NCBI RefSeq assembly: GCF_003207825.1
Contig: NZ_NKTY01000025.1
Location: 1 to 44,744, forward strand
Direction of reading: 5' to 3'
Length of the DNA: 44,744 nt
Source of the DNA: Komagataeibacter saccharivorans
GTDB lineage: Bacteria > Pseudomonadota > Alphaproteobacteria > Acetobacterales > Acetobacteraceae
Made by a program: the position numbers and the translations under genes. Positions 1 through 44,744 of the stretch are shown here, one piece after another (within the stretch, counting starts at the first letter, position 1; each line of letters begins with the position of its first letter). The notes below the pieces were generated by a model. The model searched no databases. It was not told where the DNA came from and was given only the letters and a program-made list of their open reading frames with translations.

Positions 1-1
1 C

Positions 2-247
2 ATTCCCGCCAGCGTCGATGGCGAACGGGTGCGCGGCCGCATGCGCGAGGATTTTGAAATCGAGATCGGCACCGCCTTCGGCCCGCTGCAGGGCAAGGTC
101 TGGCGCATCGGGGCCATGGGCTACAATGCCGAGAAGTCGAAGGTGCTGCTCACCCTCGGCGCGCTCGAAGCCGTGCTGCGTCAGGAGGGCCATGCCTTTA
201 CCGCGGGCGCAGGCGTGGATGCGGCGCTTGCCGCCTACAGCGCATGA
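2..247 (+). CDS. pucG: (S)-ureidoglycine-glyoxylate transaminase, C-terminal part (PucG-like)
   Basis: Only the last 81 codons lie in the window; the 5' end is cut by the left edge. The readable C-terminus carries the blocks FEIEIGTAFGPLQGKVWRIG and MGYNAEKSKVLLTLGALEAV, typical of the C-terminal domain of class-V PLP-dependent alanine-glyoxylate-type transaminases. Members next to allantoinase and uraD/uraH convert ureidoglycine plus glyoxylate to oxalurate plus glycine. The PLP lysine lies outside the window, so the specific assignment rests on context. The stop codon overlaps the first possible ATG of the following puuE frame, indicating one operon. Alternative: a serine/alanine-glyoxylate transaminase of the same fold. 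Confidence 0.75.
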   Translation: MPASVDGERVRGRMREDFEIEIGTAFGPLQGKVWRIGAMGYNAEKSKVLLTLGALEAVLRQEGHAFTAGAGVDAALAAYSA

Positions 248-267
248 TGAAGGGAGATCACGCCAGT

Positions 268-1176
268 ATGTCGCAAGATGCCTATCCGCGTGACCTTGTG
301 GGTTACGCGGGCAACCCGCCGGATGCAAAATGGCCCGGCGGCGCACGGATCGCGGTCCAGTTCGTTATCAATTATGAAGAGGGGGCCGAGAATTCGGTCC
401 TGCACGGGGATCGTGGCTCGGAAGCGTTCCTGTCGGAAATGGTTGGCGCGCAGTCCATCATCGGTGCGCGCGCGATCGCGATGGAAAGCCTGTATGAATA
501 CGGATCGCGCGCCGGGTTCTGGCGCCTGCACCGCATCTTTACCCAGCGTCGCCAGCCGCTGACGGTGTTCGGGGTGGCTGCCGCCATGGCGCGCAATCCC
601 GCAGCCGTTGCGGCAATGAAGGATGCAGGTTGGGAAATCGCATCGCATGGGCTGCGCTGGATCGATTACCAGAACGTGCCCGAAGCGGTGGAACGCGCGC
701 ATATCGCGGAATGTATCGCCCTGCATACGAAGCTGACCGGTTCGCGCCCGCTGGGGTGGTATCAGGGGCGTACCAGTCCTAATACCGCCCGCCTGATCGC
801 GGAGGAGGGGGGATTTGTCTATGACGCGGATTCCTACGCCGATGACCTGCCTTATTACGACCGCAGCAACGGGCGCGCGCAACTGATCGTGCCCTACACG
901 CTGGACGTGAACGACATGCGGTTCGTGGCGCTCAACGGCTTTACCGAAGGCGAGCAGTTCTTCAACTACCTGCGCGATACCTTCGATGAACTGTATGAGG
1001 AAGGGGCCGACAGACCTCGCATGATGTCCGTGGGCCTGCATTGCCGTGTTGCGGGCCGTCCCGGTCGTGCGCGGGCCGTGGCGCGTTTCCTTGACTACAT
1101 TGCAGCCCGCGAGAAGGTCTGGGTTGCAACGCGGCTGGACATTGCGCGGCACTGGCAGGAAGTACACCCGGCATGA
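268..1176 (+). CDS. puuE: Allantoinase PuuE (polysaccharide deacetylase fold)
   Basis: About 302 aa. This is the metal-independent allantoinase family, which hydrolyses allantoin to allantoate in the cytoplasm. Visible family blocks are RDLVGYAGNPPDAKWPGGAR near the start, FVINYEEGAENSVLHGD, the GWYQGRTSPNTARL segment in the middle and MMSVGLHCRVAGRPGRARAV towards the end, all in the order expected for PuuE. An in-frame ATG also exists at 244, but the Shine-Dalgarno AAGGGAG at 250-256 stands properly in front of the ATG at 268, so 268 is chosen. The gene sits between the transaminase end and uraD (ATGA overlap), so it is the third step of a compact urate-to-oxalurate pathway. Confidence 0.9.
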   Translation: MSQDAYPRDLVGYAGNPPDAKWPGGARIAVQFVINYEEGAENSVLHGDRGSEAFLSEMVGAQSIIGARAIAMESLYEYGSRAGFWRLHRIFTQRRQPLTVFGVAAAMARNPAAVAAMKDAGWEIASHGLRWIDYQNVPEAVERAHIAECIALHTKLTGSRPLGWYQGRTSPNTARLIAEEGGFVYDADSYADDLPYYDRSNGRAQLIVPYTLDVNDMRFVALNGFTEGEQFFNYLRDTFDELYEEGADRPRMMSVGLHCRVAGRPGRARAVARFLDYIAAREKVWVATRLDIARHWQEVHPA

Positions 1177-1700
1177 GCAGCGTGATGGATCGGGTGAATG
1201 CGTTTTCCGCAGTGCGGTTCGTGGAAATGTTCGGCCCGCTATATGAACATTCCCCCTGGATCGCCCAGCGTGCCTACGCCCATGCGCCTTTTGCCGATGT
1301 GCAGGCCATGCAGGCCGCGATGCGCGCGGAACTGGACCGCGCGGATGACGCGGAAAAGATGGCGCTGATCCGCGCCCATCCCGAACTGGCGCAGCGCATG
1401 GGCGTGGACCCGACGCTGACATCCGCTTCCGCCGCCGAACAGGCTTCCGCCGGGCTGGACCGGCTGACACCGGAAGAATTTACCCGGTTCCGCGCTCTGA
1501 ACGATGCTTATGCCGCCAGATTCGGTATTCCGTTCATCATATGCGTGCGCCGGTCGGACAAGGCGGGCATCCTGAACGGGATACAGACACGGCTGGAAAA
1601 CACGCCGGAAGTGGAACAGCAGACGGCGCTGGCGGAAATTAACAAGATCGCAGCACTCCGTCTTGCGGATGTGCTTGAGCGGATGGAGCATGAGGCATGA
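1173..1700 (+). CDS. uraD: 2-oxo-4-hydroxy-4-carboxy-5-ureidoimidazoline (OHCU) decarboxylase
   Basis: 175 aa, the usual size of bacterial UraD. It decarboxylates OHCU to S-(+)-allantoin after UraH has acted. The sequence shows the alpha-helical family hallmarks: a LYEHSPWIAQRAYAHAPF segment, the RAHPELAQRM block with the catalytic-site His, the SAAEQASAGLDRLTPEEF helix and the FGIPFIICVR strand followed by LNGIQTRLENTPEVE. Its ATG overlaps the puuE stop (ATGA), and its stop overlaps the uraH start in the same way, so translation is probably coupled through the operon. No anomalies seen. Confidence 0.93.
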   Translation: MSSVMDRVNAFSAVRFVEMFGPLYEHSPWIAQRAYAHAPFADVQAMQAAMRAELDRADDAEKMALIRAHPELAQRMGVDPTLTSASAAEQASAGLDRLTPEEFTRFRALNDAYAARFGIPFIICVRRSDKAGILNGIQTRLENTPEVEQQTALAEINKIAALRLADVLERMEHEA

Positions 1701-2053
1701 GCACACTGTCCACCCACGTCCTTGATCTCGTATCCGGCAAACCTGCCGCCGGGATGGCGATCAGCCTGTGGGCGGGGCAGGACTGCCTGTTCCGTGGCGT
1801 AACCAACGCGGATGGGCGCTGCCCCGAACTCAGCCAGCATACGGGCGAGATGGCGGCAGGGTCCTACCGGCTGGAATTCGCCGTGGCTGATTACTTCCGC
1901 GCGCGCGATGTGGCGCTGTCCGATCCGCCATTCCTTGATGTCGTGCCCATCGCCTTTGGCATGGCGCAGGTTCCGGCGGGGGAGAAGGGCGGCCATTATC
2001 ATGTGCCGCTGCTGGTTTCGCCCTACGGGTTCTCGACCTATCGCGGTAGCTGA
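1697..2053 (+). CDS. uraH: 5-hydroxyisourate hydrolase (transthyretin-related protein)
   Basis: 118 aa, normal for the family. It hydrolyses 5-hydroxyisourate to OHCU. The N-terminal LSTHVLDLVSGKPAAGM contains the active-site His, and the protein ends in YHVPLLVSPYGFSTYRGS with the family-defining C-terminal YRGS and the catalytic His/Arg/Ser positions. There is no signal peptide, so it acts in the cytoplasm. It is the last gene of the uricolytic operon and is followed by an intrinsic terminator at 2081-2112. Confidence 0.95.
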   Translation: MSTLSTHVLDLVSGKPAAGMAISLWAGQDCLFRGVTNADGRCPELSQHTGEMAAGSYRLEFAVADYFRARDVALSDPPFLDVVPIAFGMAQVPAGEKGGHYHVPLLVSPYGFSTYRGS

Positions 2054-2074
2054 CAGCCCGCGTTGCGATCCATG

Positions 2075-2112
2075 AAAAAAGGGCCGTGGCATGATCTGCC
2101 ACGGCCCTTTTT
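2075..2112. terminator. Bidirectional intrinsic terminator between uraH and the isocitrate dehydrogenase gene
   Basis: An 11-bp perfect stem GGGCCGTGGCA (2081-2091) / TGCCACGGCCC (2097-2107) with a TGATC loop is followed by TTTTT on the plus strand and preceded by AAAAAA (2075-2080). It can therefore terminate both uraH (+) and the convergent gene ending at 2154 (-). Confidence 0.9.
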
Positions 2113-2153
2113 CATATCCTGCGGCGGACCGGCCGCCGCAGGGGCAGGCTGGA

Positions 2154-3182
2154 TCAGACCAGTGCCTGCTTCAGCGCCGCCGTAAGGTCGGTCGTGCTGG
2201 CCTTGCCGCCAAGGTCGCCCGTGCGCACCGCGCCGGATGTGATGACCTTCTCGATGGCCTTGTCGATGCGGGTGGCCAGATCCTGACGGCCCACATGCGC
2301 CAGCATCATGTTCGCGGCCAGCAGCAGGGAGGTCGGGTTGGCCTTGTTCTGGCCCGCGATGTCGGGTGCGGAACCATGCACGGCTTCGAACACGGCAGCC
2401 TTTTCGCCAATGTTGGCGCCGGGTGCGAGACCAAGGCCGCCCACAAGACCTGCCGTCAGGTCGGACAGGATATCGCCGAACAGGTTGGTGGTGACGATGC
2501 AGTCATACTGCCACGGATCGGTCACAAGCTGCATGGCGCAGGCATCGACGATGCGCTCGTTCACTTCCACGCGGCCTTCATATTCCTTGGCGACCTTGCG
2601 GCCTTCTTCCAGGAACAGGCCGGTCAGCAGCTTCAGGATGTTGGCCTTGTGCACCAGGGTCACGCGCTTGCGGTTGTTCTTGACCGCGTATTCGAAGGCG
2701 TAACGGACAATGCGGTTGCATTCCGCGCGCGTGGTGTAGCCCGCGCTGGTGGCGATGGCGTGCGGGTCGCCGCCACAGGGAATGTAGTTTTCCATCGCCG
2801 CGTAATACCCTTCAAGGTTTTCGCGGAAGATGACGAGGTTGATGTTCTCGAACCGGCCGCCGGGCACGATGGTCTTTGTGGGGCGCACATTTGCGAACAG
2901 GCCGAACTCCTGACGCAGTGTGACGTTGATGGACTTGAAGCCGCCGCCGACGGGGGTCGTCAGCGGGCCCTTGAGCGCAAGGCCGGTGCGGTGGATGCTT
3001 TCGATCGTTTCCTTGGGCAGCGGGCTGCCGGTGGCGTCAAGGGCCGCCATGCCGGCAAGGGCCTTTTCCCATTTGAAGGGGGCGCCAACGGTGTCCAGAA
3101 TTTCGGTAACGGAGGTGACAATTTCAGGTCCGATCCCATCGCCGGGGATCAGGGTGGCGGGAATTGTTTTTTCTGCTGACAT
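2154..3182 (-). CDS. icd: NAD-dependent isocitrate dehydrogenase (IDH/IPMDH family)
   Basis: 342 aa beta-decarboxylating dehydrogenase converting isocitrate to 2-oxoglutarate. The N-terminus has the LIPGDGIGPEI glycine motif (residues 11-21). The substrate loop GGFKSINVTLRQEFGLFANV carries Ser84, Asn86, Arg90 and Arg100, the pattern of isocitrate rather than isopropylmalate enzymes. RENLEGYY places Arg120 and Tyr127, NLFGDILSDLTAG gives the metal aspartates, and VHGSAPDIAGQNKANP is the NAD-type cofactor motif. The length matches NAD-IDH, not the roughly 415-aa NADP Icd. The SD GGGAGA stands 9 nt before the ATG. It is a single-gene unit with its own promoter region and a palindrome at 3211-3226. 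Isopropylmalate or homoisocitrate dehydrogenase is less likely. Confidence 0.88.
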   Translation of the reverse strand: MSAEKTIPATLIPGDGIGPEIVTSVTEILDTVGAPFKWEKALAGMAALDATGSPLPKETIESIHRTGLALKGPLTTPVGGGFKSINVTLRQEFGLFANVRPTKTIVPGGRFENINLVIFRENLEGYYAAMENYIPCGGDPHAIATSAGYTTRAECNRIVRYAFEYAVKNNRKRVTLVHKANILKLLTGLFLEEGRKVAKEYEGRVEVNERIVDACAMQLVTDPWQYDCIVTTNLFGDILSDLTAGLVGGLGLAPGANIGEKAAVFEAVHGSAPDIAGQNKANPTSLLLAANMMLAHVGRQDLATRIDKAIEKVITSGAVRTGDLGGKASTTDLTAALKQALV

Positions 3183-3210
3183 TCTCGAACGTCTCCCATT
3201 TTACTTGCTA

Positions 3211-3226
3211 CTGAAATTTATTTCAG
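3211..3226. promoter_or_regulatory. AT-rich 16-bp palindrome upstream of isocitrate dehydrogenase, possible operator
   Basis: CTGAAATTTATTTCAG is a perfect inverted repeat (7-bp arms, 2-nt centre), lying 29 nt upstream of the icd ATG in a GC-rich background. A perfect AT-rich palindrome at this position suggests a transcription-factor operator or a 5'-UTR hairpin. The cognate regulator is unknown. Confidence 0.4.
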
Positions 3227-3321
3227 CATGCCCACCGGCTTGGCTTGCCCGGTTCGTTGCCGGGTGCCCCGTCGGAACTGGTTAAAAGTCCTAGGCCCCC
3301 CGGCCAGATGTGACAATCGGG

Positions 3322-3345
3322 CCACCGCCGCGCGGCGGTGGTTTT
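3322..3345. terminator. Strong hairpin just downstream of the aminopeptidase P gene
   Basis: CCACCGCC (3322-3329), loop GCGC, GGCGGTGG (3334-3341). It lies 13 nt past the stop of the minus-strand gene ending at 3355 and probably ends its transcript. The T run (TTTT, 3342-3345) is on the plus-strand side, so it is an atypical terminator for the minus-strand gene. Confidence 0.5.
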
Positions 3346-3354
3346 GCAGTCACA

Positions 3355-5127
3355 TTATCCGGCGTGCAGCGGCGCGCAGGCCGCCGTGAGCCATGTACGC
3401 GCCGGTGTATCCAGATGTGGCGCGACCTGTTCAAAAACCCGTGCATGATACTGGTCCAGCCACGCGATCTCGCTGGGTTGCAGGCTGGCGGTATCAATCA
3501 GCCGCCGGTCAAACGGGGCCAGGGTCAGGGTTTCGAATTCCATGAAGCTGCGCTTTTCCTCCCCGATGGGGCTGGGCTGGACCAGCAACAGGTTTTCCAG
3601 CCGTATGCCGAACGCGCCGGGGCGGTAATAGCCCGGTTCATTGGACAGGATCATGCCCGGCTGAAGCTGCACGGGCCGGAAAACGGGGGAAATGTTGGCC
3701 GGTCCTTCATGCACGGACAGATAGCTGCCGATGCCGTGGCCGGTGCCATGGTCGTAATCAAGGCCGCCATCCCACAGGGCGTAACGCGCCAGCGCATCCA
3801 GCGCATGTCCGGTCACGCCTTTGGGGAAGCGTGCGCGGGCAAGGGCGATGTGACCGCGCAGCACGCGGGTATACGCATTGCGCACATCGTCGTCCGGTGC
3901 ATCGGGGCCGGTCCAGATGGTGCGCGTGATATCGGTCGTGCCAAAGGGATACTGCGCGCCGCTGTCGATCAGATAGACCTCGTTGGGTCTGATCTTGCGG
4001 TCGCTTTCCGGGGTGACGCGGTAATGGATGATGGCCCCGTTTGGTCCGGAACCGGAAATGGCGGGGAAGCTTTCCTCCCTGTAGTCGGGGGAGGCTGCGC
4101 GGAAACGGTCAAGCTGGATCGTTGCTTCAAGCTCCGCCGTGCGCGTCGCGTTTTCATCCAGCCAGTGCAGGAAACGGCACATGGCCATGCCATCCGTCAG
4201 GTGGGCGCGGCGGCTGCCTTCCTGTTCCACGGGGTTCTTGATCGCCTTGGGCAGCAGGCACGGATCGCCCTTGCGGATTATGGTCGCGCCGGCGTGTTCG
4301 AGTATCTGCATGAACCAGATGGCGTTGCTGGCCGGGTCCACCTGCACGCGGGCGGGGGCAAGGGCGCGCAGCGTGTCTTCCAGTGCGGTGGGGGGCTGGA
4401 TGGTGACATCATCGCCCAGCCACTGCCGGGTCTGGTCTGACAGCTTGGCCGGGTCGATCAGCAGGGTCACGCGCGCATCATCATGCACGATGGCGAAACA
4501 CAGGCTGAGCGGCGTAAAGGGCACATCGCGCCCGCGGATATTGAGCAGCCACGCGATGGAGGCCGGATCGCTCAGCACCAGCGCGCTCTCGCCCCCGTCG
4601 CGCAGGTCACTGGCAATGCGTTCGCGCTTGTCGCGGCTGGACTGTCCGGCCCATTCCTCGGGCTGCGGTACGCAGGGGGTGCAGGGGGCCGCAGGACGGT
4701 CGGTCCAGATCGCGTCCACCGGATTGGCGGGCAGGGCAACCATATCCAGTCCGGCATCAAGGAACGGACGCAGCGCGCTTTCGCTGATCAGGCGCGGATC
4801 GTAGCCGATTCGCCTGCTGCTGCCGTGGCGGGCCAGCCATGTGGCGGGTGGTGTATCGCGCAGATGCTGGCGCTCCCACGCCGCTGCGTCCACCTGCTGG
4901 TCCATCTGGGTGATGTAGCGCCCATCCGAAAATACCGCCGCGCGGTCGGGCAGCACCGCCGCCAGCCCGGCGCTGCCGGTAAATCCGGTCAGCCACGCCA
5001 GGCGTTCCGCGCAGGGCGCGACATATTCCCCCAGATGTTCATCGCCGCGCGGCAGGACAAAACCGTCCGCACCCATCTGCTTCAGGACGGCGCGCAGCGC
5101 GTCAAGGCGGTTACTGGCCAGTGACAT
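3355..5127 (-). CDS. pepP: Xaa-Pro aminopeptidase (aminopeptidase P, M24B family)
   Basis: 590 aa, the three-domain long form resembling eukaryotic cytosolic XPNPEP1 rather than the roughly 440-aa E. coli PepP. It removes N-terminal residues preceding proline. Two creatinase-type N-terminal domains are followed by a pita-bread catalytic domain. The metal ligands are visible: LIDSGAQYPFGTTDITRT (Asp about 387 and 398), YDHGTGHGIGSYLSVHEGP (His about 461), LSNEPGYY (Glu) and GIRLENLLLV (Glu). No signal peptide, so cytoplasmic. GAGGA lies 7 nt before the ATG at 5127. It stands between icd and the acetyltransferase on the same strand. All catalytic residues are present. Confidence 0.93.
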   Translation of the reverse strand: MSLASNRLDALRAVLKQMGADGFVLPRGDEHLGEYVAPCAERLAWLTGFTGSAGLAAVLPDRAAVFSDGRYITQMDQQVDAAAWERQHLRDTPPATWLARHGSSRRIGYDPRLISESALRPFLDAGLDMVALPANPVDAIWTDRPAAPCTPCVPQPEEWAGQSSRDKRERIASDLRDGGESALVLSDPASIAWLLNIRGRDVPFTPLSLCFAIVHDDARVTLLIDPAKLSDQTRQWLGDDVTIQPPTALEDTLRALAPARVQVDPASNAIWFMQILEHAGATIIRKGDPCLLPKAIKNPVEQEGSRRAHLTDGMAMCRFLHWLDENATRTAELEATIQLDRFRAASPDYREESFPAISGSGPNGAIIHYRVTPESDRKIRPNEVYLIDSGAQYPFGTTDITRTIWTGPDAPDDDVRNAYTRVLRGHIALARARFPKGVTGHALDALARYALWDGGLDYDHGTGHGIGSYLSVHEGPANISPVFRPVQLQPGMILSNEPGYYRPGAFGIRLENLLLVQPSPIGEEKRSFMEFETLTLAPFDRRLIDTASLQPSEIAWLDQYHARVFEQVAPHLDTPARTWLTAACAPLHAG

Positions 5128-5152
5128 GGAATGATCCTCGTGCGTGGTGAAA

Positions 5153-5671
5153 TCAGGAATGCGACATGATGCGATACATGAACAGCAGGTCCATCCATCG
5201 GCCGAATTTGGTGCCGCATTCGGGTATCAGGCCCCCGTGCTGGAAGCCAAAGCGTTCATGCAGCAGGCGTGACGCGACATTGGTGGAGGTAATGCCCCCC
5301 ACCATGACATGCACGTTTTCCGCCATCGCCCGGTCACACAGCGCCTGCAGCAGCGCGCTGCCAATGCCCTGCCGCTTGTAGGCGGGCGCGATATAGACCG
5401 AATGTTCGACCGTATGGATGTAGCCAGAAAATGGCCGGAACATTTTCCAGCTACTGTATCCCGCAACACTGCCATCGGGCATTTCCGCCACCAGAACCGG
5501 ATAGCCGCTGGCCTGACTGGAATGCAGCCATTCCAGCCGCGCGGCTACCGTGGTTTCGTTGGTTTCCCACATGGTGGTGCTGTTGCGGATGGCGTGATTG
5601 ACGATTTCGACAATCGCCGGAATGTCCGCGTCCGTTGCGTCGCGGATCAGCAGGGCGGGTCTGTCAGCCAT
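5153..5671 (-). CDS. GNAT N-acetyltransferase of the phosphinothricin acetyltransferase (Pat/MddA) type
   Basis: 172 aa, single GNAT domain. IRDATDADIPAIVEIVNHAI at the N-terminus and HSVYIAPAYKRQGIGSALLQ (acetyl-CoA pyrophosphate-binding R/Q-x-x-G-x-G/A loop) match the Pat family. GGITSTNVASRLLHERFGF is the typical beta-bulge and C-terminal helix. Such enzymes acetylate the amino group of methionine sulfone/sulfoximine or phosphinothricin-like compounds; the natural substrate here cannot be read. The gene starts 8 bp inside the end of prmA and has no clear SD of its own, suggesting translational coupling within a uvrD-prmA-pat operon. Confidence 0.82.
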   Translation of the reverse strand: MADRPALLIRDATDADIPAIVEIVNHAIRNSTTMWETNETTVAARLEWLHSSQASGYPVLVAEMPDGSVAGYSSWKMFRPFSGYIHTVEHSVYIAPAYKRQGIGSALLQALCDRAMAENVHVMVGGITSTNVASRLLHERFGFQHGGLIPECGTKFGRWMDLLFMYRIMSHS

Positions 5672-6566
5672 GGGGTTTGCGCAGGATCAGTGTGCCCCAG
5701 TCTCCCTCGCGCAGATGGCGCTCAAGGACCAGACCATGGCGGCGATGGGCGGCCAGCACCATGCGCACCTGCGTATTGAGCAGGCCAGCCAGTATGGCCG
5801 TGCCGCCGGGCAGCAGGTTACGCGCAAGATCGGCCGCCATGCTGCACAGCGGGCGGGCAAGGATATTGGCGAAGACCAGATCATAGGGCGCATGGTGTCG
5901 GATGGCGGGAGTGGCCCAGCCATTGCCCAGATGGCAGTCCACCAGATTGCCCAGCCCGTTCATCGCGGCATTGCGACGGGTTACGCGCACGGACCACGGA
6001 TCGATGTCGGTCGCCAGAACGGGCCGGTGCAGCAGGGCCGCCGCCGCCATGGCCAGGATGCCCGAACCACATCCCAGATCGAGGATACGGCGCGGCTGGC
6101 GATAGGCGACCAGTTCTAGCGCGCGCAGGCAGCCGCGTGTCGAACCGTGTTCGCCTGAGCCGAAAGCGACGCCCGCGTCCAGGGTTATGGTGATGCGCTG
6201 AGGCCGTCCCGCCTGTTCCAGATGCGTGCCGCGTATGGCGAAGCGTCGGCCTGCAAGCTGTTCGGGAAAGGCTTCGTAAGTGCGGGCAAGCCAGCCTTCG
6301 GATTCCGTGTGGCTGCGTTCGAGTTCGGCATCGACGCCCGTGGTCAGGCCAGCCACCAGCAGGGCGGCGCGGAGTTCTTCCTCCCCGTTGCCAATATCCT
6401 TGACCCCTTCCACACGCCACTGGGTCTGGTTGTCGTCCACCTCGAAAATGCCGATGGTGGTGCAGACGGTGGACAGGGCGGATTCATAGGCTTCGACCGC
6501 TTCAGGCGGGACCGTGACCGATATGGTTTCCAGTTCGGTGGCGTGACGCCGGGGGGAAAGGCTCAT
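5664..6566 (-). CDS. prmA: Ribosomal protein L11 methyltransferase
   Basis: 300 aa. SAM-dependent enzyme that trimethylates ribosomal protein bL11. The N-terminal substrate-recognition domain (about residues 1-100) is followed by a Rossmann methyltransferase domain: GVAFGSGEHGSTRGCLRALE precedes motif I ILDLGCGSGILAMAAAALL, then ATDIDPWSVRVTRRNAAMNG, and YDLVFANILARPL is the NILA-type motif IV of PrmA. Its ATG directly abuts the TAA of the upstream helicase gene, so the two are co-transcribed and probably translationally coupled. Confidence 0.9.
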   Translation of the reverse strand: MSLSPRRHATELETISVTVPPEAVEAYESALSTVCTTIGIFEVDDNQTQWRVEGVKDIGNGEEELRAALLVAGLTTGVDAELERSHTESEGWLARTYEAFPEQLAGRRFAIRGTHLEQAGRPQRITITLDAGVAFGSGEHGSTRGCLRALELVAYRQPRRILDLGCGSGILAMAAAALLHRPVLATDIDPWSVRVTRRNAAMNGLGNLVDCHLGNGWATPAIRHHAPYDLVFANILARPLCSMAADLARNLLPGGTAILAGLLNTQVRMVLAAHRRHGLVLERHLREGDWGTLILRKPHG

Positions 6567-8783
6567 TTATACCTGCTCAACAAATGTATCGATCACCCGC
6601 TTGGGGCCTGCTTTTTCAAAGGCGACTTCCAGCCGGTTTCCCTCGACCGAGGTAATGGTGCCGTAGCCGAATTTCTGGTGAAACACACGCACCCCCACCT
6701 TCATGCCCGACGTTGCGGCGGGTTTGGGCGTGATGTCATGCACGCGCCGTGACGCTACCAGCGGGAAGGGCGAACTGCCAAACACGGCGGGGCGGCCGAG
6801 GAAGCTGCGGCGGCTGTTGGCCGTATCGCCGGTGCTTTCGATGTGTTCGGCGGGCAGTTCCTCCACAAAGCGGCTGGGAATGGCGGATTGCCAGTTGCCG
6901 TAGATGCGGCGGTTGGCGGCGTGGCTTATGATGGCCCTGCGGCGCGCGCGCGTGATGCCGACATAGGCAAGACGGCGTTCCTCCTCCAGTCCCTTGAGGC
7001 CGCCTTCATCCAGCGTGCGCTGGGAAGGAAAGACCCCTTCCTCCCATCCCGGCAGGAAGACGGTGTCGAATTCCAGTCCCTTCGCGCCGTGCAGGGTCAT
7101 GATGCTCATGCTGTCCTGACCGGACCGGTCTTCCGTATCCATGACAAGGGCGACGTGTTCGAGAAATCCGCTGAGGGTTTCATAATCCGCCAGCGAACGG
7201 ACCAGTTCCTTCAGGTTTTCCAGCCGGCCCGGCGCGTCGGGGGATTTGTCCGCCTTCCACATGTCCACATACCCGCTTTCCTCCAGCAGGTGGTCGATGG
7301 CGACGACATGCCCTTCGCGCCCCAGCATTTCGCGCGTGGCGGCAAGGGTCTGCATGAGGGCGGTCAACTGCTCTTTCGCCCGGCCCTTGATCTCTCCCTG
7401 CGCCAGAAGGTCCAGTACGGCTGCGGTCAGCGGGATTTCGCGTGCGCGGGCATGCATGTGCATTTTCTGCAGCCCCGTCGTGCCCACGCCGCGGCGGGGC
7501 ACGTTGATGATGCGTTCAAACGCCAGATCATCCGATGGCTGGTTGATGACGCGCATATAGGCGATGGCGTCGCGGATTTCGGCGCGTTCATAAAAACGCA
7601 GGCCGCCGACCACGCGGTAGGGCAGGCCGAGGGTTATCAGCCGTTCCTCGAACGCGCGGGTCTGGAAACCGGCGCGGACAAGGATGGCGATTTCCGCCAT
7701 CGGGTGGCCATCGGCGCGCAGGCGTTCGATCTCGGTGCCGACCATGCGGGCCTCGTCGTCCGAGTCCTGCACGGAAATGACGCGGACCTTCTCGCCTTCC
7801 GCATCCTCTCGCCCCGGATGCAGCGTCTTGCCCAGCCGTTCCTCGTTATGGGCGATCAGGCCCGATGCCGCAGCCAGTATCTGCCGGGTGGAACGGTAAT
7901 TCCGCTCCAGCCGCACAACCCGTGCGCCGGGAAAGTCGCGTTCGAAACGCAGGATGTTTTCCACCTCCGCCCCGCGCCATGAATAGATGGACTGGTCATC
8001 ATCACCCACGCAGCAGATGTTCGATGGCTGGTCCCCCCGGTGGGCCAGCAGGCGCAGCCACAGGTACTGGATGGTGTTGGTGTCCTGATATTCGTCCACC
8101 AGGATGTAGCGGAAGAAACGGTGATACTGCGCCAGCACATCGGGCTGTCTGCGCAGGATTTCCGTCATGTGCAGCATCAGGTCGCCAAAATCGCAGGCAT
8201 TAATCTGGCGCAGCCGGGACTGGTAATCGGTATAGATTTCGGCACAGCGCCCGTTGGCGAAATCCGTATCCTCCGCCGCCGTAATGGCGTCGGGCACAAG
8301 CCCGCGGTCCTTCCACCGCTGGATCACGCCCATTATCGCCTGTGGCGGCCAGCGTTTTGTGTCGATGCGGTAGGGTTCGAGCACCTGCTTGAGCAGCCGT
8401 AGCTGGTCGTCCGTATCCAGAATGGTGAAGCTGCTGGTCAGGCCAACATATTCCGCGTGGCGGCGCAGCATGCGCGCACACAGCGCATGGAACGTGCCCA
8501 GCCACAGCCCTTCCGCCGGTTCGCCCATCAGGGCGCTGACACGTTCGCGCATCTCGCGCGCGGCCTTGTTGGTGAAGGTCACGGCAAGGATCTGGTTCGG
8601 TCGGGCGCGGCCCGACAGCAGGATATGCGCGAACCGCGTGGTCAGCACCCGCGTCTTGCCCGTGCCTGCACCGGCAAGGACCAGTAGCGGGCCATCCGTA
8701 GTCTCGATCGCGTCCCGCTGTTCGGGATTGAGACGGCTGAGGTAGTCCGGCTCGCGGCCGGTTGGGATAAGGCTGTCCATCAC
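6567..8783 (-). CDS. uvrD: UvrD/PcrA-type DNA helicase
   Basis: 738 aa superfamily-1A 3'-5' helicase of nucleotide excision and mismatch repair. In order: Q-motif and Walker A (NPEQRDAI, LVLAGAGTGKTRVLTTRF), motif Ia TFTNKAAREM, motif II VDEYQDTN, motif III VGDDDQSIYSWRGAE, motif IV RNYRSTRQIL, motif V MTLHGAKGLEFDTVFLPG, motif VI RRLAYVGITRARR. The last about 45 residues (VGVRVFHQKFGYGTITSVEG) form the Tudor-like RNA-polymerase-interaction domain of PcrA/UvrD. The start is either GTG 8783 or the adjacent ATG 8780. First gene of the uvrD-prmA-acetyltransferase operon. Confidence 0.93.
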   Translation of the reverse strand: MMDSLIPTGREPDYLSRLNPEQRDAIETTDGPLLVLAGAGTGKTRVLTTRFAHILLSGRARPNQILAVTFTNKAAREMRERVSALMGEPAEGLWLGTFHALCARMLRRHAEYVGLTSSFTILDTDDQLRLLKQVLEPYRIDTKRWPPQAIMGVIQRWKDRGLVPDAITAAEDTDFANGRCAEIYTDYQSRLRQINACDFGDLMLHMTEILRRQPDVLAQYHRFFRYILVDEYQDTNTIQYLWLRLLAHRGDQPSNICCVGDDDQSIYSWRGAEVENILRFERDFPGARVVRLERNYRSTRQILAAASGLIAHNEERLGKTLHPGREDAEGEKVRVISVQDSDDEARMVGTEIERLRADGHPMAEIAILVRAGFQTRAFEERLITLGLPYRVVGGLRFYERAEIRDAIAYMRVINQPSDDLAFERIINVPRRGVGTTGLQKMHMHARAREIPLTAAVLDLLAQGEIKGRAKEQLTALMQTLAATREMLGREGHVVAIDHLLEESGYVDMWKADKSPDAPGRLENLKELVRSLADYETLSGFLEHVALVMDTEDRSGQDSMSIMTLHGAKGLEFDTVFLPGWEEGVFPSQRTLDEGGLKGLEEERRLAYVGITRARRRAIISHAANRRIYGNWQSAIPSRFVEELPAEHIESTGDTANSRRSFLGRPAVFGSSPFPLVASRRVHDITPKPAATSGMKVGVRVFHQKFGYGTITSVEGNRLEVAFEKAGPKRVIDTFVEQV

Positions 8784-8868
8784 GCTATCTTCTATAGCAA
8801 TCCCCGCGTGGGGGAACCAATGCTATCAATTACGCCGCAACAGGACGGGACATGACGGGAAAAAAGCG

Positions 8869-9570
8869 GTGAAGCAGGCACCTGCCACGAAACATGCGGG
8901 TGGAACGGGGCCGGGGGGACATCGTGCCCGCATGCGCGTGCGGATACGCACGGCGGGGGCGGCGTCACTGGCTGATTACGAACTGCTGGAGGTGCTGCTG
9001 TTCGCCGCCGTGCCCCGGCGCGATACCAAGCCGCAGGCCAAGGCGCTGCTGGCGCATTTCGGTAGTCTGGAAGCCGTGCTGGATACAGCCCCCGATGCCC
9101 TGCGGGCGGCGGGGCTGGGACCGCGCGGGATCGCGGTTCTGGCCTGTCCGGCGCAGGTTGCGTCCCGGCTGGCCCATGGCGACCCGCGCGGGCAGGTGAT
9201 TTTTACCGATATGGTGGCGGTGCTGGACTATTGCGACCGGCTGCCCGATCCGGATCGTAACCGCAATGGGGTGCGGATGTTCCATCTCGATTCCGCGCGA
9301 CACATGCTGGCCGATGAACTGGTCATGGACGGAGGGGCTGCGGATATGTGTCGTGCCGTGCTGGCCCGCGCGCTGGAACTGCACGCGGTATCCCTTGTCG
9401 CTGTGCGTGATCTTGGCCCGCAGACACCCCCGGCAGAGGGATGTGCGGGCGACCTGCGCTTCCTGCGCATGCTGCACACCCACGCCCGCCTGCTGGGGAT
9501 CACGTTTCAGGACTGTCTGGTCCGGGGCGGAGGGAAGACAGTCAGCATGCATCCCTCCATCACGGCCTAA
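8869..9570 (+). CDS. RadC-family (UPF0758/JAB) protein with a degenerate metal site
   Basis: 233 aa from a GTG start. The conserved N-terminus GHRARMR...ADYELLEVLLFAAVPRRD begins before the first ATG (8932), so that ATG is too late. An HhH-like UPF0758 N-domain is followed by a JAB/MPN domain. The Glu of the JAMM motif is kept (MLADELV), but the usual HNHPSG-DPTPS-x2-D stretch reads RDLGPQTPPAEGCAGD, so both metal-binding histidines and the Ser are gone. It is therefore probably not a metalloenzyme. A second RadC gene lies at 10343 with the reverse defect. The stops of this gene and the convergent HAD gene overlap. Confidence 0.82.
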   Translation: MKQAPATKHAGGTGPGGHRARMRVRIRTAGAASLADYELLEVLLFAAVPRRDTKPQAKALLAHFGSLEAVLDTAPDALRAAGLGPRGIAVLACPAQVASRLAHGDPRGQVIFTDMVAVLDYCDRLPDPDRNRNGVRMFHLDSARHMLADELVMDGGAADMCRAVLARALELHAVSLVAVRDLGPQTPPAEGCAGDLRFLRMLHTHARLLGITFQDCLVRGGGKTVSMHPSITA

Positions 9571-10259
9571 CGGTGCGGATGGGCTTCGGCTGCGGCAAAC
9601 TGCTGGCGGATGGCGTCCAGCAGTTCGGAGGGCTGGCTGACCAGTGCGTCCGCACCGGCTTCGGTCAGTTCCTCACGCGAGCCATAACCCCATAATACCC
9701 CCAGTGCACGGACATGGTTGGCATGGGCGCCGCTTATGTCGAACCGCCGGTCGCCGATCATAAGTGCATCCTCGCGCCTGACATCATGTTCGCGCAGGAG
9801 GGAGGCGATCAGTTCCGGCTTTTCCGCCCCGCTGTCATCCGCCCGTGCGCCGGACAGGCCATCGAAATACTGCACGAGATTGCGCAGGTGCAGGATCTTG
9901 CGCGCAAGGTGGCGCGGCTTGGACGTGGCGATGAACAGCCGCACGCCTTCGGCGGACAGGGTCTCGATCACGTTGCGCATATGGTCGAATACGGGGCTTT
10001 TGTGCATGCCTTCCGATTCGTAATGCTTGCGATACAGGGCCATGGCCTCCTGCACCCGGTCATCGCCATAATGGGCCAGAACATGACCGATCAGTTCTTC
10101 CAGCGGCGGCCCGACCACCCATGTCAGGTCCATGGACATGTCGGGTTCATGCCCCAGGTCGCGCAGCAGGGCGTGGATGGAGTCCACTATGCCATCGCGT
10201 GAGCGCACGATGGTTCCATCCAGATCAAAGAGTACGGTATGGGATTTCTGAAAAATCAT
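9567..10259 (-). CDS. HAD-family hydrolase, phosphoglycolate phosphatase-like
   Basis: 230 aa, HAD subfamily IA. Motif I VLFDLDGTIVRSRDGIVDS (nucleophile Asp and acid Asp two residues on), motif II IATSKP, motif III Lys in AEKPELI and motif IV MIGDRRFDISGAHAN are all intact. The cap region after motif I (HALLRDLGHEPDM and on) is of the Gph/PpaX type. Likely substrate is phosphoglycolate, or a nucleotide or pyrophosphate; this cannot be decided from sequence. It lies alone on the minus strand between two plus-strand RadC paralogues. Confidence 0.8.
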   Translation of the reverse strand: MIFQKSHTVLFDLDGTIVRSRDGIVDSIHALLRDLGHEPDMSMDLTWVVGPPLEELIGHVLAHYGDDRVQEAMALYRKHYESEGMHKSPVFDHMRNVIETLSAEGVRLFIATSKPRHLARKILHLRNLVQYFDGLSGARADDSGAEKPELIASLLREHDVRREDALMIGDRRFDISGAHANHVRALGVLWGYGSREELTEAGADALVSQPSELLDAIRQQFAAAEAHPHR

Positions 10260-10342
10260 GCAGGTTCAAAAGCTCCTTGTCCTGCGGGCATCATGCACCA
10301 TCCATGCGGGATTTGTCCTGAAATTGTTGAGAAGCCACCATT

Positions 10343-11014
10343 TTGCCCGATAACGCCACGGCGCAGGCCCGACAGCCGCAGGTGGATGGCGCAATCAGCC
10401 ATGCGGCAGACCTTGTCTTCCTGCGTGACCTGATCCGCACGCTCGATACAGGCCATCCCGCGCCCGACCGCCTTGCGGCCAGCCTGCTGGCGCGTTTCGG
10501 GTCGGCGGGCATGGCGCTGTCGGCGCATGTGGGGGCGCTGGATGAAATGGCGGGGCGTGAAACCGCGTTACCGCCTTTTCTGGCCGTGGTGCGTGAACTG
10601 GCGCTGCGGCTGTATCGCAGCCGGGTGCGGCGGATGGATATGCTGTCGGGGCAGGACGGGCTGGTGGCCTATCTTCAGGCCTGCATGGGCCATGAAGTGG
10701 TCGAACAGTTCCGCGTAATGTTTCTGGATGAGCATTTCCGCCTGCTGGCAGATGACCTGATGGGCACCGGCACGGTCAACCATTCCCCCGTCTACCCGCG
10801 TGAAATCATGCGCCGCGCCCTGAAACTGGGGGCCGCGAAACTGGTGCTGGCGCATAATCACCCGGCGGGCAGGCCGGAGCCATCAGGGGCGGATATCGAG
10901 ATGACAATGCGGATCGTGCAGCTTGGCCGGCTCATGCGGGTTACGGTGCACGATCACATCATTGTCGGAAATGGCCGCGTCCACAGCTTCCGGGCCATGG
11001 GGCTGATTACCTAG
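10343..11014 (+). CDS. radC: RadC-family (JAB/MPN domain) protein
   Basis: 223 aa from TTG 10343; an in-frame stop lies at 10328-10330, GAGAAG stands 8 nt before the TTG and the next ATG is 57 codons in, so the TTG is the best start. The C-terminal MPN domain carries LVLAHNHPAGRPEPSGADIE, with the HxH-x7-S-x2-D ligands intact. The upstream JAMM Glu, normally in an ADE triplet, is Asp here (LLADDLM). The N-terminal HhH part is diverged (SLLARFGSAG recognisable). RadC proteins are historically linked to DNA repair but their biochemical role is unsettled. The stop overlaps the convergent purK stop. Confidence 0.85.
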   Translation: MPDNATAQARQPQVDGAISHAADLVFLRDLIRTLDTGHPAPDRLAASLLARFGSAGMALSAHVGALDEMAGRETALPPFLAVVRELALRLYRSRVRRMDMLSGQDGLVAYLQACMGHEVVEQFRVMFLDEHFRLLADDLMGTGTVNHSPVYPREIMRRALKLGAAKLVLAHNHPAGRPEPSGADIEMTMRIVQLGRLMRVTVHDHIIVGNGRVHSFRAMGLIT

Positions 11015-12156
11015 GCGGCGTTGTCCGCTGCGGTGGCCAGCGGGCCCAAGGCTGCTTCAACACCGAATTCGCCCGGCAGGCTGCCATGGGGAAACAGCAC
11101 GTTCACATGTCCCATCTTGCGGCCCGGACGTGCTTCGGCCTTGCCGTAATGGTGGGCCAGCAGGCGCGGAGCCGCCATGATCTGCGGCCACAGCGCCATG
11201 TCATCCGGCCCGATCAGGTTTTTCATCACTGCGTCACTATGGCGGATCGCAGGGGGCAGGGGCTGGTTGGTTACGGCGCGGACATGCATCTCGAACTGGT
11301 CCACGGGGCAGGCATTCATGGTCCAGTGGCCGGAATTATGCGGGCGGGGCGCGATTTCGTTCACGCGCAGGCTGCCATCGCGGTCGACAAACATCTCCAC
11401 GCCCAGCAATCCGATCAGGCCCAACGCACCTGCAATACGCCTTGCGAGGTCAACCGCCTGCGCCGCAAGGGCAGGGGAAATGCGGGCCGGGGCAAGGCTC
11501 AGGTCCAGAATGCCGTTGCGATGGCGGTTTTCCGTCACGTCGAACGTCGTGATCTCGCCCCGTTCGTTCCGTGCGACCATAACGCTGACTTCACAGGCGA
11601 AATGCACCATTCCTTCCGCAACCAGCGGATGGGGGCGCAGACTGTCGAATGCGGCGTCCAGTTCCGATGCGTCGTGAATGCGGGCCTGTCCCTTCCCATC
11701 ATAACCAAGGCGCGTGGTCTTGAGGATGAAGGGATAGCCCAGTTCTTCCGCCGCCATGTCCAGATCGGCACGGTCATGCACCCCCCGCCATGGCGCCACC
11801 GGAATGTCGTTTTCCGCCATGAAGGTTTTTTCAGCGATGCGGTCCTGACTGATACGCAGGATACGACCGGCGGGATGGACCGGGCGGATGCTGGACAGCA
11901 GGTCCAGCCCGTCAGCGCTGATATTTTCAAATTCGAAGGTGATGACATCCACTGCATCGGCGAAGCGGCGCAGGGCGTCATGGTCGTCATACCGGCCCAG
12001 TGTCACCGCATGGGCAACCTGTGCCGCCGGACCATCGGCTTCCTGTGTCAGGATATGGGCGCGGTAGCCAAGGCGTGCCGCCGCGATGGCCGACATGCGG
12101 CCAAGCTGGCCGCCACCGACAATGCCAAGGATGGAACCGGGAGGAAGCGCGCTCAT
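11011..12156 (-). CDS. purK: 5-(carboxyamino)imidazole ribonucleotide synthase
   Basis: 381 aa ATP-grasp enzyme that carboxylates AIR to N5-CAIR in purine synthesis. It begins [20 protein letters not shown] (nucleotide-binding N-domain), followed by [19 protein letters not shown], the ATP-grasp loop [16 protein letters not shown] and the [19 protein letters not shown] metal/active-site block. The start at 12156 is set by the ATGA overlap with the purE stop. The reading frame stays open upstream to 12414, but that part only shadows purE. purE-purK order and coupling are normal. Confidence 0.95.
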
Positions 12157-12668
12157 CGAACGGGTTCTTCCGCCACCGCCGCAGTCTGTGCCGCCCGCCA
12201 TGCAGCCAGCCGCGTGCCCAGCGCCGGGTCGGACAGGGCAAGGATGGAGGCGGCCAGCAGGGCGGCATTGGTCGCTCCCGCCTTGCCGATCGCCAGCGTG
12301 CCCACGGGGATGCCACCGGGCATCTGCACGATCGACAGCAGGCTGTCCATGCCCTTGAGCGCGTGGGATTCGACCGGCACGCCCAGAACCGGCAGCGCGG
12401 TCCATGCCGCGCACATGCCCGGCAGGTGAGCAGCCCCGCCCGCGCCCGCGATAATGACCGACAGGCCACGCCCCTGCGCCGTTTTGGCATAATCCGCCAG
12501 CCGGTCGGGGGTACGATGGGCGGATACGATGCGCACTTCATGCGCAATGCCCAGCTTTTCCAGCACGCTGGCGGCGTGGTGCATGGTTTCCCAGTCGGAC
12601 TGGCTGCCCATGATCAGCCCGACGCGCGGGGCCTGTGTACCGGGGGACGGAAGGGGGGGCTGGCTCAC
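12153..12668 (-). CDS. purE: N5-carboxyaminoimidazole ribonucleotide mutase (class I PurE)
   Basis: 171 aa. It isomerises N5-CAIR to CAIR, directly after PurK. Family blocks: [18 protein letters not shown], the catalytic-His segment [27 protein letters not shown] and [40 protein letters not shown]. Presence of purK marks it as the class I mutase and not the AIR carboxylase. Starts with GTG (12668), with a weak GAGAG in front. Upstream is the DUF465 gene on the same strand, 23 bp away. Confidence 0.95.
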
Positions 12669-12691
12669 GTTTGGTAACTCTCGTCAGGTAT

Positions 12692-12892
12692 TCAGGCGAT
12701 GCTGTCGGGGATCAGACGGCTTTCCAGCCATGTGATCTCATCCTTCAGCAGAAGCTTGCGCTTTTTCAGCCGTTGCAGTTGCAGTTGGTCCGTCAGCGCC
12801 AACGCCATGCGATTGATGACCGTATCAAGGTCGCGATGTTCACTGCGCAGTTCGTGCAGCTTGCGAAGGAGGGTATCCCGGTCTGTCAGCAT
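12692..12892 (-). CDS. DUF465 / YdcH-family small protein
   Basis: 66 aa, almost wholly helical and charged. The order DTLLRKLHELRSEHRDLDTV, then LQLQRLKKRKLLLKDEI matches the DUF465 pattern: two helices, with a Leu-Lys-Lys-x-Lys-Leu-x-x-Lys-Asp-Glu core that ends the family domain. Function unknown for the family; a coiled-coil or nucleic-acid-associated role is often assumed. It lies just before purE and divergent from a second DUF465 gene at 13056. Confidence 0.82.
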   Translation of the reverse strand: MLTDRDTLLRKLHELRSEHRDLDTVINRMALALTDQLQLQRLKKRKLLLKDEITWLESRLIPDSIA

Positions 12893-13055
12893 GGCGGCTC
12901 GTCTGTTAGGTGGACATGGTCACTATCCTAAGCATATCCGCGCCAAAAGGCGAAATGCCAGACGTGCGGCCACTTGGCCTGCAATTTTAGCATGGAATTT
13001 GCCGGGCGGTCTGGTCTAGCCTGATCGGGTCGTAGCAAAGACGCTGGAGGGTTCC

Positions 13056-13226
13056 ATGTCGTACGAAGCGCGTATCAACAGCCTCAAATCACGCCATGCG
13101 CGGCTTGATGCCCGCATTTTTGATGAAGATCGCAGACCTTCACCCGATGAAGTCGCCATCCGGCGGCTCAAGCTTGAAAAGCTGCGTCTCAAGGAAGAAA
13201 TCGAACGCCTCGTCAGACTGGGCTGA
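13056..13226 (+). CDS. Second DUF465 / YdcH-family small protein
   Basis: 56 aa, easily missed because of its size. ATG 13056 has a perfect GGAGG (13046-13050) 5 nt upstream. The sequence has a first helix YEARINSLKSRHARLDARI, a DEDRRPSPDE turn, and a second helix IRRLKLEKLRLKEEIERL, the DUF465 core. Very high Arg/Lys/Glu content and heptad-like leucines suggest a coiled-coil hairpin. Divergent from its paralogue at 12692 with a 163-bp intergenic region; followed by a hairpin at 13236-13260. Confidence 0.8.
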   Translation: MSYEARINSLKSRHARLDARIFDEDRRPSPDEVAIRRLKLEKLRLKEEIERLVRLG

Positions 13227-13235
13227 CAGGAAACA

Positions 13236-13260
13236 GGCCGCCCGGTGGTGCCGGGCGGCC
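13236..13260. terminator. GC-rich hairpin between the DUF465 gene and trcR
   Basis: GGCCGCCCGG (13236-13245), loop TGGTG, CCGGGCGGCC (13251-13260): a perfect 10-bp stem in a 47-nt convergent gap. No T tract follows on either strand, so termination would be inefficient or factor-assisted. Confidence 0.55.
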
Positions 13261-13273
13261 ATGACCTGTCAGG

Positions 13274-13861
13274 TCAGATGCCGTTCTCGCCGTCGTCATC
13301 AAGTTCCAGCGGCGGCGGGACGGCCTGACCTTCACGCGCAAGGCGTTCATTGGCGGCCGCCACCATGGCGTTCAGGTCCGTCTGGCTGCACAGGCCCAGC
13401 GTTACCGGGTCGCGCGGCTTGATGTTGGGACTGTTCCAGTGCTGCTTGGTGCGCACCTTTTCAATGGTGTCCTTGGTCGTGCCGAGCAGCTTGCTCGTCT
13501 GCTGTTCAGACAATTGCGGGAAGTTGCGCAGGATGAACGCGATCGCGTCAGGGCGGTCATTGCGCTTGGCGACTGGCGTATAACGCGCGCCCTTGGAGCG
13601 ACGGTTGATCGGGTTGGCGGGCGGCAGGATCTTGAGACGGGACTCAGGATCTTTTTCGCAACGGTCGATTTCCGCCTGCGTAAGCTGGTGGTTGGCAATC
13701 GGGTCATAACCCACGATTCCCTGCGCCACTTCCCCATCGGCGATCGCCTGTACTTCCAGGGGGTGCATTCCGCAGAATTCGGCAATCTGGGTAAACGTCA
13801 GCGCCGTCTTTTCAATAAGCCACACGGCGGTTGCCTTGGGCATCAGGGGCAGGGCAGTCAT
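13274..13861 (-). CDS. trcR: Cell-cycle transcriptional regulator TrcR (DUF1013)
   Basis: 195 aa. This family is confined to alphaproteobacteria. It opens LPLMPKATAVWLIEKTALTF and TQIAEFCGMHPLEVQAIADG, a helix-turn-helix-like segment (about residues 20-45), then GIVGYDPIANHQLT, the basic linker NPINRRSKGARYTPVAKRND and a second helical block TSKLLGTTKDTIEKVRTKQHW. Family members act as DNA-binding regulators in the CtrA/GcrA-controlled cell cycle. The acidic tail is short. A hairpin-forming palindrome (13880-13897) lies in its leader. Confidence 0.88.
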   Translation of the reverse strand: MTALPLMPKATAVWLIEKTALTFTQIAEFCGMHPLEVQAIADGEVAQGIVGYDPIANHQLTQAEIDRCEKDPESRLKILPPANPINRRSKGARYTPVAKRNDRPDAIAFILRNFPQLSEQQTSKLLGTTKDTIEKVRTKQHWNSPNIKPRDPVTLGLCSQTDLNAMVAAANERLAREGQAVPPPLELDDDGENGI

Positions 13862-13879
13862 TATCAGTCAGGTCCTACA

Positions 13880-13897
13880 GCGTGTGGCGCCACACGC
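13880..13897 (-). promoter_or_regulatory. 18-bp perfect palindrome in the trcR leader
   Basis: GCGTGTGGCGCCACACGC is its own reverse complement and ends 19 bp upstream of the trcR ATG. In RNA it would give a 7-bp stem with a GCGC loop, flanked by CCT/AGG. A second hairpin, CGGTCCC/GGGACCG, lies at 13922-13946. It could be an operator or an RNA hairpin affecting translation. Confidence 0.4.
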
Positions 13898-13992
13898 AGG
13901 CACCTGAAAGGGTGTTTGAACCGGTCCCATCCCGAAGCGGGGACCGTGCGTACCTGCTGGCGCGCCAGAAACAGAAAACACTCGTGGAAGTG

Positions 13993-14021
13993 ATATGAAG
14001 GTTGCGGGCGGTAAAGGTCAA
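13993..14021 (-). promoter_or_regulatory. Possible sigma-70 promoter of trcR
   Basis: On the minus strand TTGACC (14016-14021) is separated by 17 bp from TCATAT (13993-13998). The -35 is good and the -10 moderate. Transcription would start about 125 nt before the trcR ATG and include both leader hairpins. Confidence 0.35.
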
Positions 14022-14058
14022 GACTTCAATCGGTTCGCGGGGAATGTTTCATCCCGAT

Positions 14059-14090
14059 AAAAACGGGGGCGGACCACTGGCCCGCCCCCG
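14059..14090 (-). terminator. Intrinsic terminator of hsp20
   Basis: Read on the minus strand, CGGGGGCGG (14082-14090), a 9-nt loop and CCGCCCCCG (14064-14072) are followed by TTTTTA, 20 nt past the hsp20 stop. This is a standard Rho-independent terminator. Confidence 0.85.
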
Positions 14091-14110
14091 CTGTTGCAGA
14101 TGGTGATGGA

Positions 14111-14659
14111 TTACAGTGCGCAGCCAGCCACCGGCGGTGAAGCGCAGGCCGCCGCCGCCACATGGGGCGCGATCCCTTCGGGCTGCGTCTCGACCGCTTC
14201 GGTCCGGGCTTCGGCTGTTGCGTCCTGTCCCGTCACGCTTCTGCCCGATGAAATGGGGATGCGGCGCGGCTTGAGGGCTTCAGGCACGATCTGGCGCACG
14301 GCGATGCGCAGCAGCCCGTTCGTCAGGTCCGCCTTTTCCACCACGACATGATCCGCCAGCACGAAGCGGCGTTCAAATGCGCGCGTGGCGATGCCGCGAT
14401 ACAGCATTTCGCGCTCCTGCGCCGGTTCGCCCACGCGTCCTGCTACGATGAGGGTATTGTCCTGCACGGTCAGTTCGATGTCATCGGGGCCAAAACCGGC
14501 CACGGCCATCGTCAGCGTGTACTGCGCGTCGGACAGTTTTTCGATGTTATAGGGGGGGTAGGATGAACTGACCGGGTTCTGTGCCGCCGTATCGACAAGC
14601 TGGGCCAGACGGTCAAATCCGATGGCGCTGCGGAACAGCGGCGCGAAGTCGTAAGCCAT
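14111..14659 (-). CDS. Hsp20-family small heat shock protein
   Basis: 182 aa. It starts MAYDFAPLFRSAIGFDRLAQ, the IbpA/HspH-type N-terminus, with YPPYNIEKLSDAQYTLTMAV opening the alpha-crystallin domain, and LTVQDNTLIVAGRV, RGIATRAFERRFVLADHV, LTNGLLRIAV continuing it. EALKPRRIPI provides the C-terminal I-x-I-like anchor. The approximately 35-residue Ala-rich tail after it is longer than usual. The open frame extends to 14815, but GGAGG 8 nt before the ATG at 14659 and homology fix the start there. It acts as an ATP-independent holdase for aggregating proteins. Confidence 0.9.
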   Translation of the reverse strand: MAYDFAPLFRSAIGFDRLAQLVDTAAQNPVSSSYPPYNIEKLSDAQYTLTMAVAGFGPDDIELTVQDNTLIVAGRVGEPAQEREMLYRGIATRAFERRFVLADHVVVEKADLTNGLLRIAVRQIVPEALKPRRIPISSGRSVTGQDATAEARTEAVETQPEGIAPHVAAAACASPPVAGCAL

Positions 14660-14773
14660 GACTGAAACCTCCATGATGCAAGGTCTGCTGCGTTGTGGTC
14701 CCTCGGTCGAGCGGACCATGATGTCGGAATGATATGCGGACCCACATGGGCATCCGCGTAGTCCAGACATGGG

Positions 14774-14807
14774 AATGCCCGGCCCCCCGTTCAAGGGACC
14801 GGGCATT
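14774..14807 (-). terminator. Probable terminator hairpin downstream of rpmE
   Basis: AATGCCCGG (14774-14782) pairs with CCGGGCATT (14799-14807), extended by an inner CCC/GGG. It lies 40 nt past the rpmE stop (minus strand). The T tract is poor. Confidence 0.55.
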
Positions 14808-14847
14808 TCCGGCAACAGCAGACTGTGTCTGGTGGAGGCGCGTGCGA

Positions 14848-15078
14848 TCAGCCCTTCTTGCGCTGGCCCAGTGCACCGAACTTCTTGTTGAACTTCGCAA
14901 CCTGGCCCCCGGTGTCCATCATGCGCTGCACGCCGGTCCAGGCCGGATGGGACTTCGGGTCGATGTCCAGACGCAGCGTATCACCGGGCTTCCCGTAGCA
15001 GGAACGGGTGGTGTACTCGGTGCCATCGGTCATGATGATGTTGATTTCGTGGTAGTCGGGGTGGATGCCGGATTTCAT
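14848..15078 (-). CDS. rpmE: 50S ribosomal protein bL31
   Basis: 76 aa. [39 protein letters not shown] and SHPAWTG followed by [12 protein letters not shown] are the bL31 landmarks. The zinc-binding CxxC of the C+ form is absent (one Cys only, in RSCYGK), so this is a zinc-independent form, as is usual in alphaproteobacteria. Monocistronic between mscL (divergent) and hsp20. Confidence 0.95.
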
Positions 15079-15329
15079 TTCAACTAACTTTCACGCTGGG
15101 CCCACCGATGCCGACCGGGGGCGTTATGTGGGCAGGCGTATAGACGACAAGGGATGGCAAGATCAACACCCGATGGCGAAAAAGCTCGATTCCTAGCTTA
15201 TCGGGTCCAGTGTTACCGCGTTGCATCAGGTTGAGGAAATGGAAAGGAAGACTGGCGATATTCAGTCGTCATGATGTCATGACATTGCTAGACCTGAGAG
15301 GTCTTCTTTAAAACAAAGGATTGGTAACA

Positions 15330-15842
15330 ATGGCAAAGCTGCCGGATCACGTACCTGAACTGCACGTCAAGGACATTCATATGCCGGGCTGGCTGGGCGA
15401 ATTCCGTTCGTTTCTCATGCGCGGCAATGTGGTTGACCTTGCCGTTGGTGTGATTGTGGGTGCCGCGTTTACCGCCATCGTGAACAGCCTGGTCAAGGAT
15501 GTGTTCACCCCGGTTCTGGGGCTGCTGATCGGCGGTATCGATTTTACGAACCTGTTCATCACCCTGCGCGGTCCGCATCTCGCAACCCTGGCCGATGCAC
15601 AGAAGGCTGGCGCGGTTACGATCAATATCGGGCTGTTCCTTAACGCGGTGATCCAGTTTGTCATCATCGGCTTCGTCATTTTCTGGGTCGTGAAGGCCAT
15701 CAACCGCCTGACGGTGAAGAAAGAGGCCGAGAAGCCCGCCGCCCCCGCTGCGCCCCCGCGCAACGAAGTGCTGCTTCAGGAGATTCTTGAGGTGCTGAAG
15801 GCGGACGCCGCGCAGAAGCCGACCGGTTCCACCACGGTCTGA
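15330..15842 (+). CDS. mscL: Large-conductance mechanosensitive channel MscL
   Basis: 170 aa inner-membrane channel, opened by membrane tension on osmotic downshock. TM1 with FLMRGNVVDLAVGVIVGAAF carries the pore-lining glycines, the loop VFTPVLGLLIGGIDFTN follows, and TM2 is NAVIQFVIIGFVIFWVVKAI. The cytoplasmic end has the usual PAAPAAPPRNEVLLQEI linker and helical bundle. AAAGGA (15315-15320) lies 9 nt before the ATG at 15330; the TTG at 15321 is too close to it. Slightly longer than E. coli MscL (136 aa) because of an N-terminal extension of about 20 residues and a longer linker. Confidence 0.95.
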   Translation: MAKLPDHVPELHVKDIHMPGWLGEFRSFLMRGNVVDLAVGVIVGAAFTAIVNSLVKDVFTPVLGLLIGGIDFTNLFITLRGPHLATLADAQKAGAVTINIGLFLNAVIQFVIIGFVIFWVVKAINRLTVKKEAEKPAAPAAPPRNEVLLQEILEVLKADAAQKPTGSTTV

Positions 15843-15862
15843 TCCTTATCATCGGACTGCAA

Positions 15863-15897
15863 GGCGGGTGCCCGGGATCGGGCCCCGTCTTTTTTTT
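15863..15897 (+). terminator. Intrinsic terminator of mscL
   Basis: GGCGGGTGCCCG, loop GGAT, CGGGCCCCGTC form a long GC stem (one bulge), followed by eight T residues. It lies 20 nt past the mscL stop. Confidence 0.9.
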
Positions 15898-15969
15898 GCC
15901 TTACCGACCTGCCCTTGTCCGGATGACGTGACTGCCCAATATCCTCCGGTGTGTTAGGGTGACAGCCTT

Positions 15970-16437
15970 ATGACTGATTTTGTTCGATATGTTCGCCGCG
16001 GTCTGCTGGCGTGCGCGGCGGCTGGCCTTCTGGCCGGCTGTCAGGCCGCGCCACGGCAGGAACTGTCCGGCCTGCCCCCGCCGGCGCAGGACTACCTGCT
16101 GATTTCGTCCTATTTCATGGCGGAAGGCGGTCTGGTCAGCCGCCTGCAGGATGGCGGCCTGTCGGGACAGCAGGTGTATGACATGGCGGTCTCGCTCAAA
16201 TACGGCAAGCGGATGCTCATGACGGCGCTGCTCAAGCCGTCGCGCCGGGCGCGGCATAATGTGGAGATGGCGGTGGCCCTGATGGTGGCGTGCAGCAATC
16301 AGCCGGACCCGAGCACGCTGAACGGTGCGGTGCTGTCACGCTGCATCCCCGATACAATGGCGCCCCCGGTCCCAATGACAAAGGGGCAGGTCCCGCCGCA
16401 AGCGACAGATCCCGCCCCCGATAGAAGGCCCCGATAG
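15970..16437 (+). CDS. Lipoprotein of unknown function
   Basis: 155 aa. The N-terminus is a classical lipoprotein signal: basic RYVRRG, hydrophobic stretch LLACAAAGLL and lipobox LAGC with the modified Cys at about residue 24. The mature part (QDYLLISSYFMAEGGLVSRL and VSLKYGKRMLMTALLK) looks helical, contains two further Cys, and ends in a Pro-rich disordered tail (PPVPMTKGQVPPQA). No known domain recognised. Residues CQ at +1/+2 suggest outer-membrane sorting. Monocistronic, convergent with secF. Confidence 0.72.
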   Translation: MTDFVRYVRRGLLACAAAGLLAGCQAAPRQELSGLPPPAQDYLLISSYFMAEGGLVSRLQDGGLSGQQVYDMAVSLKYGKRMLMTALLKPSRRARHNVEMAVALMVACSNQPDPSTLNGAVLSRCIPDTMAPPVPMTKGQVPPQATDPAPDRRPR

Positions 16438-16447
16438 AAGACATGGA

Positions 16448-16469
16448 CCCGCACCCTGTTCGGTGCGGG
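16448..16469. terminator. Hairpin between the lipoprotein gene and secF
   Basis: CCCGCACC (16448-16455), loop CTGTTC, GGTGCGGG (16462-16469), an 8-bp perfect stem in the 44-bp convergent gap. No strong T tract on either side (AAAAG follows on plus, giving CTTTT before the stem on minus). Confidence 0.5.
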
Positions 16470-16481
16470 CAAAAGGGTCCG

Positions 16482-17438
16482 TCAGGACGTGCGTGCAGGC
16501 GGACGGGCATCCCGGCGCAGGCGCTTTTCTCCCAGCAGCAGCAGGATCGGTGCTGCGATGAAGATGGAGGAGGACGTCCCCACCACAATCCCGAACAGCA
16601 TGACCCATGCGAACCCCGACAGGCTGGCCCCGCCAAACAGCGCCAGCGGCAGGGCGGCAAGGAACACGGTCGATGACGTGCCCAGCGTGCGGCTGAGGGT
16701 TTCGTTGATTGACAGGTCGATCAGTTCCGCCAGCGGCATGGTCCGGTATTTGCGCAGGTTTTCACGCACGCGGTCATAGACCACCACCTTGTCGTTGGTG
16801 GAATAGCCCAGAATGGTCAGGATTGCCGCCACCATCACCAGATCGAATTCGAAATGCGTCAGGACAAGGAAGCCGATGGCCTTGGTCAGGTCCAGCACCA
16901 GCGTCACCACCGCGCTGACCGCGAACTCCCATTCAAAGCGGAACCAGATATAGGCTAGGATCATGAGCAGGCTGAGCCCTAGGGCCAGCATGCCGTTGCG
17001 GAACAGTTCAGCCGAAACCGAAGCCCCCACCGCATCCGCCCGCAGCACCTGCGCGCCGGGCAGGGTGGTGATGGCGTGCCGGACCGAATCGACCAGTGCC
17101 TGCGTGCGGGCTTCATGGTCGGGTTCGCTTGCGGGCGGGGTGTCGAGGCGGATCAGCACGTCATCCGGGCCGCCAAAGGACTGCACGCCTGCCGCCGCCA
17201 CATGCTGGGCCGCAAGGGCTGCGCGGATGGCGTTGAAATCCGCCGGTCCCTGCGTGCGGGCTTCCACCACGATGCCGCCCCGGAAATCCAGCCCCAGCGT
17301 AAGGCCGGGATGGAAGAACAGGATCAGCGAGGCGATGGACAGCACCGCCGATGTTGCAAGGCCGATGAAGCGGCCGCGCATGAAGTTGATTCTGGTGCCG
17401 TTGGGCACAAACCGCAGAAGGGGACGATCAAACATCAT
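16482..17438 (-). CDS. secF: Protein translocase subunit SecF
   Basis: 318 aa inner-membrane protein that with SecD uses the proton-motive force to complete Sec-dependent export. Six membrane segments can be traced, starting at GLATSAVLSIASLILFF; GLTLGLDFRGGIVVEA is the signature after TM1, and ILTILGYSTNDKVVVYDRVR in the TM4-5 region carries the conserved charged residues. Basic tail EKRLRRDARPPART. Starts 10 nt after the secD stop; the two form an operon. The gene begins with two consecutive ATG codons. Confidence 0.95.
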   Translation of the reverse strand: MMFDRPLLRFVPNGTRINFMRGRFIGLATSAVLSIASLILFFHPGLTLGLDFRGGIVVEARTQGPADFNAIRAALAAQHVAAAGVQSFGGPDDVLIRLDTPPASEPDHEARTQALVDSVRHAITTLPGAQVLRADAVGASVSAELFRNGMLALGLSLLMILAYIWFRFEWEFAVSAVVTLVLDLTKAIGFLVLTHFEFDLVMVAAILTILGYSTNDKVVVYDRVRENLRKYRTMPLAELIDLSINETLSRTLGTSSTVFLAALPLALFGGASLSGFAWVMLFGIVVGTSSSIFIAAPILLLLGEKRLRRDARPPARTS

Positions 17439-17448
17439 TCAGCGCGCC

Positions 17449-18999
17449 TCAGACCGGCAGGGTGCTGGGGCGTGTGCGGGCATACCAGCGCACCATCAGC
17501 ATCCGGGATAGAAGAAGGGTGGTGAACAGGGTGGTCACGATACCGATGGTGATCGTCAGCGCGAAACCGCGCACCGGGCCTGTTCCGAAAACGAACAGCA
17601 TCACATGCGCCAGCAGCGCGGTGGCGTTACTGTCCACGATGGTGGAGGTCGCGCGCTCGAAACCGGCCTGCATGGCCTGCAATGCGCTGCGCCCGCGGGC
17701 GACTTCCTCGCGGATGCGTTCATTGATCAGGATGTTGGCGTCCACCGCCATGCCCAGGGTCAGCAGCATGCCCGCCATGCCCGGCAGGGTCAGCGTGGCC
17801 TCGAACAGGGACAGGATGGCCGTCATCAGCACCAGATTGGCCAGCAGGGCGATGTTGGCGTACCAGCCGAACCGCCCATAGAACAGCGCCATGAACGCGA
17901 TCACCAGCACGAATCCCGCAGCAAGGCTGTAGCCGCCCGCGCGGATCGAATCAGCACCGAGCGACGGTCCGATGGAACGCTGCTCGATTACGTTCAGGGG
18001 GGCGGGCAGTGCGCCCGCGCGCAGCAGCAGGGCGATGTCGGTGGCCTGCTGGGCGGTGAAGCTGCCGGTGATCTGGCCATTGCCGCCGGTAATGGCGGTG
18101 CGGATGACCGGGGCCTCGATCACCTTGTTATCCAGCACGATGGCGAAGCGTTTGCCCACATTGGCGCGCGTGACCGCGCCGAATTCCTGCGCGCCCGTCG
18201 AATCGAAGGTGAAGTTCACCGCCCATTCGCCACTCTGCTGGTCGATCGCAGCACTGGCGTTGGTCAGGTCCGCGCCGTCCACATCAACATGGGTGAAGAC
18301 CGGCAGCGTGCCCTGTCCGTCGCTCATCGGCACCATTTCCACGCCCGGCGGGGGAACGGCGGAACCGATGGCGGAATCGGACACCAGATGGAATGTCATC
18401 TTGGCTGTGGTGCCCAGCAGCTTCTTGACCCGCTCTGGATCGCTGATGCCGGGCAGTTCCACGATGATCCGGTCTTCGCCCTGACGGGTGATTTCCGGGT
18501 CGATGGCACCCGTCGCGTCAATACGGCGGCGCACGATCTCGATGGACTGGGTAACGGCGTCATATGCGCGCTGGCGGGCGGCATCTGGCGACAGGGCGAT
18601 GGTGATCTGGCCACCTTCACCCTGATTGACGCTGAACTCCCCCGGTACGTTCATGGGCATCGCGCGCAGGGCCTTGAGGTCCTGCGCTGCCTCCTCCGGT
18701 GCGCGGGGGGTGAAGGTGACGCCGCGCGCGGTGGTGGTGAGGTTGCGATACCCCAGACCGGCCTTGAGCAGGGTCTGGCGTGTTTCATCCTGCAGCCCGC
18801 GCAGCCTGTCGGCGGCGACGCTGTTCATGTCCACCTGCAGCAGCAGGTATGAACCGCCCCGCAGGTCAAGGCCCAGATGGATCTGGCGCCAAGGGAGGGA
18901 CGGGACGGGCTGGCGGATGACATTGGGCAGGCACAGCGCCAGCCCGATCAGACATATGCCAATGACCGAAGCCATTCTGAGCCGACTGTAATACATCAT
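17449..18999 (-). CDS. secD: Protein translocase subunit SecD
   Basis: 516 aa. Short N-terminal TM (ASVIGICLIGLALCLPNVI), then IHLGLDLRGGSYLLLQVD, a periplasmic P1 domain of about 280 residues including IRRRIDATGAIDPEITRQG and RIIVELPGISDPERVKKLLG, and a five-TM core with GPSLGADSIRAGG and GMAVDANILINERIREE, which holds the proton-path Asp. Upstream, where yajC commonly stands, there is only a 263-bp gap before a gene on the other strand, so SecD-SecF here form a two-gene unit without yajC. Confidence 0.95.
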   Translation of the reverse strand: MMYYSRLRMASVIGICLIGLALCLPNVIRQPVPSLPWRQIHLGLDLRGGSYLLLQVDMNSVAADRLRGLQDETRQTLLKAGLGYRNLTTTARGVTFTPRAPEEAAQDLKALRAMPMNVPGEFSVNQGEGGQITIALSPDAARQRAYDAVTQSIEIVRRRIDATGAIDPEITRQGEDRIIVELPGISDPERVKKLLGTTAKMTFHLVSDSAIGSAVPPPGVEMVPMSDGQGTLPVFTHVDVDGADLTNASAAIDQQSGEWAVNFTFDSTGAQEFGAVTRANVGKRFAIVLDNKVIEAPVIRTAITGGNGQITGSFTAQQATDIALLLRAGALPAPLNVIEQRSIGPSLGADSIRAGGYSLAAGFVLVIAFMALFYGRFGWYANIALLANLVLMTAILSLFEATLTLPGMAGMLLTLGMAVDANILINERIREEVARGRSALQAMQAGFERATSTIVDSNATALLAHVMLFVFGTGPVRGFALTITIGIVTTLFTTLLLSRMLMVRWYARTRPSTLPV

Positions 19000-19262
19000 G
19001 ACTTGATGGAGAGCTCCCTACGCCCGGCAGAGCCGGTTTCCTTGTCCGGCATGGTCAGTGTCTCATATGCGAATTTCAGTGCGGGAACATGCCGGTCCAT
19101 GGCCGATGATGCAACCGCTGATGCTTGGTGTGGCGCATGGCCGTTGCCGTTTTGCCGCATTCGCATGGCCGCCCCCGGCACGTCTGCCCCTGCCGGGGGT
19201 GGGCGGGGGACATGGCGGCTGCTATCGGTCAGTCAGGAACATGACAGGCAGGAAGCACGGTA

Positions 19263-20261
19263 ATGGGAACAGCGCGCCAGTTACGCATCGGAATTGTGGG
19301 GGCCGGGCATTTTGGCCGCTTCCACGCGCTGAAGGTTGCTTCCTCCCCGCGTGAAATCCTGTCGGGCATCCATGATCCCGATCACCGGCGCGCGGCACAG
19401 GTGGCGGCGGAGGCCGGGGGCGCGCCCGTCCTGTCCTATCCCGACCTGCTGGCGTGTTCGGATGCGATTATCGTGGCGGCCCCGGCGGACCATCACTTTG
19501 ACCTTGCACGGCAGGCGCTGGCGGCGGGACGGCATGTGCTGGTTGAAAAACCCATGGCGGCGACACTGGAACAGGCGGACGAACTGGCGCAACTGGCCCG
19601 CCGGCACGCAGTCGTGCTGCAGGTCGGGCATCTGCTGCGTTATTCCGCCGAACACCGCGCCATTACGGAACGCATTTCCCGCCCGCTTTATATCGAGGCC
19701 ACGCGCATCGCACCCTACAAGCCGCGCGGTACGGATGTTTCGGTCATTCTTGACCTCATGATCCATGACCTTGATCTGGTCCTGGCGATTGTGGACAGCC
19801 CGATTGAAAGCGTCGATGCGCTGGGGGCGGCTGTCAGTTCCCCGTTCGAGGATATCGCCAATGCCCGCGTGCGTTTTGAAAACGGATGTGTCGCCACCAT
19901 TGCCGCCAGCCGCATTTCCCTCAAGACCGAGCGGCGGATGCGCGTCTTTTCGCAGGAAGGCTATCTGTCAGCGGATTTCGTCAAACGCGAACTGACCATG
20001 ATCGGGCGCGAACGTGGCCTGCCGCTGCCGGGCACTGGCGGGTTCCGGCGCGAATCCGTCACATGGCGCGATCATGACACCCTTGCTGCCGAACATGCCG
20101 CCTTCGCCGCATCGTGCCTTGATGGCGCGCCCGTTCTGGTCGATGCCACGGCAGGCCGCCGCGCGCTTGCGGCGGCGCTGGCCGTAACGCAGGGGATCGC
20201 CGCCACCCGCGCGCGGATGGAGGCATCGGGCCTGATCATTCCCCCCGGTCAGGACGACTGA
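19263..20261 (+). CDS. Gfo/Idh/MocA-family NAD(P)-dependent oxidoreductase
   Basis: 332 aa. Rossmann N-domain with LRIGIVGAGHFGRFHALKV, the DAIIVAAPADHHFDLARQAL strand-helix and the AGRHVLVEKPMAATLEQADE block, whose EKP lysine is the usual catalytic/nicotinamide residue. The alpha/beta C-domain contains ILDLMIHDLDLVLAIVDSP with the active-site His. Probably a sugar or nucleotide-sugar dehydrogenase; in related alphaproteobacteria close relatives sit by lipid A genes, but nothing of that kind is near here, so the substrate stays open. GGAAG 7 nt before the ATG. Convergent with and overlapping the Uup gene by 13 bp. Confidence 0.83.
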   Translation: MGTARQLRIGIVGAGHFGRFHALKVASSPREILSGIHDPDHRRAAQVAAEAGGAPVLSYPDLLACSDAIIVAAPADHHFDLARQALAAGRHVLVEKPMAATLEQADELAQLARRHAVVLQVGHLLRYSAEHRAITERISRPLYIEATRIAPYKPRGTDVSVILDLMIHDLDLVLAIVDSPIESVDALGAAVSSPFEDIANARVRFENGCVATIAASRISLKTERRMRVFSQEGYLSADFVKRELTMIGRERGLPLPGTGGFRRESVTWRDHDTLAAEHAAFAASCLDGAPVLVDATAGRRALAAALAVTQGIAATRARMEASGLIIPPGQDD

Positions 20262-22087
20262 AGCGTCTCGCGCAGCATTTCCAGTTCCAGCCAGCGCTCT
20301 TCCGCCGCCGTCAGGTCCGCCTGCGCTTTTTCCAGCGCGCCTGTCGCGGCGGCAAAGGCGGCGGCGTCGCGCGCATACAGGCCCGGATCGGCCAGAATGG
20401 CGCGCAGCCGTTCGATTTCTGCCTCCAGCGATTCCATCTGGCCCGGCAGCCGTTCCAGCGCCAGCTTGTCCTTGTAGGACAGTTTACGCGCGGGCTGGCG
20501 TGGTGAAGGGGGCGGCGTGACATCGGTCGTGGCAGCGGGAGTGGCGGAGGGCGCGTCCACACGGTCCTGCCTCGGTCGCGCGGCCAGCGTGGTATCGCGG
20601 CGCTGGGCCAGCATGTCGCTGTAGCCGCCAGCATATTCCAGCCACCTGCCGCCACCTTCCGCCATCAGGATGGAAGAGGCCACCCGGTCCAGAAAATCAC
20701 GGTCATGGCTGACCAGCAGCACCGTGCCGGAATAGCTGGCCAGCATGTCCTGCAGTAGGTCGAGCGTTTCCAGATCAAGATCGTTGGTCGGCTCATCCAG
20801 TACCAGCAGGTTGGATGGCTGGGCCAGCGCGCAGGCCAGCATGAGCCGCCCGCGTTCCCCGCCAGACAGCACGCCGACAGGCGTGCGCGCCTGTTCGGGA
20901 CGGAACAGGAAGTCCTTCATGTAACCGATGACATGGCGTTTTTCGGTGCCGACCTGCACCATGTCGCCGCCACCGCCGGTCAGCGTATCGGACAGGGTGG
21001 CGTTGGGGTCGAGCGTGCGGCGCTGCTGGTCCAGTGTAACCACGGACAGGGCGCTGCCGATATTGATCGTGCCCGAATCAGGCTGGTCCTGCCCCGTCAG
21101 CAGACGCAGCAGGGTACTCTTGCCCGCGCCATTGGCGCCAACGATGCCCAGCCGGTCCCCGCGCAGGACGCGCAGGTCCAGATCGCGCACCACCGGATGC
21201 GCCGGGTCATAGGCACGGCAGACATCTTCCGCCACGGCGACAAGCTTGCCCGACAGGTCGCTTTCCCGTGCTTCCATCTTCAGGCCGCCCTGCGGACGGA
21301 TGGCAGTGCGCCGGTTCTGGCGCAGGGTGGCCAGTTCGGCCACGCGGCGGACGTTGCGCTTGCGGCGCGCGGTCACGCCGTAGCGCATCCAGTCTTCTTC
21401 ACGCGCGATCTGGCGGTCGAGCTTGTGGCTGTCGCGCTCTTCCTGTTCCAGCACTTCCTCGCGCCATGTCTCGAAACGCGCGAAGCCCTGATCCAGCCTG
21501 CGGGTGACACCACGATCAAGCCAGACGACGGAGCGCGAAAGCGTCTGGAGCAGTCGCCGGTCATGGCTGATGATCACCATGGCGGAGGACAGCGAAAGCA
21601 GTTCGCGTTCCAGCCATTCAATGGTGGGCATGTCCAGATGGTTGGTGGGTTCGTCCAGCAGCAGCAGGTCAGGCTCGGGTGCGAGTGCGCGCGCCAGCGC
21701 GCAGCGCCGCGCTTCCCCGCCCGACAGCGTGGACGGGTCTTCCGTGCCGTTCAGGCCCAGTTCGGTCAGCAGCAGTTCCGCCCGGTATTCCGGGTCCCCC
21801 GGCCCCATGCCCGCACGCACGTAATCCAGCGTGGTGGCGAAGCCGGACAGGTCGGGTTCCTGCGGCAGATAGCGCATGGTGGTGCCGGGCTGGACGAAGC
21901 GGGTGCCGTCATCGGCCTGTATCTCACCCGCCGCGATGCGCAGCAGGGTGGACTTGCCGCAGCCATTGCGACCGACAAGGCAGATGCGTTCGCCCGGTCC
22001 CACGCCAAAGCCCGCGCCATTGAGCAGCGGCGCACCGCCGAGGGTCAGGGTAATATCCTGAAGGAGAAGAAGGGGAGGAGAGGCCAT
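20249..22087 (-). CDS. uup: ABC-F family ATPase, Uup-like
   Basis: 612 aa, soluble protein with two ABC domains and no membrane part. Domain 1: LVGRNGCGKSTLLRIAAGE, signature LSGGEARRCALARAL, Walker B LLLLDEPTNHLDM. Domain 2: IVGANGAGKSTLLRLLTGQ, LSGGERGRLMLACALA, LLVLDEPTNDLDLETLDLLQ. The C-terminal about 80 residues, starting at KLSYKDKLALERLPGQMESL, form the Uup coiled-coil DNA/ribosome-binding domain. ABC-F proteins act on the ribosome; Uup is also linked to transposon excision control. Confidence 0.92.
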   Translation of the reverse strand: MASPPLLLLQDITLTLGGAPLLNGAGFGVGPGERICLVGRNGCGKSTLLRIAAGEIQADDGTRFVQPGTTMRYLPQEPDLSGFATTLDYVRAGMGPGDPEYRAELLLTELGLNGTEDPSTLSGGEARRCALARALAPEPDLLLLDEPTNHLDMPTIEWLERELLSLSSAMVIISHDRRLLQTLSRSVVWLDRGVTRRLDQGFARFETWREEVLEQEERDSHKLDRQIAREEDWMRYGVTARRKRNVRRVAELATLRQNRRTAIRPQGGLKMEARESDLSGKLVAVAEDVCRAYDPAHPVVRDLDLRVLRGDRLGIVGANGAGKSTLLRLLTGQDQPDSGTINIGSALSVVTLDQQRRTLDPNATLSDTLTGGGGDMVQVGTEKRHVIGYMKDFLFRPEQARTPVGVLSGGERGRLMLACALAQPSNLLVLDEPTNDLDLETLDLLQDMLASYSGTVLLVSHDRDFLDRVASSILMAEGGGRWLEYAGGYSDMLAQRRDTTLAARPRQDRVDAPSATPAATTDVTPPPSPRQPARKLSYKDKLALERLPGQMESLEAEIERLRAILADPGLYARDAAAFAAATGALEKAQADLTAAEERWLELEMLRETLQSS

Positions 22088-22138
22088 TCCCGCTTATGTC
22101 TCCACTACCGCCCCGTGTGCAAGGTCAGTGTGGGTGGG

Positions 22139-23518
22139 TCAGGCTTCCGTGGTCTTGTGAAGGAGATCGAGAAAGGACAGTCCCCAGCCCAGCGCCGTAT
22201 GGCTGGCGATGCTGTCCCAGCAGGCCTGCCAGCGTTCGCGCCGTTCGGCAAGGGACATGGCCAGTGCGCGTTCCAGCGCATCGGCCATGCCATCATGGTC
22301 CAGCGGATTGACCAGCAGGGCGGCCTCAAGCTGTTTTGCCGCCCCGGCCAGACGGGAAAGCACCAGCACGCCCGGATTTTCCGGGTCCTGTGCCGCGATG
22401 AACTCCTTGGCGACCAGATTCATGCCATCGCGCAGGGGCGTAATATAGCCGATATCGGCCAGGCGCATGTAACCCGCCACGGTGGAGCGGGGGCTGCCGC
22501 GCGTAAGAAACCGCAGTGGCGTCCAGTCCGCCTGCCCGCAATGGGCGTTGAGCTGGCCGATCTGGTGTTCCAGCCTGTTGCGCAGGGCCTGATAGCTGGG
22601 TACGTCGGTCCGGCTTTCGGCTGCGATCTGCAGGAAAGTGACCTGCCGCTGCCGTGCGGGATAGGTGTGCAGCAGCCGTTCATACCCGGCCAGCCGGTGA
22701 TCCAGCCCCTTGGTCGGGTCCATGCGGTCCACGCCAAAGACAAGCCTGCGCCCGGCCAGCGAGCCCGCAAGGCGGTGCAGGTCTTCATGCTCCATGGCCG
22801 CCGCTGCGGTTGCGGCAAATGTCTGCGGATCGATTTCAACGGGGAAGGTGCCCACGCGCACCTTGTGCCCCTCGAACAGCAGGGTGGTGTCATCCACTGT
22901 TACCGCGCCTGCGGTGCGGCTTGCGGCGAATATGAAATTGGCCGTGTCATCCGCGGTCTGGAAGCCAAGCAGGTCCGCCTTGAGCAGGTCACGCAGGAAG
23001 GTGCCGCCATCGGGGGCGGTGGCCAGCATGTCGGGCGCGGGAAAGGGGGTATGGAGGAAAAAGCCGATGGGCTGACGTACACCGTGGCGGCGCAGCAGGG
23101 CCGCGAGTGGCAGAAGATGGTAATCGTGTATCCAGATCACATCTTCCGCGCGCAGCAGCGGCAGCAGGTTTTCACAGAACCGTTCATTGACCGACCGGTA
23201 ACTGGCCAGTTCGCGCCGTTCGAAATGGATGCATTCGGGGAGCGAGTGCATGAGCGGCCATAACGTGGAATTTGAAAAGCCGGTGTAATAATTGCGGTAT
23301 TCGGCGGGGGTAAGGCCGATTGTGGCGTATTCGACGCCCTCGGCCTTCTGGATTTCCGGTGGCAGGTGCGCCGCATCGGGGTGACACGCGCCGTTCCAGC
23401 CGAACCACAGGCCGCCCTTGCGCGCCAGCAGGTCCTTCAGCACAACCGCAAGCCCGCCGGGGCGCAGGCCCTCCTTGGGAACGGGAACGCGATTGGAGAC
23501 AATGACCAGCCGTTTCAT
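22139..23518 (-). CDS. otsA: Alpha,alpha-trehalose-phosphate synthase (UDP- or GDP-glucose forming)
   Basis: 459 aa GT20 enzyme making trehalose 6-phosphate. Recognised blocks: [84 protein letters not shown] (donor binding) and [22 protein letters not shown] precedes the ATG. No otsB phosphatase gene lies on either side within the window. It is separated by only 102 bp from the phyR gene upstream on the same strand; trehalose synthesis is a common output of the alphaproteobacterial general stress response, which makes the neighbourhood meaningful. Confidence 0.94.
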
Positions 23519-23568
23519 TCTGCCCTCTTTCGTGCCCTGTCATGTAGGGGACAGGCGTTTGCAGCATA

Positions 23569-23584
23569 CACACGCCTGCGTGTG
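23569..23584. repeat. 16-bp palindrome between phyR and otsA
   Basis: CACACGCCTGCGTGTG has perfect 7-bp arms around CT. It lies 51 bp before the otsA ATG. Candidate operator or phyR 3' hairpin; no T tract follows. Confidence 0.3.
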
Positions 23585-23620
23585 AAGGGCGCGACCGCCG
23601 ACGGCTGGCATGCGGTAGGG

Positions 23621-24364
23621 TCAGTTCAGGGAGACGCCACCCGAAACGGCCTGATAGGTGGAAACCGCCAGCGTAAGCGGTTCAAAGGGTTTGGTGATGA
23701 CGAAGGCGGGTTCGATCGTATCGCCTGTCAGCAGGCGTTCGGGGTAGGCGGTAACGAAAATGACCGGAATGTCCTGCTGTTGCAGGATGCTGGCCACGGC
23801 GCTCATGCCATCGCCCCCGTCGCCCAGGTTGATGTCTGCCAGAATCAGGCCGGGATGCGTTTCGCGCGCAAGCCTGACGGCTTCGGCCTCGCTGCTGGCG
23901 ACACCGGCAATGGTGTGGCCGCACTGGCGGACCAGTTCTTCGATATCCATCGCGATGATGGGTTCGTCCTCGATGATAAGGACGCTGGTCTGCGCGCATG
24001 ACCGCAGGCGGGTATGGGCTTCCTCCAGCATGGTGGCCGCCTGATCGGGGGCAAGTGACAGCACGCGGGCGGCGTCGGCCACGGGCAGTTCCTCAAGCGA
24101 TGTCAGCAGCAGCAGCTTACGTGCGACCGGGGGCATGCCGCCCTGGTGTGTAACCGTTTCCCCGCTGTTCTGGGCGTGGTGGCGCGAAATCCACTGGTAA
24201 AGACGCAGCCTTGGCGGCATGGAAGGATCATCCACCGCCATGAGTTCGCGCAGGCTTTCGGCGACCAGAAGATCGCCATTCGACTGGCTGCCACACAGCG
24301 CGCGGGCATAACGCCGGGCATAGGGCAGGGCGCGAAGCAGGTCTTGACGCCGTGATAGCGGCAT
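23621..24364 (-). CDS. phyR: General stress response regulator PhyR (sigma-like domain plus receiver)
   Basis: 247 aa. Residues 1-125 form an EcfG-like sigma mimic: ALPYARRYARALCGSQSNGD for region 2 and LLLLTSLEELPVADAARVLS for region 4. Residues 126-247 form a receiver with IEDEP acid residues, Asp177 in GLILADINLG as the phospho-acceptor, Thr205 in VIFVTAYPER and Lys225 in VITKPFEP. In the known scheme, phosphorylation exposes the sigma-like domain, which captures the anti-sigma NepR and frees EcfG. GGGGAG lies 12 nt before the ATG. Divergent from the sigma gene at 24492. Confidence 0.93.
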   Translation of the reverse strand: MPLSRRQDLLRALPYARRYARALCGSQSNGDLLVAESLRELMAVDDPSMPPRLRLYQWISRHHAQNSGETVTHQGGMPPVARKLLLLTSLEELPVADAARVLSLAPDQAATMLEEAHTRLRSCAQTSVLIIEDEPIIAMDIEELVRQCGHTIAGVASSEAEAVRLARETHPGLILADINLGDGGDGMSAVASILQQQDIPVIFVTAYPERLLTGDTIEPAFVITKPFEPLTLAVSTYQAVSGGVSLN

Positions 24365-24491
24365 GAGGCATTCATCTCCCCGGATAAATTGTTACACTCC
24401 GGATCATGACAGCGTTAGAATGAGCTGCAAGACTTGAAGAGTAAACAAACTGGAATCGAGAATAACACCCGATCCGTCGGCGGTCACGCAA

Positions 24492-24983
24492 TTGCGTGGG
24501 GAGATGCTGGCTCTTTTGCCACAATTGCGTGGGTTTGCCCGTTTTCTGACCGGGCAGGCAGCGCTGGCGGACGACCTTGCGCAGGAAACGGTACTGCGTG
24601 CGCTGGCTTCCCTTGACCAGTTTGCCGCAGGCACCAGCATGAAGGCATGGCTGTACACCATCGCGCGCAACCTGTTTTATGAACAGTCGCGCCGCAGGCG
24701 GCGTGAACGCGATGTCATGTCCGACTACGCCCTGCGGCCCGACCGTCCCGAAAGTGGGGTGGGGGAAGGCGAATCGGATGACCTGCGAGATCTGGATGGG
24801 GCGATCTGGCAACTGTCTCCCAGTCTGCGTGAAGCACTGGTGCTGGTGGGGGTGCAGGAAATGACATATGTCGAGGCGGCGGAGGTCTGCGGCGTTCGCG
24901 TCGGCACGATCAAGGCGCGGGTGTCGCGCGCGCGCAGCCAGATCCTGGCCTATATGGCGACGGGCCAGAAAATGGAGCCGTAA
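24492..24983 (+). CDS. ecfG: EcfG-type RNA polymerase sigma factor (first copy)
   Basis: About 163 aa. Region 2: MLALLPQLRGFARFLTGQAA, ADDLAQETVLRAL and KAWLYTIARNLFYEQSRRR; region 4: LSPSLREALVLVGVQEMTYV and VRVGTIKARVSRARSQIL. The RNLFYEQSRRRRRERDV segment is close to EcfG proteins. The start is uncertain: the frame is open back to 24438, with a CTG at 24450 as the outermost plausible start, TTG at 24492, and ATG at 24504 placed immediately after GGGGAG, too close to serve as its SD. Directs RNA polymerase to stress promoters when NepR is sequestered. The next gene is a second, diverged sigma of the same type. Confidence 0.88.
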   Translation: MRGEMLALLPQLRGFARFLTGQAALADDLAQETVLRALASLDQFAAGTSMKAWLYTIARNLFYEQSRRRRRERDVMSDYALRPDRPESGVGEGESDDLRDLDGAIWQLSPSLREALVLVGVQEMTYVEAAEVCGVRVGTIKARVSRARSQILAYMATGQKMEP

Positions 24984-25009
24984 GGAAACCCGCAGCGACT
25001 GCTCGCGTT
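24984..25009 (+). promoter_or_regulatory. EcfG-type (general stress) promoter of the second sigma gene
   Basis: GGAAAC (24984-24989), 16 bp, CGTT (25006-25009). This agrees with the alphaproteobacterial EcfG promoter pattern GGAAC-N16/17-CGTT, apart from one extra A in the -35 element. It begins at the base after the stop of the first sigma gene and lies 80 bp before the second sigma gene's ATG, suggesting autoregulation of the locus. Confidence 0.55.
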
Positions 25010-25088
25010 TTCGTTATATGAGCCGATGTAACCTTTTCCCCCGCCCATTCATTGCACTGGCATGGATGACCAAACTGGGGAGAAGAAA

Positions 25089-25652
25089 ATGACCAGCACT
25101 TTTCATGACGAAATGCTTGCGATCCTGCCCCGACTACGCGTTCAGGCCCTGTCGCTCACGCGCAACCGTGCCGCCGCCGATGATCTGGTGCAGGATGCGG
25201 TCTGCAACGCGCTGGCCGCCCAGCACAGCTTTACGCCCGGCACCAATTTTTCCGCCTGGATGCACCGTATCCTGCGCAACCGGTTCATTTCGGACCTGCG
25301 CAAGAAGCGCGAGACCAGCAATATCGACGATGTGCCCGCCTCCGCCGTGGCGGCCAGCGGTTCGCATGAAGACCGCCTCGTGGTGAAGGAACTGGCTGAA
25401 GCCATGAACCGTCTGCCCGCCGATCAGCGCGAGGCGCTGGTGCTGGTGGTCATGCAGGGCATGAGCTACGACGAACTGGCCGCCGCCACGGGCTGCGCCG
25501 TCGGCACGGCCAAGAGCCGGGTTTTCCGGGCGCGTCGCCAGCTTGCCACATGGCTGTATGGGGAAGAACGCGATATCGCTACCGTGGAACTGCGCGGTGC
25601 GGTGCGGCGGCTGCGTTCGCGCCGGGAAGAACGGCCTGCGGTATCTGCCTGA
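25089..25652 (+). CDS. EcfG-like RNA polymerase sigma factor (second copy)
   Basis: 187 aa from ATG 25089, which has GGGGAG 6 nt upstream; an in-frame ATG at 25062 has no SD. Region 2 reads EMLAILPRLRVQALSLTRNR, ADDLVQDAVCNALA, FSAWMHRILRNRFISDLRKK; region 4 reads MNRLPADQREALVLVVMQGM, SYDELAAATGCAVGTAKSRV. It has a basic C-terminal extension (AVRRLRSRREERP) that the first copy lacks. Sits between an EcfG-type promoter and nepR, so it is the sigma most directly linked to nepR and the kinase in one transcript. Confidence 0.88.
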   Translation: MTSTFHDEMLAILPRLRVQALSLTRNRAAADDLVQDAVCNALAAQHSFTPGTNFSAWMHRILRNRFISDLRKKRETSNIDDVPASAVAASGSHEDRLVVKELAEAMNRLPADQREALVLVVMQGMSYDELAAATGCAVGTAKSRVFRARRQLATWLYGEERDIATVELRGAVRRLRSRREERPAVSA

Positions 25653-25657
25653 CAGTC

Positions 25658-25780
25658 GAATTCCCACTTTGAATAATGGTATAAATATGGCACTGACAGT
25701 GGTGTCCGCGTCAGTGGTCTGGACTTTTACAGGGTAGAAGGTGACCCTGCCGTGGTCAGGGGTATGTGAAGTGGGAATTT
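25658..25780 (+). ncRNA. Structured multi-helix leader between the sigma gene and nepR
   Basis: A closing stem AATTCCCACTT (25659-25669) / AAGTGGGAATT (25769-25779), 11 bp perfect, encloses hairpin CACTGAC (25691-25697) / GTCAGTG (25710-25716) and hairpin CAGGGT (25730-25735) / ACCCTG (25744-25749). CCCTG of the latter can instead pair with CAGGG at 25757-25761, giving two exclusive folds. The closing stem ends 6 nt before the nepR SD GGGAA (25786-25790). TTCCC in the 5' arm could alternatively pair with that SD. No known RNA family recognised. Confidence 0.45.
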
Positions 25781-25796
25781 ACTTCGGGAAAATGCG

Positions 25797-25979
25797 ATGG
25801 CGCTGAAGGACAAGTGTCCTCCCAGGCAACCAGGAAAGAAGTCCACAAACAGACCAGATGATGCGTTTGAGCTATGGTTGAAACGGGGGCTGCATCAATT
25901 GTTTGATGATGTGACCAGGGAGCCTGTGCCCGAGGAACTCCTGCGTCTGATTGAGGAAGACCGGAAGCGGACAAAATAG
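25797..25979 (+). CDS. nepR: Anti-sigma factor NepR
   Basis: 60 aa. The core AFELWLKRGLHQLFDDVTRE followed by PVPEELLRLIEE is the NepR signature (two helices clamped over EcfG or the PhyR sigma-like domain). The N-terminal 20 residues are basic and disordered, as in other NepR proteins. SD GGGAA lies 6 nt before the ATG. Its stop is directly followed by the kinase ATG, so anti-sigma and kinase are made from one message. It keeps EcfG inactive until phosphorylated PhyR binds it. Confidence 0.92.
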   Translation: MALKDKCPPRQPGKKSTNRPDDAFELWLKRGLHQLFDDVTREPVPEELLRLIEEDRKRTK

Positions 25980-27785
25980 ATGTCCGCTCCCCAATCTTCC
26001 GGTCAGCGCGGCAGGCAGTCCCGGCACCGGAGCCTGTCGACCCGGCTCGGGCGTGTGTTCGATGCGGTGCGTGGCCGGATGATGGCCATCATCCTGCTGG
26101 CCGCCATGCCGATCGCGCTGATTGGGGCGGTGCAGGCATGGCACAGTTATTACACCACGCTGGAAGCTCCCGGTTACCGCACGGACATGACGATAATACG
26201 TCTTGATCTGGAATTGCGGCATGAAGCCGAACATCTGGGGTCGCTGTTGCAGGCGGTCTCGCGCATGCGCCTTGATGACAACGGGCTGGAGCGCATGCTG
26301 GAACTGGTCCAGTCCCTGACCGGTCGGCACTACAGCCAGATCTCGCTGGCTGATGACAGGGGCAACATCCTTACATCCGTGGGGCGACGATCCGATTCAG
26401 CACCCCTGAGTGTGGCGGCCATGCCCCGCTTTCAGGGCGATGTCGCCATGGTTGCGATCCGGGACCCCGTGACGGGGGTGCCCGGTTTTTTTCGTATTAC
26501 CGTCGCCACCATGATTGATGACGAGACCGGTCGTCCGGCGCGTTCGGGTTATCTGACGGCGGTGATGCCCCTGTCGTGGCGTAGCGGCATATTGCAGGCA
26601 AGTGATCCCCGGCGGGATCTCCTGCAGCAGAACGGCCCCATCGAGATCTGGATTCTGGATAATCTGGCACGTGCGGCTGTGCCCCTGTGTGCCGACTGTA
26701 ATTGGGACAGCCGCCCGTCAGGCCGGATCATGCAGTGGGCGCGCCGCATGCTGGCCCAGAATCAGGAAAATGCCCACATCACCCTGCCTGATGGCTCGTT
26801 TTCCATCGGGCGTGTGCAGGGTGGAGTGTACGTAATCGCCATGACGCGGCGCAACGCGGTCGAGCGGCATGCGGTTGTCATGTTCGCCGTGTCGCTGGTC
26901 AGCAGCGGTGTCCTGCTGCTGGTCGGGCTGCTGGGGGCATCCAAAAGTGCTGATGTGCTGGTTGTAACCCCGTTGCGGCAGCTTACCGCTTCGGTCAACC
27001 AGTGGCAGTTGGGGGGAATGTATGATGTCCGTTCCAACTGGGCCATGCCGCTGGAGGTCAGGCAGCTTGCCCACGCCTTCAGCAAGGCCACGCGCAAGCT
27101 GGCGCGGCATGAAAAACGGCTGGAGCGCGCACAGGCGCGGCAGGAACTCCTGCTCAAGGAGATGCATCACCGCGTCAAGAACAACCTGCAGATTGTCGCC
27201 TCGCTCCTTAACCTGCAGGCGGGGCGGATACGCCAGCCCGCCGCGCGGGAGGAATTTGCCCAGGCCCGCGACCGCGTGCGTGCCCTCGCGACCCTTCACC
27301 GTTACCTGTATGCCGATGGTGAACTGTATAGCCTGAACATGCAGAGCTTCGTGCGCGAACTGTGCGGCCAGATCATGCATGCCATCGGGGAATCCGATGA
27401 AAGCCGCATTACGCTCGATATCCGTGTCGATGACCTGCTGATGGTGCCCGATCAGGCCGTACCCCTCGCCCTGATCGTGACCGAGGCGGTGAGCAATACC
27501 CTGAAATATGCCTTCCCTGACCGTCAGCACGGCACATTGGAAGTAGGGCTGAAGGCGCTGGATGGAAGCCGGGCGTGTTTATGGATCGCCGATAATGGCG
27601 TGGGCATGGCCGCGTCACGCAACCATACGGCTGCGGAAGAGGCGCGTAGCGGCATAGGCATGCAGTTAATTCGGGGTTTTGCGCGCCAGCTTGGTGGTGA
27701 ACTGGAACTGTTTGAGGAAAACGGGACGCGCTACGTCCTTGTTTTTCCGTTAAAGCTGCCCGAGCCGGAAGATATGACGGCCTGA
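25980..27785 (+). CDS. Membrane sensor histidine kinase of the HisKA_2/HWE type, likely PhyR kinase
   Basis: 601 aa. TM1 MMAIILLAAMPIALIGAVQA (about 36-56), a periplasmic sensor region of about 240 residues, TM2 FAVSLVSSGVLLLVGLLGA (about 300-318), a HAMP-like linker (TPLRQLTASVNQW), a coiled segment, then the phospho-acceptor box LLKEMHHRVKNNLQIVASLL with His396/397, and an ATPase domain with N-box ALIVTEAVSNTLKYAF, IADNGVGM and GIGMQLIRGFARQLGG. The extracytoplasmic part resembles a double-Cache/PAS-like fold. Location right after nepR points to PhyR as its partner; the signal it senses is unknown. Confidence 0.88.
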   Translation: MSAPQSSGQRGRQSRHRSLSTRLGRVFDAVRGRMMAIILLAAMPIALIGAVQAWHSYYTTLEAPGYRTDMTIIRLDLELRHEAEHLGSLLQAVSRMRLDDNGLERMLELVQSLTGRHYSQISLADDRGNILTSVGRRSDSAPLSVAAMPRFQGDVAMVAIRDPVTGVPGFFRITVATMIDDETGRPARSGYLTAVMPLSWRSGILQASDPRRDLLQQNGPIEIWILDNLARAAVPLCADCNWDSRPSGRIMQWARRMLAQNQENAHITLPDGSFSIGRVQGGVYVIAMTRRNAVERHAVVMFAVSLVSSGVLLLVGLLGASKSADVLVVTPLRQLTASVNQWQLGGMYDVRSNWAMPLEVRQLAHAFSKATRKLARHEKRLERAQARQELLLKEMHHRVKNNLQIVASLLNLQAGRIRQPAAREEFAQARDRVRALATLHRYLYADGELYSLNMQSFVRELCGQIMHAIGESDESRITLDIRVDDLLMVPDQAVPLALIVTEAVSNTLKYAFPDRQHGTLEVGLKALDGSRACLWIADNGVGMAASRNHTAAEEARSGIGMQLIRGFARQLGGELELFEENGTRYVLVFPLKLPEPEDMTA

Positions 27786-27883
27786 ACGCATGCAAAAATG
27801 CATGGCAGAGTTATGGTATGGGCAGCTTATAGGGCGGCATGATGGCTGTCCCTGTGCCGTGTCCTTCGGTATAGGGAGCGGTC

Positions 27884-29596
27884 ATGAACGATGACAAGAC
27901 AGTGATGAAGGCATGGACCAGGGCGCAGTCGCGTCTTGGGCGCGGACAGGCCATGCCGGTCATGGTGCTGGGTCTGGCCATAGCCGCGATTGCAGTGGGG
28001 CAGGTCTGGTGTGTAGCGAATGTGCTGGCCTGCGTGCTGGTGCCCGGCGGCATGCCGGTCGCAACATCGGCGCTGGCCGGTCTTGTCATCCTGTCACTAT
28101 TGCGCGCGGTCGTGCAGATGGCAGCGGATGTCATGGCCGCCCGCGCTGGCATGAAGGCGCGCAGGCGCCTGCGTGGCGGCGTGCTGGACGCCATCCTGCG
28201 CGGCGGGCCGGGGCTGTTACGACAGCACCATACGGGGGAACTGACCGCGCTGGCAGTTGACCGGATCGAGGCGCTGGACGGATTTTTTTCCCGCTGGCTG
28301 CCTGCTTCCGTCCTGTGGATGGCGGCCCCGCTGGTCATTGGCGGGCTTGCGGCCATCGTGCAGCCGGGTTCCGCGCTCATCATGGCGCTGTGTGGCATTG
28401 CCGTGCCTTTCGGGCAGGCCCTGTTCGGTATCGGGGCCGCCGTGGCGTCGCGTAACCAGTTCCTTGCCATGACCCGTTTGCAGGCCCGCTTTCTGGATCG
28501 CGTGCGGGGTATCGCTACCATCGTCCTGTCCGGTCAGACCGAAGCGGAAACCCGCCGCCTGGCCGCCGCAGCCGAAGAACTGCGCGTGCGTACCATGAAG
28601 GTGCTGCGGGTGGCCTTCCTGTCCTCTGCCTCCATAGACTGTGCGATGGTGGTCGCCCTTGTGCTGGTGGCGCTGCGTAACGGATCGCAGCTTATGACCC
28701 TGCATGAGCAAGGTGCCGTCGCGACCGTCATGGCGGCGCATGTGCTGCGCGGGCTGTTTGTCGTGCTGCTGGTGCCGGAATTCTTTGCTCCTTTCCGTAG
28801 CCTTGCACTGGCCTATCAGGACCGTGCCCACGCATCCGGTGCGGCGGCGGCCATGCGGATGCTGCCCGATGCCAGCACGGTCCGTGCCGCCGGTCAGGCC
28901 GTGTGCGATACGGGTCATGGGGTGGCCGTGGCGTTCGAGCATGTTGATTTCACATGGGATGCCGCGCGCGGCGCGACGCTGGACGATATTTCCTTTAGCG
29001 TTCCCGCCGGAAATACACTTGTGCTGTGCGGGGCATCGGGATCGGGCAAGTCCACGATCATCGAACTGCTGCTGGGCTTCATCCAGCCGGGCGGCGGACG
29101 CATCACCCTCAACGGCATCGACATGACCACCATCATGCCCGAGGCGCTGGTGGCCATGACATCATGGATCGGGCAGAAGCCGGTCCTGTTCGCGGGTACG
29201 CTGCGCGAAAACATCCTGTTCGCCCGCCCGGACGCAACGGATGCGCAACTGCATGCAGCCCTTGAGGCGGCATCGGCGGACAGTTTCGTCGCCAGCCTGC
29301 CGCAGGGACTTGATACCTTCATTGGTGAAGGCGGCTTCGGTCTGTCCGGCGGGCAGGCGCAGCGCGTGGCGATCGCGCGCGCCTTTCTCAAGGATGCGCC
29401 GCTCGTGCTGCTTGATGAACCCACATCCCATCTTGACCCGGCGACCGAGGCCGACGTGTTCGACAGCCTGCGCAGGCTTGCGGCCAACCGTACCGTTATC
29501 CTCGCCAGTCATTCAGCGGCGGTGGAAGGTTTTGGCGGCCAGCGTATCGACCTCGACCGGGGCCGAATTGTCACCAGCGGGGAGAGCGCATCGTGA
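27884..29596 (+). CDS. cydD: ABC transporter CydD (heterodimeric thiol exporter half)
   Basis: 570 aa half-transporter: six-TM N-domain (from VMVLGLAIAAIAVGQVWCVA) and an ATPase with LCGASGSGKSTIIELLLGF, Q-loop WIGQKPVLFAGTLRENILFA, signature LSGGQAQRVAIARAF and Walker B LVLLDEPTSHLDPATE. The sequence and pairing with the next gene match CydDC, which exports glutathione/cysteine to the periplasm and is needed for cytochrome bd assembly. AGGGAG 5 nt before the ATG. GTGA overlap with cydC. No cydAB genes occur in the window. Confidence 0.88.
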   Translation: MNDDKTVMKAWTRAQSRLGRGQAMPVMVLGLAIAAIAVGQVWCVANVLACVLVPGGMPVATSALAGLVILSLLRAVVQMAADVMAARAGMKARRRLRGGVLDAILRGGPGLLRQHHTGELTALAVDRIEALDGFFSRWLPASVLWMAAPLVIGGLAAIVQPGSALIMALCGIAVPFGQALFGIGAAVASRNQFLAMTRLQARFLDRVRGIATIVLSGQTEAETRRLAAAAEELRVRTMKVLRVAFLSSASIDCAMVVALVLVALRNGSQLMTLHEQGAVATVMAAHVLRGLFVVLLVPEFFAPFRSLALAYQDRAHASGAAAAMRMLPDASTVRAAGQAVCDTGHGVAVAFEHVDFTWDAARGATLDDISFSVPAGNTLVLCGASGSGKSTIIELLLGFIQPGGGRITLNGIDMTTIMPEALVAMTSWIGQKPVLFAGTLRENILFARPDATDAQLHAALEAASADSFVASLPQGLDTFIGEGGFGLSGGQAQRVAIARAFLKDAPLVLLDEPTSHLDPATEADVFDSLRRLAANRTVILASHSAAVEGFGGQRIDLDRGRIVTSGESAS

Positions 29597-31293
29597 AGTC
29601 TTCCGACAGCCGGGCCGTCGCGCGGCAGGCACGACGTGAAGGTGTGCTGGCCCCCCTGTTCCAGATCCTGCATATCTGGCGCCAGCGCGCGCCGCTGCTT
29701 ACGGCGGGTGCGATCCTGTCCCTGCTGGCGCTGCTGATCGGCCTGCTGCTGATGCGTGAGGCCGGTCTGCGCGTTGCCGCGATGACCATGGGCATGATCG
29801 TGATCACGACCGGGGCGCTGCGCATTCTGGGCAGTGCGCGCGTCATCCTGCGTTATGCCGAACGTCTGGTCACACATGATGCGATGTTCCGCGCCCTGGC
29901 TGATGTGCGGGTATGGTTTTTCCGTAACCTCGCACGCGGGGCGGCGGCCGGGCTTGGCTTCCGTCGCGCGGGGGATCTGCTGTCGCGTCTGGTTTCGGAT
30001 GTCGAGGCGCTGGACGGTCTGTACCTGCGCATTATCGTGCCGCTGGCCGGTGCGCTGCTGGCCCTGCCTTTCCTGTTCATCGCCATCAATATGGTCAGCA
30101 CCGTGCTGGCGGTTGTGGTGGCGGGGCTGTTCGCCTGTGGTGCGTTCGTCATGCCACTGATCGCGGCCATGCTGGGGCGGCGTGATGGCGGTATGGTCAA
30201 CCATGCTGCAGCACAGTTGCGTATCGGCGTGCTGGACATGGTGGGTGGCCTGCGTGAAATCGCGACCTTCGGGGCGGAAGGACGCATGCTGGCCCATGTC
30301 CATGACCGTGATGCCGCACTGTATCGTGCGCAGATGAAGCAGGCCCGTATGCTTGCCCTTGCGGGAGCCGCGTCTTACCTGTGCGGTCAGGCGGCCGTGG
30401 TTGTGGTTCTGGCCGCGGCCATGGGGCTGGGCCTGCCGCGTATCGCGCCGCTGCCCGCCGCAGCCGTGCTGTTCCTGACGGTTGCAGCCTTTGAAAGCGT
30501 CGGGGGCCTGACCCGCGCGGGCGCCCTTGCCGGCACCATTACCCGTGCCGCCGCGCGCGTTGTGGCGGTGGCCGACCTGCCCGAACACGCTCCGGCGGAA
30601 GGCACGCAGCCTGCGCCCGCTGGCACGGACATCTGCTTCAATGACGTTTCTTTCCGCTGGGCGGAGGGACGCGCGCCGGTGATGGACCACCTTAACCTGA
30701 GCATTCCCGCAGGCCAGCGTATTGCCGTGCTGGGGCCATCCGGGGCTGGCAAGTCCACCCTTGCGGCGCTGCTGCTGAAGGTGGTGGCCCCGCAGGGCGG
30801 TCAGATCACGCTGGGGGGGGAGGATATCGCCACCATCCGTGATGATGCCCTGCGCGGGCGGATTGCATGGCTTTCACAGGCGACGCATCTTTTCGCCGAT
30901 ACGATTCGTGCAAACCTGCTGCTGGGCCGCCCGGATGCGGATGAGGCCGAACTGTGGACCGCGCTGGAACAGGCGCAGGTGGCCGATGTGGTGCGGGACC
31001 TGCCCGAAGGGCTGGATAGCTGGCTGGGTGAAGGCGGCGCCAGCCTGTCGGGTGGACAGGGCAGGCGGCTTGCGCTGGCGCGGGTGCTGCTGTCGCGCGC
31101 GCCGATCCTGATACTGGATGAACCGGCAACGGGTCTGGATGCGCGTACCGAACAGGAATTCCTGCAGACCCTGAATGACGTGACCGAAGGTCGCACCGTC
31201 ATCCTGATCGCCCATCGCCTGACCGGTGTTGAAAAGCTGGACAGCGTGTGGCGCATATCAGGCGGTAAAACGGTGGAATTGAGGTCGGAATAA
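29593..31293 (+). CDS. cydC: ABC transporter CydC (heterodimeric thiol exporter half)
   Basis: 566 aa from a GTG overlapping the cydD stop. TM domain from TAGAILSLLALLIGLLLMRE, with RAGDLLSRLVSDVEALDGLY typical of CydC, and ATPase domain with VLGPSGAGKSTLAALLL, WLSQATHLFADTIRANLLLG, LSGGQGRRLALARVLL, ILILDEPATGLDART and the switch His in LIAHRL. Both nucleotide sites look complete. A GTG[T]CCTGC/GCAGGGCAC hairpin lies about 35 nt downstream, possibly ending the transcript. Confidence 0.88.
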   Translation: MKSSDSRAVARQARREGVLAPLFQILHIWRQRAPLLTAGAILSLLALLIGLLLMREAGLRVAAMTMGMIVITTGALRILGSARVILRYAERLVTHDAMFRALADVRVWFFRNLARGAAAGLGFRRAGDLLSRLVSDVEALDGLYLRIIVPLAGALLALPFLFIAINMVSTVLAVVVAGLFACGAFVMPLIAAMLGRRDGGMVNHAAAQLRIGVLDMVGGLREIATFGAEGRMLAHVHDRDAALYRAQMKQARMLALAGAASYLCGQAAVVVVLAAAMGLGLPRIAPLPAAAVLFLTVAAFESVGGLTRAGALAGTITRAAARVVAVADLPEHAPAEGTQPAPAGTDICFNDVSFRWAEGRAPVMDHLNLSIPAGQRIAVLGPSGAGKSTLAALLLKVVAPQGGQITLGGEDIATIRDDALRGRIAWLSQATHLFADTIRANLLLGRPDADEAELWTALEQAQVADVVRDLPEGLDSWLGEGGASLSGGQGRRLALARVLLSRAPILILDEPATGLDARTEQEFLQTLNDVTEGRTVILIAHRLTGVEKLDSVWRISGGKTVELRSE

Positions 31294-31424
31294 GGCAGTC
31301 ATCGCTGCTGCAAGGATTGACGTGTCCTGCCCCGCAGGGCACGAAGTATCGGAAAATCGGATCGGGCATACCAGTAGGCCGATAGCGGTCCGTCCTGAAT
31401 AGCTGAAATGGGAGTTAATCCATC

Positions 31425-31799
31425 ATGCGTCGCCTGTCCCTTTTTCTTGCTCTTGGTCTGCTGACAGGATGTGCTGGTGGCCATCCCGGCAAGTATATCG
31501 TGTTCTTTACCCAGAACTCCACGCAGCTTGACACGCCCGCGCAGACCGTCATCACGCAGGCCGCGCAGCGTGCGCTCGCCCATCATTCCAATGTGCGCGT
31601 GGAAGGGTATGCCGCCGCCAGCCACGACCTGTCGGCTGATGAACTGCTGGCCATCGACCGTGCCAAGATCGTGGCCCGTCAGCTTGCCGTCGATGGCGTG
31701 GACGCCAGCCGCATCAGCCAGCAGCCGCGTGGCCCGGTCAACAATGAAGATGGCGCCCTTGCCTCGCGCCGTGTCGAGATCGAGGTGGGTGGACACTGA
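31425..31799 (+). CDS. Small OmpA-like lipoprotein
   Basis: 124 aa. Signal LFLALGLLTGCAGG with lipobox LTGC (Cys at about residue 16). The mature part is a short OmpA/MotB-type domain: YIVFFTQNSTQLDTPAQTVI, then NVRVEGYAAASHD, LSADELLAIDRAKIVARQL and a C-terminal SRRVEIEVGG. The peptidoglycan-binding Asp/Arg positions are only partly kept (EGYAAASHD replaces the usual G-H-T-D-x-x-G), so binding to diaminopimelate may be weakened. GGGAG 10 nt before the ATG. Followed by recQ after 23 bp. Confidence 0.75.
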   Translation: MRRLSLFLALGLLTGCAGGHPGKYIVFFTQNSTQLDTPAQTVITQAAQRALAHHSNVRVEGYAAASHDLSADELLAIDRAKIVARQLAVDGVDASRISQQPRGPVNNEDGALASRRVEIEVGGH

Positions 31800-31822
31800 G
31801 TACAGGCCCAGCCCTTGATGAA

Positions 31823-33658
31823 ATGACCGGGCACGACGGCACGGTGCGCAATCCGCGCGATGTGCTGGCCGAGGTATTCGGTTTTCCTGATTTCCGCGGC
31901 CTGCAGCAGCAGGCCGTGGATGAGGTGATGGCAGGACGTGACTGCCTTGTGCTGATGCCGACAGGCGGCGGCAAGAGCGTGTGCTATCAGGTGCCCGCCC
32001 TTGCCCGTCCGGGCACGGGACTGGTCATTTCCCCGCTGATCGCCCTTATGGATGATCAGGTCGCAGCCCTGCGGCAGCTTGGGGTCAATGCCGGCGCCCT
32101 GCATTCCGAACTTGAAGCCGATGATGCCGCGCGCGTCCGTTCGGACCTTATGGCCGGGCGGCTTGATATCCTGTATGTCTCCCCCGAACGGCTGCTTTTT
32201 CCGGGCATGCTGGAACGGCTTGGAAAACTGACGCTTTCCGTCATCGCGATTGACGAAGCGCACTGTATTTCAGCCTGGGGGCATGAATTCCGCCCTGAAT
32301 ACCGAGAACTCGCGGCCCTGCCGCAGCATTTCCCCAATGTACCGCGTATTGCGCTGACCGCGACGGCGGATGCCCGCACGCGCACCGATATCCTAGACGC
32401 ACTGGCCATGCCCGATGCAACGGTGCTCAAGGCCAGTTTCCATCGCCCCAACCTTGATATCGCCGTAAGGCCCAAGACATCGGAACTGCGGCAGTTGACC
32501 GCGATACTGGATCGTCATCGGGGGGCGGCCTCCATCGTGTATTGCGGCAGTCGCAGCAAGACCGAACGTGTGGCCCGTTCGCTGGCAGGCAAGGGATATG
32601 CGGCGCTGCCCTTCCATGCCGGACTGTCGCCGGTGGAAAAGCGTGCCGCACTCATGCGCTTCCGTTCAGGCGAACCGGTGGTGATTGTGGCGACCATCGC
32701 CTTTGGCATGGGTATCGACCGACCGGATGTCCGCGCCGTGGTGCATCTGGACATGCCATCTTCCCCCGAAGGGTATTACCAGCAGATCGGGCGTGCCGGT
32801 CGTGACGGGGAACAGGCCGAGACCGTCCTGCTATATGGCGGCGACGATATGGCCCGCGCACGCTACTGGCTGGAACAGTCCAACGCCCCGGATGCGCAGA
32901 AGCGGATCATGAGCGCCCGGCTGGAAGCCATGATCGCCCTGACCGAGACCACGGGCTGCCGTACGCAGGCCCTGCTGTCCTGCTTTGGCGAAGAACTCGA
33001 AAAACCCTGCGGGCATTGCGATAACTGTCGCAATCCGGTTGCGACATTCGATGGTACCGTCGCCGCGCAGAAAGTGCTGTCGGCCATCTACCGCACCGGG
33101 CAGCGTTTTGGCGCGGTGCATGTGGCGGGCGTGCTGCGGGGCAAGGCATCGGATATGACGGCCCGCCACGGGCATGAGAAGCTGAGCGTGTTCGGGATCG
33201 GTAGCGACCGGCCCGAACCCTTCTGGCGCGGTGTGATCCGGCAACTGATCGCACGCGGCGCGATAAAGGTCAGCGGGGAATATAACGCCCTTGCCCTTGA
33301 GGAAGGACGCGCGCGTCCCATCTTGCGGGGTGAGGAACAGATCATGCTGCGTGAGGATGCGACCGAGGACCTGCGCGCGGCGGCACGGAGTTCGGGCAGT
33401 TCGTCACGTCCCCGGATGACCGACCTGACGCCGGAAGCCGCCGCCCGGTACGAAGCCCTGCGCACATGGCGGTTGGGGGAGGCACGGGAGCAGGAGATTC
33501 CGCCTTATGTCATTTTCCATGATGCCGTGCTGCATGATATTGCATGCGAACGTCCCACGACGCTGGATGAACTGGGCATGATCCGGGGTGTTGGCGGGTC
33601 CAAGCTGAGCCGTTATGGCGCGGCGGTGCTGGATGTGCTGGCGGATGTCGGCGCGTAG
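31823..33658 (+). CDS. recQ: ATP-dependent DNA helicase RecQ
   Basis: 611 aa with complete RecQ layout. Helicase core: Walker A MPTGGGKSVCYQVPAL (Lys51), DEAH box IAIDEAHCISAWGHEFRPEY (Asp144-His147), FHRPNLDIAV, ATIAFGMGIDRPDVRAVVH and QQIGRAGRDGE. Zinc site: CFGEELEKPCGHCDNC. Winged-helix RQC region, then an HRDC domain from YEALRTWRLGEAREQEIPPY to LGMIRGVGGSKLSRYG. Roles in recombinational repair and fork restart. Start at ATG 31823; no strong SD seen. Confidence 0.95.
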   Translation: MTGHDGTVRNPRDVLAEVFGFPDFRGLQQQAVDEVMAGRDCLVLMPTGGGKSVCYQVPALARPGTGLVISPLIALMDDQVAALRQLGVNAGALHSELEADDAARVRSDLMAGRLDILYVSPERLLFPGMLERLGKLTLSVIAIDEAHCISAWGHEFRPEYRELAALPQHFPNVPRIALTATADARTRTDILDALAMPDATVLKASFHRPNLDIAVRPKTSELRQLTAILDRHRGAASIVYCGSRSKTERVARSLAGKGYAALPFHAGLSPVEKRAALMRFRSGEPVVIVATIAFGMGIDRPDVRAVVHLDMPSSPEGYYQQIGRAGRDGEQAETVLLYGGDDMARARYWLEQSNAPDAQKRIMSARLEAMIALTETTGCRTQALLSCFGEELEKPCGHCDNCRNPVATFDGTVAAQKVLSAIYRTGQRFGAVHVAGVLRGKASDMTARHGHEKLSVFGIGSDRPEPFWRGVIRQLIARGAIKVSGEYNALALEEGRARPILRGEEQIMLREDATEDLRAAARSSGSSSRPRMTDLTPEAAARYEALRTWRLGEAREQEIPPYVIFHDAVLHDIACERPTTLDELGMIRGVGGSKLSRYGAAVLDVLADVGA

Positions 33659-33714
33659 GCCCATCCGGGCTGCATTTGTTTTTGTCTTAATCGCGGAATC
33701 AGGAACGGTTTTTC

Positions 33715-34221
33715 ATGCGCTGCCCCTTTTGTGGACATGATGACACGCAGGTAAAGGACAGCCGTCCGCATGAGGACGGGGCCGCCATCCGCCGCCGCCG
33801 AATCTGCGGGTCATGCGGACAGCGTTTCACCACGATCGAACGTGTGCAGTTGCGTGATCTTGTGGTTATCAAGGCGGATAGCCGCCGCGTACCGTTTGAA
33901 CGTGACAAACTGGCGCGCTCGGTGCGGATTGCGCTGCGCAAGCGCCCGGTGGATGCCGAGCGGATCGAACGCATCGTCAATGGTCTGGTCCGCCGTCTGG
34001 AAGCGATGGGTGAGACTGACATCCCTTCGCGCGATATCGGGCGGCTGGTTATGGATACGCTGCGTGAAATTGATTCCGTTGCCTATATCCGTTTCGCCAG
34101 CGTGCATTGGGATTTCCGGGAAACCAAGGATTTTGCTGATATTCTGGGCACGATATCGGCTTCCGTTTCGGGGGATGCGGGCGAAGACTTTCCCGCGGCT
34201 GAACCGAAAGGTAAAGATTGA
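33715..34221 (+). CDS. nrdR: Transcriptional repressor NrdR
   Basis: 168 aa. Zinc ribbon [20 protein letters not shown] plus [10 protein letters not shown] supplies the two CxxC pairs, followed by an ATP-cone ([20 protein letters not shown] to [11 protein letters not shown]). It represses ribonucleotide reductase genes according to ATP/dATP binding. The last about 20 residues are a weakly conserved tail. SD AGGA 10 nt before the ATG. Here nrdR is followed directly by nusB; the riboflavin genes that often stand between them in other bacteria are missing. Confidence 0.95.
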
Positions 34222-34293
34222 ACTGGACCCCGCCGCGCAAAGAGGCGATGAAGCCCTGATTTCGCAGCAATGCCACAGCAGGAGTAACGCGCC

Positions 34294-34857
34294 ATGACAC
34301 AGACAGACGGTGACCGGCAGCCCAACAAGGTCCGTTCCCGCACCGCATCGCGCGTGGCGGCCGTGCAGGCCCTATTCCAGATTGAACAGGGCAACGAAAG
34401 CCCCGACAGTGTCATCAACCAGTTCAACCGCCACCGCTTGGGCACGTCGGCGTCCGAACAGTGCACCTATGCCGAAGGGCAGGTGCCCGATGCCGATGCC
34501 CGTCTGTTCGGAATTGTCGTGCGGGGTGCGATGGCCCGGCAGGATCGTATCGATGCGCTGCTGCATGAGATCCTGCCCGCGTCGTGGCCGCTGGCCCGTC
34601 TGGACCCGGTGCTGCGCGCCATCATGCACGCGGCTGGTGGCGAGATGACCGGCGGCGACCCGATCCCGGCGCGGGTCATCATCAATGAATACATGGATAT
34701 TGCTCATGGCTTCCTTGCCGGTGACGAACCGCGCATGCTCAACGGCGTGCTGGATGCCCTGTCCCGTCGCCTGAAGGAACCGGCTGCCCCGGCGCAGGCT
34801 GAAACGGATACGACTGTTGTGGAAGACGCTGCCACGCCGGACGGCGCCGCGTCCTGA
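34294..34857 (+). CDS. nusB: Transcription antitermination factor NusB
   Basis: 187 aa. All-helical NusB fold: RTASRVAAVQALFQIEQGNE at the start, RQDRIDALLHEILPASWPLA, LDPVLRAIMHAAGGEM and IINEYMDIAHGFLAGDEPRM, LNGVLDALSRRLK at the end. With NusE it binds boxA RNA and supports rRNA transcription. The last about 25 residues are an Ala/Thr-rich tail. AGGAG 8 nt before the ATG. Followed after 24 bp by thiL, a common pairing. Confidence 0.93.
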   Translation: MTQTDGDRQPNKVRSRTASRVAAVQALFQIEQGNESPDSVINQFNRHRLGTSASEQCTYAEGQVPDADARLFGIVVRGAMARQDRIDALLHEILPASWPLARLDPVLRAIMHAAGGEMTGGDPIPARVIINEYMDIAHGFLAGDEPRMLNGVLDALSRRLKEPAAPAQAETDTTVVEDAATPDGAAS

Positions 34858-34881
34858 TTACAGGTAGGGGAGACGGCCATC

Positions 34882-35865
34882 ATGGGGCAGGACAGTCTGC
34901 CGGATAATGGTCTGCCCGCTGAATTCGGGTTCATAGCCCGTAATTTCCGTCCCCTTGCCGGAGACGGCGCGCTTGACCTGCGTGATGATGCCGCCGTGTT
35001 CACGCCACCCGCCGGACGACAGATTGTGGTGGCGGCGGACGCCATGGTGGAAGGCGTGCATTTCCTGCCCGATGACCCGCCGGATACGGTGGGCCGCAAG
35101 CTGCTGCGCTGCAACCTGTCCGACCTTGCGGCCATGGATGCCGTGCCCTTGGGCTACCTGTTGACGGTTTCCATGCCACCGGCGCGTGATGATGTGTGGT
35201 TTGCTGCCTTTGCCGCCGGTCTGGCGCAGGACCAGAAGCAGTTCGGCATTACGCTGCTGGGCGGGGACACCACATCCACATCCGGGCCGCTTGTGCTGTC
35301 GCTGACGGTGCTGGGCCATGTAGCACCCGGCATGGCGCTACGGCGCTGCGGTGCGCGCGTGGGTGATGGCATATGGGTGACTGGCACGATCGGTGATGGC
35401 GCGATGGGCCTGCTGGCGCGTCAGGGCAGGGTGGCGGACCCTGATGGTTTTCTGGCCAGCCGTTACCAGTTGCCCCGCCCCCGGCTGGGTCTGGAACTGG
35501 CGGGCGTAGCCTCCGCTGGCATGGATATATCGGACGGGCTGGTGCAGGATCTGGGCCACATGGCGCGTGAAAGCGGCGTGGGGGCCGAAATCGGGTCTGC
35601 CCTGGTCCCGCTTTCCCCTACTGTACGTGCGCAGGGGCCGCAATGGCTGGAACACTGTCTGGCGGGGGGCGATGATTATGAACTGCTGCTTGCCGTGCCG
35701 TCGGAGCATGAAGCGCAGCTTCTGCATCATGCCGCGCGACGTGATGTGCCCGTGACCCGTGTCGGTCGGTTTGTGGCGGGGCGTGGCGTGCGGGTGCTCA
35801 ATGAATCCGGGGCGGAGATGGTCCTTGCCCGGCGGGGCTGGAGCCATCTGCCCTCCACTATCTGA
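34882..35865 (+). CDS. thiL: Thiamine-monophosphate kinase
   Basis: 327 aa, PurM/AIR-synthase superfamily. It phosphorylates thiamine phosphate to thiamine diphosphate. Blocks: GALDLRDDAAVFTPPAGRQI (metal Asp pair), VVAADAMVEGVHFLPDD, LRCNLSDLAAMDAVPLGYLL, GITLLGGDTTSTSGPLVLSL, GMDISDGLVQDLGHMARESG and GGDDYELLLAVPSE. GGGAG 9 nt before the ATG. Last gene of the nrdR-nusB-thiL group; convergent with the acyltransferase-like gene 12 bp away. Confidence 0.95.
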   Translation: MGQDSLPDNGLPAEFGFIARNFRPLAGDGALDLRDDAAVFTPPAGRQIVVAADAMVEGVHFLPDDPPDTVGRKLLRCNLSDLAAMDAVPLGYLLTVSMPPARDDVWFAAFAAGLAQDQKQFGITLLGGDTTSTSGPLVLSLTVLGHVAPGMALRRCGARVGDGIWVTGTIGDGAMGLLARQGRVADPDGFLASRYQLPRPRLGLELAGVASAGMDISDGLVQDLGHMARESGVGAEIGSALVPLSPTVRAQGPQWLEHCLAGGDDYELLLAVPSEHEAQLLHHAARRDVPVTRVGRFVAGRGVRVLNESGAEMVLARRGWSHLPSTI

Positions 35866-35877
35866 AGGGTCGTTCCC

Positions 35878-37071
35878 TCAGTCCACCAGTGACCTGTCAT
35901 AAACCCGGTAGCGCTTGCACGGCTGCGGCGTGATGCGTTCGATCAGGCGGCGCATGGGCTGGTTCGTTTCCAGAACCCAGCCCAGTTCGATGGTGCGGTA
36001 AGGCAGGCTGCGGCCACGCTTCATAAGCTCGGTAATGGCCAGCGCTGGCATGATCGCCCCCAGCGCCGTGCCGTCGAGCCGGGAACTGACACCTAGCAGG
36101 ATCACGCGCGCGGAATGGAATTCATGCCGCAGCAGCCGCTTGCCCAGCTTGATCCAGCCTAAGGGAGAGGGATCGCCATTCAGGTCCGATGAGATATCGA
36201 ACACGTTGGGCACCACGAGGGCGACGCAGACCGGCTCGCCATTCTGTTCGATCAGCACGAAATGTTCAGGCTTGAGCAGGGGCTTGAGTTCAACGATCAT
36301 GGACTGGATGTCCTCGCGCGCCAGCGGGATCGAACCCCAGTTGTTGCGCCAGGCATCGTTGTAAAGGCGGCGCAGGATCTCGCCATCCTCCTCGATCCGG
36401 TCCATGCGCAGGCCGCGCGTGGTCACGTTGCCCAGCCGCCCTTCGCCCAGTCGCAGGCTGGAGGGGACCAGATGGGCTTCTTCCGCATCCGGGCCGGTCT
36501 TCATCTGATAGGCCAGCAGGTCATGCGCCTTCGTGCAGCCACAGGCTTCCATCATGGCGGGCAGCCAGTGCGGGTGCCACGGCATGGCCACCATGGGCAG
36601 GGCATGATGGCCGGACAGCATCATCCCGAACTCCCCATTGCTGTCCAGCGTCTGGGGACCGCGCATGAGCTTCATGCCATGCTGGCGCAGCCATGCGCCC
36701 GCCGCATCCAGCAGGGCGGAAACGACGGCCATGTCGTCAATGGCGTCCAGCGCACCGAAAAAACCCACCGGCTCGCCATAATGTTCCATGGACACCGGGT
36801 CGATCTGGGCGGAAATGCGCCCCACGGCTTTTCCGCCGCGCATGGCCAGGAAATATTGCGCGCGGCCCTGTCGGAAGAAAGAGTTCTTGCGCGGGGTCAG
36901 CAGGTCGCGCTGCGTCAGTTCAAGCGGGGGCACATAGCCGGGCAGGCCGGCATACAGGCGGCGGGGCAACTGGATGAAGGTGGTCATCTGACGAAAGCCG
37001 GAAACGGGAATGATAGTAAGACGATCGGTTTCGTTCATGACCGGTTCGTTGCATCCTGACGTTACCGGCAT
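35878..37071 (-). CDS. GNAT/FemAB-like acyltransferase of unknown substrate
   Basis: 397 aa. Acyl-CoA N-acyltransferase fold features can be seen: FIQLPRRLYAGLPGYVPPLE, RAQYFLAMRGGKAVGRISAQ, VGFFGALDAIDD in the N-terminal half and HFVLIEQNGEPVCVALVVPN, GALDAIDD/LGWVLETNQPMRRLIE in the C-terminal half, suggesting two GNAT-like halves. Members of this group are common next to unrelated housekeeping genes in alphaproteobacteria and have no firm function. GAAGG precedes ATG 37071 closely; ATG 37038 is an alternative start. No signal peptide or TM. Confidence 0.65.
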   Translation of the reverse strand: MPVTSGCNEPVMNETDRLTIIPVSGFRQMTTFIQLPRRLYAGLPGYVPPLELTQRDLLTPRKNSFFRQGRAQYFLAMRGGKAVGRISAQIDPVSMEHYGEPVGFFGALDAIDDMAVVSALLDAAGAWLRQHGMKLMRGPQTLDSNGEFGMMLSGHHALPMVAMPWHPHWLPAMMEACGCTKAHDLLAYQMKTGPDAEEAHLVPSSLRLGEGRLGNVTTRGLRMDRIEEDGEILRRLYNDAWRNNWGSIPLAREDIQSMIVELKPLLKPEHFVLIEQNGEPVCVALVVPNVFDISSDLNGDPSPLGWIKLGKRLLRHEFHSARVILLGVSSRLDGTALGAIMPALAITELMKRGRSLPYRTIELGWVLETNQPMRRLIERITPQPCKRYRVYDRSLVD

Positions 37072-37192
37072 CGACCTTCATTCCGGGGCGGAACAGGGCA
37101 GGCTATGCAGGTATGGGTTGAAAGAAATGATTCGGTTGTCCGTTCTGCTGCTGTGCTGATGGCACAGAAGGACCCCGAAAAGGAAGATGGAC

Positions 37193-37990
37193 ATGACAGG
37201 AAAGGTCGCTTCACGCATGGATGAAGGTGGATATGTGCTGATTACCGGGGCATCCAGCGGGATCGGGGCCGAACTGGCGGCGCTCTATGCCGCGCGCGGG
37301 CGAGGGCTGGTCCTGTGGGGACGTGACGCGGTACGGCTGGAAAACGTGGCCGGACATGCGCGCAGCCGTGGGGTGAAGGTGCATACCCGTGTGCTTGACC
37401 TTATGGATGGGGCCGCCGCCATTGCGGCCCTGCGTGAGGATGATGGCAGCTATCCGCTGGATATCGCAATCCTCGCCGCCGGACTTGGTGACATGCGGCG
37501 CGGGAATGACGTGGTCGAACGGGCGGAGGATGTGCTGCGGCTGGGACTGGTCAATTACGCCACCCCATCAGCCATGGCCGCGGCAGCGGCGGAGTGCATG
37601 GTAAAACGCGGACGGGGACATATCGTGCTGATCGGTTCGGTCGCGGCCTTCCACGCGCTGCCTTTCGCCGCCGCCTATTCCGGTTCCAAGGCGGGGATCA
37701 AGCGCTTTGCCGAAGCCCAGCAGATGGCGCTTGCCCCGCTGGGTATCGGGGTAACGCTGGTTTCCCCCGGATTTGTGGACACCCCCATGAGCCGCCGTGT
37801 CGTCGGGGCCAAGCCGTTCATGCAGAGTGCGTCAGCAGCAGCGCGCAGGATCGCGGATGCGGTGGACCGGAACCGGCCGCATCTGGTCTTTCCGTTCATA
37901 TTTTCCGTGCTGCGCCTGATTGATACGCTGGTGCCATGGCCGTTCAAGCGGCGGATACTGTCCGCCATCAAGGCCGATCAGATGAACTGA
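37193..37990 (+). CDS. Short-chain dehydrogenase/reductase
   Basis: About 265 aa. Cofactor motif VLITGASSGIGAELAALYAA, ILAAGLGD, catalytic Ser in HIVLIGSVAAFHALPF and Tyr/Lys in AAYSGSKAGIKRFAEAQ, SPGFVDTPMSRR after the active site. The C-terminal hydrophobic stretch LVFPFIFSVLRLIDTLVPWP plus basic KRRILSAIK suggests membrane association. Two ATGs compete; 37193 has AGGAAG 6 nt upstream, whereas 37187 touches it, so 37193 is preferred. Substrate unknown; could be a keto-acyl or sugar/lipid reductase. Confidence 0.82.
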   Translation: MTGKVASRMDEGGYVLITGASSGIGAELAALYAARGRGLVLWGRDAVRLENVAGHARSRGVKVHTRVLDLMDGAAAIAALREDDGSYPLDIAILAAGLGDMRRGNDVVERAEDVLRLGLVNYATPSAMAAAAAECMVKRGRGHIVLIGSVAAFHALPFAAAYSGSKAGIKRFAEAQQMALAPLGIGVTLVSPGFVDTPMSRRVVGAKPFMQSASAAARRIADAVDRNRPHLVFPFIFSVLRLIDTLVPWPFKRRILSAIKADQMN

Positions 37991-38066
37991 TGCGCTCACG
38001 CGGCGTCTTTCAGGGGGACATCAAACTTTCCGCAGGCGCTTTTGTGCGATGTGGCTGATGATATTC

Positions 38067-38088
38067 GGCCCGGACCGGTCTTTTTTTT
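38067..38088 (+). terminator. Likely terminator after the short-chain dehydrogenase gene
   Basis: A run of eight T (38081-38088) is preceded by a short GC-rich stem GGCC/GGTC (38067-38070, 38077-38080). CCGGACCGG here also has a perfect complement CCGGTCCGG at 38133-38141. The stem is weak but the T run is clear. Confidence 0.5.
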
Positions 38089-38215
38089 GTGATGGATGTG
38101 GTAACGGATACGCCCGCGGTGCCTGAATTGTCCCGGTCCGGTTGCATTCCATGCCGGGGAAGGGACGGATCCGCAGGGGATTTTTGTTGATAATGGCCAC
38201 GGAGCGTGACCGGAC

Positions 38216-39184
38216 ATGAAAGAGATCGTAGCAGTCGACATTGGCGGAACCCATGCGCGTTTCGCCATTGCCCAGGTTGATCAGGGCCGGGTCGTCACGC
38301 TGGGGGATGCCACGACGCTGAAATGCGCCGATCACGCCAGCCTGCAACTGGCATGGGAAGCGTTCAGCCGCCAGATCGGCCGCCCCCTGCCTGCTGCGGC
38401 AGGTATTGCCGTGGCCTGTCCCATCAAGGGGGACATGCTGAAGCTGACCAATAACCCGTGGGTGATCCAGCCCGCATGGCTGCCGGTCAAGCTCGGGGTG
38501 GATCAACTGGTTCTGGTCAATGATTTCGGTGCGGTCGGGCATGCGGTGGCGCAGGTTGGCGCGGACAGCCTTCAGCATATCTGCGGTCCTGACATCCCGC
38601 TGCCGGACCATGGCGTCACGACCATTGTGGGGCCGGGCACGGGTCTGGGCTCTGCCTATATCGTAAGGCGGAAGAACGGCTATGTGGTGTGCGAAACGGA
38701 AGGTGGCCATATCGACTTTTCCCCCGTCGACCAGTTCGAGGACCGTATCCTTGGCGTGCTGCGCAGGCGTTACCGGCGCGTGTCGGTCGAACGCGTGGTA
38801 TCGGGACCGGGTCTTCTGAACCTGTATGAGGCGATTGCCGAAATGGGTGAACTCTCGGTCAAGGCGCGTGACGACAAGGCCTTATGGACCATGGCGCTGG
38901 AAGGCAGCGAACCGGTGGCCGCCGCTGCACTGGAGCGGTTCTGCCTCAGCCTTGGTACGGTTGCGGGCGATCTGGCGCTGGCGCAGGGGGCGAATGCCGT
39001 TGTCATCGCCGGGGGGCTTGGCCTGCGCCTGGCCGAACATCTGCCCCGTTCCGGCTTTGCCGAACGGTTCGTGGCCAAGGGCCGGTTTGAAGGCATGATG
39101 GCGGATATGCCCGTCAAGCTGATTACCTATCCCCAGCCCGGCCTGCTTGGTGCTGCCGCAGCCTTTGCCGAGGCCTATCGCTGA
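38216..39184 (+). CDS. glk: Glucokinase
   Basis: 322 aa, bacterial Glk (ROK-unrelated hexokinase-family type). ATP motif VDIGGTHARFAIAQVD, ACPIKGDMLKLTNNPW, LVLVNDFGAVGHAVAQ with the catalytic Asp, TTIVGPGTGLGSAYI, CETEGGHIDFSPVDQFED and VIAGGLGLRLAEHL. Makes glucose 6-phosphate, which feeds the pentose phosphate route and (via OtsA) trehalose. GGAG 11 nt before the ATG. Sits alone on the plus strand. Confidence 0.93.
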   Translation: MKEIVAVDIGGTHARFAIAQVDQGRVVTLGDATTLKCADHASLQLAWEAFSRQIGRPLPAAAGIAVACPIKGDMLKLTNNPWVIQPAWLPVKLGVDQLVLVNDFGAVGHAVAQVGADSLQHICGPDIPLPDHGVTTIVGPGTGLGSAYIVRRKNGYVVCETEGGHIDFSPVDQFEDRILGVLRRRYRRVSVERVVSGPGLLNLYEAIAEMGELSVKARDDKALWTMALEGSEPVAAAALERFCLSLGTVAGDLALAQGANAVVIAGGLGLRLAEHLPRSGFAERFVAKGRFEGMMADMPVKLITYPQPGLLGAAAAFAEAYR

Positions 39185-39226
39185 TTTACGTGCTGCGTAA
39201 CCCCGGCAGGTCTGAGGGGAGGGGGC

Positions 39227-39703
39227 CTACCCTTCCCACAGATGGCCGGGCATCGCGTCATAATGCCGTGTCAGCATATCCAGCAGCAGCGCCAGCACGC
39301 CATCCATATGCTGCGGCGTGGCAGGTACAACCCGAGAGGTTTCCTCCCGTGCCGGTCGCCCATGGATCAGCGCCGCGATCAGGATGCGTTCGTAACGATA
39401 GCCGATAATGCCATGGATATAGCGGTAGCGGTTGATCGACCCCCGCCGTCCGTTCAGGGGACGATGGGACAGGCCGCATGACGTGCGGTCCAGTTGCGGA
39501 TCTTCCTGCCCCATGACCCCGATGCGGTAATCCGCAGCCCAGAACCGGGCCGCCGCGATATGGTGGGGGGCGATGATGCCGTTGCGGCGCAGGGCCTCGA
39601 TCGCGGGGGGCAGGGGCAAACCGCATCCGTCATCCCCGCCGGATGCAGATGGCGGGGCAGGCAGGGAAAACAGACGGTCAGCAGGCAAGAAGTGCCCTTT
39701 CAT
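39227..39703 (-). CDS. Hypothetical protein, weak resemblance to DUF6456 domain
   Basis: 158 aa. An N-terminal Pro/Gly-rich tail is followed by IEALRRNGIIAPHHIAAARF, a helical middle and MDGVLALLLDMLTRHYD at the end. The spacing of the RRNG-I-x-x-x-H-x-x-AA-R block and the final L-x-x-L-x-RHY helix recalls DUF6456 proteins of alphaproteobacteria, but the similarity is weak. No signal peptide or TM, no strong SD before the ATG. The coding character matches its neighbours. Could also be a partial or spurious frame. Confidence 0.5.
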   Translation of the reverse strand: MKGHFLPADRLFSLPAPPSASGGDDGCGLPLPPAIEALRRNGIIAPHHIAAARFWAADYRIGVMGQEDPQLDRTSCGLSHRPLNGRRGSINRYRYIHGIIGYRYERILIAALIHGRPAREETSRVVPATPQHMDGVLALLLDMLTRHYDAMPGHLWEG

Positions 39704-39950
39704 GGCAGCGTGTCGTCATATCATCTTCATGATCCGGCGGACGGGTCAATCGGCAGTATGTATCCGCTGCGTATCTATCATCCGCCATTCTGCCATCAAC
39801 CTTATGAATGTGGCGACTATCCGCTTGCGCTTCGGGGAAATCCCTGTTGCCAGACAGGCATGATCCTGCGTGTCGGCTTTCATCCGGGCTGATGCGCCGA
39901 ATCCCCACCCGAAATCTGTCCCGTATGATTGGTCAGGCAAAGCGGGCCTG
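39704..39950. other. Intergenic region upstream of the candidate small RNA terminator
   Basis: Stretch with no convincing gene. A 44-codon plus-strand frame (39758-39892) with five Cys lacks an SD and family resemblance. I see no promoter or hairpin of note up to 39950. Confidence 0.4.
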
Positions 39951-39989
39951 AAAAAAAACGGCACCACCCCGTTGGAGGGGGTGATGCCG
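39951..39989 (-). terminator. Intrinsic terminator of the candidate small RNA
   Basis: On the minus strand CGGCATCACCCC, loop CTCCAAC, GGGGTGGTGCCG gives a 12-bp stem with one G-U pair, immediately followed by eight T. Neither neighbouring protein gene ends here on the minus strand, so the terminator must serve another transcript. Confidence 0.88.
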
Positions 39990-40050
39990 CAAGGTGCCGT
40001 GGGAAAAGTCGGGAAATCGACGGTTGGGAATCTGCCGGGACCCACGGGGT
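39951..40050 (-). ncRNA. Candidate iron-responsive small RNA
   Basis: About 100 nt on the minus strand between a Fur-box promoter (40057-40085) and an intrinsic terminator (39951-39989), with no credible ORF. The expected 5' end is near 40050. The RNA contains three UUCCC runs (UUCCCAACC, UUUCCCGAC, UUUUCCCAC), complements of GGGAA-type ribosome-binding sites, and the terminator loop CUCCAAC also carries an anti-SD CUCC. By analogy to RyhB/PrrF, it would be made under iron starvation and repress iron-using targets. Not recognised as a known family. Confidence 0.65.
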
Positions 40051-40056
40051 GAATTC

Positions 40057-40085
40057 CCTATACTGATAATAATTATCATTATCAA
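40057..40085 (-). promoter_or_regulatory. Sigma-70 promoter with embedded Fur box
   Basis: Minus strand: -35 TTGATA, 17-bp spacer, -10 TATAGG (40057-40062). The Fur box GATAATGATAATTATTATC (40065-40083) matches the classical 19-bp consensus at 18 of 19 positions and covers the spacer and part of the -35, so iron-loaded Fur would block RNA polymerase. The box could also act on the plus-strand gene starting at 40182, 98 bp away. Confidence 0.8.
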
Positions 40086-40181
40086 GAAAAAAGGGCGCCA
40101 GCCCGAATCGTGCCCTGTGGACCCCGATACGAAAACGTGGTGCCATACTCTCCGATATCGTCCACAGCAGGCAGGGAAAGA

Positions 40182-41882
40182 ATGGCCATTACACCGCTTG
40201 AGGTCGCAGCACAGCGCACAGGGGGACGGCGCGGGGCCGATATTCTGCTGGAAATCCTGGAAAGTGAGGGGGTGCGCTACATATTCGGCAACCCCGGCAC
40301 GACGGAACTGCCGCTGATTGATGCGCTCCAGCGTCGCCCGGACCTGAGCTACATCCTCGCCCTGCAGGAAGCGAGCGTGGTGGCGATGGCCGATGGCTAT
40401 GCGCAGGCGGCGGGGCGGCCGGGTTTCCTTAACCTGCATACGGCTGGTGGGCTGGGTCATGGCATGGGCAATCTGCTCAATGCCAGTGTGTCGCAGACGC
40501 CGCTGGTCGTGACGGCGGGCCAGCAGGATTCGCGCCATACGATTTCCGATCCGCTGCTGTTTGGTGATCTGGTCAGCATCGCAACGCCTGCGGTCAAATG
40601 GGCGCAGGAAGTCCTGCATGCGGACCAGTTACCGGTGCTGGTGCGCCGGGCTTTCAACGATTCAATGGCCGCCCCGTCCGGCCCGGTTTTCCTCTCCCTG
40701 CCCATGGATGTGATGGAGGAACCCAGTGATATCGGCATCGGCGCACCGTCCGTCATCAATCGGGAATCCATAGCAGGTGGCCTGCCTGAACTGGCCCGTG
40801 CGCTGGCGGGTATCACGCCGGGGCGACTTGCCATCATCGCGGGGGATGAAGTGCATGGGGCCAATGCCGCAACGCAGGTCGCGGCGGTAGCGGAACTGCT
40901 GGGTGCGCCGGTTTATGGCGCATCATGGCCGTCGCGCATTCCGTTTGCCACGTCCTGTCCGCTATGGGCAGGAAACATGCCCACCCGTGCCACCGATATC
41001 GCACGCCGTCTGGCGGATTATGATGCGATCTTCGCGCTGGGCGGCAAATCGCTGATTACCATCCTGTATTCCGAAGGCTCGCCCGTGCCGCCGTCCTGCG
41101 CGGTCTATCAGGTCTCGGCTGATGCGCGGGATCTTGGTCGTACGTTCCAGACCCCGCTTTCGCTTGTGGGCAATATCCGTGCCTCTCTTGATGTTCTGCT
41201 TCCCCTGCTGGAACGCGAAACACAGCCCCGTCAGGCGCAGTTCCGTACCGCAAGGGAGGTTGTCGTCGCGGCCCGCAACAGCAAACGGAACGAGGCTGAA
41301 CAACTGGTCGCCCGGCATCGGGCCGATCCGGTCATCGCCCCGTGTGTTGCAGCCCATGAAGCCGTGCGGGCCATTGGTCCCCATGTTGCAATCGTGGACG
41401 AGGCCATTGCCACGTCATCCTATGTGCGCATGTTCCTGAACAGTGACTGGGTTGCGCAGTATTCCTTCCTGCGTGGTGGCGCGCTGGGCTGGGGCATGCC
41501 TGCCGCAGTCGGCGCATCGCTGGGGCTGGGACGTGAGCCGGTCGTCTGTCTTGTCGGGGACGGCGCGGCACTCTATTCGCCGCAGGCATTGTGGACCGCC
41601 GCACATGAACGGCTGCCGGTAACCTTCGTGGTCATGAACAACCGCGAATATAACGTGCTGAAAGGTTTCATGCGGGGACAGACGCATTACGTCTCGGCGC
41701 GTGAAGGCAATTTCCTGGCAATGGATATTAACGATCCACCGGTGGATTATCAGGCGATGGCGCGTTCTTACGGGCTGGAATCGCGCCTCATCACGCGTGT
41801 AGGTGATATTGCCCCCGCCATCGAGGCCGCGATGGCTTCCGGCCGCCCCAACGTGGTGGAGATCATGATCAGCACGGTCTGA
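40182..41882 (+). CDS. mdlC: Thiamine-diphosphate-dependent decarboxylase, benzoylformate decarboxylase-like
   Basis: 566 aa. Layout PYR domain (about 15-180), central domain, PP domain (about 385-560). FGNPGTTELPLIDALQRRP, ILALQEASVVAMADGYAQAA with the cofactor Glu63 and FLNLHTAGGLGHGMGNLLNA with His86 follow benzoylformate decarboxylase; GDGAALYSPQALWTAAHERL with Gly459-Asp460-Gly461 and MNNREYN is the ThDP/Mg motif. The second catalytic His of the family cannot be assigned by eye. Substrate is a 2-oxo acid; benzoylformate itself is uncertain, and other aryl/branched 2-oxo acid or oxalyl-type decarboxylases are possible. AGGGAAAG precedes ATG 40182; upstream lies a Fur box. Confidence 0.8.
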   Translation: MAITPLEVAAQRTGGRRGADILLEILESEGVRYIFGNPGTTELPLIDALQRRPDLSYILALQEASVVAMADGYAQAAGRPGFLNLHTAGGLGHGMGNLLNASVSQTPLVVTAGQQDSRHTISDPLLFGDLVSIATPAVKWAQEVLHADQLPVLVRRAFNDSMAAPSGPVFLSLPMDVMEEPSDIGIGAPSVINRESIAGGLPELARALAGITPGRLAIIAGDEVHGANAATQVAAVAELLGAPVYGASWPSRIPFATSCPLWAGNMPTRATDIARRLADYDAIFALGGKSLITILYSEGSPVPPSCAVYQVSADARDLGRTFQTPLSLVGNIRASLDVLLPLLERETQPRQAQFRTAREVVVAARNSKRNEAEQLVARHRADPVIAPCVAAHEAVRAIGPHVAIVDEAIATSSYVRMFLNSDWVAQYSFLRGGALGWGMPAAVGASLGLGREPVVCLVGDGAALYSPQALWTAAHERLPVTFVVMNNREYNVLKGFMRGQTHYVSAREGNFLAMDINDPPVDYQAMARSYGLESRLITRVGDIAPAIEAAMASGRPNVVEIMISTV

Positions 41883-41889
41883 AGGTGGA

Positions 41890-41911
41890 GGGGGCGGTCT
41901 GGCCGCCCCTT
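41890..41911. terminator. Hairpin between the ThDP enzyme and the secreted protein gene
   Basis: GGGGCGG (41891-41897), loop TCTGG, CCGCCCC (41903-41909), then TTA. It separates two convergent genes and probably serves both; the T tract is short. Confidence 0.6.
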
Positions 41912-42407
41912 AGCGGATGGGGAAAGAGCAGGTTGCGGGGACGGTATCCGCCCGCTCCCCACCGGGATCGACACGCAGGGTCAGGCGCATGACCGCCGCT
42001 GCCAGATGGCCGCCGCTGGTACGCATGGATGCCTTGATGTCCACACCCTGATTGTTATCAAGGACTGCCACATTCCGCCCTTTCCCAATCGTGGCTTCTG
42101 CACGTACGGACCAGTATGTGCCATTGAAGTCGGACAGGCGGGCGAGATTGTAGACCTTACCTTCACCCCTGAGGGTGCTGTAGCCAAAGCCTACAGCACC
42201 CCCCCCGTGCAATTTGACGGGATAGGAGTGGGTACCGAAATAAAGGCGTCCTTTACCCCATGAATAACCGCCCCCAAGGGCTGCATCATGCAGGGTGAAA
42301 CACAGCTTGCCGGTTTTCTGTCCCAGTGCGTCCGTTGCCCACGCAGATGAGGCTGCCAGGAGTCCCGCAGCAAGAATAACAGGGGCTGAAAGCAGAGCTG
42401 GTCGCAC
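41910..42407 (-). CDS. Secreted protein of unknown function
   Basis: 165 aa from a GTG with AGGAA 8 nt upstream. Clear Sec signal peptide: LLSAPVILAAGLLAASSAWA, cleaved after about residue 24. The mature part is Gly-rich and beta-like (LGGGYSWGKGRLYFGTHSYP, GGGAVGFGYSTLRGEGKVYN, GGHLAAAVMRLTLRVD) with two Cys (LCFTL near the start, ATCSFPIR at the end) that could form one disulfide in the periplasm. A loose likeness to periplasmic DUF1134/EipA proteins is not strong enough to name it. Divergent from thiM, 176 bp away. Confidence 0.68.
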   Translation of the reverse strand: MRPALLSAPVILAAGLLAASSAWATDALGQKTGKLCFTLHDAALGGGYSWGKGRLYFGTHSYPVKLHGGGAVGFGYSTLRGEGKVYNLARLSDFNGTYWSVRAEATIGKGRNVAVLDNNQGVDIKASMRTSGGHLAAAVMRLTLRVDPGGERADTVPATCSFPIR

Positions 42408-42583
42408 GGTATGTTCCTGCTACGATATGCTGGCTGGGGAGCATATATGGGAATCAAGAGGGCGCCGGTACGATTACCGGGTTCACTCATTGTTTTTCAG
42501 TCGATTATCGGCAAAAGGCAACCCCTGTCTGAAACTTGACGGCCCGGTGGCGGGAATGTGCAGCCGGGGCGGGAGGGGACCCC

Positions 42584-43411
42584 ATGTGTTTCACAACGGT
42601 TTCAATGAATTACGATAATGCAGCCTGCCAGTCCGTGCTGCATCGGATTCGCACGCAGCACCCATTTGTATATGGGCTGACCAATTACGTCGCAGCGACC
42701 CTGAGTGCCAATGTACTGCTGGCAGCCGGGGCCGCCCCGGCCATTGGTGCGGCTCCCGGCTGGGCCACGGGTTTTGGGGGGCATGCCGGGGCGATGTGGA
42801 TCAACGCGGCGGGACTGATCAACTGCACGGCACAGGACATGCACGATGCGGTTACGGCTGCGCAGGCCAATGGCGTACCATGGGTTCTGGACCCGGTGGC
42901 GATGGGGGCAGGGGTCAGTCAATATGATGCGATCATTCGCGATCTCGCCTCAGGCGGCCCGGCAGCCATTCGGGGCAATGCCAGCGAGGTGATGGCTCTG
43001 GCAGGTGGAGGTGCGACGGCGAAGGGAGTGGAAACCACTGCATCTATCACGCAGGCCCTGCCGCTGGCGCGTGAACTGGCATCTTCGCGGGGTGTAATCG
43101 TGGCAGTCAGCGGGCCGGAAGATCATATTCTCGCCCCCGATGGCCGCCATGTCACGGTGCCCGGCGGCGATCCGATGCTGACGATGGTAACGGGAATGGG
43201 CTGCGCGCTGGGGGGATTGGTTGCGGCCTGCCTGGCGGTCACGCCCACTGGTCCTGACCGTCTGGTTGCGGTGGCGGCGGCACATGCCCTTTACGCCCGT
43301 GCCGCCGAAATCGCGGCCCGTTCCGCCCAAGGCACGGCATCCTTTGCAACCGGTTTTGTCGATGCGCTGTCCCGGCTCCAGCAGACCGCCGGACCCGGAG
43401 CTTCCGGTTGA
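42584..43411 (+). CDS. thiM: Hydroxyethylthiazole kinase
   Basis: 275 aa, ribokinase-like fold. It phosphorylates the thiazole alcohol in thiamine salvage. FVYGLTNYVAATLSANVLLA at the N-terminus, AGAAPAIGAAPGW, NAAGLINCTAQDM, LDPVAMGAG, IRGNASEVMALAGG and MVTGMGCALGGLVAACLAV (anion hole with the catalytic Cys) are the family blocks. The frame is open to 42536, but GGGAGGGG 5 nt before ATG 42584 fixes the start. No thiD or thiE nearby and no TPP riboswitch in front. Abuts the convergent hpxZ stop. Confidence 0.92.
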   Translation: MCFTTVSMNYDNAACQSVLHRIRTQHPFVYGLTNYVAATLSANVLLAAGAAPAIGAAPGWATGFGGHAGAMWINAAGLINCTAQDMHDAVTAAQANGVPWVLDPVAMGAGVSQYDAIIRDLASGGPAAIRGNASEVMALAGGGATAKGVETTASITQALPLARELASSRGVIVAVSGPEDHILAPDGRHVTVPGGDPMLTMVTGMGCALGGLVAACLAVTPTGPDRLVAVAAAHALYARAAEIAARSAQGTASFATGFVDALSRLQQTAGPGASG

Positions 43412-43801
43412 TCAGGAAATATCAGCCATAAGGGAAACATGGGCTGCGATGATCTTCCACCCTGCCGGGGTGCGCAGCCATGTCTGGCTCTGCCTGCCGA
43501 TCCGCTCTCCCCCATGGCGGCGGAATTCCAGATCGACCGTCCCGACATCCGTGCCGATCGCGGTAATATGGCGGCGCAGCACATCGCGCGGTGGCGATCC
43601 GCCTGTTCGATTGCGCCGGAAGGCCGCGATTTCATCAAACCCGTACAGCGTCTCGCCCACGCCATAGCGCACGGTTTCCGGTCCCTGATAAAACAGGGCG
43701 TCGAGTTCCGGGATGTCGTTCCGGCCCAATGCGCTTTCGTAGCGATCGGACATGGCCGTCAGTTCCGCTACGATTTCAGGCCGGTTCAGTTCAGGAGCCA
43801 T
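43412..43801 (-). CDS. hpxZ: Oxalurate catabolism protein HpxZ (DUF3225, NTF2/SnoaL fold)
   Basis: 129 aa. LNRPEIVAELTAMSDRYESA, LDALFYQGPETVRYGVGETL and YGFDEIAAFRRNRT followed by IGRQSQTWLRTPAGWKIIAAH match HpxZ/AtzH-like proteins with a cone-shaped NTF2 fold. HpxZ is found in oxalurate gene clusters, often with the amidase HpxW, and assists oxalurate or allophanate-type hydrolysis. Here it stands alone, 41 kb from the window's urate genes, which would supply oxalurate through the ureidoglycine transaminase. Confidence 0.82.
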   Translation of the reverse strand: MAPELNRPEIVAELTAMSDRYESALGRNDIPELDALFYQGPETVRYGVGETLYGFDEIAAFRRNRTGGSPPRDVLRRHITAIGTDVGTVDLEFRRHGGERIGRQSQTWLRTPAGWKIIAAHVSLMADIS

Positions 43802-43826
43802 GGGTATTTCCGTCAGGTATGGAAGA

Positions 43827-44303
43827 TTATTTCGTCGGGGCGGATGCCGGTGCTGCGGCTGGAGCCGCTTCGTCCGTTACATTGATAACAGCCTCATCCG
43901 AAATGGACAGCACTTCGGATGGCGGGCGCCGTGCGACTTCATCCGTCTTGCGTGCCAGGTCGTTGGTTACGGTTTTCAGTTCCCCAACCTCGGCCCGGAC
44001 ATCGTTCAGGATCTCGATCAGCGCTGCATGATCTTCTGCCGCGCGCTGGTCCGTTCCCCGGCTCAGAACCGCATTGCCGACCATAAGGGCGGGTAGGGCA
44101 ACAAGCTGGATACAGTTGCTTATATAGAGAAGCGTATTCTGCCACGCTGGCGCCGCAAGGGGGATCAGCGAAAAGACCAGAAAGGCATAGACGCACCAGA
44201 TGCTCCCGAAGATGATCGTCATGCGCACGGCAATCCGGTCATTCACATAGGTGACGAGGGAAGGTTTGTTCGATGGGTTCGGCATGGAAACCTGTTGTGA
44301 CAA
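43827..44303 (-). CDS. Small two-TM membrane protein with coiled-coil tail
   Basis: 158 aa. TM1 MTIIFGSIWCVYAFLVFSLI (about 28-47), TM2 YISNCIQLVALPALMVGNAV (about 60-79), then a charged helical region RGTDQRAAEDHAALIEILND, LKTVTNDLARKTDEVARR and a disordered Ala/Pro tail. Resembles small membrane proteins of the DUF1003 / low-affinity iron permease-like type in layout, but no family is certain. Preceding 25 bp separate it from hpxZ on the same strand. Confidence 0.65.
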   Translation of the reverse strand: MSQQVSMPNPSNKPSLVTYVNDRIAVRMTIIFGSIWCVYAFLVFSLIPLAAPAWQNTLLYISNCIQLVALPALMVGNAVLSRGTDQRAAEDHAALIEILNDVRAEVGELKTVTNDLARKTDEVARRPPSEVLSISDEAVINVTDEAAPAAAPASAPTK

Positions 44304-44534
44304 TGCGTTGCGATATAAGGCGGGTATGTCCCAAAATCTGGCGTTATGCGCCTGCCTTGAACGGATAGGATTTATACCAAGGGTAAGGGAACCACAGCAT
44401 GCAGTGATGCCCGGTAGCCGTCCGCATCGAAGGCAATGGAATTTCTTAAAATGGAATAGGGCAGTTCTCGGCCAATGTTCCCCATTTGTATCAATATTTG
44501 AGAAAGTTTTTCCGCCTCAATGTCATTTTTCTGA
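44304..44534. other. Intergenic region before the right-edge promoter
   Basis: No gene recognised. It is less GC-rich than its surroundings, especially 44440-44530. A weak minus-strand -10-like TATAAA for the membrane protein gene is near 44370-44375; otherwise nothing distinctive. Confidence 0.4.
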
Positions 44535-44563
44535 TTGACGGTATGACCGGTGGGTCCTATATC
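44535..44563 (+). promoter_or_regulatory. Sigma-70 promoter near the right edge
   Basis: -35 TTGACG (44535-44540), 17-bp spacer, -10 TATATC (44558-44563). A good match to the housekeeping consensus. Transcription would start near 44570 and run through a structured leader (44570-44661) into the gene at 44662. Confidence 0.6.
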
Positions 44564-44569
44564 CCCCTT

Positions 44570-44661
44570 CACCGGCGGCGCTGAGGGAAACTTCTTGAGC
44601 TTCCTCGGCGGATTTGCTAGGTTATTCGGCCCTACGGGGTTTGGATCTTTGACAAGAGAAT
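44570..44661 (+). ncRNA. Structured 5' leader of the right-edge gene
   Basis: About 92 nt. CGCTGAGGGAA can pair with TTCCTCGGCG in a bulged 10-bp stem enclosing ACTTCTTGAGC, and CCC-TACG-GGG forms a second small hairpin further on. It may be a riboswitch or attenuator; I do not recognise the family. Confidence 0.35.
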
Positions 44662-44744
44662 ATGAGAGTATCTGGAAGGGATATGCTGGCGGCGCGGTTG
44701 TTGCTCTTAGGGGCGATGATTGGCGGTCTGGACTGGGTGAGACT
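44662..44744 (+). CDS. Start of an unidentified gene, cut by the window edge
   Basis: 27 codons are visible: MRVSGRDMLAARLLLLGAMI and then GGLDWVR, a basic then hydrophobic N-terminus suggesting a signal peptide or first TM segment. The start could instead be the ATG at 44683. A sigma-70 promoter and a structured leader precede it. Function cannot be read. Confidence 0.4.
   Translation, partial: MRVSGRDMLAARLLLLGAMIGGLDWVR

Follow-up and report, generated by a model that had tools for sequence, protein, structure and literature searches.

A small RNA gene, the status of which is well supported and in our judgment close to certain, lies on the minus strand of the window, i.e., the whole stretch of 44,744 nt from Komagataeibacter saccharivorans analyzed here. 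We propose that this gene encodes a stand-alone RNA that is repressed by Fur and is likely to spare iron by regulating sdhC and acnA, a reading that is supported, not proven. An iron-sparing RNA of the RyhB/PrrF kind was also what a sequence-only reading of this DNA had suggested, and conservation, covariation and complementarity to sdhC and acnA support that suggestion. The RNA represents a new sequence family of a known functional kind, apparently undescribed in these bacteria. The coordinates of the gene and its surroundings are collected in Table 1.

Table 1. Features of the small RNA locus in the window, in the order of transcription of the RNA, followed by the flanking genes
Feature	Positions	Strand	Basis
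-35 hexamer TTGATA	40080..40085	-	Sequence; TTG hexamer at the equivalent place in 18/18 type I loci
Candidate Fur box GATAATGATAATTATTATC within the promoter	40065..40083	-	17-18/19 positions matched in 18/18 type I loci
-10 hexamer TATAGG, weak	40057..40062	-	Sequence
Small RNA as modelled, start near 40050 inferred	39951..40052	-	Sequence, conservation, fold
Stem P1, 5' strand CCGUGGG	40041..40047	-	5/7 pairs changed on both sides
Possible hairpin P2, 5' strand CGGC	40034..40037	-	93% of cells paired, changes mostly one-sided
Predicted acnA seed CCCAACCGUC	40019..40028	-	10-nt complement in 6/9 genomes, 8 nt in 3
Possible hairpin P2, 3' strand GUCG	40018..40021	-	Alignment, same reservations as for the 5' strand
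Predicted sdhC seed CGUCGAUUUCCC	40011..40022	-	12-nt complement to the sdhC leader in 9/9 genomes
Stem P1, 3' strand CCCACGG	39997..40003	-	Covariation
Intrinsic terminator, 13-pair stem followed by T	39951..39990	-	Fold and terminator scan; 8/12 pairs changed on both sides in the family
158-aa frame downstream, unknown family, outside the RNA	39227..39703	-	Syntenic in type I loci
Divergent thiamine-pyrophosphate enzyme gene, syntenic flank	40185..41882	+	Best NCBIfam match benzoylformate decarboxylase, below cut-off

The gene is located between a divergent gene for a thiamine-pyrophosphate enzyme and a variable gene of 158 codons, an arrangement referred to here as a type I locus. The latter gene had been described as having its own frame from 39703, and a 158-aa minus-strand frame indeed starts there. 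A promoter of the form TTGATA-N17-TATAGG with an 18-of-19 Fur box had also been described, and is found at 40085-40057, where the candidate Fur box GATAATGATAATTATTATC differs from the classical consensus GATAATGATAATCATTATC by one mismatch. Shuffles of the window gave 0.01 matches to the Fur box at up to three mismatches, and GATAATGATAATNATTATC without mismatch was found at only one site in the K. saccharivorans genome, the candidate box of the small RNA itself. With up to three mismatches to the Fur box pattern, the search of this genome returned 11 rows, which represent seven distinct places, and two rows for the reversed pattern. Three of the six other box-like places are associated with an Fe2+ transport cluster, an ECF-sigma/FecR pair and a homologue of the 325-aa gene found beside type II copies (see below); among the remaining three, one lies inside the frame of a TonB receptor and two have no iron link. 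Since the other box-like places include iron-linked genes, this classical type of box is plausibly a Fur box in the organism. The conservation of the box in relatives likewise agrees with what had been expected, as all 18 type I loci carry the candidate box in the promoter of the small RNA. The -10 hexamer TATAGG scores only 4/6 and the promoter was missing from a scan that requires T at position 6; 14 of the 18 type I loci have TATCAA, TATCAG or TATTAA at this place, none of which is better by count.

The sequence of the RNA points to a short non-coding unit with an intrinsic terminator and a conserved structure. The predicted fold of positions 40052-39951 has an energy of -42.4 kcal/mol (z = -4.3), and none of 200 shuffled sequences folded as well. 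A strong terminator does follow after about 100 nt of RNA, as had been claimed, although its stem (39990-39958) counts 13 pairs by two methods and not 12; the T run, which gives the RNA a U-rich tail, extends to 39951. The three UUCCC runs and the CUCC in the terminator loop noted earlier are also present, with the third run overlapping the 3' strand of P1. While the idea of a stand-alone small RNA is supported by the conservation of the RNA, the RNA is in fact a member of a family with paralogues, and the informative part is the core UUCCCAACCGUCGAUUUCCC.

BLAST searches with a 160-nt region identified matches in 18 of 19 genomes of the same genus (including the genome analyzed) and in 13 of 249 genomes of the family, some of the latter merely at the Fur box or another short piece. 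Some matched genomes have a second locus, here referred to as type II, in which the core is the same but the box and the letters of the stem differ. As a genome missed by BLAST (G259) carries a type II copy, all 19 genomes of the genus that were searched have at least one copy. A first covariance model, built from 24 sequences, matched 24 of 328 family genomes, a count that includes one match (L058/G199) later dropped because neither box nor core could be recognized by eye. A second model, built from 43 sequences, matched 46 of 346 genomes in a sample of the order; 36 of these 346 had matches of at least 40 bits, and these represent five genera (18 genomes in g1, 12 in g43, 4 in g73 and one each in g10 and g31). 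Two matches of at least 40 bits were found in 13 of the 18 g1 genomes. Only four genomes in a class-wide sample of 385 were matched, namely the K. saccharivorans genome, which gave the only strong match, and three weak ones without box or core. A pattern scan of named genomes yielded 40 stretches, of which Komagataeibacter, Novacetimonas and Gluconacetobacter account for 36. The stretches in Okibacterium, a Ruminococcus MAG, Altererythrobacter and a Clostridia MAG are probably chance matches, about four of which are expected by our own estimate, and no syntenic genes are found there. Overall, the conservation in related genomes that the sequence-only reading had called for was observed, with the core kept, P1 and the terminator covarying and the box present in 18 of 18 type I loci.

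Twelve weaker places in the covariance searches were inspected by eye. Eleven of these (all below 36 bits) have neither box nor core; ten resemble terminators and one, L273, not even that. The twelfth (L264, 1001-1120, plus strand; 43 bits), in a g43 genome, is a real copy that looks decayed; the core of this second copy is changed to CATCGATTTTCC, its box resembles that of type II, and the downstream gene is present. Some weak rows in the order sample are antisense to true copies. A similarity search of plasmids gave no match, and the window contained no match to 4227 Rfam families at the gathering score. With E values up to 10, five loci gave five weak and unrelated matches, none of them to the covariance models of RyhB, PrrF, NrrF or FsrA, which we take to be among the Rfam families.

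In the alignment of 43 sequences, 96.1% of the cells in P1, P2 and the terminator form standard pairs and 14 of 23 pairs are changed on both sides; no column shuffle out of 500 reached this pairing percentage and two-sided count, while the number of further pair types was equalled by 74 of the 500. When the partners were slid by one to three columns, pairing fell to 28-52%. P1 is CCGUGGG/CCCACGG in type I copies and UCACGGC/GCCGUGA, among other versions, in type II copies. Kinship of the sequences inflates covariation counts, but such a swap of whole P1 stems between types is hard to account for in another way. P2 was added by hand to the RNAalifold consensus, where it is missing for the 43 sequences and represented by three pairs for the 24 sequences. 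In the best fold of the K. saccharivorans RNA, P2 is replaced by another pairing that occupies part of the core, and single-sequence folds of relatives contain P2 in some cases and not in others. A P2 hairpin that would display CCCAACC is probable only.

Type I and type II copies differ in their neighbors. The 158-aa protein follows type I copies wherever the stretch reaches far enough, is 56-72% identical to its relatives and has no Pfam or NCBIfam match; its gene starts 150 to 609 nt from the core. Type II copies have as their neighbor a divergent dps gene, a gene of about 325 codons that follows directly downstream, or both, one on each side; in several Gluconacetobacter genomes there is one copy at dps and another at the 325-codon gene. 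The assignment of dps is based on a ferritin-like domain and a best NCBIfam match to Dps that is below the curated cut-off; a gene near another copy is a bacterioferritin by profile match. Iron-storage genes near type II copies include L063:1759-2301 (+), L056:759-1325 (-) and L054:128-616 (+), and dps, where divergent from the RNA, starts about 160-300 nt from the core. The conserved protein encoded directly behind type II copies (318-331 aa, MSETTGC...WHLxHS; L032:436-1422 (-), L063:501-1478 (-) and homologues) has no Pfam, NCBIfam or PDB sequence match, and a fair structure model of the protein (mean pLDDT 82) gave no match to a PDB fold with an E value of 0.001 or lower. The K. saccharivorans genome has the type I copy only; its homologue of the 325-aa gene (L150:288-1283 (-)) is preceded by a Fur-like box about 220 nt upstream, without the RNA. 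The type II box is not classical and resembles the footprinted Fur operator of Magnetospirillum (PMC4506495), with at least 13 of 19 positions matched in 24 of 25 loci. As 12-15 positions are also matched by the best-scoring shuffle among 100 for each locus, the likeness of the type II box to a Fur operator is suggestive only.

RNAs of the RyhB kind typically act on sdhC and acnA. These two genes and leuC were picked beforehand in view of this kind of action, with leuC and acnA recognized by the Pfam Aconitase family, and were compared with the core in nine genomes from three genera. The sdhC leader contains GGGAAAT[C/T]GACG at -20 to -9 in all nine, which allows 12 contiguous pairs with the core segment CGUCGAUUUCCC, including one G-U in the six genomes with T in the leader. 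In acnA, GACGGTTGGG, which extends from the last base of codon 2 to codon 5, is found in six genomes and is a 10-nt complement of CCCAACCGUC; the three Gluconacetobacter genomes have CGGTTGGG and an 8-nt complement. The codons at the acnA site include GTT, an uncommon valine codon (0.11 in the sample), and GGG (0.23 of glycine). For leuC, the complement in the nine genomes is 6-8 nt, which is nothing special. The fit of sdhC and acnA agrees with the RyhB/PrrF-like function suggested before, but the predicted sites are a leader segment upstream of the sdhC start and early acnA codons rather than the generic GGGAA ribosome-binding sites that had been envisaged.

Contiguous pairing was also ranked over 208 gene starts, obtained with a simple gene finder from the window and 9% of the K. 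saccharivorans genome, with the sdh region (contig 44) in the sample by prior knowledge. In this set sdhC was joint first, and acnA, which is outside the sample, would be third. Shuffled cores paired as well in 0 of 2000 cases for sdhC and in 9 of 2000 for acnA. A search for the exact site in six genomes, with at most five loci per genome, listed 28 sites, including six in sdhC (one per genome), nine in the RNA genes themselves and 13 others, some of which are in Walker-A codons by eye. Among the sites listed, sdhC is the only gene recurring in all six genomes; an exact site common to L237 and L238 was discarded, as it lies opposite a long frame, in antisense orientation. The exact sdhC site is likewise present in three more g43 genomes that carry a copy, which brings the count for the three core genera to 12 of the 12 genomes examined.

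The predicted complementarity to mRNAs of iron enzymes (sdh, acn) has to be read against other measures, as cofolding ranks and part of the duplex matrix speak against it. By cofolding energy, sdhC ranked 82nd and acnA 17th of 208, perhaps because stable internal structures dominate, and duplex scores did not discriminate among the GC-rich leaders. In the same ranking, a minus-strand gene of L203 starting near 5206, by eye like 2-oxoglutarate dehydrogenase E2, had the best cofolding of all 208 and nine contiguous pairs, and two minus-strand genes of L201 (near 11405 and 14952), by eye like sufS and sufB, were third and tenth; these are possible targets. Moreover, the entire sdhC leader is conserved among these species, so that conservation of the site alone says little. 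The exact site is absent from four g31 genomes and from the g99 and g37 genomes looked at. No copy was reported for these four g31 genomes; the covariance search found only terminators in G338 and G341, and G169 and G242 were in the BLAST sample.

The g31 genome G117 has a diverged copy with the core GUAUCGUCGCCUCG, which is a 14-nt complement, with one G-U, of the ribosome-binding site and start codon of its own sdhC (0 of 2000 shuffles). As this 14-nt site is shared by G341, where no copy was found, it seems to be the RNA rather than the mRNA that has changed in G117. Another genome with a copy, G009, combines a CCCCC core with GGGGGA in sdhC, a bulged pairing with seven contiguous pairs (751 of 2000 shuffles as good). 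A matrix of duplex energies gave the best value with their own sdhC for two RNAs, those of G009 and G117 (the latter tied with G341). The K. saccharivorans RNA reached -28.3 with its own sdhC and better values with those of G332 (-31.1), the copy-less G169 (-30.6) and G009 (-29.0); the G332 RNA was slightly better with G169 sdhC (-35.0) than with its own (-34.1), and for the Novacetimonas RNA several foreign sdhC sequences were better than its own.

Taken as a mechanism, these features suggest that when iron is plentiful, Fe-Fur would sit on the promoter box and block transcription, and that the RNA would be made when iron is scarce. Sequence and covariation indicate an architecture in which P1 closes around the invariant core, followed by the terminator. 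The AUUUCCC stretch may make the first contact with the mRNA. The core could then pair with positions -20 to -9 of the sdhC leader, counted from the start codon, as well as with codons 2-5 of acnA, perhaps with the help of Hfq. Pairing would block the entry of ribosomes and expose the mRNAs to decay, and the iron-rich enzymes of the TCA cycle would consequently not be made.

Other explanations of the same element have to be weighed against this iron-sparing regulator. That a promoter and a terminator have met by chance without any function could be argued from the weak -10 hexamer in the window, yet in this simple form the idea is refuted by the conservation of the element, the covariation and the conservation of the box, and we give it practically no credence. 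A small peptide gene is just as exceedingly improbable. The earlier statement that the RNA contains no credible ORF needs to be qualified in that a GTG-started frame does exist: in 8 of the 18 type I copies (those translated), a frame that begins at the GTG in P1 runs through the RNA. The frame entering the RNA is not conserved, however, as it differs among copies through indels, and the stem of Komagataeibacter type II copies has no GTG there.

A more serious reading is that the element is a 5' leader, in which a Fur promoter and a terminator attenuate the downstream gene without any action in trans. Type II copies lend themselves to this, as they end a few nt before the ribosome-binding site of the 325-aa gene, the start of which closely follows the terminator, at +93 to +143 from the core in all such loci, and several of their T runs look weak by eye; type II copies may also be leaders of this uncharacterized gene. 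For the family as a whole the leader explanation is decidedly unlikely, given that the next gene of type I copies is at a variable distance and itself variable, that in Gluconacetobacter the stretches fetched contain no such gene after the dps copies, and that an invariant core complementary to sdhC and acnA would go unexplained. It is also unlikely, if somewhat easier to entertain, that the RNA is a real Fur-regulated small RNA with other main targets, such as membrane transporters, on which RusT of Caulobacter largely acts (PMC11005374), and that sdhC and acnA are by-products. C-rich cores can pair with many ribosome-binding sites and the cofolding ranking puts different genes on top, but the contiguous complementarity, the recurrence of sdhC in each of the six genomes that were scanned and the altered pairing in G117 favor the iron-sparing regulator of sdhC and acnA.

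An extended version of this proposal, tentative and on balance rather doubtful, is that at type II loci one Fur promoter may yield two products, the small RNA by termination and the mRNA of the ~325-aa protein by read-through, often with dps divergent; the protein could be a dedicated partner of the RNA, like Fbp for FsrA. This version further holds that the family may keep sdhC as a target while the pairing sequence is replaceable, with G117 representing a small RNA re-aimed at the same mRNA.

The use of iron-sparing RNAs is well known in other bacteria, and we found no description of it for the vinegar- and cellulose-making group. The present family provides a concrete candidate in acetic acid bacteria, with a named seed and two named targets. 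Should the RNA regulate sdhC and acnA, the flux through the TCA cycle would depend directly on the supply of iron, and so perhaps would acetate over-oxidation and the yield of cellulose in bacteria that produce vinegar and cellulose. Among the matches listed in a search of the open-access literature, there was no small RNA of this kind in acetic acid bacteria; passages from a review on their expression systems show that expression tools exist and mention only a synthetic small RNA used with E. coli Hfq (PMC8102297).

Fur-controlled iron-sparing RNAs have been reported from gamma- and betaproteobacteria and from Bacillales (PMC3751524, PMC11257911). In the case of Caulobacter, an alphaproteobacterium, it has been pointed out that no RNA of this type had been identified (PMC11005374), and there has been speculation on two small RNAs processed from a Fur-repressed operon and on an iron-responsive small RNA (PMC3751524). 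Caulobacter RusT, an NtrYX-controlled RNA of 118 nt induced by iron starvation and encoded at the lolA/xth locus (PMC11005374), resembles the proposed role of the new RNA in being an alphaproteobacterial small RNA of iron starvation. The two differ in their locus, as the flanking genes found for the new RNA are other than lolA and xth.

The enterobacterial RyhB and the PrrF1/PrrF2 pair of Pseudomonas are like the new RNA in having a Fur box at the promoter, a terminator and an action on sdh and aconitase, which is predicted for the new RNA. Both are about 100 nt long, as is the new RNA, and PrrF is present in two copies, as is the case in many genomes with the new family. The new RNA differs in being alphaproteobacterial and in matching no Rfam family. 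NrrF of Neisseria, which reportedly acts on sdhA/sdhC, and BrrF of Burkholderia have the same kind of target set, and again the new RNA has no Rfam match. The targets of BrrF are acnA, fumA, sdhA and sdhC; its gene lacks a Fur box immediately upstream, and the RNA is probably produced together with hemP (PMC7377471). Like the new RNA as proposed here, FsrA of Bacillus and IsrR of Staphylococcus are Fur-controlled and act on sdh and aconitase, although these belong to a different phylum; FsrA works with Fbp proteins, and IsrR has C-rich regions that are able to pair with ribosome-binding sites (PMC11257911). RyhB, PrrF, NrrF, BrrF, FsrA and IsrR are functional analogues that need not have a sequence in common (PMC7377471, PMC11257911).
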